Shown here one piece after another: positions 1 to 41,736 of a DNA stretch of 41,736 nt (position 1 is its first letter; each line of letters starts with the position of its first letter). The position numbers and the translations under genes were made by a program. This DNA is from Candidatus Acidulidesulfobacter diazotrophicus (GTDB lineage Bacteria > SZUA-79 > Acidulodesulfobacterales > Acidulodesulfobacteraceae): contig SGBB01000020.1 in NCBI GenBank assembly GCA_004195025.1, forward strand, positions 1 through 41,736. Reading direction: 5' to 3'. The notes beneath the pieces were generated by a model, which ran no database searches, was not told the origin of the DNA, and saw only the letters and a program-made list of their open reading frames with translations.

Positions 1-1012
1 TAATGCAGATACTCCCGAAGATGCTAAAGTTGCCAGAAATTATAGCGCCGAAGGTATAGGATTGTGCAGAACCGAACATATGTTTTTTAAAGGCGACAGA
101 ATTAAAGCAGTCAGAGAAATGATTTTAGCAGATTCAAAAGCAGAAAGAGAAAAAGCTCTTAAAAAATTGCTTCCCATGCAAAAGAGCGATTTCTTGGATA
201 TTTATAATGAAATGAAAGGATATTCTGTTACTATAAGGTTGTTAGATCCTCCTTTGCATGAATTTTTGCCTAAAACCGTAAGCGAAATAAAAGAACTCGC
301 CGAAATTATGAATGTTTCGTTTGATAAATTAAATTCAAAAGCAAATTCTCTTCATGAAATCAATCCTATGCTTGGACATAGAGGATGCCGACTTGGAATA
401 AGTTATCCGGAAATTTACGAAATGCAGGTAGAAGCAATTATGGAGGCCGCATGCGATTTTTATTCGCAGGGCAATGAAATAATACCTGAAATTATGATAC
501 CTGTCGTAGGTATTTATGAAGAAATAAGAATATTAAAAGCTATGGTGGATAAAAAAGCAAACGAAGTTATGTTATCGAGAGGAGTTAAACTAAATTATCT
601 TGTAGGTACCATGATAGAACTTCCAAGAGCCTGTATGATAGCCGACGAGATAGCTAAGGAAGCCGAATTTTTTTCATTCGGCACTAATGACTTAACTCAA
701 ACAGTATTTGGTTTTTCTCGAGATGATATAGGTTCTTTTTTACCCGATTATTTGGAAGGAAATGTGTTGAAAGCAGATCCGTTTATTGAACTTGATAGAC
801 AAGGGGTAGGCGGTTTAATGAAAATAGCCGTTGAAGGCGGAAAAAAAACAAGGCATAATATTAAGCTGGGAATTTGCGGCGAACATGGCGGAGATCCAAG
901 TTCCATTGAGTTTTGCCATATCTTAGGTTTGGATTACGCAAGCTGCTCTCCGTTCAGAGTTCCGGTTGCGATAATTGCCGCAGCCCATGCAGCAATAAAA
1001 AATGATAAATAA
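1..1012 (+). CDS. ppdK: pyruvate, phosphate dikinase (3' part, truncated by window start)
   Basis: C-terminal, PEP/pyruvate-binding part of pyruvate phosphate dikinase, which interconverts pyruvate, ATP and phosphate with PEP, AMP and pyrophosphate. The reading frame is open from base 2, and the upstream codons read NADTPEDAKVARNYSAEGIG into the hallmark GLCRTEHMF, so the gene is cut by the window edge and does not start at the internal TTG near 62. Other family signatures are LLDPPLHEFLP, the metal/PEP-binding stretch EFFSFGTNDLTQ, and the catalytic-cysteine loop GICGEHGGDPSS near the end. The stop overlaps the start of mfd by 11 bases, so the two are probably cotranscribed. About 337 residues of a protein usually near 880 are present. 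Identity is firm; the N-terminal nucleotide-binding and phosphohistidine domains lie outside the window. Confidence 0.96.
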   Translation, partial: NADTPEDAKVARNYSAEGIGLCRTEHMFFKGDRIKAVREMILADSKAEREKALKKLLPMQKSDFLDIYNEMKGYSVTIRLLDPPLHEFLPKTVSEIKELAEIMNVSFDKLNSKANSLHEINPMLGHRGCRLGISYPEIYEMQVEAIMEAACDFYSQGNEIIPEIMIPVVGIYEEIRILKAMVDKKANEVMLSRGVKLNYLVGTMIELPRACMIADEIAKEAEFFSFGTNDLTQTVFGFSRDDIGSFLPDYLEGNVLKADPFIELDRQGVGGLMKIAVEGGKKTRHNIKLGICGEHGGDPSSIEFCHILGLDYASCSPFRVPVAIIAAAHAAIKNDK

Positions 1013-4000
1013 TATAAATACAATTAAAAATAGTTTCAATATTTTAAAATATAAAAGCGCTCTGACGGCATTTGCGTTAGAAGCTTCTTTACTCATAAAC
1101 GGCAATGCGGATAATTACGGCATTGTCGTTTATGTATGCAAAAATACATATAGCGCGAGAAATTTATATAAAAATATAAATTTCTTTCAAAATAATGAAT
1201 TTAAGAAAGTATTTCTGTGTGAAGAAATAATTCCTGCAAGTATTTTATATGAATTTCAAAATAGCAAATTAATTAACGGTATTAATAATGCAGTTAATTT
1301 AATACTTACCTATCAGTCATTTTTGAGCAATGTTCCATCATTGCTTGATATTTCCGAAACTATTATAAATGTAAAAAAAGGGCATATCATAGACAGAAAT
1401 AAATTAATTGATAATTTATTGTCTTTCGGATATGAAAAGGCGGAGTACGTTCAGGATCCATTTCAATTTTCCGTTAGAGGAGAGTTAATAGATATATACG
1501 GCGGCGAAACCGATAGCCCTGTCAGGATTGATTTTTTTGACGACGAGGTGCAGGATATACGATATTTTAATATAAACAGCCAGAGAAGCATTAATAAAAT
1601 AGATAGCTATATAATTTTCCCATTAAAAGACGATATATTCGGAAAAAAATTAAATATACTTGATATTATTGAAAAACCGTTAATCTTTACGGAAGACCTT
1701 AATTTAAATAATGATAATAATAAAGAAAATATAGACGAAATAATAAAAATATACGATAAAAGCTATAATGACAACAAAAAAGAAGAAGAAAAAGGAGATA
1801 AACAAAATTTTATATTAGACAGCCCCTATGACTGCAATAGTGAAACCATCAATATTGAAAATCGGCTTAATAATTTATTAAAAAAAAATAGTAATAACAA
1901 TGTTTTTTATTTTAATTTAAATGAACAGGCAAGTTATATACAATCGCCAAAAAATTATTATAAATTAGATTATCGTGACACAGGTTTTTTAAAATGTTTA
2001 TGGGACGAATCTAAAGAGCAGTTAAATAAAAAAAAGACCGAGCGGTTTTTTAAATTAATACTCTCTAAAGGTTTTTCGGTTATGTTATCGGTTAAAAATG
2101 ATATATACAGAGAAAGATTAAAAGAAATTTTCTCTGCTTTTAATGTTTTTGAAGGAGAAAATTATAATAAAGGAAATTTTCATATAGTATCGTCGGAGAT
2201 TAGCGCAGGATTTTTTTCCAAGAAGCGAAAATTTCTTATTTTTTCCGATCAGGAATTATTTAAAAAGCGCATAGAAATTATTGATACCGATAAATTAAAA
2301 AAAGAAAAAAACGGCGCAGATTTTTTTGAAAATATCAGAGAATTAAATTCAGGCGATTTTGTAGTTCATATTAATCACGGCATAGGAAAATTTACAGGAA
2401 TAAAAACAATTGCATCGGGAAATTTGACGGCGGATTATTTTGAAATTATTTATGCGGGAGGCGATAAAGTATATGTTCCTTCCGAAAAAATATATCTCAT
2501 ACATAAGTATATAAACTCGGGGGAATCGGAACCCGAGTTAAATAAATTAGGAACTAAATCATGGGCAAAATCAAAGAAAAAGGCTAAAGAAAAAATTGAA
2601 GAAATAGCTAAAGATCTTATTGAATTATATGCTAAAAGAAAATCCGAAAAAGGGTATGCTTTTTCAAAAGAGGATGAAGCCTACAGAGAATTTGAAGAAA
2701 ATTTTGAATATGAGGAAACGGAAGACCAGGCTATAGCTATAAAAGATGTTCTTACAGATATGGAATCAAATAAGCCGATGGATAGATTAGTTTGCGGAGA
2801 CGTCGGTTACGGCAAAACGGAAGTTGCAATCAGAGCTGCTTTTAAAGCAGCGATGGACGGCAAACAGGTTATATTTATAGCTCCTACAACTCTGTTGGTT
2901 GAACAGCATTTTACCAACTTTTCAAAACGGTTTGAAAAATATCCGTTTAAAGTTGCTTATTTATCAAGATTTATTTCGGCAAAAGAAGAAAAAGAAACGA
3001 TAAAATTGTTAGAAAACGGCAGTATAGATATAATTATTGGAACACATAAACTTTTATCAGATAAAATAAAATTTAAAAACCCGGGACTTTTAATAATTGA
3101 CGAAGAGCAAAAATTTGGAGCCTTTCAGAAAGAAAAAATAAAAAAAATAAAATCTTCAATTGATGTATTGGCATTAAGCGCGACCCCAATACCAAGGACG
3201 CTTTATCTTTCTGTATCGGGCATAAGGGACATCAGTATTCTTAACACGGCGCCTATCGGCAGAAAAAATATAAACACCGCCATTTCTTTATATGACGAAA
3301 CTATGGTTAAAGAATATATTTATAGAGAAATAAGCAGGGGAGGACAGGTTTATTTTATAGATAACAGAATATCGCACCTTGAATCTTTGTCTAATAAATT
3401 CAGTAAGATTATGCCTGATATCAGAGTAGGCATTGCGCATGGAAGACTCCACGCCGACGACCTTGAAGAAATAATGCATAAGTTTTATCATAAAGAGTAC
3501 GATGTATTGCTGAGCACTTCAATAATAGAAGCAGGTCTTGACAATCCCAATGTTAATACTATTATTATAAATAGTTCGGAAGGATTAGGTTTAAGCCAGC
3601 TATATCAATTAAGAGGCAGGGTCGGAAGATCGTATCTGCAAGCATATTGTTTGCTTTTAGTAAATTCTTCGGAGCTAACCAAAGAGCAGAATAAAAGGCT
3701 TTCCGCTATTATGGAATATAACGATTTAGGTTCAGGTTTCAGGTTAGCCATGGCAGATTTAGAAATAAGAGGCGCAGGCAATATTTTAGGCGGAGCTCAA
3801 TCAGGAAATATAAATTCTATAGGTTTAGAGATGTGCATGCAAATGCTTAAAGACGAGATTAAGAGAATAGAAGGGAAGGTTCTTCCCGCAGAAATATTTC
3901 CGGAAGTTAAAGTTAGCCTTGATATATATATCCCTGACAGTTATATAAAGGATAGCAGAATAAAATTAAATGTTTACCGCAGATTAACGGCATGCATAAG

Positions 4001-4526
4001 CATTGAGGAAGTTTATAGCATTAAAGAAGAATTAATTGACAGATTCGGTAGATGTCCTGAGGAAATTGAAAATTTAATAAAAGTTTCCGGATTAAAAGTT
4101 TATATGAGAAAAATAAAAGTAAAATTTATTGATATTCAAGAAGATAAATTTGATATAGAATTTTATAATAGCTCAGAAAACAATAGTAATAATAAAGATA
4201 TGATTCATAGCGTTAAAGAACATGATGAATTATATTCGGGAGCTTATATCCCAGAATTTTCAAATTTGCAAATATCTAATGATTTACTGTATGATGAAAA
4301 TATAAAATTTTCAAAAGCATTGTTAAATTTTATTAATGATAGAGAAATATTGTCTAAATATATAATAAATTTCCTTTCTGAATACAAACTAAGAATAAAA
4401 ATTAAAATTAATAATAATGATAATAATTTTAAAAATAATATCAGTCTAAAGATAATAAAAAATATTATTGATATAGACAATATTATATTTATCTTGCAAG
4501 AAATAGACCGCTATGTTAATATTTAA
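1002..4526 (+). CDS. mfd: transcription-repair coupling factor Mfd
   Basis: 1174-residue Mfd, the translocase that removes RNA polymerase stalled at DNA lesions and recruits UvrA. The UvrB-like N-terminal module spans roughly residues 1-430. The CarD-like RNA polymerase interaction domain begins near 450 (SGDFVVHINHGIGKFTG). The RecG-like motor follows, with Walker A GDVGYGKTEVA near 600, a DEEQ box near 699, SATPIPRTL, and the GRVGRS motif VI. The C-terminal TRCF domain closes the protein. It begins inside the end of ppdK (11-base overlap) with no visible Shine-Dalgarno, suggesting translational coupling. An Asn/Lys/Asp-rich stretch at about 233-266 and a second near 1134-1150 look like low-complexity insertions not found in typical Mfd. 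uvrA lies 3.4 kb downstream on the same strand. Confidence 0.97.
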   Translation: MINNINTIKNSFNILKYKSALTAFALEASLLINGNADNYGIVVYVCKNTYSARNLYKNINFFQNNEFKKVFLCEEIIPASILYEFQNSKLINGINNAVNLILTYQSFLSNVPSLLDISETIINVKKGHIIDRNKLIDNLLSFGYEKAEYVQDPFQFSVRGELIDIYGGETDSPVRIDFFDDEVQDIRYFNINSQRSINKIDSYIIFPLKDDIFGKKLNILDIIEKPLIFTEDLNLNNDNNKENIDEIIKIYDKSYNDNKKEEEKGDKQNFILDSPYDCNSETINIENRLNNLLKKNSNNNVFYFNLNEQASYIQSPKNYYKLDYRDTGFLKCLWDESKEQLNKKKTERFFKLILSKGFSVMLSVKNDIYRERLKEIFSAFNVFEGENYNKGNFHIVSSEISAGFFSKKRKFLIFSDQELFKKRIEIIDTDKLKKEKNGADFFENIRELNSGDFVVHINHGIGKFTGIKTIASGNLTADYFEIIYAGGDKVYVPSEKIYLIHKYINSGESEPELNKLGTKSWAKSKKKAKEKIEEIAKDLIELYAKRKSEKGYAFSKEDEAYREFEENFEYEETEDQAIAIKDVLTDMESNKPMDRLVCGDVGYGKTEVAIRAAFKAAMDGKQVIFIAPTTLLVEQHFTNFSKRFEKYPFKVAYLSRFISAKEEKETIKLLENGSIDIIIGTHKLLSDKIKFKNPGLLIIDEEQKFGAFQKEKIKKIKSSIDVLALSATPIPRTLYLSVSGIRDISILNTAPIGRKNINTAISLYDETMVKEYIYREISRGGQVYFIDNRISHLESLSNKFSKIMPDIRVGIAHGRLHADDLEEIMHKFYHKEYDVLLSTSIIEAGLDNPNVNTIIINSSEGLGLSQLYQLRGRVGRSYLQAYCLLLVNSSELTKEQNKRLSAIMEYNDLGSGFRLAMADLEIRGAGNILGGAQSGNINSIGLEMCMQMLKDEIKRIEGKVLPAEIFPEVKVSLDIYIPDSYIKDSRIKLNVYRRLTACISIEEVYSIKEELIDRFGRCPEEIENLIKVSGLKVYMRKIKVKFIDIQEDKFDIEFYNSSENNSNNKDMIHSVKEHDELYSGAYIPEFSNLQISNDLLYDENIKFSKALLNFINDREILSKYIINFLSEYKLRIKIKINNNDNNFKNNISLKIIKNIIDIDNIIFILQEIDRYVNI

Positions 4527-4551
4527 TATAAAATGTATGAATTTATTTTTT

Positions 4552-4579
4552 TTGTTTATAAAATTTATAATGGTATAAT
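4552..4579 (+). promoter_or_regulatory. candidate sigma70-type promoter for the PPIase/pdxA genes
   Basis: TTGTTT at 4552-4557 and a perfect TATAAT at 4574-4579 are separated by 16 bases in the gap after mfd, about 90 bases ahead of the next start codon. In such AT-rich DNA the -10 alone would be weak evidence; the paired boxes and position make it plausible. Confidence 0.4.
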
Positions 4580-4669
4580 ATTATAATTATTAGAATAATA
4601 ATAAATAAAAAATAAATTTCACAATTAATCAGTATTTTTAAAAATTTTAATTATTTCAGGAGAATTAAT

Positions 4670-5587
4670 ATGCCAAAACATTCTAATCAGTATAAAAAAA
4701 TTTCAAAAATTATTTTATTTAGTTTATTTATGTTTTTAGTATCTTTCGGGCTCTACGGATGTGCCAAAAAAGCAGCACCGCCTGCAAAAGTTTTGGCAAT
4801 GGTAAACGGTAAACCGATAACGGTAAATGAATTTAAAACCGAAGTTGCCAAGCTGCCTCCGTCTGTTTCATCTTTTGTGTCAACGCCGCAGGGTCAGAAG
4901 CGGTTTCTTAAAAGTATGGTTGAGCGGCAAATTTTGGCAGACAGAGCGATTAAAGACGGTATTAATAAATCAAAGGCTTATAAAATGCAGCTGTCCGATT
5001 TCAAAAAGGGCTTGCTCGTACAGCTTTTGTTAAATGAAAAAGTACAGAAAAAATTGGTAATTACGAATCAGGCCGCAAAGAACTTTTACAAAAAACATCT
5101 TAATACGTTTAATCTGCCGTCTAAAATTAATGTAAGCTATATTCAATTACATTCATTATCTGCCGCAAAAAAAGTCTATTCGGATTTGCAAAAAGGTATT
5201 GCATTTCCAAAATTAGCAAAAAAATACTCAGCTGCTCCAAATGCGGCACAGGGAGGGACTCTAGGCTGGATTAAATTTGGACAGACAACCCCTGCTTTTA
5301 ATCAGGCTGCATTCGGTATATCTAAAATAGGCGGTTATTCCAGTATAGTCAATGTGGGCAAAAATTACGACATCATTAAACTAAATAATATTTTATCGGG
5401 CAAACCTAGACCGTTCTCTAAAATAAAAAGTCAAATTATTATGATTATGAAAGAAAAAGAGGGTCAAAATTTATTTAAAACTTATCTTGATAAAGTCAAA
5501 AAAGCTTCTAAAGTTACTTATTATTACAATAACTTAGCTGTATTAAATCAAGTTAAGCCATTGCCTTCTAAACCTTCTAAAAAATAA
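4670..5587 (+). CDS. lipoprotein peptidyl-prolyl cis-trans isomerase (PrsA/SurA-like parvulin)
   Basis: 305-residue parvulin-type foldase that assists folding of exported proteins. Residues 1-30 form a signal peptide ending in the lipobox LYGC, so Cys31 should be lipid-modified. The residues after it are Ala and Lys, so no Asp+2 inner-membrane retention signal is seen. A SurA_N-like chaperone segment follows (about 40-145, starting VLAMVNGKPITVNEF), then one parvulin domain at about 150-240 with the family motifs KLAKKYSAAP, GGTLGWI and PAFNQAAF. ATG 4670 is preceded by AGGAGA at a normal distance. It is followed 56 bases later by a second SurA-like gene, suggesting a paired chaperone operon. 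Which client proteins it serves cannot be read from the sequence. Confidence 0.88.
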   Translation: MPKHSNQYKKISKIILFSLFMFLVSFGLYGCAKKAAPPAKVLAMVNGKPITVNEFKTEVAKLPPSVSSFVSTPQGQKRFLKSMVERQILADRAIKDGINKSKAYKMQLSDFKKGLLVQLLLNEKVQKKLVITNQAAKNFYKKHLNTFNLPSKINVSYIQLHSLSAAKKVYSDLQKGIAFPKLAKKYSAAPNAAQGGTLGWIKFGQTTPAFNQAAFGISKIGGYSSIVNVGKNYDIIKLNNILSGKPRPFSKIKSQIIMIMKEKEGQNLFKTYLDKVKKASKVTYYYNNLAVLNQVKPLPSKPSKK

Positions 5588-5643
5588 TATTATAATTTTT
5601 ATTTATTAATGTTTTTAAATTTTAATGCAGGAAATAGCAAAAT

Positions 5644-6681
5644 ATGAGTAAGCAAGTTAAATTAGGTTATAACGATAAGAGACGTTTAATTATCCCGTCC
5701 CTTATCGTGTTTTTATTAGTTTATATTTTTTTGCCGGTGTTAAGCGCTAACGCGATTATAGCCGATCAGGTAATTGCCGTTGTCAATAAATCCCCTATAA
5801 CATTGTATGATTTTGCAAAATTTAATGAACCTGCTTTTGAAAATTACGAACAAATGCAAAAAGACGCCTCAAGCGGGATATTCAATAGCAATGACGAACG
5901 AATAATGACCTCGACAAAGAAAATTATTAATTTTTTGGTTGATAAGTTGCTTATAAAGCAGGAAGAGCAAAAAGCCGCTCTTTATATATCTCCTAAAAAA
6001 ATTGATGCTTATATTAAAGCCGTAGCAAAATCAAATCAATTAACGGTGCCTCAATTTAAAAAAATGTTAAAAACCAAAGGTGTAAGTTATCGTGAGTATA
6101 AAAAACAGCTTGAGGAACATTTTATGCAATTCAGTTTATTAAGAAAAATATACGGTAATAAGATGAATATTACAAATGCAATGCTTCTTAGCTATTACAG
6201 GAAAAACATTGAAGAATTCAGAGGCAGGAAAGAAGAAGACTTGAAACTTATATTTATCTCGGTTCCTACAGGAGCAAGCAAAGCATTGAGAAAAAAAATA
6301 TATAATAAAATGCTTCATATCAGGAATTTAGCTCTTCAAGGAAATGTCAGTTTTTCCTCACTTGCGTCAAAATATTCCGACGATCCTTCGGAAAAAAACG
6401 GCGGCAGAATAGGCTATGTTTATAAAGACAAATTATCCCCGTCTTTTTCCTCATTAGCATTTAAGTTAAAAGTAGGACAGATAAGCAAAATCATACGGTC
6501 AAAATTTGGTTATACATTGCTAAAATCCGTAGGTAAAAAATACGGCTCGTATAAATCTTTTGAGCAAGTTAAGCAAAGAATTTTTGTATTGCTGGAAAAA
6601 AATAAAACAAATAAGTATATGTCAAAACTTGTAAAAAAAGCAAGAAAAAATTCGTTTATCAAGGTGCTTTTGGTTTCCTAA
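5644..6681 (+). CDS. surA: periplasmic chaperone/peptidyl-prolyl isomerase, SurA-like
   Basis: 345-residue periplasmic chaperone. A charged N-terminus (KRR) and a hydrophobic stretch end in SANA at about residue 37, a likely signal-peptidase I site, so unlike its upstream neighbour it is probably soluble. A SurA N-terminal domain covers about 40-180 (IADQVIAVVNKSPITLYDF is the classic start). A single parvulin domain covers about 200-295 (LASKYSDDPSEKNGGRIGYV, then FGYTLLKSVG). E. coli SurA has two parvulin domains, so this is a shorter version. In E. coli surA lies directly upstream of pdxA, and the same order is seen here, which supports the name. A basic C-terminal tail follows. The gene symbol is by family and context, not proof of orthology. 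Confidence 0.85.
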   Translation: MSKQVKLGYNDKRRLIIPSLIVFLLVYIFLPVLSANAIIADQVIAVVNKSPITLYDFAKFNEPAFENYEQMQKDASSGIFNSNDERIMTSTKKIINFLVDKLLIKQEEQKAALYISPKKIDAYIKAVAKSNQLTVPQFKKMLKTKGVSYREYKKQLEEHFMQFSLLRKIYGNKMNITNAMLLSYYRKNIEEFRGRKEEDLKLIFISVPTGASKALRKKIYNKMLHIRNLALQGNVSFSSLASKYSDDPSEKNGGRIGYVYKDKLSPSFSSLAFKLKVGQISKIIRSKFGYTLLKSVGKKYGSYKSFEQVKQRIFVLLEKNKTNKYMSKLVKKARKNSFIKVLLVS

Positions 6682-6773
6682 TACTACTATACTATTATAT
6701 ATACTATGCAAAGCTAATAAATAAATACGATTAAATATCTATAACATTAAGAGCTTTGTTGCAACCGCTAAAT

Positions 6774-6824
6774 AGAGGGGAGCTATAGAAGTAATTATTT
6801 CCTATTGCAGGATTAAAGTAATAT
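6774..6824 (+). repeat. dispersed intergenic repeat, solo copy
   Basis: Between surA and pdxA. About 50 bases, including a core TTTCCTATTGCAGGATTAA, match the elements at 32018-32117 (opposite orientation, with about 30 nearly identical bases around GTAATTATTTCCTATT) and 33691-33743. It carries only one terminus of the inverted-repeat family described at 33033-33270. Confidence 0.7.
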
Positions 6825-6851
6825 ATTAAATAAATATATATTGTATTTCAT

Positions 6852-7910
6852 GTGGATAAAAATAATATTATTGGCATGACTATTATAGGTATTACTATGG
6901 GCGATCCCGGCGGAGTCGGTCCGGAAATATCTATTTTGTCCTGTAAATATTTTATAGAAAAAAAGAACGGTAATATTAAACCTTTGATTTTTGGATCGCC
7001 TGAGTACATAGACTTTGTAAATACCTCTGTTATTAAATCAAAACTAAAAGTAAATTCCATAAGTCCAGAGATAATACATAATGAAAAGGATATTGCAAGA
7101 TTATATAAAAATGATTGTATTAATGTTATAGATTGTTCAGTTGAGACGTATAAAGCTGTGAGGTTCGGAGTAGAAAACTCTGATTATGCCAAAGATACGG
7201 AAAAATTTATATTAAAAGCAGTTGAATTTGCCAAATCGGGTAAAATAAAAGGCATTACTACCGCTCCTATAAATAAAGATATGATGATAAAAGGCGGGGC
7301 TATGTTCCCTGCTCACACAGAGCTTTTAGCTTATATTACTTCGGCAGAGAATTATGCAATGCTGTTTTACTCGAAGAAATTAATAACGGTACTTTCAACA
7401 ATTCATATCCCTTTAAAATCAGTTTCAGGCAAAATAACTAAAAATTCATTAGAAAAAATCATAAATATATCATGCAGTTCACTTAAAATTGATTTCGGGA
7501 TAAATAATCCGCATATTGCGGTTCTGGGATTAAATCCTCATGCTGGAGAAAACGGAAAAATCGGAAATGAAGAAATTGATATAATCAATCCTGTTATTGC
7601 TAAATTTAAGCGAGATAATTTTAATATAGAAGGTCCTTTTCCTTCCGACAGTTTTTATGCAAAAAGATATAAAAATTTTGATATTGTAGTGTCCATGTAT
7701 CATGATCAGGCATTAATACCTTTTAAGCTTTTATCTTTTAACTACGGCGTAAATGTAACGATAGGTCTTCCCATTGTCAGAACATCGCCCGTACACGGAA
7801 CGGCTTATGAGATTGCAGGAAAAAATATCGCCGACGAAAAAAGTATGGTTTATTCAATAATGCTTGCCTCAAAAATTGCAAACAACAGAATGAAATGGAA
7901 AGAAAAATAA
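6852..7910 (+). CDS. pdxA: 4-hydroxythreonine-4-phosphate dehydrogenase PdxA
   Basis: PdxA oxidises 4-phosphohydroxythreonine in the DXP-dependent route to pyridoxal phosphate. Seen: the N-terminal GITMGDPGGVGPEI, metal ligands His155 (AHTELLA), His230 (NPHAGE) and His284 (MYHDQALIPFK), and the C-terminal VRTSPVHGTAYEIAG. Coordinates use GTG 6852 (352 residues). ATG 6876 gives MTIIGITMGDP, closer to the usual PdxA start, and neither has a convincing ribosome binding site, so the start is uncertain by 8 codons. The end overlaps uvrA by 16 bases. Gene order surA-pdxA recalls enterobacteria, but the next gene there is rsmA, whereas here it is uvrA. Confidence 0.95.
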   Translation: MDKNNIIGMTIIGITMGDPGGVGPEISILSCKYFIEKKNGNIKPLIFGSPEYIDFVNTSVIKSKLKVNSISPEIIHNEKDIARLYKNDCINVIDCSVETYKAVRFGVENSDYAKDTEKFILKAVEFAKSGKIKGITTAPINKDMMIKGGAMFPAHTELLAYITSAENYAMLFYSKKLITVLSTIHIPLKSVSGKITKNSLEKIINISCSSLKIDFGINNPHIAVLGLNPHAGENGKIGNEEIDIINPVIAKFKRDNFNIEGPFPSDSFYAKRYKNFDIVVSMYHDQALIPFKLLSFNYGVNVTIGLPIVRTSPVHGTAYEIAGKNIADEKSMVYSIMLASKIANNRMKWKEK

Positions 7911-10750
7911 TAATAAAAGGCGCAAGGCAGCATAATTTAAAAAATATTAATTTAGAAATTCCTAAAGACAAACTTGTTGTTATAACAGGTTTGTCGGGGT
8001 CTGGAAAATCAAGCCTTGCCTTTGATACTATATTTGCCGAAGGACAGCGAAGATATTTAGAATCTTTGTCGTCATATGCGCGGCAATTTATGGAGCAGAT
8101 GGACAAACCGGATGTTGATTCAATTGAAGGCTTATCCCCTACTATTTCCATTGAACAAAAATCAGTCAGTAAAAATCCCCGTTCTACAGTCGGCACAATC
8201 ACTGATTTATATGATTACTTAAGAGTGCTTTTTGCCAGGATCGGAACGCCTTATTGCTATAAATGCGGCAAAAAAATTGAACCTCAAACTATAGATCAGA
8301 TGATAGATTTTATTTTCAGTTATCGTCAAAACAATCAAAATAATGGCGGCAGCAGATTAATAGTTTTATCTCCCGTCGTTATAAGCCGCAAAGGGGAATT
8401 TAAAACAAAATTTGAAGAGTATCTTAAACATGGATTTTCCAGAATTTATGCAGATAAAATCCAGTATAATTTAGAAGATGAAATTGTGCTGGATAAAAAT
8501 AAAAAACATGATATAGACGTCGTGGTGGACAGGCTTATTATAAAAAATGAAATTAAGCAAAGATTATATAGTTCTATTGAAATTGCATTAAAATTATCCT
8601 CCGGAATCTTAAAATTAAAATTTATAGATGAAGATGAAAAAGAAACCGATTTATTTTTAAGCGAACATTCAGTATGTTTAGATTGCGGAATAAATTACGT
8701 AAAACCGGAGCCTGCAATGTTTTCTTTTAATAATCCTGCAGGGGCATGTCCTTCTTGCGGAGGATTAGGCTATAAAACATTTTTTGACGAAGATCTGATT
8801 GTTCCCGATAAAAAATTATCTTTAAAAGACGGCGCAATAGCTATACTAAAAAATTCAAGTCCTGTTTATAGAAATCATATTATCAACAGTTTAACTTCGC
8901 ATTATAAGTTTAATTCAAATATGCCTTATGAAAGTCTGGATGAAAATATAAAACAAATTATTTTATATGGTTCAAACGGTGAAAAAATTGAATTTTATGA
9001 TGAACATTCAGATAAGCAATCTTTTCATTTAAAAGAATGGGAAGGAATTATACCTATGCTTAAAAAGAGTCTTAACAATAGCGCAGCTAATTATATCATA
9101 GATCCTTATAAATTTATGAGTGAAAAGCCTTGTCCTGAATGTGGCGGATTCAGGCTAAAAAGAGAGTCTTTAAGCTATAAAATAAATAATTTATCAATTG
9201 TTGATATTACAAATTTAAGCATAAAAGATGCCCTGCATTTTTTTGAAAATATTGACCTTAATGAATATGAGCAGGATATAGCAGACAAAATCGTTAGAGA
9301 AATTACCGAAAGACTATCTTTTCTTGTAAATGTAGGGTTAGATTATCTGACTTTATCAAGACCTTCTTCAACATTATCAGGCGGCGAATCTCAAAGAATA
9401 AGATTAGCAACCCAGATAGGTTCCGGACTTACGGGTGTCCTGTATATTTTAGACGAGCCCAGCATAGGTCTGCATATGCGGGACAATGAAAGACTTTTAA
9501 AAACTATATTTGATTTAAGAGATAAAGGCAATAGCGTATTAGTCGTAGAACATGATGAGACAACTATGCTTAAATCCGATTATATTATTGATATGGGACC
9601 TGGAGCAGGAAAAAACGGTGGATATGTTGTGGCTGCGGGAACTCCTGAAGAAATAATGAACGACCCTGATTCTCTAACGGGAAAATATTTAACTAAAAAA
9701 TTAAAAATAGATATTCCTGCGATAATAAGGGATCAGGATAAAGGTTTTATAAAAATTACCGGAGCTAAAAAAAACAATTTAAAAAATATAGATGTTTCAA
9801 TTCCTCTCGGCAATTTAGTATGCGTTACCGGAGTTTCAGGTTCGGGGAAAAGCACTTTAGTTATAGACACCTTATATGAAGCTATTTTTAATTATAAAAA
9901 TGGAATAAAAGATTTTTCAAAATTTGATGTTGATTTTATTGAAAACATAAATCTAATCGACAGAGTTATAGACATTGATCAATCACCCATCGGCAGAACG
10001 CCGAGGTCTAATCCTGCAACTTATACCGGTATTTTTACAATAATCAGGGCATTATTCACGGAAACTAAAGAATCAAAAATAAGAGGATATCAGCCGGGCA
10101 GATTTAGTTTTAATGTAAAAGGAGGAAGATGCGAAGCCTGTGCCGGAGACGGAGTTAAAAAAATAGAAATGCTGTTTATGCCCGATGTTTATGTCACTTG
10201 CGATGTTTGCAAAGGCAAAAGATATAACAGTCAAACGCTTGAGATTAAATACAAAGATAAAAATATTTACGATGTTTTAAATATGACTTTTAAAGAAGCT
10301 TACGATTTTTTTGGAAGCATACCGTCGCTTGCCCATAAAATAAAATTTTTAATAGACGTGGGGTTAGATTATATTACTTTAGGGCAGCTTGCGACTACTC
10401 TTTCGGGAGGGGAAGCTCAAAGAATAAAATTATCAAAAGAACTATCCAGACCTAATGAGTTTAAAACACTTTATATATTGGACGAACCGACTACAGGACT
10501 ACACTTTGAAGATATAAAAAAATTATTAAAAATCATTAATCTATTGGTTGATGCAGGAAACACCGTTGTAGTCATTGAGCACAATATGGATGTAATAAAA
10601 TGCGCAGACTATGTAATTGATATAGGACCGGAAGGAGGGGACGGCGGCGGCTTTGTGGTTGCGGAAGGAAATCCCTACGAAATAATACTGAATGAAAATT
10701 CATTGACGGGAAAATATTTAAAAAATGAAATAGACATTAATAAAGTATAA
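7895..10750 (+). CDS. uvrA: excinuclease ABC subunit UvrA
   Basis: 951-residue UvrA, the damage-sensing ABC ATPase of nucleotide excision repair. Two ABC modules are intact: Walker A at about 32 (GLSGSGKSSL) and 646 (GVSGSGKSTL), and ABC signatures at 494 (LSGGESQRI) and 836 (LSGGEAQRI). The C-terminal zinc finger has Cys746, Cys749, Cys769 and Cys772, the standard C-x2-C-x19-C-x2-C spacing. Further Cys pairs (CLDCG, CPSCGG, CPECGG) lie in the N-terminal half. The start overlaps pdxA, so expression is probably coupled. Length is normal for the family and I see no disruption. Confidence 0.98.
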   Translation: MERKIIIKGARQHNLKNINLEIPKDKLVVITGLSGSGKSSLAFDTIFAEGQRRYLESLSSYARQFMEQMDKPDVDSIEGLSPTISIEQKSVSKNPRSTVGTITDLYDYLRVLFARIGTPYCYKCGKKIEPQTIDQMIDFIFSYRQNNQNNGGSRLIVLSPVVISRKGEFKTKFEEYLKHGFSRIYADKIQYNLEDEIVLDKNKKHDIDVVVDRLIIKNEIKQRLYSSIEIALKLSSGILKLKFIDEDEKETDLFLSEHSVCLDCGINYVKPEPAMFSFNNPAGACPSCGGLGYKTFFDEDLIVPDKKLSLKDGAIAILKNSSPVYRNHIINSLTSHYKFNSNMPYESLDENIKQIILYGSNGEKIEFYDEHSDKQSFHLKEWEGIIPMLKKSLNNSAANYIIDPYKFMSEKPCPECGGFRLKRESLSYKINNLSIVDITNLSIKDALHFFENIDLNEYEQDIADKIVREITERLSFLVNVGLDYLTLSRPSSTLSGGESQRIRLATQIGSGLTGVLYILDEPSIGLHMRDNERLLKTIFDLRDKGNSVLVVEHDETTMLKSDYIIDMGPGAGKNGGYVVAAGTPEEIMNDPDSLTGKYLTKKLKIDIPAIIRDQDKGFIKITGAKKNNLKNIDVSIPLGNLVCVTGVSGSGKSTLVIDTLYEAIFNYKNGIKDFSKFDVDFIENINLIDRVIDIDQSPIGRTPRSNPATYTGIFTIIRALFTETKESKIRGYQPGRFSFNVKGGRCEACAGDGVKKIEMLFMPDVYVTCDVCKGKRYNSQTLEIKYKDKNIYDVLNMTFKEAYDFFGSIPSLAHKIKFLIDVGLDYITLGQLATTLSGGEAQRIKLSKELSRPNEFKTLYILDEPTTGLHFEDIKKLLKIINLLVDAGNTVVVIEHNMDVIKCADYVIDIGPEGGDGGGFVVAEGNPYEIILNENSLTGKYLKNEIDINKV

Positions 10751-10928
10751 ATAGTGGGCTTTAGACCAAGCTGCCAAAAATAAAATTGTAAAAAAGTATT
10801 GACTTTAGCCTGATATAGTGATAAAAAATAAATCTTAAGTAGTAAAATGTATTACGTCGTTATAATAAAATACCTACACAATTACTAAATTTTTAAATTA
10901 ATTATATATAAACAAAAGGGGGTTAAAA

Positions 10929-11447
10929 ATGGCAAAAAGCTCGGAAGAGTCGCCTTCAAGGCGAACTTTTATGATGGTTGTCATTGGATTGATTTCAACT
11001 GTTATCGGTATCGCATTAGCGGTTCCTATTCTCGGAGCAGTTTTAAATCCATTGTTTAAAAAAAGAGATATTGTCTGGACAAAGTTAGGTAAAATCAGTG
11101 ATTTAAATTTAAAACCGTTAGTTCCAAAATTTGTACCCGTTTATTTTAGGGTTAAAGAAGGATGGTCTGTTAATACATTACCTCGTCAGGTAGTTGTCGT
11201 AAAACAGGTTAACGGAGATTTGTTATTCTTTTCTAATCAGTGCACGCATTTAGGATGTCCTTTACATTGGATACCTGCAAGACAAAAATTTTTATGTCCA
11301 TGTCATGGAGGTATGTTTAACATCACGGGACAGGTAGTCGGAGGACCGCCGCCAAGACCTCTTTATCAGTGGGTTCATAAAATGGAAGGAAATAATGTTT
11401 ACATTCAAAATAAGTTTAAAGACAATCCAAAAGACAGGGGGATCTGA
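10929..11447 (+). CDS. Rieske iron-sulfur protein of a cytochrome bc complex
   Basis: 172-residue Rieske protein, carrying the [2Fe-2S] centre that takes one electron from quinol and passes it to a c-type cytochrome. The N-terminus has a twin-arginine-like SRRTFMM followed by one hydrophobic anchor (about 15-37), typical of Tat-exported Rieske proteins. Cluster ligands are visible: Cys105 and His107 (CTHLGC) and Cys123 and His126 (CPCHGG). Cys110 and Cys125 would form the stabilising disulfide. Start ATG 10929 follows AGGGGGT. Its stop overlaps the cytochrome b start by one base (TGATG), so the two are translated together. The gap upstream (10751-10928) should hold the operon promoter, but I could not fix one. 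Confidence 0.95.
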   Translation: MAKSSEESPSRRTFMMVVIGLISTVIGIALAVPILGAVLNPLFKKRDIVWTKLGKISDLNLKPLVPKFVPVYFRVKEGWSVNTLPRQVVVVKQVNGDLLFFSNQCTHLGCPLHWIPARQKFLCPCHGGMFNITGQVVGGPPPRPLYQWVHKMEGNNVYIQNKFKDNPKDRGI

Positions 11448-12553
11448 TGTTTAAACAAATTCAAAACTGGTTTGACGAAAGAATCGGTCTAACCAAAGTG
11501 ATAGAAGAATTTAACGGTGAAAGGATACCGAGACGCGGAGGCTGGGCATATACATTAGGAAGCGTGCTTGCTTTCCTTTTTACCGTTCAAGTAGTAACAG
11601 GCATATTTCTATTATTTTATTATGTGCCCTATTTTCCGATAGCAAGAAATGCAACTTACTTTATAAAACATCACGTTATTTTTGGAAATATATTGTTAGG
11701 CATACATCTTTGGGGTGCCTTTACAATGATATTTATTATCCTTATTCATATGGCAAGGGTATATTTTTCGGGAGCTTATAAAAAACCTAGAGAAATGCAA
11801 TGGATTGCGGGTATGGTTTTATTTTCCGTAGTCGTAGTTTTAGGTTTAACAGGTTATATGCTGGTAGGAAACGAAAATTCATGGTGGACGATAAACGTTC
11901 TTACGAATGTTGCGTCGCATACTCCATTTATAGGCGGTTTCATAAGAGAAATTGCAAAAGGCGGAACCGAAACCAGTGTTTTGACAATGCAGCATATTTT
12001 TGCGGTTCACGTGTGGTTATTGCCTATAGTAGTAATAATGTTTATACCGATACATTTATTTTTAATAAGAAAAACAGGTCATCAGGGTATGGCTTTAGAA
12101 TATAAAAATAGCAAACTATGCGACGACGATGAAAAAAAATGGCAGCATCCCGACGGAACGGTGCCGTTTTTCCCCGATCAATTTTATAAAGATATGATTG
12201 TTGCAATAGGTGTTTTTGCCGTTGTATATATTTTAGCAGTGTATGTCGGCGCTCCTATCGGACCTATGTATAGACCGTTAGCTCTTAATTTTGCTCCTGA
12301 GGCAGACTGGTATTTCCTTGCAAATGAAGAATTGTTGAAATTTTTTCCGGGGCATGGGCTTATTATATTTTCAACATTTCTTATTCCTTCAATCGGTTTT
12401 GCAATATTATTTGCTCTTCCGTTTATTGACAGAACGAAGGAAAGAAGTCCGTTTAAGAGACCTGCGGCGACTGTTTTGGGAATATTGTTTCTCCTTTTGT
12501 TAGTTTATTTAACATTAATTGGCGGAGAACCTAAGGCGCCGGCGACAGTTTAA
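11447..12553 (+). CDS. cytochrome b of the bc complex (b6-like haem spacing, one-piece)
   Basis: 368-residue membrane quinol-oxidising subunit. Haem b ligands are His87/His101 in one helix and His188/His203 in another. The second pair has 14 intervening residues, the cytochrome b6 pattern, rather than the 13 of mitochondrial-type cytochrome b. The subunit-IV-like half is fused in the same chain (three further helices after about 250). The Qo-site motif is unusual: PEADWYF at 284-290 instead of PEWY. I see no cysteine at the position that binds the extra haem c in b6. TGATG overlap with the Rieske gene, and GGGGGATC as ribosome binding site. The next gene, 183 bases on, is the probable cytochrome c partner. 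Confidence 0.93.
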   Translation: MFKQIQNWFDERIGLTKVIEEFNGERIPRRGGWAYTLGSVLAFLFTVQVVTGIFLLFYYVPYFPIARNATYFIKHHVIFGNILLGIHLWGAFTMIFIILIHMARVYFSGAYKKPREMQWIAGMVLFSVVVVLGLTGYMLVGNENSWWTINVLTNVASHTPFIGGFIREIAKGGTETSVLTMQHIFAVHVWLLPIVVIMFIPIHLFLIRKTGHQGMALEYKNSKLCDDDEKKWQHPDGTVPFFPDQFYKDMIVAIGVFAVVYILAVYVGAPIGPMYRPLALNFAPEADWYFLANEELLKFFPGHGLIIFSTFLIPSIGFAILFALPFIDRTKERSPFKRPAATVLGILFLLLLVYLTLIGGEPKAPATV

Positions 12554-12605
12554 CTTAACATTTTTATAAATAATATATCCGGGTTAATTTGAAAACAGAT
12601 TAAAG

Positions 12606-12647
12606 ATTATTGATTTTAGCGGTAATATAAAAAATAAAATCAATAAT
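12606..12647 (+). other. 13-bp perfect stem-loop between cytochrome b and cytochrome c genes
   Basis: ATTATTGATTTTA (12606-12618) pairs perfectly with 12635-12647 around a 16-base loop. No U-run follows on either strand, so it is not a normal intrinsic terminator. Within an operon gap it could stabilise or set a processing point in the mRNA. Function is inferred. Confidence 0.4.
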
Positions 12648-12735
12648 ATAAAAATAAACCTGATTGATCTATTATAAATATTAATTATGAAGTCGCTAAT
12701 AACAATTATTATATACTTAAGAGGAGTAAATTAAG

Positions 12736-14559
12736 ATGAATTTAGGAACTATAGATATATTTAATCTTTTTATAAATCGATTAGCTTTAGGGTTTATGGC
12801 AATCGCATTTATATCTCATTACATAGGGATATTTAAAAAAGAGGATAGGTATTTTTGGTTGGCAAAACCTTTAATTCTTACTTCATTAATAATTGGAACA
12901 ATTCAGACGATTGTTTATTTTTATTTTTTAAGTCTGTTAAGAAACGGCATACCAAACTTCTGGATATTAATGAATAAACTTCAGCCGGGAGTTATCGGAT
13001 ATTCTATGGATTCGCTCTTAATATTTTTAATTTTAGGAGCAATATATTATGCTGGATTTGATGCCAGAGCTAATACTAGACATCAAGGTTGGAATGTTTT
13101 TATTGGAATGCTGGCGTTTGTATTTGGATTTTTGTCGGATATTTTTTATACGATAACGGAAAGCTATACGATAGGTCCTACACCTGAGACGGCAATTAGA
13201 ACTCCAATGTCGATTCTATTGGTTATTGAAAAAAATGTTCAGTTGTTTGTTCTTGCAGGCGCTATACTCGCAATTTATGCGGCGGTCAGATATATTTTAT
13301 CTTCTGAAAAGGACGATAAAGAATTTTACGATTGGATGGGTTCTTTCGCAAGTATTATAACCGTTATGTTTCTTCTTATGTATCCAATAGTATATTTTGC
13401 CTGGTTTAAACATTTCAGAGCTACCTCCAGCACTGGATTTAATAGAATAATGCTAGGAAAATATCAGTGGATAATGTATGACTTCTTTGAATCATTAGGT
13501 GTGGCATTGATTTTAAATTTTATTTATATGCTATGGAAATTAATAAACGGAAGAGATAAAAGCAAACCTACCGTATCTGTCGGTTTGATAGGGTTTTTAA
13601 TAATAGTTGCAATTGTATCTTTAATATTTGGTGCATTACCTCTTTCAATGGGTGTTTTAGGAAATATGCAGCCTGTAAAATATCTTGCTCTTGCAGGATT
13701 TTTTTTGACGGGATTTATGGTTTTAGGATATTATCTTAAAGATTTAACGCCCCATTTCAAATTTGGAAATATTTCAAAAATACCGCAATTTTTTCTTATA
13801 GCAGGCGGATTGCTAGTTGCTTTCAATGTTCCGCTTATGGGGTATATGAAAATAGCGGCAAGAGGTACAAATAGAATAATTTATCAAACGATGAATCTCA
13901 GCGGATCTAAATATATTCCGCCCATCGTGTACCCATGGCCTGTAAAAAAAGGATTTGGAATATTGCATGATAAATGCGTTATTTGTCATACGCTGAACAG
14001 AGTTGAAAGATATAACGGCAAGGCATACGGTCCGTTTAAACATCTTGTTCTTCATCAAATGAAAGTAGTCAACGGATGTCCTATTACGACAGCTGAGGGG
14101 AAAGAAGTCGTTAAATATTTAGACTCTTTAAATATTATCGCTTACAACCAGCATCTTGCAAAAATACATAAAAAATGGGCTCCGCCGTCATCATTGCCGT
14201 GGGGTAAACCTGCAGTATCAAGTTCAAAATCAAAAAAGGCAAAGGCTAAATCTAATACAAAAGTTGCCCAAAACAAATCTACCTCTAAAGCAGCTTCAGT
14301 GAATAATGCAAATTTAAAAACTGCAGCAATGAAAGTAATTGATGCTCAAGGATGTTTAGGGTGTCATACTATTAACGGAAAAGGAGGCGCCGTCGGACCT
14401 AATCTTTCGAAAGAAGGAACTAAAGGTCACAGCGTTCATTGGATTGAAGTCCAGATAAATACACCTAAAGTGCATACTCCTTCAACTATAATGCCGAATC
14501 ACAATTTAAATCCGTCGCAATTAAAAACAGTGGCAGATTATTTAGATTCATTGAAATAA
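12736..14559 (+). CDS. polytopic membrane protein fused to a di-haem cytochrome c region
   Basis: 607 residues. About ten hydrophobic helices occupy residues 10-385. After them come two haem-c motifs: CVICH at 414-418 and CLGCH at 540-544. A Lys/Ser/Ala-rich linker at about 490-525 separates them. The second haem domain looks like a complete small class I cytochrome c (GCLGCHTINGKGGAVGPNL, later Met in IMPNHNLNPSQLK as candidate sixth ligand). The first is minimal. It sits 183 bases after the cytochrome b gene with its own strong GAGGAG ribosome binding site, so it is the likely electron acceptor of the Rieske/cytochrome b pair. The membrane part I do not recognise with certainty: a cytochrome bd (CydA)-like fold is possible (a helix-1 motif RLALGFMAIAFISH vaguely resembles it), but key residues were not verified. 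Confidence 0.75.
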   Translation: MNLGTIDIFNLFINRLALGFMAIAFISHYIGIFKKEDRYFWLAKPLILTSLIIGTIQTIVYFYFLSLLRNGIPNFWILMNKLQPGVIGYSMDSLLIFLILGAIYYAGFDARANTRHQGWNVFIGMLAFVFGFLSDIFYTITESYTIGPTPETAIRTPMSILLVIEKNVQLFVLAGAILAIYAAVRYILSSEKDDKEFYDWMGSFASIITVMFLLMYPIVYFAWFKHFRATSSTGFNRIMLGKYQWIMYDFFESLGVALILNFIYMLWKLINGRDKSKPTVSVGLIGFLIIVAIVSLIFGALPLSMGVLGNMQPVKYLALAGFFLTGFMVLGYYLKDLTPHFKFGNISKIPQFFLIAGGLLVAFNVPLMGYMKIAARGTNRIIYQTMNLSGSKYIPPIVYPWPVKKGFGILHDKCVICHTLNRVERYNGKAYGPFKHLVLHQMKVVNGCPITTAEGKEVVKYLDSLNIIAYNQHLAKIHKKWAPPSSLPWGKPAVSSSKSKKAKAKSNTKVAQNKSTSKAASVNNANLKTAAMKVIDAQGCLGCHTINGKGGAVGPNLSKEGTKGHSVHWIEVQINTPKVHTPSTIMPNHNLNPSQLKTVADYLDSLK

Positions 14560-15072
14560 AATTTAAATCTAATTGAAAATAAATGATTTAAATTATTGAT
14601 TGAAATTATATTAAAATTATTATGAATAGCAAGGTTTAAATTATTTAAATATTTTCAATTAAAATTTTATAGGCATTTACTTTAAGAAAAGTAAATGCCT
14701 ATTTTTTGATAATTTATTTTTATATTTTTTAACCAAACTTCACTTATTTTATAATTCTAAAATTACAATCCATTGATATTGATATAATTAAATTTCTTTT
14801 TTAATTTACAGTTCCTATAGACATTTTTACAGCCCCCCATAAAAATATCAATATAGACAGACTGCCGGTAATTATGGTGAAGTTGTATTAAAATGCCTAT
14901 ATAAATTTTTAAATAGCGATAAAATATTAATTTTACGGATATACTAAAAATAATTAATATTTGGGGATTTTAAATAATTATAATAAAAAATAATTTAAAG
15001 ATTTTTTAATTAAATTATTTAATACAATAAATTTTTTAAAAATTATATAATTTAATTATTAATAAATACAAT
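14560..15072. other. 513-base gap between the bc and ATP synthase operons
   Basis: Holds the terminator at 14671-14707 and then about 360 bases of AT-rich DNA that must contain the atp promoter. A short GC-richer patch lies near 14810-14885. No open frame of note and no RNA gene was recognised. Confidence 0.5.
14671..14707 (+). terminator. strong intrinsic terminator after the bc operon
   Basis: AGGCATTTACTTT (14671-14683) pairs perfectly with 14688-14700 over a 4-base AAGA loop and is followed by six T (14702-14707). It lies 112 bases after the cytochrome c gene. Confidence 0.9.
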
Positions 15073-15288
15073 ATGGATAAAGAATTTATAAAACAAATAA
15101 CAAGAATGAGCTCTCTTGGTTTGAATGTTATAATTTCTTCTATTATAGGGTTTATTATAGGATATTATTTAGATGAATATACGGGATATATTTATCTTTT
15201 TGTGATTATTTTTACAATAATAGGATTTAGTGCAGGAATTTATGAAATTTATAAGCAAATTAAAAAAGAACTTAATACTAAAGTATGA
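15073..15288 (+). CDS. atpZ: AtpZ/AtpQ-like F0 accessory protein (ATPase gene 1 family)
   Basis: 71-residue protein with two hydrophobic helices (about 15-35 and 39-60) and the family pattern SLGLNVIISSIIGFIIGYYLDEY, matching the small AtpZ/gene 1 proteins that often open ATP synthase operons; homologues have been linked to divalent cation transport or F0 assembly. It starts at ATG 15073 with no clear ribosome binding site. Its end overlaps the following atpI-like frame by about 47-59 bases depending on the start chosen there. Context (atpI, atpB, atpE following) makes the call reasonable despite its size. Confidence 0.78.
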   Translation: MDKEFIKQITRMSSLGLNVIISSIIGFIIGYYLDEYTGYIYLFVIIFTIIGFSAGIYEIYKQIKKELNTKV

Positions 15289-15661
15289 AAATTATCAAAA
15301 TATATCATTGCTTGTCAATATTCCTTTTACAATCGGTTTAGCTATTTTTTTTATAGCAGGTTTATTTACGGTAATCGTTTTTAATAATATAAATTTTGCG
15401 TTAAGTATATTTATTGGTTTCATAATTGCTTTTGTTTTTTATATTGACATGAGTTTATATATTTCTAAACACATAAAAAATTTAAATCCTGTTTTAGCAA
15501 TTTTTAATTTAATAAAAAACTTGCTCTTAACTGCTTTTTTTTTTATAATAACATATAAATTAATCCGTTATAATTTTATCGGAGTTTCTATCGGTTTTAC
15601 AATTATGCCTTTTTCAATTTTATGGGCATGGATATTTTGGTCTGATTTATTAATTAAATAA
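15242..15661 (+). CDS. atpI: ATP synthase subunit I (AtpI-like)
   Basis: About 139 residues with four predicted membrane helices (starting near VNIPFTIGLAIFFIAGL, ending in AWIFWSDLLIK), the layout of the AtpI family that helps assemble the c-ring. The frame is open further up to an ATG at 15230; I chose 15242 because it lessens the overlap with atpZ, but neither has a distinct ribosome binding site, so translation is probably coupled to atpZ. Sequence similarity in this family is weak and the assignment rests largely on topology and position between atpZ and atpB. A 215-base AT-rich gap separates it from atpB. Confidence 0.72.
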   Translation: MKFISKLKKNLILKYENYQNISLLVNIPFTIGLAIFFIAGLFTVIVFNNINFALSIFIGFIIAFVFYIDMSLYISKHIKNLNPVLAIFNLIKNLLLTAFFFIITYKLIRYNFIGVSIGFTIMPFSILWAWIFWSDLLIK

Positions 15662-15876
15662 TAATATTCCTAATATATAAAATCGGTATTAATTTTATAT
15701 TATTAAAATTAAAATTATATTTAAGACACCGTAAAGTTTTTTGTTTAAATAGCCTATAAATATTTAGTATTTAAGTTTATGCATTAAATAAATTATTATG
15801 ATAATTAAAACATTGATTTTATAATCATTATTAAAATTATTAAATTATATTAAATAAATTTATGAGGTTTTGACAT

Positions 15877-16557
15877 ATGTTAACGGCACCTATATTAATT
15901 AATATTCCAGGAATTCCAATTTACTGGACTATGACTATTATTACAATGATAATAGTTCTTTCACTTTCGTTCATTATCGGGAAAAGTTTAAAAATTGTTC
16001 CCGGCGCAGTTCAAAGTTTTGCCGAACTTATCATAATAATGACTGAATATTTTCTCAAAGAAATCATTGGTGACGAAGGCGCAATATATTTACCTCTTAT
16101 TGCTTCTTTCGCGGTCTTTATATTATTTTCTAATTTGATAGGAAGTATTCCCGGATTTACGTCACCTACGGAAACAATTGATACAACCGCCGCCTTAGCT
16201 TTGATAGTGTTTGTTCTATCACATTTTGTGGGGCTAAAGAAACATAAGGTTAAATATTTAAAGAAATTTTTAGGTCCGTTGATAGTATTGGCTCCGATAA
16301 TGATAATAATAGAAGTTATGTCTGCGCTTTCAAGACCTTTTTCTCATGCATTGCGACTATTTGCAAATATATTTGCGGAAGGATTTATGGTAACGGTTTT
16401 ATTGTTTCTGCTACCTTGGGTTATTCCTGCTATAATGATGTATATGCAAATTTTTACAGATTTTATGCAGGCTTTTGTTTTTTATCTTTTAGCTATCATT
16501 TATATTGCTCTTTCCCTTGAATCGGAAGAAATGGGAGAAGGGGAGAATGCACTTTAA
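15877..16557 (+). CDS. atpB: F0 ATP synthase subunit a
   Basis: 226-residue membrane subunit that forms the proton half-channels against the c-ring. The essential arginine is present as Arg160 in SHALRLFANIFAEG. The companion helix LLAIIYIALSLESEE is at the C-terminus. Five to six hydrophobic helices are visible. Start ATG 15877 follows a GAGG. The c subunit follows 95 bases later; b and all F1 subunits are absent from this operon and must be encoded elsewhere, as in several deltaproteobacteria. Confidence 0.95.
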   Translation: MLTAPILINIPGIPIYWTMTIITMIIVLSLSFIIGKSLKIVPGAVQSFAELIIIMTEYFLKEIIGDEGAIYLPLIASFAVFILFSNLIGSIPGFTSPTETIDTTAALALIVFVLSHFVGLKKHKVKYLKKFLGPLIVLAPIMIIIEVMSALSRPFSHALRLFANIFAEGFMVTVLLFLLPWVIPAIMMYMQIFTDFMQAFVFYLLAIIYIALSLESEEMGEGENAL

Positions 16558-16651
16558 ATTTAATAAAGTTTAATAAAAAGATAAGTTAATATTAAATAGA
16601 ATAAATAAGATAATAAATTAATTTTTAAAATAATATTATATTGGAGGGGAA

Positions 16652-17050
16652 ATGTTTAAAATTTTTTCTTTTTTGGCAGCTTTCGCAGTTATATTGTTTG
16701 AAAGCGCTAAGGTTTTCGCAGCGAATATAACAACTCATAATATGGCTGGATCAGTGCATAGGATGGCTGCTTCGCATGCGGATATTATGTCTAAGAGCTT
16801 GTTCTTTGGACTTTCAGCGCTCGGCGGCGGTTTAGCAATAGGGTTAGGCGTTATAGGTGCCGGCGTAGGTATGGGAAGTGCAGTCAGGGGTGCGTTAGAA
16901 TCTATGGGCAGAAACCCTGCAATGGAAAAGAAACTTATCGTCTGGATGATTACAGGTATGGCAATTATGGAATCATTAGCATTATACGCGTTATTAATTA
17001 CATTTATTTTATTTTATGCAAATCCATTTAAAGGAATAATTTTGAAATAA
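16652..17050 (+). CDS. atpE: F0 ATP synthase subunit c, with N-terminal signal-peptide-like extension
   Basis: 132 residues, longer than the usual 75-90. Residues 1-24 look like a cleavable signal peptide (ending KVFA), then a polar His/Met-bearing segment to about 47, then the two-helix hairpin. The polar loop is GRNPAMEKK, and the ion-binding carboxylate is Glu107 (MESLALY). In Na+-type c subunits a Gln lies in helix 1 within GPGVGQG; here it is Met74 (GAGVGMG), which argues for proton coupling. Excellent ribosome binding site GGAGGGG. Followed by a strong terminator, so this ends the operon. Signal-peptide-bearing c subunits are known from some other lineages. Confidence 0.94.
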   Translation: MFKIFSFLAAFAVILFESAKVFAANITTHNMAGSVHRMAASHADIMSKSLFFGLSALGGGLAIGLGVIGAGVGMGSAVRGALESMGRNPAMEKKLIVWMITGMAIMESLALYALLITFILFYANPFKGIILK

Positions 17051-17122
17051 ATTTTAACATACCGTATGATAGTTTAATTCTTTACTATTATAAGATTAAA
17101 CTAATTTGAAGTAAAATATTTC

Positions 17123-17174
17123 CCGTCATTATATGCAATAGTTTAATTCTATTACATATAATGACGGTTTTTTT
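17123..17174 (+). terminator. intrinsic terminator of the atp operon
   Basis: CCGTCATTATATG (17123-17135) pairs perfectly with 17155-17167 around a 19-base loop, followed by seven T (17168-17174). It lies 73 bases after atpE. Confidence 0.9.
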
Positions 17175-17212
17175 ATATAATTTCATTATATAACCGTTAG
17201 AAACTTTTTTTT

Positions 17213-17324
17213 GAATGACCGCTGCATGCACTTTCGGCTTATAGACTCGCGAAAAGAAACGGCAAAGCGTTTCTCTATCTTTGGAACTTTCCTGCTCGTG
17301 CAGGAATGACTTTTAGAGAATTTA
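17213..17324 (+). repeat. GC-richer dispersed intergenic element, copy A
   Basis: About 110 bases beginning GAATGACCGC and ending GGAATGACTTTTAGAGAATT. It matches the reverse complement of 33125-33214 at roughly 80 percent by eye, including CGGCTTATAG, AGAAACGGCA and GGAACTTTCCTGC. It contains a small hairpin CCTGC-TCGT-GCAGG. No coding potential. Confidence 0.75.
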
Positions 17325-17354
17325 ATTTTTAACCCAACGAGTGTCAATCCCTAA

Positions 17355-19760
17355 TCAGCTGATTAATTTTTTCATTAAAGGAAATTTGATAAAATCCAGA
17401 ATAACCATATAAATAAATGTTACAATCAATAACCCTATTATATAAATCAAAGAAATAGGCGCCATTAATATACCGAAGTACGCCATTAAGTTAACGGCGA
17501 TTAAATCTCCAATTGTAGCGAGCAGCAAATAAGTACCAGGACGCGATTTATAAAAATGCCTTCTTTCCCTTACAAGATAAACTGTAGCTTGACCGCTGAA
17601 AACTAATGCAAGAAACACCAATGTTTGAACCTTCGCTAAAGATAAACTTAAAACATCGGCGCCGATAATATAAACAAGGAAAGAGTATATAAGCCATGCC
17701 CCTGCAATTATTAATGATGCGGACACAATAAGTTTAATATGCCATTTGTCCGGTTTACTAGAGTACACGACATTATCTTCAGCTAACGACATAGTGACAA
17801 AATCATTCGCAAAGATTAAAATCAAAATAAGAGTGGGGGTCGTTACAAACACTCCAAAAATTAATAATCCAAGACTGAGAAAAAAAGCAACCTGAAAGGT
17901 TTTGGAGATTTTATTTAACGTATACGTCAGCATTCTTTGATATACCATTCTTCCATCTTTAACGGCGTCTACTATATTTTCTAAACCCGGTTTTGTCAAA
18001 ATTAAACTAGCAGATGCTTTTGCAACGTCTGTCGCATTTGAAACTGCAATCCCCACTTCTGCCTGTTTTAACGCAGGAGCGTCGTTGACGCCGTCCCCCG
18101 TCATACCTGTTATTTTGTGAAGCTTTTGCAATCCCTGAACAAGATGAAATTTGTCTTCGGGGAAAACTCCTGCAAAAACATCGCAATCAGCAGGGTTTTT
18201 AAAGCACTCACGCTGACATATATGCTGACCCAGTCCAATTTTGCCTGCAATTGTTTTGGCAGTTAATTCAGTATCCCCCGTCACCATTCTAACCCTAATA
18301 CCTAAATCTTTAAGCTCTTGCAATAACTGTTTTGAATCTTCACGAGGCGGATCAGACAAACCTAAAAGACCGACGAGGGTTAATTTTTCATCATTTTCAT
18401 TTCCCATAGCAACTGCTATAACACGAAAACCGTTCGTCTCAAAATTTTTTGATTCTCTGTCAATCAAATCAGAATCGTAAACAATTTGCGATATAACAAT
18501 AGGCGAACCTTTTACAACCCTAATTTTTTGACTATTGCCGACTTTTTCGATAATAGATTCAGACCTCTTTGTTTGTGGGTCAAAAGGAATAAATTTTAAT
18601 TTACTGCCAATTTCTATAACATTAATTTTATTATTTTTAATGTAAGAAATTATAGACATATCAATAGGATCCTGAGTTGATTCGTCCGAAGCAAGCATAG
18701 CGTATGAAAAAAGTTCATTATCGCTGAAAGGTTTAAACGATTTAAATACAGAGAGCGTAAGAATGTTAGTTGTTAAAGTTCCTGTTTTATCGCTGCATAA
18801 TTCTTCCATTGAAGCAATATCTTCAATAGCGGAAAGATGAGTTACGAGGATACCTTTTTTTGATAGTTCTAACGATGCAAGAGCCGTGGCTAAAGTAAAT
18901 GTGACAGGTAAAGCAACAGGAATAGACGCTACAAGTAAAATTAAAGCAAAAGGTAAAATTTCACCAAAATTTAATTTATATATGAAGGCATAAATGAAAA
19001 TAGCTGCTACTAAAATGCCGTCAATCATAATGAAATATTTTATTATTTTCATAATAAGCTCTTCTAAATGTCCTTTGATTTTAGCGGATTTTATCAGCTC
19101 AGCAGTTTTGCCGAAATAGCTTGAAGCTCCTGTTGCAATAACTTTGCAGGTTGCTTCGCCCCTTTTAATTACCGAGCCGGAATAAACAGTTCCGCCGATA
19201 TTTCTGTCAACAGGCTGAGATTCGCCTGTTAAAGCAGATTGGTCAACCATAACGTCGCCGGAAGTAATTTCGGTGTCCGCAGGTACTAAATCACCCATTC
19301 TTATATGAATAATATCTCCGGGGACTAACTCTTCCGCAGGCAATTTTATCCATTTTTCGTCTCTTAAAACCCGAGTGATGATTTTAAGCTGCTGTTTTAA
19401 TAATTCGAGAGCTTCGCTTGCTTTATGTTCCTGAGTAAAAGAAATAATTGCGTTAAATAAAATTAAACCGATAATAATATAAGCTTCAACATATTTTCCA
19501 AGAATTAATTCAATAATAAATGTAAATTCAAGCATCCAGGAAACAGGACCCCAGAATTTTGAAAGAAAAATAATTAAAAAACTTTTTTTTTGTTCTTTAA
19601 TTGTATTTAATCCATACTGCGTTATTAATTTTTTAGCTTCCTCGGAAGTTAAGCCTTTTAGATCGTCTTTTAAAAGATTAGGGGATATTTTTATATCAGT
19701 GTCGGCAATTTCTTTATCTTTATCTTTATCTTTATCTTTATCTTTATCTTTATCAGTCAT
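17355..19760 (-). CDS. plasma-membrane-type H+-translocating P-type ATPase (P3A)
   Basis: 801-residue cation pump of the fungal/plant Pma1 class, expected to expel protons at the cost of ATP. Seen: actuator motif LTGESQPV near residue 177, phosphorylation site CSDKTGTLT with Asp near 322, hinge GDGVNDAPALKQAEVG near 555, and about ten membrane helices. In the sixth helix LIFANDFVTMSLAED keeps the Asp that corresponds to the proton-carrying Asp of plant H+-ATPases. The plant-type C-terminal autoinhibitory domain is absent. The N-terminus is a run of seven Asp-Lys pairs encoded by a hexanucleotide repeat. Ribosome binding site AAAAGGTG. It converges on the atp operon. An acid-tolerance role is inferred; a Mg or Ca pump is less likely. 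Confidence 0.88.
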   Translation of the reverse strand: MTDKDKDKDKDKDKDKEIADTDIKISPNLLKDDLKGLTSEEAKKLITQYGLNTIKEQKKSFLIIFLSKFWGPVSWMLEFTFIIELILGKYVEAYIIIGLILFNAIISFTQEHKASEALELLKQQLKIITRVLRDEKWIKLPAEELVPGDIIHIRMGDLVPADTEITSGDVMVDQSALTGESQPVDRNIGGTVYSGSVIKRGEATCKVIATGASSYFGKTAELIKSAKIKGHLEELIMKIIKYFIMIDGILVAAIFIYAFIYKLNFGEILPFALILLVASIPVALPVTFTLATALASLELSKKGILVTHLSAIEDIASMEELCSDKTGTLTTNILTLSVFKSFKPFSDNELFSYAMLASDESTQDPIDMSIISYIKNNKINVIEIGSKLKFIPFDPQTKRSESIIEKVGNSQKIRVVKGSPIVISQIVYDSDLIDRESKNFETNGFRVIAVAMGNENDEKLTLVGLLGLSDPPREDSKQLLQELKDLGIRVRMVTGDTELTAKTIAGKIGLGQHICQRECFKNPADCDVFAGVFPEDKFHLVQGLQKLHKITGMTGDGVNDAPALKQAEVGIAVSNATDVAKASASLILTKPGLENIVDAVKDGRMVYQRMLTYTLNKISKTFQVAFFLSLGLLIFGVFVTTPTLILILIFANDFVTMSLAEDNVVYSSKPDKWHIKLIVSASLIIAGAWLIYSFLVYIIGADVLSLSLAKVQTLVFLALVFSGQATVYLVRERRHFYKSRPGTYLLLATIGDLIAVNLMAYFGILMAPISLIYIIGLLIVTFIYMVILDFIKFPLMKKLIS
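19711..19752 (-). repeat. hexanucleotide microsatellite (TCTTTA)x7 inside the H+-ATPase start
   Basis: Seven perfect tandem TCTTTA units on the + strand, read on the coding strand as alternating Asp and Lys codons right after Met-Thr. Being a multiple of three, slippage would change the length of the charged tail without a frameshift. Confidence 0.95.
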
Positions 19761-20141
19761 TTGTACACCTTTTGAAAATAAATTTTATTTTTAGTTGATT
19801 AATTTAATAGTTATAAATACTTATTTGTAGATATTTATGTGCCAATGTATGCCAATGAACTTAAAATGATAATTTTTCGCGATAAAAAATAATTATTAAG
19901 TTATTATTTGATTAAATTTATTTATTAAAGAATTTATTTATAATGCCCATCTCTATTTTAAAATAGCTGTAAAATAAAAATAACTACCCCGCATATTCAA
20001 GCGGGAGTAAGCTAATAAATAAATCGGATACCTTATAAATAAAATTATATCATAAATTAGCCTTCTATCGTTTTAAATTTAGCATCATTTGAAGAAGTAA
20101 TATTAAAGTGGTACAATACACACAAAGGAGTACATTAAGTA
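19761..20141. other. 381-base divergent gap between the H+-ATPase and a TauE/SafE gene
   Basis: Contains a near-duplicate TATGTGCCAATG/TATGCCAATG at about 19837-19857, a GC-rich hairpin (CCCGC 19988-19992 with GCGGG 20001-20005) and the promoter of the + strand gene at 20089-20117. Otherwise AT-rich filler. Confidence 0.5.
20089..20117 (+). promoter_or_regulatory. candidate sigma70-type promoter of the TauE/SafE gene
   Basis: TTGAAG (20089-20094), 17-base spacer, TACAAT (20112-20117). The start point would fall about 18 bases before ATG, at the ribosome binding site AAGGAG (20125-20130), implying a very short leader. Confidence 0.5.
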
Positions 20142-21158
20142 ATGACGAATATTATATTTGTTGTAGTGATTTTGTTTTTTACATCAATCTCAGTCGGCAT
20201 TGTGGGTAACGTTATAGGAATAGGCGGAGGTATTCTTCTTGTTCCATTTTTTCTTTTATATATGCATTTATCTCCTGTAAAAGCGAGCGGATTAAGTCTT
20301 TTTACAATTTTGGCAAGCTCATCAGGGGGGTCTTTTAAATTTATAAAAGAAAAAATAATAGATTTTAAATTGTATTTAATGATAGTTCTTTTTGCCGTAC
20401 CAGGAGTTATTGCAGGTTCAATTTTAAGTAAATATATAAAAACCGATGAATTTAAAGGAATTTTTTCTTTAATTATTATTATTATAGGCGTATTTTCATT
20501 AATAGCAACAAATATTCAGACAAAAAAAGCAGAAAATGAAATTGATTTAAATAAAGTTAAGAGTGATGATAGCGCTAATTCTTTCAATATAAAAAAAAAT
20601 AAAGAAATTAACAATAAAAAAGAAAGCAGCAATGAGAATATTAAAACTTTAAACGGAAGCGGCAGAAATAAAAATTTTAAACTGAAGTCAATTATTATTT
20701 ATCTGAAAAATATACATATAAGCAGTGATATAAAGAGAAAAAAAATAGACAGAACAGGCAATACATTTGATTATTATATTAAAAAACCGATTGTTATTAA
20801 TTTTTTTTCTTTAATCGCAGGGTTTGTTTCCGGATTTATAGGCATAGGCATAGGCGGTATAACGGGCACATTTTTAACGGCCGTTGAACAGATTCCCCCT
20901 AGAATTGCATTTTCTACCGTTATATTAGCTATGATTTTAACATCTGCTGTAGGCGGATTTATCCATCTATCATATATGAGGTTTTCGTATAATGCAATAA
21001 TAATATATTTAATCCCTTTAATGATTGGAGCGATAATAGGGTCTCAACTTGGCGTGCATATATCTAAATTGCTTAATTCAAGAACCCTAAGACTGTACCA
21101 AGGTTGGATAATTATAACATTAGGACTGTTAATGTTTGCAATATCTTATATTAAATAA
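20142..21158 (+). CDS. TauE/SafE family sulfite/sulfonate exporter-like permease
   Basis: 338-residue inner-membrane protein of the TauE/SafE family, whose members move sulfite or sulfur-containing organic anions. The two repeated halves both carry the glycine-rich family motif: NVIGIGGGILLVPFFL at about 25-41 and SGFIGIGIGGITGTFLT at about 230-247. About eight membrane helices are visible. Between the halves lies a hydrophilic Asn/Lys/Ser-rich stretch (about 127-206), much longer than the usual loop and of low complexity. Substrate cannot be told from sequence; a sulfur compound is inferred from the family and the nearby DsrE genes. A second member of the family lies at 34756-35637. Confidence 0.85.
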   Translation: MTNIIFVVVILFFTSISVGIVGNVIGIGGGILLVPFFLLYMHLSPVKASGLSLFTILASSSGGSFKFIKEKIIDFKLYLMIVLFAVPGVIAGSILSKYIKTDEFKGIFSLIIIIIGVFSLIATNIQTKKAENEIDLNKVKSDDSANSFNIKKNKEINNKKESSNENIKTLNGSGRNKNFKLKSIIIYLKNIHISSDIKRKKIDRTGNTFDYYIKKPIVINFFSLIAGFVSGFIGIGIGGITGTFLTAVEQIPPRIAFSTVILAMILTSAVGGFIHLSYMRFSYNAIIIYLIPLMIGAIIGSQLGVHISKLLNSRTLRLYQGWIIITLGLLMFAISYIK

Positions 21159-21321
21159 GCTATATAAATTAATATGATTTATTTATCCATATTTTTTAGT
21201 TAAATAATAAGTATAAATATACAAATGACGTTTTTTAATTGTTTTATGACTGTTTCTAAATAAAGAAATTTTAATTAACTATTATTTTTAATTAACCCTT
21301 AAATTATAAGGAGATAATCTT

Positions 21322-22479
21322 ATGTCTTTTGATTTTTTTAATCCGGTAAAAATTCATTTCGGTACAGATTCATTGAAGGATGCAGGTAAAATTGCAAAAA
21401 AATACGGCACGCACGCATTAATTGTAACTGGAAAATCATCAATGCAAAAATCGGGCGTATTAGATAAACTTGTAAAAATTTTAAAAGACGAAGGTATAAA
21501 TTCTATCGTATTTTCCGATATTACTCCAAATCCTACCATAGATGAGATTGATGCTGCGGCAAAACTTGCTAAAGAAAAAAATATTGATTTAATAATTGGT
21601 CTTGGAGGAGGAAGCCCTCTTGATTCATCTAAAGCTATTGCCGTTGCGGCAAAAGGCAATATACCTGTCTGGGATTACTTAAAAATCCAACCGAAAGGAG
21701 CATTGCCGATTATAACGATAGTTTCTACTTCTGGAACAGGATCTGAAGTTAATAGATTTTCTGTTATGACAAACACTAAAACAGGCGAAAAACCAGGATT
21801 TGGATATGAATGTATGTATCCTAAAGAAGCTATCATAGACCCTGTTATTATGCAATCAATGCCAAAATATGTTACCGCTACGACGGGTTTTGATGTTTTT
21901 GTCCACGTTTTAGAAGCATATACGGGAAAAATAAGCAATCCAATCGCCGACAGTTATTGCGAAAAGGCATTTGCTTTATTAAGAGAAAGCTTCATTGCAG
22001 CTTGCAACGAACCTGAAAATATTAAGGCAAGGTCGGATATGGCAATAGCTTCTGCGTTAGCAGGATTGGCGATTGATTCCGCAGGCGTCGGCATAATACA
22101 TGCGCTTGAACATCCCGTGTCGGGTAATTTTCCAAACATAGCTCATGGAGCAGGTTTAGCGGCTTTGATTATTGCATCTATGGAACTAAATATTAAAGAT
22201 AAAACTTGCAGAGAAAAATACGCTAAAGTCGCCCATATATTTGGAAACATTAAAGGAAATAAAACTGAGGAAGATATGGCTTACGAATTAATAGAAACTG
22301 TCAAAAAAATATTATCGGATGTTGGCTTAAATGCAAAACTTAAAGATTTAGGGGTGAGCGAAGATAAATTAGAAAAAATTTCAAAAGAAGCTTTCACGAC
22401 TATGAATTTTGCAGTTTTAAACAATCCTGTCGTATTAGGCGAAAAAGAAGCGCTTGAATTATTAAAAGATTCTTTTTAA
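21322..22479 (+). CDS. iron-containing (group III) alcohol dehydrogenase
   Basis: 385-residue NAD(P)-dependent dehydrogenase of the Fe-ADH superfamily. The nucleotide-binding loop GLGGGSPLDSSKAIA lies near 93-107, and STSGTGSEVNRF follows. The metal ligands fit a Asp (TTGFDVFVH region) and three His (HALEHPVSGN and FPNIAHGAGLA). Normal length and intact. Ribosome binding site AAGGAG. It stands alone, 160 bases after the TauE/SafE gene. Candidates within the superfamily include NADP-dependent butanol or lactaldehyde dehydrogenases; the substrate is not readable. Confidence 0.9.
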   Translation: MSFDFFNPVKIHFGTDSLKDAGKIAKKYGTHALIVTGKSSMQKSGVLDKLVKILKDEGINSIVFSDITPNPTIDEIDAAAKLAKEKNIDLIIGLGGGSPLDSSKAIAVAAKGNIPVWDYLKIQPKGALPIITIVSTSGTGSEVNRFSVMTNTKTGEKPGFGYECMYPKEAIIDPVIMQSMPKYVTATTGFDVFVHVLEAYTGKISNPIADSYCEKAFALLRESFIAACNEPENIKARSDMAIASALAGLAIDSAGVGIIHALEHPVSGNFPNIAHGAGLAALIIASMELNIKDKTCREKYAKVAHIFGNIKGNKTEEDMAYELIETVKKILSDVGLNAKLKDLGVSEDKLEKISKEAFTTMNFAVLNNPVVLGEKEALELLKDSF

Positions 22480-22530
22480 TTAACATTATTGCATGCAACA
22501 TTATATTTTGTTTGTCCGATTAATTATATT

Positions 22531-22562
22531 ATTTAACTATTTAACTATTTAACTATTTAACT
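22531..22562 (+). repeat. 8-bp tandem repeat (ATTTAACT)x4 abutting a start codon
   Basis: Four perfect copies of ATTTAACT run directly into the ATG at 22563, occupying the place where a ribosome binding site should be. Not a multiple of three but outside the frame, so copy changes would alter spacing rather than reading frame. Confidence 0.95.
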
Positions 22563-23387
22563 ATGAAGTACCCAAAACTTCAAAAATCATTTTTTGTAAA
22601 AGAAGATACATTGCAAGCAGCTAAGGAATTATTAGGGAAGTATTTGTTGACAGATATTAACGGAGAAGGCATTACAGGCGGAAAAATAGTTGAAGTTGAA
22701 GCGTATCTCGGAGCTGAGGATAAAGCATCTCATGGTTACAATAATCGCAGAACCAAAAGAAATGAAAATTTATATAAAGAAGGCGGAAACGCCTATGTTT
22801 ATTTTTGTTATGGAATGTATTATTTGTTTAATGTCGTAACCGGGAGTAAAAATACGTCAAACGCTGTTCTAATAAGAGCGGTAGAGCCAGAAATAGGCAT
22901 TGATATAATGATCCAAAGGAAAATGAGAAGATTAAAATCTAAAGGTGATTTATCTATTAATAAAACATTTAATAAAACATTAAAAATAAATAGTAATATA
23001 AATAGAATTGCGTCGGGATTAGAAAAAAATAATATTATAATAAATAGAATTACATCAGGACCCGGTCTTTTAACAATCGCATTAGGAATTGATCTAAGAC
23101 ATAACGGTATTGTGATATGCGAGAATAAAAATATGACAATAGATGTAAACGACGGCAATAATTTTAATAAATTTAATATTATTAATAATAATAATGATAA
23201 AAATATAAGCAATAATGACGACGATGAATATAAAAATAAACTTGAAATATGGCTGGAAGACAGAAGTGTAAATATTTCCAATGAAGATATAATAGAAACG
23301 GCAAGAATCGGCGTTGACTATGCAGAAGAGCATGCTTTATTGCCATGGAGATTTAAAATTAAGGGTAATATTTGGGTAAGTAAATAA
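22563..23387 (+). CDS. 3-methyladenine (alkyladenine) DNA glycosylase, AAG/MPG family
   Basis: 274-residue base-excision repair glycosylase that removes alkylated purines. The catalytic motif is VEVEAYLG with Glu46. SHGYNNRRTKRNENLY and GNAYVYFCYGMYYLFNVVTG follow, and the second half of the family is seen in LIRAVEP and ASGPGLLTIALGI, ending in RIGVDYAEEHALLPWRF. At 274 residues it is longer than the usual 190-210. The excess is two low-complexity Asn/Lys/Ile-rich insertions, at about 123-162 and 193-222. The start has no Shine-Dalgarno and is preceded by an 8-bp tandem repeat. Confidence 0.92.
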   Translation: MKYPKLQKSFFVKEDTLQAAKELLGKYLLTDINGEGITGGKIVEVEAYLGAEDKASHGYNNRRTKRNENLYKEGGNAYVYFCYGMYYLFNVVTGSKNTSNAVLIRAVEPEIGIDIMIQRKMRRLKSKGDLSINKTFNKTLKINSNINRIASGLEKNNIIINRITSGPGLLTIALGIDLRHNGIVICENKNMTIDVNDGNNFNKFNIINNNNDKNISNNDDDEYKNKLEIWLEDRSVNISNEDIIETARIGVDYAEEHALLPWRFKIKGNIWVSK

Positions 23388-23465
23388 AATTGTTAAATTA
23401 ACATAAATTAATTATATGTTGACAATTTTTTTTATTTATAATAAAATACAAACCAGTTGGTATTT

Positions 23466-23513
23466 AAGTTGCTATTCAAGTTGCCATTCAAGTTGTCATT
23501 CAAGTTGCTATTC
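23466..23513 (+). repeat. 12-bp tandem repeat x4
   Basis: Four units of AAGTTGYYATTC (variants CT, CC, TC, CT at the two variable bases), followed by a partial AAGTA. Confidence 0.9.
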
Positions 23514-23529
23514 AAGTAACTGAGTATAA

Positions 23530-23565
23530 ATGGTATAAATGTTATAAATGATACAAACGGTACAA
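23530..23565 (+). repeat. 9-bp degenerate tandem repeat x4
   Basis: ATGGTATAA, ATGTTATAA, ATGATACAA, ACGGTACAA in direct succession, 16 bases after the 12-bp array. Confidence 0.8.
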
Positions 23566-23741
23566 ATATTTAATATAATAAATAGTTTTATTGTTTTAAA
23601 ATTTAGATAAAACATTTTATATTTTTAATAAATTAATTATATGCGGATTAAAATAAAATAAATAACATATTCGGCTTAATTTACATTATGGTTTTTATAT
23701 AAATAAAAATTTAACACTAAAATTAAAAAGGAGGCATTACA

Positions 23742-24092
23742 ATGGCAAAAGCGAAAGCATTGATTATTATTTTATCGGGAAACGACAATCCCGTTAAAGT
23801 TAAACTTGGTCTTAATGTTGCGTGGAGAACGAAAAGCAGCGGAGCGTTTGAAGATGTAAAATTAATTTTTTTTGGACCGGGAGAAGATTTTATTGCCAAA
23901 ACAGATGATAAAGAAATTTTAGAAGCTTACGAACAAGTTTTAAATAACAATATAGTGCCGCAGGCATGCGTGGCAGTTGCCGATGGTTATGGGGTCAGTC
24001 AAATTTTGATTGATAAAAAAGTTGAATTGGTTCATGCAGGTCAGGCAATTGCACAAATTATGGCAGACGGTTATCAGCCGTTGACTTTTTAA
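23742..24092 (+). CDS. DsrE family sulfur-relay-like protein (paralogue 1)
   Basis: 116-residue single-domain protein of the DsrE/TusD superfamily, small alpha/beta proteins that carry persulfide sulfur on a cysteine or act in sulfur relay. The pattern is a hydrophobic strand ALIIILSGND, then VKLIFFGPGEDFI, and a cysteine at Cys76 in PQACVAVADGYG, the position where active DsrE/TusD proteins bear their sulfur-accepting cysteine. Excellent ribosome binding site AAGGAGG. It stands alone behind two tandem repeat arrays. Two further paralogues lie at 25606-25977 and 31416-31745. Persulfide chemistry is a family-based inference; YchN/DUF1890-type proteins of unknown role share the fold. Confidence 0.8.
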   Translation: MAKAKALIIILSGNDNPVKVKLGLNVAWRTKSSGAFEDVKLIFFGPGEDFIAKTDDKEILEAYEQVLNNNIVPQACVAVADGYGVSQILIDKKVELVHAGQAIAQIMADGYQPLTF

Positions 24093-24290
24093 CAACGCTG
24101 TAATATATATTATATTGATATTGCATATCGGTCAACAATTTTAATTTCAAATTTTAGTAAATAATATAATATTAAAGATAAATGCGAAATTTTATATCAA
24201 ATAACAATTTGAAATAAAGCTTTAAAAATATGTAATTTGAATATATTATTTTATATTATCGTATGTCAATATTGACTGAATTAACTAAAG

Positions 24291-24887
24291 ATGGCAGTTA
24301 GAAATAAAGATTACAAAAGAATAGAAATAATAGATACAGCCTATACTCTGATGCTTGAAAAAGGCTATGAAGATACGGGTATACAGGATATTATAAATAA
24401 TATTAATGCAACGAAGGGCTGTATCTATTATTATTTTAAATCAAAAAAAGAAATTGCTATCGCAGTAATAGAAGAAATAATAAAGCCCTTTTTTGACAGT
24501 CAGTGGTCGACTGTTTGTACGGCAGCTAACCCCATTAATGAAATATGTAAAATTATTGACGATATATATTTAAATAGCGCCGATAATCTTGCCAAAACAG
24601 GGTGTCCTTTAGGAAATTTAATTCTTGAAATGTCGGCGAAAGACCCTGTTCTTTCAAATTTAACTAATGAAATAATAATACTGTGGCATAATCATATAAA
24701 AAAAGCCTTACAAATATCAAAAACAAAAAAAATTATTAAACAAGAATTAGATGAAAGTTTTGTTGCAAATTTTATAATTGCATCATTTGAAGGCTGCATT
24801 ATGATTTCTAAATCTAATCATAGCAAAGAAGTGTTAAAAGGCTGTTTTTCTGTTTTGAAAGAATACCTGCTATTATTAAAAATATAG
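24291..24887 (+). CDS. TetR/AcrR family transcriptional regulator
   Basis: 198-residue one-component regulator. The N-terminal helix-turn-helix is clear at about 10-55 (IIDTAYTLMLEKGYEDTGIQ, DIINNINATKGCIYYYFKSK). The C-terminal ligand-binding half (about 60-198) fits the family shape, with Cys residues at TGCPLGN and EGCIM. It lies between DsrE paralogue 1 and the convergent DsrE/Spy-like operon. Its own target could be either neighbour or the efflux genes at 26459; no operator was identified. No obvious ribosome binding site. Confidence 0.9.
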   Translation: MAVRNKDYKRIEIIDTAYTLMLEKGYEDTGIQDIINNINATKGCIYYYFKSKKEIAIAVIEEIIKPFFDSQWSTVCTAANPINEICKIIDDIYLNSADNLAKTGCPLGNLILEMSAKDPVLSNLTNEIIILWHNHIKKALQISKTKKIIKQELDESFVANFIIASFEGCIMISKSNHSKEVLKGCFSVLKEYLLLLKI

Positions 24888-24920
24888 CCTGAATTAAAAT
24901 TATCTATTTTTTAAATTAAA

Positions 24921-24977
24921 AAAACCGAAAAAACAGAGATAATATAATATTAGTCTGCATTCTCGGTTTTAAAAATT
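24921..24977 (-). terminator. intrinsic terminator between convergent genes
   Basis: AAAACCGA (24921-24928) pairs with TCGGTTTT (24963-24970). Read on the - strand the stem is followed by a run of seven T, so it should mainly end the 25977-25023 operon; on the + strand only four T follow. Confidence 0.6.
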
Positions 24978-25022
24978 ATAATAAATTTATTAAATATTAT
25001 AATATAAGTATTAATTTTAATA

Positions 25023-25571
25023 TTAATGCATCATCTTTGTTTTCTGTATCTTTTGTTTACGCATCATCTGCATTGTTTTTATCCAGTTCTTTTTCGCAAG
25101 TCTGTGATATAATGATTTTTGAGAAGGATAAAGAACGCGGTAGCCTTTTATATGAAAAGGTATCATTACATATCCGAGATACGTTTCGGCGTTTCCGACG
25201 GCTTTCACATCGCTAATCAATTTGCTTATGCTTGGATTATTCTGCATAGCGTCCATTTTATATTGCTTCAATGCTTTTTTAAACCTCATAACTCCTTTTA
25301 TAGTATTATGCATCATTTCCATAGTAAGTATTTTTTCCTGTTTAATCTGCGAAGAGTTAAGATTAAGAGCTTTAGCGTGCATTAAAACCCAATTAGGACC
25401 GGGATGAAATCTGTAAAAAACAGGCAAAAACCCTAAATTATGTCGCTTAAAAATTTTCATCAATTTCATCATCTTAATTTTACTCATCATCATAGCATTT
25501 GACTTAACTGTATTAAGGCTTAAAAAAAATATTAGGGACATTAATGCAAATAATGTAGCTTTTTTAATCAT
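25023..25571 (-). CDS. Met-rich periplasmic protein, possibly Spy/CpxP/heavy-metal-resistor-like
   Basis: 182 residues. A signal peptide ends near SNA (about 26). The mature protein is strongly basic and unusually rich in methionine (MMMSKIKMMKLMK after the signal; MMRKQKIQKTKMMH at the end). The middle, LNLNSSQIKQEKILTMEMMH, resembles the LTxxQ-type helix of Spy/CpxP/ZraP periplasmic chaperones and metal sensors, followed by another long helix. Conclusive family assignment was not possible. Ribosome binding site GGAGG is good. It follows the DsrE gene by 34 bases and is probably cotranscribed. Methionine clusters suggest copper or silver binding, an inference only. Confidence 0.6.
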   Translation of the reverse strand: MIKKATLFALMSLIFFLSLNTVKSNAMMMSKIKMMKLMKIFKRHNLGFLPVFYRFHPGPNWVLMHAKALNLNSSQIKQEKILTMEMMHNTIKGVMRFKKALKQYKMDAMQNNPSISKLISDVKAVGNAETYLGYVMIPFHIKGYRVLYPSQKSLYHRLAKKNWIKTMQMMRKQKIQKTKMMH

Positions 25572-25605
25572 TCTGCTAACCTCCGTTTAAATAATTGTTG
25601 TTAAT

Positions 25606-25977
25606 TTATATAACTATTATTTGATAGCCTTCATTTATTAATTTGCCGATATCGGGATGACCGTCGTATTCGTTTAAAAATTGAATATGCTTATTAGATA
25701 AATCTTCTTTTACCTCTTTTCTTGTTGAACAAAAATCGCAAGCTTTGTATTCAATACCTAATGATTTAACTTCGTTGAGCAAATCATTTAAAAATTTATA
25801 CTGACCCGGCTCATCAGTTATGATTTTCAACCATTTTGTTCCTTCACCGTCAAAAATTAACAAAACATTATTACCGGCTTCTTTTATTTCTTTGGCGTAA
25901 ATGAGAGCATGTCTGACTCTTGGAACGCTATCCTGACATTCTGTTCCCTGATGAATTATTATTGCTACTTGTTTCAT
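25606..25977 (-). CDS. DsrE family protein (paralogue 2)
   Basis: 123-residue DsrE-like protein. Family strands are seen in MKQVAIIIHQG and NNVLLIFDGEG. A CxxC-type pair, Cys80 and Cys83 (YKACDFCS), lies where the family carries its reactive cysteine, and Cys14 is near the N-terminus (GTECQDS). This is different from paralogue 1, which has one cysteine. Excellent ribosome binding site AAGGAGG. First gene of a two-gene operon with the Met-rich secreted protein. The pairing suggests a link between sulfur handling and the cell envelope or metal response. Confidence 0.78.
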   Translation of the reverse strand: MKQVAIIIHQGTECQDSVPRVRHALIYAKEIKEAGNNVLLIFDGEGTKWLKIITDEPGQYKFLNDLLNEVKSLGIEYKACDFCSTRKEVKEDLSNKHIQFLNEYDGHPDIGKLINEGYQIIVI

Positions 25978-26458
25978 CTTGCGGCACCTCCTTAGTTAAA
26001 GTATTAATTAATTTAACTTCACTGATATTAAATATAATTTATTCATTTGATATATTATGTATCGTAAGTAACAATTTTTAAATTACTATAGCCTTAATCC
26101 TTCAATAAACTTCAATAAAAATTTTGAGATATACTTAAAATATTTAACTTATTATATTTAAAATTATATCAAATAGTCACGGGATCGCATAATTTTTTTT
26201 AATAAATAATATAAAGTTTCGCGATATTAATTCAATAATTATTTTCTTTATAATGCAATATTAATGGATAATATTTGATTTACCCTTAATATTTTATTAT
26301 AATAATAAATATAAGTTTAAGTCTTATTAAAAATATACACGCAACATAACACATAACTGAGTTCTATATATTAATTTTTATATATTCTACTTAATTATTA
26401 ATATTTATATCCATTTATTTTATTACATTTTACATTACTTTATATTATTATATGAAAT
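25978..26458. other. 481-base divergent gap upstream of the efflux genes
   Basis: Highly AT-rich. A weak match to the inverted-repeat terminus (CCTTAATCCTTCAATAAAC) lies at about 26092-26110. Promoters for both flanking operons must be here but I could not fix them. Confidence 0.5.
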
Positions 26459-27898
26459 ATGAATATAGTTACTCAAAGACAAAATTTTTTACGGTTTATT
26501 ATTTTTATTTTTGCAATTAATTTGTTATTTATCCTATTTTTTTCCGTAAATTCTCATGCCGACAATTCTGATATTAAAAATAATATATTATTAAAAAGAA
26601 AAGTTGATTTAGCCATTAAAAATTTAAAAACAATTGTAAAAAATAATAAAATAAATAAAATAAATAAGGCAATAACATTAAAAGACCTTATAAAATTTGC
26701 ATTAGAAAATCCTAAAATTAAATCCGCATTAAATAAAATTAAAGGATACAAACAAAATATCAAAATTGATAAAAGTTTGCCTGACCCTGTATTCGGCTTT
26801 ACTTATAATAATGCAAACGGATTTAATAATCCGGAAATAGGTACAGTTTTAGGAAGCAATTATACTTATTCTTTTAATCAAGAAATTCCTTTTCCTGCAA
26901 AGTTATTTTTAAAGAGCGGAATAGCTAAAATGCACTATAAATCTTTAAATGATAATTTTATAGGATTTTCTTTGCTTACTGTATTAAATGCTAAATATTT
27001 GTATTATGATTTAGCTCTTACCGATAGCGATATTGCAATTATTAAATATGATTATTCGCTTTTGAAAATGATTAAAAAGATAGTGCAAGAAAGCTATGTC
27101 GTTAAAAAAACCAATGCTACCGGTCCCGTAAGGCTAATGCTTGAAATGATAGATATGAAATCTGATTTGATAACCTTAAAAGCAAGAAGAAGAAAATTTT
27201 TATTATTTATTTCACTGATAACCGATAAAAAGTTTAATTATATAAAAAATAATTTAAAGCCGACATTCCCCTTGCATACTTCATATACTAAATTAAATTA
27301 TAAAAAACTTTTACTTATAGCTTATCGACGCAATCCATATATAAAATCGGCTGAATATTTATACAAACAGTCAAAACTTTCTTTGAACCTTGCAGAGCAA
27401 GGTTTTTATCCAAATTTTTTCGTTTCTTTAAGTTATGGCTACAGATACTTTTACCCTCCTGCTCTTGCTGCGGGTATCGGTTTATCCTTACCTTTATATT
27501 TTAGCCAAAAACAGATGCCTGATATTAAAAAAAATAAAAAATATATGCTGTCTGCGATTTATAAAAAAAATTGGGTATTTTTAAAAATAAGTTCCGAAAT
27601 AAAAAACTCTTTAAATTATTTAAATAAATATTATAAATTATATACCGCAAATAAAAAATTGTACTTGCCCGAATCTATATTCTTACTTAATTTATACACT
27701 AATAGATTTGAAGTCCATCATTCGTCGAGTTTTGCAATGGTAGATGCATTTAAAAAGGTTGTTAAATCTGAATTAAATATATATAAATATAAAGCTGATT
27801 ATTTTAAGAAGATAGCTTTTTTAAAAATAGCGATTGGAAAATTTTCTTTAAATTATAAAAAAATTGCCTATAAAAATGGGAATATTTATAAAAAATGA
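26459..27898 (+). CDS. TolC/CusC-like outer membrane efflux protein
   Basis: 479-residue outer membrane factor. Signal peptide to about residue 32 (SVNSHA). Then an OEP-type region: ITLKDLIKFALENPKIKSA, the PDPVFGFTYNN stretch typical of heavy-metal efflux (CusC/CzcC) members, FNQEIPFPAKLF, and the second repeat YRRNPYIKSAEYLYKQSKLSLNLAEQ followed by FYPNFFVSLSYGY. The ends of this and the next gene overlap by four bases (ATGA), so the pair is translationally coupled. No cysteine for lipidation. Start ATG 26459 lacks a ribosome binding site. Substrate not readable; metal ions are likely by family. Confidence 0.85.
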   Translation: MNIVTQRQNFLRFIIFIFAINLLFILFFSVNSHADNSDIKNNILLKRKVDLAIKNLKTIVKNNKINKINKAITLKDLIKFALENPKIKSALNKIKGYKQNIKIDKSLPDPVFGFTYNNANGFNNPEIGTVLGSNYTYSFNQEIPFPAKLFLKSGIAKMHYKSLNDNFIGFSLLTVLNAKYLYYDLALTDSDIAIIKYDYSLLKMIKKIVQESYVVKKTNATGPVRLMLEMIDMKSDLITLKARRRKFLLFISLITDKKFNYIKNNLKPTFPLHTSYTKLNYKKLLLIAYRRNPYIKSAEYLYKQSKLSLNLAEQGFYPNFFVSLSYGYRYFYPPALAAGIGLSLPLYFSQKQMPDIKKNKKYMLSAIYKKNWVFLKISSEIKNSLNYLNKYYKLYTANKKLYLPESIFLLNLYTNRFEVHHSSSFAMVDAFKKVVKSELNIYKYKADYFKKIAFLKIAIGKFSLNYKKIAYKNGNIYKK

Positions 27899-29031
27899 AT
27901 ATAATTACTAAACTTAATAAACCTAAATATATAATTCTATTTTTAATCGGAATTATTATTGCCATTATTGTTTTTAATATATTGTTTATTTTTTCTAACA
28001 GGCAGCATATAGTAAGAAAAAAAATTATTAATAACATAAAAATGGCAAAAGGATATGTTCTTATAAACAAGCAGGAGAGAAAATTATATAAAATTAAGAA
28101 CATATATCCAACAGAGATTGTTGTTTCTAGAAAAATAACGCTGGCCGGCAGGCTCACTTATGCCGCACCTTTAGTAAAAAATATCTCACTTAAATATAGC
28201 GGATATATTGAAAAATTGTACGCTAATAGACCAGGTCAGGCAATAAAGGCGTCGCAGCCAATTATAGAAATTTATTCCCCTACCGTTTTGGACGCAGAGA
28301 ATGATTTTATTTTAGCTTATGAAAATTATTTAAAAATTGACGGAACTGAATTTAAAATAGGTCATTTTAATTATAGCAAAAAGATAGCAAAAAGTTTTTA
28401 TAACGCTGCCAAGACGAAACTTGCCTTGATGGGGATATCTTCAAAGCGGATTAATTTGCTTAAAAATAATTTGGCTGCTAAAACCAATATAATAATAAAA
28501 TCGCCTGCAAGCGGAACTCTTATTAAAAAATTTATTGATTCAGGAAGCCACTTTAATGTCGGACAGAAACTCTTAACGATTGCAAATTTAAATAATTTAT
28601 GGATGACGATAGAAATACCCGAGAAATTAACGGCAAATATTTATAAAGGTAAATATCTCAGTGCTTATTTTGACGATATTCACGCAAGTTATAAAGGTAT
28701 GGTCTTATCAATATATCCATTTGTATCTGCTAAAGAAGATGCAACAAAAACAATAATTGTATTTAATCGTCATAGATTATTAAAACCAAATATGTACGGC
28801 AAAATAACATTTAAAACTCCCCCAGTTAAAACACTGGCCGTGCCTGCCAAAAGTGTATTAATAATAAATAAAACTGCTTATGTTTTGGTTAATGGCGGAA
28901 ACGGTTATTTTATGCCCCAAAAAATTAATATCGGCAAAAAATATCATGGGTATTATCCTGTAATTAAAGGTTTAAAAAAAGGTGAAAAATTTATTAATTC
29001 ATTAAAATTTCTTACATACTTTAAAACTTAA
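27895..29031 (+). CDS. RND-type efflux periplasmic adaptor (CusB/HlyD-like)
   Basis: 378-residue membrane fusion protein. N-terminal anchor at about 13-33. The CusB-like barrel-sandwich start YSGYIEKLYANRPGQAIKAS is at about 100, with QPIIEIYSPTVLDAENDFI leading into the hairpin. Then IIIKSPASGTLIKKF and beta-barrel PEKLTANIYKGKYL follow, with LAVPAKSVL near 318. ATGA overlap with the TolC-like gene. No RND pump gene follows: 548 bases of noncoding DNA come next, then an unrelated secreted protein. The substrate-binding Met residues of CusB were not verified. Confidence 0.87.
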   Translation: MNIITKLNKPKYIILFLIGIIIAIIVFNILFIFSNRQHIVRKKIINNIKMAKGYVLINKQERKLYKIKNIYPTEIVVSRKITLAGRLTYAAPLVKNISLKYSGYIEKLYANRPGQAIKASQPIIEIYSPTVLDAENDFILAYENYLKIDGTEFKIGHFNYSKKIAKSFYNAAKTKLALMGISSKRINLLKNNLAAKTNIIIKSPASGTLIKKFIDSGSHFNVGQKLLTIANLNNLWMTIEIPEKLTANIYKGKYLSAYFDDIHASYKGMVLSIYPFVSAKEDATKTIIVFNRHRLLKPNMYGKITFKTPPVKTLAVPAKSVLIINKTAYVLVNGGNGYFMPQKINIGKKYHGYYPVIKGLKKGEKFINSLKFLTYFKT

Positions 29032-29579
29032 AATTTTCTATAGGCAATTTTGGGATATTTAAGATATTTGACAAGCTATAATTTTTGTGATAGGTTAAAA
29101 ATATATATTATATATTACATATATGCATATATAATAGAAAAATTGAAATGCTAATCAATAAGCTTATATATTTAATAATATTATTTTAATATAAATAAGT
29201 TTTTAATATAAATAATTAATATAAATAAATAGTTAAATAATTAACTAATGCTTAGTTAAAATGATTATTAACGATATCTTATATTTTCATAATGCCATCT
29301 TTGTTCTTTGACAATTAACATTCGCTATAACGTTATAAGAATGTTAATTTTTCATTATCTTATATTTCTATCATACTTCTAAATCAGTTAATACCTTTTA
29401 TGATGAAGGGAATACTGCATGCTGTTTAGCGACTGATTGTTTGATTCCGTTTATTAGCCTATTGATCAAATTTATTCTTGCAGAGAATACATTACCTTAA
29501 TTATACGATATGCCGCATAATCAACAATCTGAATTTAGTCGCATTAAATTAAAAATTAAATGAATTAACGGAGGTCACA
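29032..29579. other. 548-base noncoding region after the adaptor gene
   Basis: Contains the motif TTTTCTATAGGCAATTTT (29034-29051), a TTGACA-bearing stretch near 29070, the nested hairpin at 29313-29352, and AT-rich DNA up to the ribosome binding site ACGGAGG. No coding sequence was recognised, and no trace of an RND pump gene was seen. Confidence 0.5.
29313..29352 (+). terminator. nested-palindrome hairpin with short T run
   Basis: AATTAACATTC (29313-29323) pairs perfectly with 29339-29349. The loop holds the further palindrome TATAACGTTATA. T run 29348-29352. About 280 bases after the adaptor gene, so it could end that transcript, or be a regulatory structure. Confidence 0.5.
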
Positions 29580-30128
29580 ATGAAGAAGTTACTTGTTTAC
29601 TTATTTGCTTTGGTATCTCTTTTTGCGTTTAGCGCAAATGCCAATGCAAATTCATTAAATTCACAGGGATATGCTCCGATGCCGCAGGCAGGACAATATC
29701 CATCCAACAGGTATGCTCCGCCGCAGCCGAATAATCAAGCAGCAACACCGCCGGGAGCAAACACTCCTGCGATTAATAATACAAATAAACCTACGAAGTT
29801 AAATATAAGTTCTGCTAAGATTAAAACTGTTAAAAAGGTTGTATCAAAAGCAATAAGCGCTCTGGCAAAAAATAATTATACAAAATTTAAATCAACCGCA
29901 TCATTACAATTCAAAAACATGGTGACTAAAACTAAATTCAATAAAGTATCTAACTCTCTCAATAATAAATTGCAGTTAAAAAACGGTTACAATATTAAAT
30001 ATTTAGTTGCGTTAAAACAAGCCGGATTTAAATTTTATATGTGGAAGTTAAAATTGGCAAGCGGAAAATCAATTTATATTAAAACCGTAATTAAACATAA
30101 TAAAATCGCAGGACTTATGTTCCTGTAA
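29580..30128 (+). CDS. secreted protein with Pro-rich linker and DUF3887-like domain
   Basis: 182 residues. The signal peptide ends near ANANA (about 24). A Pro/Gln/Asn-rich linker spans about 30-72 (PQAGQYPSNRYAPPQP). A compact C-terminal domain spans about 80-182. It has the pattern of the DUF3887/NTF2-like family: a helix VSKAISALAKNNYTKFKS, then alternating strands ending in IKTVIKHNKIAGLMFL. Good ribosome binding site (ACGGAGG). Followed by a clear terminator, so probably a single-gene transcript. Exact function unknown; the family label is from the pattern only. Confidence 0.62.
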   Translation: MKKLLVYLFALVSLFAFSANANANSLNSQGYAPMPQAGQYPSNRYAPPQPNNQAATPPGANTPAINNTNKPTKLNISSAKIKTVKKVVSKAISALAKNNYTKFKSTASLQFKNMVTKTKFNKVSNSLNNKLQLKNGYNIKYLVALKQAGFKFYMWKLKLASGKSIYIKTVIKHNKIAGLMFL

Positions 30129-30230
30129 TTTTATTGAATTATAAAATTATGTTGTAAATTTAATCCCTTCATCATACTGTTTTTGTGTTTATGTTGTTTT
30201 TATATTTAGTTTTATCTTTACAAATAATCG

Positions 30231-30276
30231 GCACTTCATCCTCAGTCAGCATAAGGTAGAGAATGAAGTGCTTTTT
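30231..30276 (+). terminator. intrinsic terminator after the secreted protein gene
   Basis: GCACTTCATCCTC (30231-30243) pairs with 30259-30271 with one mismatch and is followed by five T. Confidence 0.85.
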
Positions 30277-30380
30277 ATATTATAATCATCATAACGAAAA
30301 ATAAAATGGTATAATAATATAATTGAATTGATTCATAATTAAATTTAAATTAAGAACCTTATATTTTAAATTAAAATTTA

Positions 30381-30845
30381 TTATATTTGTTCAGAAAGGT
30401 ATATTTGAACGCCCATTTGTTTTATTTGGTCAAGCTGCGCTTCTATTAAATCAATATGGTTTTCTTCTTCTTCTAATATATGCTGCAATAAATCTTTTGT
30501 TCCGTTATCCCCTAATTCTACGGCAAGTTTAATATCGTCATTATAATCTTTTATAGCCTGCACTTCGGCGATGCGATCATTTTTAAATTGTAATTCCACA
30601 TCTGCGCCGATATGTAATTTTTTTAAATCTGAAACGATAGGTATCCCTTCTAAAAATAAAATGCGCGCTATAAGTTTTTCGGCGTGTTTCATTTCGTCTA
30701 TTGCACGTTTTTCAATTGTTTTATGCAATTTATCATATCCCCAGTTATCGCACATTTCTGCATGGACTATGTATTGATTGATTGCCGTCAATTCATCTGC
30801 TAATCTCGCATTAAGCTTTACAATAATTTTGTCGTTTCCTTTCAT
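30381..30845 (-). CDS. bfr: bacterioferritin
   Basis: 154-residue ferritin-like iron-storage protein. All ferroxidase ligands align with the standard numbering: Glu18, Tyr25, Glu51, His54, Glu94, Glu127 and His130. The haem-ligand methionine Met52 (DEMKH) is present, so it should bind haem as a dimer. Length is typical. The ribosome binding site AAGGAGG precedes the ATG closely. Alone on the - strand between two + genes. It would buffer iron and lower Fenton chemistry, in keeping with thiol peroxidase and the other stress genes. I could not identify a Fur box. Confidence 0.96.
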   Translation of the reverse strand: MKGNDKIIVKLNARLADELTAINQYIVHAEMCDNWGYDKLHKTIEKRAIDEMKHAEKLIARILFLEGIPIVSDLKKLHIGADVELQFKNDRIAEVQAIKDYNDDIKLAVELGDNGTKDLLQHILEEEENHIDLIEAQLDQIKQMGVQIYLSEQI

Positions 30846-31415
30846 TTAAGACCTCCTTAGATTTTTTAGTTATATTTATTTTTATATTAACGAAAAGATA
30901 ACAAAATAATAATTAATTATAAAAAATAAGTTCTAACAATTATAATTAATATAGATAGCTAAAATAATAGCTGAAATATTTTCTTTTAGTATATCATAGT
31001 TTTTAAGATATCATAGATTCAAGAAGTATTTTTTAATTTTTTTTATAAAGTAAGAATTGTGTAAATTAAAGCAATATTTGATTAATTTGCTCAATTGTGT
31101 TAATTTAATATTAAATATATTATATAATTAATCTCAAAATTGCCGAAATAAAATTTAAAATTAACATCAAAAACTATATAAATACCGCATTTAATGTGTA
31201 TAACTATTTTTTATAAACGGGTGAAAATGTAATTGCCGTAATCGCCATTGATTGATTGATTGATTGATATTAGCGCTGATGAATGTTTTAAAGTTTTTCA
31301 CAAGTTCTATAGGTAATTTTTAATATAATAAAAACTATGATATATATTTTTTAAATTTAACTAATATTGCCTTACATCCCTTCCTTAAGAGAAGGGTAGT
31401 TCACGGAGGACATTT
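30846..31415. other. 570-base gap between bacterioferritin and DsrE paralogue 3
   Basis: AT-rich. Holds a reverse-oriented variant of the 18-mer motif (31137-31154), a second weaker copy in forward orientation near 31304-31321, the (ATTG)x5 repeat at 31247-31266 and a small hairpin CCCTTC-GAAGGG at about 31379-31397 just ahead of the ribosome binding site. No gene. Confidence 0.5.
31247..31266 (+). repeat. tetranucleotide repeat (ATTG)x5
   Basis: Five perfect tandem ATTG units, 150 bases upstream of the DsrE paralogue 3 gene. Confidence 0.9.
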
Positions 31416-31745
31416 ATGAAATATGTTATTCAAGTTGCAAATGGTACTATAATGCCAGGTCTTGTGTTTAATGTAATTAAAAATTTGTCTGTTATTGAAG
31501 ATACTGAAGAAATTAATGTTGTATTTTTTGGACCGTCTGTTGTTTCATTGCTGCATCATACCCAGCTTAGAAATCAGTTAAAGGAAAATCTTAATGAAAA
31601 AACAAACATATATGTTTGCAGAAATGCAATGAATATGTTTGATTTAAAAGATAGCGATGTGCCGGATTATGCCGCAATAGTTCCAGCTGGCATACATAAA
31701 ATTGCAAAATTAGTAAAATCGGGAGCAGTTTATATTGCGCTGTGA
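31416..31745 (+). CDS. DsrE/DsrF-like family protein (paralogue 3)
   Basis: 109-residue DsrE-like protein. MKYVIQVANG and INVVFFGPSVVSLL give the family strands. A single cysteine, Cys68 (IYVCRNAMNMF), lies at the DsrF/YchN-type active position. It ends in AAIVPAGIHKIAKLVKSGAV, which is the common C-terminus of this subfamily. Good ribosome binding site GGAGG, with a 6-bp hairpin just upstream. Monocistronic as far as can be seen. Persulfide or redox role inferred by family. Confidence 0.8.
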   Translation: MKYVIQVANGTIMPGLVFNVIKNLSVIEDTEEINVVFFGPSVVSLLHHTQLRNQLKENLNEKTNIYVCRNAMNMFDLKDSDVPDYAAIVPAGIHKIAKLVKSGAVYIAL

Positions 31746-32153
31746 TGCTTGTAAAGAAATAAAATTTATAAAAATCCTGATTCGCATGGATTATTTTAAT
31801 AAAATTTAATAATATTATCTTATATTTATAATGAATAATAACGGCAATAATAATTGTAACGGCATATTGTCATATATCTATATATTATAATATTGTATTG
31901 GCTACTCCCATCGCTATAAGCTTGATAGATGAGTCGTCTAAAAACCGACGGCTATAACTGTACCTGTATCAATGGCACATAAAACAGCTTTTACATTGCC
32001 TAATCTAAGAAAATATGCCCTTAATCCTATAATAGGAAATAATTACTTCTATAACTCCCCTCCCCATTAATAAGATGGGAGGGGAGTTATCTATATTTTC
32101 TAACGCAGGATTAAGGTTAAGGTATGCCGTTGCAATATTATATTAGATATTGA
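31746..32153. other. 408-base gap with a GC-richer block and a palindromic repeat
   Basis: From about 31896 to 32015 the sequence is less AT-rich than its surroundings, and both strands have short open stretches (about 30 codons) without recognisable family. It is followed by the inverted-repeat element at 32018-32117. Confidence 0.5.
32018..32117. repeat. palindromic copy of the dispersed inverted-repeat family
   Basis: Left arm (CCTTAATCCTAT... 32019 onward) and right arm (TTTCTAACGCAGGATTAAGG, 32098-32117) are imperfect inverted copies. The centre is a perfect 14-bp stem ATAACTCCCCTCCC (32051-32064) with 32077-32090. The left arm matches 6774-6824 in reverse almost perfectly. Confidence 0.75.
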
Positions 32154-32567
32154 TTATCTTAAAATAAACGGCAAATCTTTTTTTACGATAGAAGCTAAAG
32201 TATAATCGCCAGGACCCATAATAAAAATTGAAAGAGCTATCGTAAATTCGGTAAGAGCATATTCATAACCGTTTTCCATAATGTTGAATCCGTGAGGCAA
32301 ATGCAAAATAAATATAGCGCCAAGCATGACTAACATAATATTTAAAGCCCCTATTCTTGTAAGCACGCCGGAAATCATTGCTAAACTCCCCGTAAATTCC
32401 GCTATTCCTACTAAAACAGCGATTATAACAGGAAAATTCATATATCCGGCGAAACCCGCGATACCCGGACCGTCAAACCAATCAAACAAAATACCGCTGC
32501 CATGATAAAAAAAACTTAGAAACAATACAAATCGTAAAAAAAATAATGCTGCAGAATTTGTTTTCAT
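32154..32567 (-). CDS. DoxX family membrane protein
   Basis: 137-residue four-helix membrane protein of the DoxX family (LRFVLFLSFFYHGSGILFDW, then FPVIIAVLVGIAEFTGSLAMI, and GALNIMLVMLGAIFILHLPHGF). DoxX-like proteins are linked to quinone/thiol redox and oxidative-stress responses; the name comes from a subunit of archaeal thiosulfate:quinone oxidoreductase, but most members are not that enzyme. Ribosome binding site GGAGAAA. It lies 60 bases downstream of the CDGSH gene on the same strand, a likely two-gene operon, divergent from an HxlR regulator. Confidence 0.87.
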   Translation of the reverse strand: MKTNSAALFFLRFVLFLSFFYHGSGILFDWFDGPGIAGFAGYMNFPVIIAVLVGIAEFTGSLAMISGVLTRIGALNIMLVMLGAIFILHLPHGFNIMENGYEYALTEFTIALSIFIMGPGDYTLASIVKKDLPFILR

Positions 32568-32627
32568 TTTTATTTCTCCATAAAAAAATTATTAATCAAA
32601 AGCAGATTTTAACAAATTTTAGATAAA

Positions 32628-32849
32628 TTATAAGTTTTTATGGCTTCCGTCGCAATACGGTAAATTTTTTGATTTGCCGCATTGGCAAATATATACGGTC
32701 TCACTCGTCGGTTTTAAAACAAAAGGGTTAATATCTCCTGAAAGCGTTTTATGCGTTCCGTCGCAATAAGGCATATTCTTAGATTTTCCGCATTTGCAAA
32801 TGTAGGTTGTTTCTTTAATTTCATTTAAAACTAACGGTTCTTTTTTCAT
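32628..32849 (-). CDS. double CDGSH iron-sulfur domain protein
   Basis: 73 residues from the ATG at 32849, which is preceded by AAGGAGA. The frame stays open upstream but that part looks noncoding. Two tandem CDGSH motifs: CKCGKSKNMPYCDGTH and CQCGKSKNLPYCDGSH. Each has the three Cys and one His ligands of a mitoNEET-type [2Fe-2S] cluster, so two clusters per chain are expected. Probable cotranscription with DoxX. Redox or iron-sulfur transfer role inferred. Confidence 0.93.
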   Translation of the reverse strand: MKKEPLVLNEIKETTYICKCGKSKNMPYCDGTHKTLSGDINPFVLKPTSETVYICQCGKSKNLPYCDGSHKNL

Positions 32850-33032
32850 AATTCTTCTCCTTTTAATTAATAAATTATTTTTTTTGTTAAAATTTTTTGT
32901 TAAAATCTGCATTGATTTTATAATACGACTAATATACAATTATGTAAAGTATGCACTTTTTTGTCATATAGATACTAAAAATATACCTAATTAATATTAA
33001 TACTATTATAATATATCAAATATTATTTGCAT

Positions 33033-33270
33033 TACCTTAACCTTTACATAGAAATTTATTTTCTGTATTCCCGCTTTCGCGGTAATGACTTTGAAAGAAT
33101 TTATCGTCTCACCCGCTATATGCAGTCATTCCGAAGGAAAGCAGGAAAGTTCCGAAGATAGAAACGCATGCCGTTTCTGTTCACGAGGCTATAAGCCGAG
33201 AGCGAAGCGGTCATCTAATATTGCTTATCATTGAAATGTCATTGGCAGTTTCTTTGAAAGGATTAAGGTA
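33033..33270. repeat. 238-base inverted-repeat (MITE-like) element with internal GC-rich repeat
   Basis: Ends TACCTTAACC...ATAGAAA (33033-33054) and its inverse TTTCTTTG...TTAAGGTA (33249-33270) match at 18 of 22 positions. Inside are a hairpin TTCCCGC-TTTC-GCGGTAA (about 33068-33086) and the reverse copy B of the element at 17213-17324 (33125-33214). No open reading frame of a transposase. Confidence 0.7.
33125..33214 (-). repeat. GC-richer dispersed intergenic element, copy B
   Basis: Reverse orientation relative to copy A at 17213-17324, about 80 percent identical by eye across 90 bases. Confidence 0.75.
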
Positions 33271-33372
33271 TTAGTATTATTACTAAAATATACCTGACAT
33301 TAAATAATTTTTTGTTTTTAATAACTAAAAAAAATAATATAATGAATAGAAATTAATTTAAAACAAATCAAT

Positions 33373-33681
33373 ATGAAAACAGATAAAATCATATGCCCTG
33401 TTGAAAAAACACTTGAAATAATTGGAGGAAGCTGGAAAGTTAGAATATTAAATGAACTTTTCACAGGTACCAAACGTTTTAATGAGCTTAAAAAATGTGT
33501 AAACGGTATAACTCAGAAAATGCTTACTCAACAGTTAAGAGATCTTGAAAGTCAAGGAATTATTAACAGGAAAGTATATGCCGTTGTTCCGCCTAAAGTA
33601 GAATATTCGCTGACGGATTTAGGAATGAGTTTAAAACCAATTTTAGATGCTATTCATGAATGGGGTAAAAGCCATCTATGA
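33373..33681 (+). CDS. HxlR family transcriptional regulator
   Basis: 102-residue winged-helix regulator with the family start [20 protein letters not shown], including Cys8 at the position known to sense electrophiles or disulfide stress in some members. [19 protein letters not shown] is the recognition and wing region. Divergent from the CDGSH-DoxX operon, a usual arrangement for a regulator and its target, so control of that operon is a reasonable inference. No clear ribosome binding site; the message may be near-leaderless. Confidence 0.93.
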
Positions 33682-33690
33682 TTAATAATT

Positions 33691-33743
33691 ATAGGAGATA
33701 AAACTTCATACTTATATTTCCTATTGCTGGATTAAGTTAATAC
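33691..33743 (+). repeat. dispersed intergenic repeat, solo copy
   Basis: Core TTTCCTATTGCTGGATTAA differs from the 6774 copy by one base, and the flank GGAGATAAAACTTCATACTTAT is a degraded match. Lies just after the HxlR stop. Confidence 0.65.
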
Positions 33744-33910
33744 GATGAAAGCCATTCGTCATCCGTGATTTTTAATAAATAATTAAGCTATTTGTGATAA
33801 TTTAACATGGTTTATATTTTTGTTTTTCTTTTTTATATAATTTTATTATGATATTTATATTATATTTGCATAAGGATATTATATATAATAAATAAATAAG
33901 GAATTATAAA

Positions 33911-34420
33911 ATGAAAGAAAAAAATAACAAATTACCGTTATTTAATCAAATATTAGATGCTAATAGTTTAAACACTGCAAGCAATTATTATATTGATATT
34001 GATATAAATAAAATAAATAATTTAAATATCTTAAATTCAATAGAAAAAATATATGTTCTTGAGACATTAAAAGAAATAATTACATATTATGACGAAGAAA
34101 AAATAATAATAAAGTCTATATGTCATTATAACGTAAGCGGTAAACTTCACGGAAAAACTGAAGGATTTTATAGGAATGGCAAAAAGCATTACGAATTAAA
34201 CTATCTCAACGGAAAATTACACGGCAAACAATTTATAAATTGGGTAAATCAGAAACCTTTTATTGAATTTAATTATCTTAACGGAAAACCTGAAGGAATA
34301 CAGGTTGAGTATTCTGTCAGCGGCACGGTTCAATGGCAGGTGTATTGCGTCGTAGATTACAACAATACTAAGAATGATATAAAAATAAATGCGATAGAAA
34401 CAAATAAAAATAATATTTAG
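33911..34420 (+). CDS. MORN_2-type repeat protein
   Basis: 169 residues. About three MORN variant repeats (residues 75-140): GKLHGKTEGFYRNGKKHYEL, NGKLHGKQFINW, NGKPEGIQVEYSVSG. These are the same repeats found in some antitoxin and envelope proteins. No signal peptide, and the N-terminus is Asn/Ile-rich and featureless. Ribosome binding site AAGGAA. Function unknown; stands alone between HxlR and a TauE/SafE gene. The ends are Asn-rich like other proteins in this window. Confidence 0.7.
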   Translation: MKEKNNKLPLFNQILDANSLNTASNYYIDIDINKINNLNILNSIEKIYVLETLKEIITYYDEEKIIIKSICHYNVSGKLHGKTEGFYRNGKKHYELNYLNGKLHGKQFINWVNQKPFIEFNYLNGKPEGIQVEYSVSGTVQWQVYCVVDYNNTKNDIKINAIETNKNNI

Positions 34421-34755
34421 GACGATTAAAGTTAATATATAAATAACTTAATCTTTAATAATATAAGAATATTGTAATAATTTAACATTTTTGTTAATAT
34501 TTACTTTCAAAATAATTTTCTATCGGCAATTTTCAGTTATTGTAAATTTCAGATATAATTTTTTCCGAATTAATGTTTAATAAATACTTAACATAGGATT
34601 TATATAAATATGCAATGATTAATTTATAAAATCAGTCAGTTGGACTGGATTAAAAAAAGAAGTATTTTAATTTCAAGACGTATAAATATTATCAAAGATA
34701 ATTCTCCGGGCTTCATTCAAACTTTATTTGCCTTATTTAATAAACGGGAGGAAAA
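34421..34755. other. 335-base gap upstream of the second TauE/SafE gene
   Basis: Contains TTTTCTATCGGCAATTTT (34516-34533) followed 30 bases later by a TATAAT-like box; otherwise AT-rich. The gene at 34756 has a good ribosome binding site (GGGAGG). Confidence 0.5.
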
Positions 34756-35637
34756 ATGATTTTATTCTCTCATATTCATTTCCTCTTTTACCTTATAGCA
34801 TTTGTATGGGCTTTATTTACAGGATTCATCTTTTCTACAATAGGCGCAGCAGGCGGAATATTTGCCAGTTTTGGTTTTATTACGATACTGCATGTAAAAG
34901 ATGCAAATTCAATTAAGGTTATGAGTCAGATTTTAACCATAGTTACTCCGTTAATTGCCGTTCCTTTGTTTATAAGGCAAAAAAGAGTTTCATTAATTCT
35001 CGGCGCAATAATAGCTTCTGGCGGAATAGTCGGAGCCTTATTGGGTTCTTGGTTTTCAAAACATTATTTATATGAGCTCAAATCGTTTAAATATTTTTTT
35101 GGCTACCTCACTCTTTTTATTGCTATATTGCTCATATATAAAGTTATTTTAAAAAAAAGAAAACAAAAATTAAATCCCTCCGTGCAAAATTTGAAATTAG
35201 AAGACAATGTCATAAAAACACTTGAGGTTAACTTCAGGAATGTAAAAATAAGATATTTTAATCAGGAATATAACTTCAATCCGATTTTTGCATTCATAGC
35301 GGGTATGGTTGTTGCTATAATTTCATCTATATTCGGGGTAGGAGGAGGCTTTTTGCTCGTTCCTTTTATGACGGGAATTTTAAATCTCCCAATGATGATA
35401 GTTGCGGGGACTAGTGTTTTTTCTATACTTATTTCATCTTCAACAAGCGTTACAAATTATATTTCAATGGGCGTTCATGTCTTGCCTTTTTTGTTATTAA
35501 TTTCAATAGCAGGTATAATTGTTGGTTCATTTTTAGGTCCTGTCATGTCAAAATCTAAGTATATTAAAGAAGAATATTTAAATTATACGTTAATAGTAGT
35601 ATTAATATTTATCGGAATTTTTTATATATTTAAATAA
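34756..35637 (+). CDS. TauE/SafE family permease (second copy)
   Basis: 293-residue membrane protein with about eight helices and the two glycine-rich family motifs: FIFSTIGAAGGIFASFGF (about 24-41) and SSIFGVGGGFLLVPFMT (about 193-210). This copy lacks the long Asn/Lys insertion of the one at 20142, so it has a normal loop between halves. Strong GGGAGG ribosome binding site makes ATG 34756 secure. Export of sulfite or an organosulfur anion is the family inference. Confidence 0.87.
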   Translation: MILFSHIHFLFYLIAFVWALFTGFIFSTIGAAGGIFASFGFITILHVKDANSIKVMSQILTIVTPLIAVPLFIRQKRVSLILGAIIASGGIVGALLGSWFSKHYLYELKSFKYFFGYLTLFIAILLIYKVILKKRKQKLNPSVQNLKLEDNVIKTLEVNFRNVKIRYFNQEYNFNPIFAFIAGMVVAIISSIFGVGGGFLLVPFMTGILNLPMMIVAGTSVFSILISSSTSVTNYISMGVHVLPFLLLISIAGIIVGSFLGPVMSKSKYIKEEYLNYTLIVVLIFIGIFYIFK

Positions 35638-35869
35638 CGCCGATATATTTTTTGCTCCTACGCTCTATCCCCTGCTATATCTATAACAATTTATAATTAT
35701 TAATATTATTTAATATTTATTATTTAATATCTTGAATATAATAATAAAATATGATATATATTAAATAAGGTTGATAATATAATAGTGTTTTATTTTCATT
35801 ATATTTCAAGCAAAGCAAAGCAAATAAGGCTAGAAAATTAATTGTTAAATTAACAAAAGGAGGGTTAAA

Positions 35870-36370
35870 ATGTCAGAATCAGTTTCTTTAAAAGGTAATA
35901 AGGTATCATTGGCAGGAACGGCATTAAATGTAGGGGATAAAGCTCCTAAAGTTATTGTTGTGGCTAAAGATTTAAAGGAAAAGGAAATAGGCGGCGAAAA
36001 TGAAAAAGTTCAATTAATAATTACCGTACCTTCGCTTGATACTCCTGTTTGCGAGATGGAAGCCAAAAAATTTAATGAAATGCTGTCCAAATTTGAAAAT
36101 ATTGACGTTAATATTATATCAATGGATTTGCCTTTTGCGCAGAATAGATTTTGTGAAAGTTTTAATATAAAGAACATCACCGTAGCATCGGATTTTAGAA
36201 ATAGAGATATGGGGAAATACGGAGTTATTATCGGTGAAGGCGCACTAAAAGGATTAACGGCAAGAGCTGTTTTTATTGTAAATAAAGAAGGTAAAATTAT
36301 ATACAAGCAATTAGTCCCTGAAATAACGCAAGAACCTAATTACGAAGAAGTGTTAAACGCTTTAAAATAA
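35870..36370 (+). CDS. tpx: thiol peroxidase (Tpx, atypical 2-Cys peroxiredoxin)
   Basis: 166-residue peroxiredoxin that reduces hydroperoxides with thioredoxin. Peroxidatic Cys61 in SLDTPVCEMEA and resolving Cys95 in FAQNRFCESF match Tpx. Family start GNKVSLAGTALNVGDKAP. Very good ribosome binding site (AGGAGGG). Alone; a 198-base inverted-repeat element follows. Confidence 0.97.
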   Translation: MSESVSLKGNKVSLAGTALNVGDKAPKVIVVAKDLKEKEIGGENEKVQLIITVPSLDTPVCEMEAKKFNEMLSKFENIDVNIISMDLPFAQNRFCESFNIKNITVASDFRNRDMGKYGVIIGEGALKGLTARAVFIVNKEGKIIYKQLVPEITQEPNYEEVLNALK

Positions 36371-36399
36371 TTTGAGAAATAATATTCTTAAGATAAACC

Positions 36400-36597
36400 T
36401 TAATTCTGCGATAGAAATTGTAGAAAATTGTTCACACGATGAATACTAATATTAAATTAATTAAATTGATAGATGCAGCTGCTATATCTGCGGCAATACT
36501 TGTATAAAGATTGTTCAATGTTAATAAATAAATATTAATATTAATGAAAGCTATAATATTATTAATGCTGATTAAAAATTTTCTATCGCAGAATTAA
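36400..36597. repeat. 198-base element flanked by perfect 18-bp inverted repeats
   Basis: TTAATTCTGCGATAGAAA (36400-36417) is exactly inverted at 36580-36597. Ends match the termini of the 33033-33270 family. Interior is AT-rich with no open frame. Fills most of the gap between tpx and the aminopeptidase. Confidence 0.8.
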
Positions 36598-36652
36598 TTA
36601 TAAAAATAACAAAAGTGATAATAAAAAGTAATAACAAAAAACAATAAAATAA

Positions 36653-37756
36653 ATGGACAAAAAAACGATTATAGAAAATATATTTAAAAAAAATTTTAAT
36701 ATAAAATCAAATGAAACTTGTCTTATATATGTTGATAAAATTGCACCGGAAGAAGATTTATCAGAAAATGACAAATTAAGAAAAACTGAACTGATAAGCA
36801 TTGCAAATGATTTTAAGAATATAGGGTCGGATTTTGCAAATATAATTTATAAAGAGTATGGCTCTTTGAAAGAACATGGAATGGAGCCTCCTTTTTCAAT
36901 TTGGAAAGCAGCTTTCGGAAATGAAATTGCCGATTTTATTGTTGAAAATAAATTATGGGACGATATAAAAAACAAAAAACTAAATCAAAGCGGTAAGAAT
37001 TTATTATCCGAATTTATAAAAACCAATAATAATACATGTGTTGATTGCGTAATAGCTTTGCCTAATTTTTCCACGAGCCATACTTTATTTAGGGATTTGC
37101 TGACTAAATACGGTAATGCAAGATTTGCCAGTTTGCCTTTATTTGAAGGTTCAATTTTTAACACTGCTTTAAATATAAACCCTGTTGAATTGGCGCAATT
37201 TACTTTAGAAATAAATGAAAAGCTGAAAAATACCTCTATTATTAATATAAAATCAAATAACGGAACCGATGTAATTTTTTATATAAGAGAAAACGGATTT
37301 ATGGCAGATACAGGTTTGCTTGATAAACCAGGAGCATTTAGTAATTTACCTGCGGGGGAAGTTTATACCGCTCCTATTGAAGGAAAAACGGAAGGCAAAT
37401 TTGTTATGGAATATTCTCCTACAAGAAAACTTGATGAACCGTTAACTATTTTTATAGAAAAAGGCACGGTAAAGCATATCGAAGGCAATGATAAATTTAA
37501 AGACCATATTATGTCGGCTATAAAAAATAACGATTTAGTTTCAAATATAGCCGAGCTGGGTATAGGAACAAACAAATCTGCAAAAAATTTCTTAAATATA
37601 TTGGAAGCGGAAAAAATATATGGAACAATACATATGGCTTTAGGCGACAATTCTTCTTTCGGAGGGAGTATCAGAGTTAATTTTCACGAAGATTTTATTT
37701 TATTTAATCCTGAAATAACCGTCACGACTCAATCAGGCAAAATATTTAAATTATAA
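36653..37756 (+). CDS. M29-like (thermophilic aminopeptidase T) metallopeptidase
   Basis: 367-residue protein of the aminopeptidase T/M29 group. Recognised by NLPAGEVYTAPIEGKTEG (about 232-249), IAELGIGTN (about 302-310), and the C-terminal metal-binding stretch GTIHMALGDN...GGSIRVNFHEDF. The N-terminal part carries an acidic region (PEEDLSENDKLRKTEL). No good ribosome binding site at ATG 36653. Probably a cytoplasmic metal-dependent peptidase; substrate unknown. The catalytic metal residues were matched by pattern, not verified. Confidence 0.82.
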   Translation: MDKKTIIENIFKKNFNIKSNETCLIYVDKIAPEEDLSENDKLRKTELISIANDFKNIGSDFANIIYKEYGSLKEHGMEPPFSIWKAAFGNEIADFIVENKLWDDIKNKKLNQSGKNLLSEFIKTNNNTCVDCVIALPNFSTSHTLFRDLLTKYGNARFASLPLFEGSIFNTALNINPVELAQFTLEINEKLKNTSIINIKSNNGTDVIFYIRENGFMADTGLLDKPGAFSNLPAGEVYTAPIEGKTEGKFVMEYSPTRKLDEPLTIFIEKGTVKHIEGNDKFKDHIMSAIKNNDLVSNIAELGIGTNKSAKNFLNILEAEKIYGTIHMALGDNSSFGGSIRVNFHEDFILFNPEITVTTQSGKIFKL

Positions 37757-37893
37757 AATAATGCAAACAAAATAGATAGATTTATAACTATGAATAAAAT
37801 TATATTTATTCAGTAAATAAAAAAATATGTGCGATGATTTAAATTAACTATTATATATATTGGTTAATAAGGCGAAATTTTAATAATAGTAAC

Positions 37894-40188
37894 TCAAGCC
37901 GTAATTTTATTAATCTTTACAGAAGTTGAGAAGAAAGTCGCCCCTCCGCCGATATCCGATAAATCATCAGGCGTTAAAGCATTTACGCCGCTTTGGTTTT
38001 TATAATCTTCTTTCCACCATAAACCTGCGGAAACTACAACGCCGGGTAACACAGAATCTATAATTTTAGTTTTTATTAAAACGCAGCCTCTTTCATTTTC
38101 AATTTTAACAATATCCCCGTCGTTTATTTCTAATTCTTTAGCATCTGCAGGATTAATCTCTAAAAATGGTTCTTTGGCTTTAATTTTAAGAGAAGATATA
38201 TTTGCAAAAGTAGAATTTAAGAAAAAATGATTTGGAGGAGTTATGAGCGTAAAGGGAAAATCGGAACCTGTGCCGCCGTTTAATTTATTTTCTAAATCTT
38301 CAGTGTTTGCAATTTTTTCAGTATTTTTTTCAGTATTATTGGTACTATTATCATTATTTTTAATGTTGTTGTCTGATATGCGATTTTCATTTTTTCTAAC
38401 TTTTTCTTTATCATTTTTGTCTTTTACTTTAATCGGTTTATAGTCTGGTATATCAAATAAGCCTAATTCTGCAAGCTTTTTGCTTTTAAATTCAATTTTG
38501 CCGGAGGCGGTTGAAAAATTAAAGTCTGCAAACGGACGCTCAGGAATATTTAACATTATAAATCTTTCTTTTTTAAGCCGTTCAAGCGTTATGCCTTTAT
38601 CGCGCCAGTAAGGAAGGTCTAAAGCCTGACGGGCTATGTCTTCTTCGCAATCTGAAAAGCATGGTTCCGTATATCCTAAACCTTTTGCCAATAATTTAAA
38701 TACTTCTATATTTGGTTTAGCTTCGCCTATCGGAGAAATTACAGGGTCTGCCCATTGTATTAATGTATGCCAATAGCTTGCGTAAAGGTCGGCATGTTCA
38801 AAACTTGTAGTTGCAGGAAGAATGATGTCCGCCCATTTTGCCGTATCCGTCATTACCTGTTCATGGACTACCGTAAAAAGATCTTCTCTTGCTAAACCTT
38901 TTAAAACTAAATTTTGATTAGGAGCCACAATAGCAGGGTTGCTATTATATACATACAGCGAGCGGATCGGCGTCTGTGCCGGCAAGTTAAGTCCGCATAA
39001 TATTTTTCCAAGCTGCACCATATTGAGAATTCTGGTTTCTGAATATTTTTTATTTAAGCCGGGTCTTTCTATTGCTTCACTATTAAACGGAAAATATCCT
39101 GAATTTGATTTTAACGCTCCGCCGCCTTTATATTGCCATGCTCCCGTCAACGCAGGCAGCAAAGAAATAATCCATGTATTTATACCTCCGTTTTTGTGAT
39201 GCTGAAGACCATTGCCTATGCTAATAAAACTTGATTTTGTTTTTGCGTAAATATGAGCTAATTCTTCAATAGTTTCTGATGTTAAACCGGTAAGACGGGC
39301 AACTTTATCAGGAGGATATTTCATTACCTGTTCGTAAAATTCATTAAAACCGTATGAGTGTTTTTCTAAAAATACTTTATCCTCTAAATTATCCCTTAAT
39401 ATTACATAAGATAAACCTAAAGCTAAAGCGCCGTCGGAACCGGGTAAAATTAAATAAAAATCATCTGCCCATTTTGCCGTTTTATTGCGATGAACATCTA
39501 TCGCTATAATTTTAGCGCCGTTTTTACGCGCATTATCTGCTAAAATAGCTTGATGCATATTTGTTTCTAAAGCATTGATGCCCCAAAATATTATAAGCTT
39601 GGAATTGGCTGTTTCCGTCGGATTTATGCTTTTAGAGGCTCCGTAGGCTAATTGATAGCCCAAGCTTCCAGCAGCCGAACATATAGTTCTGTCAAGTCTT
39701 GTAGCGCCGATTTTATTAAAGAGCCGCCTATCCATGCTGCCTTTATTAATTATGCCCTCTGTTCCTCCGTAAGAATAAGGTAAAATGCATTCCGGACCGT
39801 ATTTTGTCGTTAAATCCCGCCACTTTTTTACTATTTCATCTATGGCAGCTTCCCAGCTAATGCGTTCAAAATTTTTATTTTCAACTTCTGATTCAATTTT
39901 AGTTGCATTTTTTTTTTCAATTCTGCGCATAGGATAAAGTATTCTTGACGGACTATAAATGCGTTCGGGATAAGCGCGGACTTTCTCGCAAATAATGCCT
40001 TTAGTGATTGGATTGGAAGGATCGCCCGATACTTTAACGATTTTCTCATAAATTATTTTTTTATTTTTTATCTCTGTTCCGGTCTCCATTTTAGCAGTAG
40101 GCGGCACTTTAATTGCTGATTTAGTTTCTGCTTTTAATGCGCATGTATCTGGACAATCGTGCGGACAAACCGAGTAATAAATTGCCAT
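37894..40188 (-). CDS. molybdopterin oxidoreductase catalytic subunit (DMSO reductase family), orphan
   Basis: 764 residues. Starts with an Fe4S4 motif: Cys8, Cys12 and Cys16 (CPHDCPDTC), then Cys67 (ITKGIICEK). The usual distance to the fourth Cys is near 27 residues; here it is 50, because of a Lys/Pro-rich insertion. Mo-bis-MGD-binding landmarks: GTEGIINKGSMDRRLFNKIG, RTICSAAGSLGYQLAYG, IIFWGINALETNMH. The C-terminal Moco dinucleotide domain is LEINPADAKELEINDGDIVK. A 50-residue Asn/Lys-rich insertion (about 583-633) separates them. No iron-sulfur electron-transfer or membrane subunit is adjacent. Short ribosome binding site AAAGGAT. Closest to cytoplasmic formate/thiosulfate/unknown-type members; substrate unresolved. 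Confidence 0.85.
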   Translation of the reverse strand: MAIYYSVCPHDCPDTCALKAETKSAIKVPPTAKMETGTEIKNKKIIYEKIVKVSGDPSNPITKGIICEKVRAYPERIYSPSRILYPMRRIEKKNATKIESEVENKNFERISWEAAIDEIVKKWRDLTTKYGPECILPYSYGGTEGIINKGSMDRRLFNKIGATRLDRTICSAAGSLGYQLAYGASKSINPTETANSKLIIFWGINALETNMHQAILADNARKNGAKIIAIDVHRNKTAKWADDFYLILPGSDGALALGLSYVILRDNLEDKVFLEKHSYGFNEFYEQVMKYPPDKVARLTGLTSETIEELAHIYAKTKSSFISIGNGLQHHKNGGINTWIISLLPALTGAWQYKGGGALKSNSGYFPFNSEAIERPGLNKKYSETRILNMVQLGKILCGLNLPAQTPIRSLYVYNSNPAIVAPNQNLVLKGLAREDLFTVVHEQVMTDTAKWADIILPATTSFEHADLYASYWHTLIQWADPVISPIGEAKPNIEVFKLLAKGLGYTEPCFSDCEEDIARQALDLPYWRDKGITLERLKKERFIMLNIPERPFADFNFSTASGKIEFKSKKLAELGLFDIPDYKPIKVKDKNDKEKVRKNENRISDNNIKNNDNSTNNTEKNTEKIANTEDLENKLNGGTGSDFPFTLITPPNHFFLNSTFANISSLKIKAKEPFLEINPADAKELEINDGDIVKIENERGCVLIKTKIIDSVLPGVVVSAGLWWKEDYKNQSGVNALTPDDLSDIGGGATFFSTSVKINKITA

Positions 40189-40531
40189 ATTTATATCCTT
40201 TATTTATATCTATAATCTATTTGATAAAATATTAATTTTGATAGCAATATAATATGCCGACCAGATTTATTTATATTTATAGTTTTTATGATATAAAAAA
40301 TTTAAGCTTTAAATATTATTTATTTTACTATTTTATCTTATTTTTAATTTTCTAACAATTTATTATTTTTTCCTTAATTCCGTAATATAAAATTAATAAT
40401 TAGCGGCATAACAATGTGTACTTATGGTCTTAATGTTAATTTAAAGTTTTCTATCGCAATTTTTAGATATAATGATATAATGCATTTAATTTTAATTAAT
40501 TTAATTAAAAATTATTTTTTATAATCTATTA
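40189..40531. other. 343-base divergent gap
   Basis: AT-rich. The third 18-mer motif (TTTTCTATCGCAATTTTT, 40447-40464) is followed by TATAAT-like boxes at about 40469-40479, shortly before the prepilin peptidase start at 40532. No gene. Confidence 0.5.
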
Positions 40532-41623
40532 ATGCTGTTTACAAACAACCTATTTTATTTTTTTTCATTTTTTGTATTTATTCTTGGCTTAGTTATCGGA
40601 AGTTTTTTAAATGTGGTAATCTATAGACTTCCGGAGGGTAAGTCCTTATTATTTCCCGCCTCGTCATGTCCTGATTGTAAAACAAAAATTAAATTTTATG
40701 ACAATATTCCTATTGTCAGCTACTTTTTATTAAGAGGAAAATGCCGTTCTTGCGGTAAAAAAATATCATTAATTTATCCTGCTGTCGAATTTTTAACCGC
40801 CGTTTTATTTTATTTATTATTTGTTAAAATTTTTTACAAGGCATTTTTTTATTTTGATATAACCCCTTATAATTTATCATTATTCAAAAATTATTTAACC
40901 TATGATTTTTTATTATTTATATCGTATAGTTTTTTTATATTTATTTTAATTCCAATTTCTTTTATAGATTTTTTTCATAGAATAATCCCTGATTCTTTAA
41001 ATATCATGCTAATTATAGCAGGATTCTTATTTAATATTTTTTTGTTGCATAAAAGTTTTTTATTTCCTTTTATCGGTTTTATTACCGGCGGATTATTTTT
41101 TTATTTAATTGCGGTTTTTTATGATTTCATAAGAAAAAAAGAAGGTTTAGGCGGCGGCGATATAAAATTAATAGCCGGTATCGGAGCGTTTTTAGGCATT
41201 AAAGGCGTTATTTTTACAATATTTGCAGGTTCTTTTTTTGGATTATCGGGATTTATATTAGACGGTTTATATTTATACATTAAAGACCGCACAAAAATAA
41301 TAAGCAATCAGAGCAATAAAGAAAAATTAATTCAAAACGACGGCAATTATAATGTTGACAATCATAGTGATAACATAAACAATGCAAATTCTTTAGCGCA
41401 TAATTTAAGTAGCATTAGCAATAATGATAATAGCGATAACATTAGCAATACAAATCCAAAAATAAATTTAGAAAATTTAGAATTAAATTTAAATAAAGCA
41501 GATGAAAATTTTATATCGTCAAAAATACCGTTTGGACCGTTTTTATCAATGGCTGCTATTCTTTATTTATTTTATGGAACTTATCTAATTAATATATATA
41601 TAAATTTTATAAAAAAAGCTTGA
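40532..41623 (+). CDS. pilD: prepilin peptidase/N-methyltransferase (A24 family)
   Basis: 363-residue bifunctional membrane aspartyl protease of type IV pilus or type II secretion. N-terminal methyltransferase-like domain has the zinc tetrad Cys46, Cys49, Cys71, Cys74 (SCPDC and CRSCG). Catalytic aspartates are Asp146 (FIDFFHRIIPD) and Asp210 (LGGGDIKL). About eight membrane helices. A hydrophilic Asn/Ser/Asp-rich insertion at about 253-326 lies before the last helix and is absent from ordinary members. No pilin or secretion genes are in the window. Its stop region overlaps the promoter that follows. Confidence 0.93.
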   Translation: MLFTNNLFYFFSFFVFILGLVIGSFLNVVIYRLPEGKSLLFPASSCPDCKTKIKFYDNIPIVSYFLLRGKCRSCGKKISLIYPAVEFLTAVLFYLLFVKIFYKAFFYFDITPYNLSLFKNYLTYDFLLFISYSFFIFILIPISFIDFFHRIIPDSLNIMLIIAGFLFNIFLLHKSFLFPFIGFITGGLFFYLIAVFYDFIRKKEGLGGGDIKLIAGIGAFLGIKGVIFTIFAGSFFGLSGFILDGLYLYIKDRTKIISNQSNKEKLIQNDGNYNVDNHSDNINNANSLAHNLSSISNNDNSDNISNTNPKINLENLELNLNKADENFISSKIPFGPFLSMAAILYLFYGTYLINIYINFIKKA

Positions 41624-41648
41624 CATAATCTTACCCGTATAATATACT
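41620..41648 (+). promoter_or_regulatory. strong sigma70-type promoter, probable rRNA operon promoter
   Basis: TTGACA (41620-41625), 17-base spacer, TATACT (41643-41648). A perfect TATAAT also overlaps at 41638-41643. Upstream is a pure AT stretch resembling an UP element. The -35 box overlaps the last codons of pilD. Confidence 0.8.
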
Positions 41649-41720
41649 TATAAAACACTTCGAATTATGGCAGTTAAAAACAGCAATTAAACGCAGTTAA
41701 AAAAGCCAGCAGAAGATCGG

Positions 41721-41730
41721 TCTTTGAAAA
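41721..41730 (+). promoter_or_regulatory. boxA-like antitermination element of a ribosomal RNA leader
   Basis: TCTTTGAAAA at the end of the window, preceded by the GATCG, is the common leader sequence just before 16S rRNA genes. Two near repeats of GCAGTTAAAAA lie between it and the promoter. The 16S gene itself would begin past the window edge. Confidence 0.55.
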
Positions 41731-41736
41731 CTAAAC

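Follow-up and report, generated by a model that had tools for sequence, protein, structure and literature searches.

Cytochromes c1 and f, which accept electrons from the Rieske cluster, have a single membrane anchor. The Rieske/cytochrome b complexes with octahaem cytochrome c described from Kuenenia, Nitrospina and Methylomirabilis combine a b6-type cytochrome b and a Rieske protein with a non-standard c subunit that is a hexa- or octahaem protein (PMC12954380; PMC3578206). The bd-like oxidases of Nitrospina have about 14 helices, keep the haem b ligands and lack quinol-binding residues (PMC3578206). In solved structures, haem b558 is ligated by a His/Met pair and haem d by a histidine (PMC8951039). 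The locus described here is assigned to a member of the order Candidatus Acidulodesulfobacterales (PMC6776010) and shares the b6-type cytochrome b, the Rieske protein and a non-standard c subunit with the octahaem complexes, whereas its cytochrome c is mono- or di-haem and sits on a domain that appears to derive from CydA.

The window, i.e., the whole stretch of 41,736 nucleotides that was analysed, comes from a genome of 2.46 Mb that is 98% complete. The ORF list and Pfam matches give the gene order UvrA-like ORF (a name given from its own sequence), Rieske protein, cytochrome b, a 607-aa protein and ATP synthase subunits, and the ORF coordinates (Table 1) confirm the Rieske/cytochrome b/607-aa set that an earlier note, made from the letters of the DNA, had described. 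The Rieske gene shares its last base with the cytochrome b gene, the 607-aa gene follows cytochrome b after 182 bases (down to about 20 bases in relatives), and this operon sits directly upstream of the ATP synthase genes. Among the window ORFs, the 607-aa gene is the only one of c type in the interval from cytochrome b to the ATP synthase genes, and the operon holds no CydA-like partner with haem ligands. Elsewhere in the window, a P-type cation ATPase (PF00690/PF00122; 17355-19760, minus strand) is encoded beside the ATP synthase genes of this presumed acidophile, and a 764-aa molybdopterin oxidoreductase (PF00384) at 37894-40188 (minus strand).

Table 1 Features of the Rieske/cytochrome b operon, with positions in the window.
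Feature	Position	Strand	Evidence
Rieske [2Fe-2S] protein, 172 aa	10929..11447	+	PF00355 E 2.7e-12; CTHLGC and CPCHGG motifs
Cytochrome b, full-length, 368 aa	11447..12553	+	PF13631 1.3e-38, PF00033 3.4e-36, PF00032 5.3e-07
Haem b ligands His87, His101, His188, His203	11705..12055; codon starts 11705, 11747, 12008, 12053	+	Motif inspection and alignment
Qo motif ADWY, residues 286-289, replacing PEWY	12302..12313	+	Aligned without gaps to 13 outside cytochromes b
607-aa fusion of CydA-like membrane domain and cytochrome c domains	12736..14559	+	ORF, motifs, family alignment, hhalign
Membrane domain, residues 1-373, about ten helices	12736..13854	+	hhalign, controls, reverse profile, ligand losses
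Lost-histidine positions N10, N120, E165, P302, I381	12763..13878; codon starts 12763, 13093, 13228, 13639, 13876	+	Merged alignment, counts
Haem c site 1, CVICH, residues 414-418	13975..13989; candidate sixth ligand Met442 at 14059-14061	+	Family alignments
Haem c site 2, CLGCH, residues 540-544	14353..14367; candidate sixth ligand Met586 at 14491-14493	+	PF00034 9.3e-09 over 534-607

The Rieske protein has both cluster motifs of a bc complex, and these are present in every family operon with upstream sequence. The cytochrome b chain unites the b6 and subunit IV parts and gives the only PF00033 match genome-wide. The haem ligand pairs first read from its sequence, His87/101 and His188/203, are present. 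The 14-residue gap of the second pair, which had been described as b6-type, recurs in 13 of 13 aligned closest cytochromes b from outside the lineage, and by this comparison the b6-like haem spacing is of the ordinary, common type. The Qo motif does differ from PEWY, as had been claimed, but not through an insertion: 'PEADWYF' aligns gap-free to 'PRPEWYF' with two substitutions, and the 'PE' two residues upstream of ADWY is, judged from the same alignment, a coincidence. Outside relatives have P-E-W-Y, P-D-W-Y or P-A-W-Y at this site, and all members of the Acidulodesulfobacterales family with sequence have A/G/S-DWY. The variant found here retains the acidic residue of a bc-complex Qo motif, as Asp; quinone type and cofactor potential reportedly track the second position of the motif (PMC9162462). 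The cytochrome b of one relative (G007:C1:89885-90974) lies in two frames split near residue 185, reflecting either an assembly error or a real frameshift.

Hydrophobic segments in residues 5-373 of the 607-aa protein, followed by CVICH at 414 and CLGCH at 540, agree with the earlier count of about ten membrane helices ahead of two haem c motifs. In Pfam, NCBIfam and PDB sequence searches, cytochrome c matches alone were of note and the membrane domain was unmatched. No Pfam or NCBIfam family for cytochrome c1 or f was among the matches, which upholds the claim that the partner is not a standard c1 or f: its presumed place in the chain, as acceptor of the Rieske cluster, is the same, but it has no sequence match to either and about ten helices.

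A profile built from 12 relatives gave weak but repeated matches to proteins of 570-760 residues in other lineages, of which nine of the ten scanned scored above the cut-off of PF01654 (CydA) and the tenth slightly below. These outside proteins resemble the bd-like oxidases known from Nitrospina (PMC3578206). When the family profile was compared with that of these bd-like proteins, hhalign gave 98.9% (E 1.8e-17, residues 15-396), and singly 17/17 bd-like proteins scored 77-97%. None of 13 control membrane proteins (all polytopic, among them CydA and CydB of the same genome) scored above 2.7%, and reversed-sequence controls gave no match in the profile comparison. A profile of outside proteins only found the 607-aa gene at E 4.8e-9 genome-wide, the sole other match being canonical CydA. 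A comparison with CydA had been proposed in the earlier note; set singly against canonical CydA, the protein scored 0.3%, which is no detectable similarity, so the link to CydA runs via the bd-like group. These profile comparisons place the membrane domain within the CydA superfamily, as a diverged homologue of its CydA-like "bd-like oxidases" (Nitrospina, Nitrospira; OR-N/OR-C types), with homology to the bd-like members only and with YDWMG-, LGxM- and MGY-type motifs common to both. The family branch is extremely long in a small tree made here (8.7 changes per column). AlphaFold2 models made with 21-22 close relatives had mean pLDDT values of 45 and 50, too low to serve as evidence, and Foldseek found no significant match for them (cytochrome bd-II at rank 4, E 1.1, with the first model, likewise not evidence). 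Scans of viral contigs returned nothing.

Five histidines that are invariant in 14/14 CydA-like relatives are all replaced in the 607-aa family, and the replacing residues are identical in the 12 of 12 family sequences counted. The first and third positions (N10, E165) align with the canonical CydA histidines that are numbered His19 and His186 in E. coli, and the histidine ligands of the CydA superfamily are missing there. The conserved glutamate that aligns with a helix-4 glutamate of canonical CydA is also gone, and in the merged alignment about four helices are lost between Met311 and the C-terminus, the last helix being replaced by the cytochrome c domain. With 24 of the 97 invariant positions of bd-like relatives retained overall, i.e., about a quarter, the loss of five out of five histidines fits a loss of haem but is not in itself statistically extreme. 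Met311, a candidate haem-ligand methionine, is kept and invariant, and a cofactor could still rely on it and on His226, an invariant residue that is new in this family. The site of His226 (window 13411-13413) is occupied in the bd-like relatives by a glutamate that is almost invariant. His28 was rejected as a haem ligand, being Gln in several relatives. The bd-like oxidases keep their haem b ligands (PMC3578206) and have c haems in separate genes at the loci seen, whereas in the 607-aa protein histidines are lost, helices deleted and a cytochrome c fused. CydB is a haem-less relative of CydA and superposes on it (PMC8951039), but the 607-aa protein has no detectable sequence similarity to CydB (2.7%).

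At the first haem c site, all 21 sequences aligned have Cys414, Cys417, His418 and Met442, which makes Met442 the likely sixth ligand; Met586 is the likely sixth ligand at the second. The two motifs justify calling this 607-aa protein a di-haem cytochrome c, but this is not the family state, as most relatives have one haem c, at 414. The second haem c domain occurs in two genera, in most members of one and in some of the other, and is absent elsewhere; it has only modest similarity to several c domains and is out of frame in one MAG. An origin of the haem domains from c subunits of CydA-like operons was rejected, domain 1 matching c-type proteins elsewhere instead. The extra length of one relative (L020/L092) was an artefact from a run of N.

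A gene of the 607-aa type occurs in 26 of the 30 genomes of the SZUA-79/Acidulodesulfobacterales family, and the four genomes without it are incomplete (59-86%). Near the closest outside cytochromes b, no CydA-like neighbour was found in about 14 readable regions (20 fetched), which held instead 5- to 9-haem proteins or a cytochrome b with a fused haem c, or had no c-type protein within the stretch covered. Two unrelated genomes encode a full CydA-like protein downstream of a Rieske protein, cytochrome b6, subunit IV and an octahaem cytochrome, and therefore both systems meet elsewhere too. These two clusters (G067:C58 and G344:C19) include a Rieske protein, a b6-type cytochrome b, a 288-aa subunit IV, eight-haem and one-haem proteins, a CydA-like bd-like oxidase and further c-type proteins, and each combines a bc complex with a putative oxidase.

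We infer, with good confidence, that the 607-aa protein is the equivalent of cytochrome c1/f in a three-subunit Rieske/cytochrome b complex, carried by a CydA-like scaffold without oxidase haems. The helices had earlier been described as 'oxidase-like or scaffold', and they are indeed oxidase-like by descent. An active oxidase is unsupported because the five conserved histidines are lost and the operon lacks a CydA-like partner with haem ligands, and the scaffold, the better half of that guess, is therefore preferred. In this complex, quinol, probably menaquinol, would be oxidised at the Qo site, with one electron passing to haems bL and bH and the other to the Rieske cluster and from there to the haem c at Cys414/His418. 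The latter electron would continue to the second haem c and then to a periplasmic carrier or peroxidase. The CydA-like membrane domain would serve as scaffold and anchor, with class I cytochrome c domains on its periplasmic side, a single one in most of the family and two in this protein.

The genome encodes a separate cydA-cydB pair and a single clear protein of the cytochrome c peroxidase type; COX1 gives only a fragmentary match, and a complete haem-copper oxidase was looked for without success. Candidate acceptors for the c haems are therefore a peroxidase or a periplasmic carrier, unless electrons flow in reverse from iron oxidation, and the earlier idea of a new way of pairing a bc complex with its acceptor stays conjectural. 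The COX1-like match (G000:C26:20095-20394) covers about 100 residues in a 141-aa frame with one in-frame stop, and represents either a gene remnant or a haem protein of small size, not a full oxidase.

It is possible, though on balance doubtful, that the complex runs in reverse, with Fe(II)- or sulfur-derived electrons entering at haem c and being driven uphill to quinone for NADH formation. Iron oxidation via Cyt572/Cyt579-like proteins has been proposed for Acidulodesulfobacterales (PMC6776010), as has reverse flow through the bc complexes of other high-potential lithotrophs (PMC3578206), but direction is not readable from sequence. Reverse flow can go together with the scaffold and differs from forward flow in physiology, so the likelihoods given to the rival readings are not exclusive.

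CydAB draws its electrons from quinol and needs no cytochrome c donor, and no genetic link of the operon to cydAB was seen; both points speak against a supercomplex adaptor, in which the subunit would dock the bc complex onto canonical CydAB or another membrane complex via the old CydA dimer interface. We regard such an adaptor as improbable, although CydAB is encoded by the same genome and CydA-family proteins do pair with paralogues, as in CydA-CydB (PMC8951039). A one-operon quinol-to-oxygen bc-oxidase, whose membrane domain would bind haem via unusual ligands (e.g., the invariant His226, Met311 and Glu165) and reduce O2, is very improbable: descent from the bd-like group, the joining of Rieske/cytochrome b to a CydA-like protein in operons of two unrelated genomes, the kept Met311 and invariant His226, and the failure to find a complete haem-copper oxidase in the genome would favour it, but the five conserved histidines and the helix-4-equivalent glutamate are gone, the operon has no partner subunit and the genome has its own cydAB. 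From the ligand loss, the 607-aa protein is expected to lack oxygen reductase activity.

Returning to the scaffold, it seems reasonably likely that a bc complex recruited a CydA-like oxidase subunit, and that this subunit shed its oxidase haems and turned into a lineage-wide structural carrier of the c1-like cytochrome, which would be a new class of third subunit. Variation in the third subunit is familiar among bc complexes, but chiefly in how many haems c it carries; in this case the anchor appears to stem from another respiratory enzyme superfamily. This anchor seems to have lost its catalytic cofactors and would thus be a traceable case of an oxidase turned structural part. In the annotation of Acidulodesulfobacterales genomes, a bd-like sequence of the 607-aa type is probably not an oxygen reductase. 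The acid-loving sulfur bacteria of this one phylum would have a respiratory bc complex with its cytochrome c on a bd-derived membrane protein, to all appearances an enzyme that became a scaffold.
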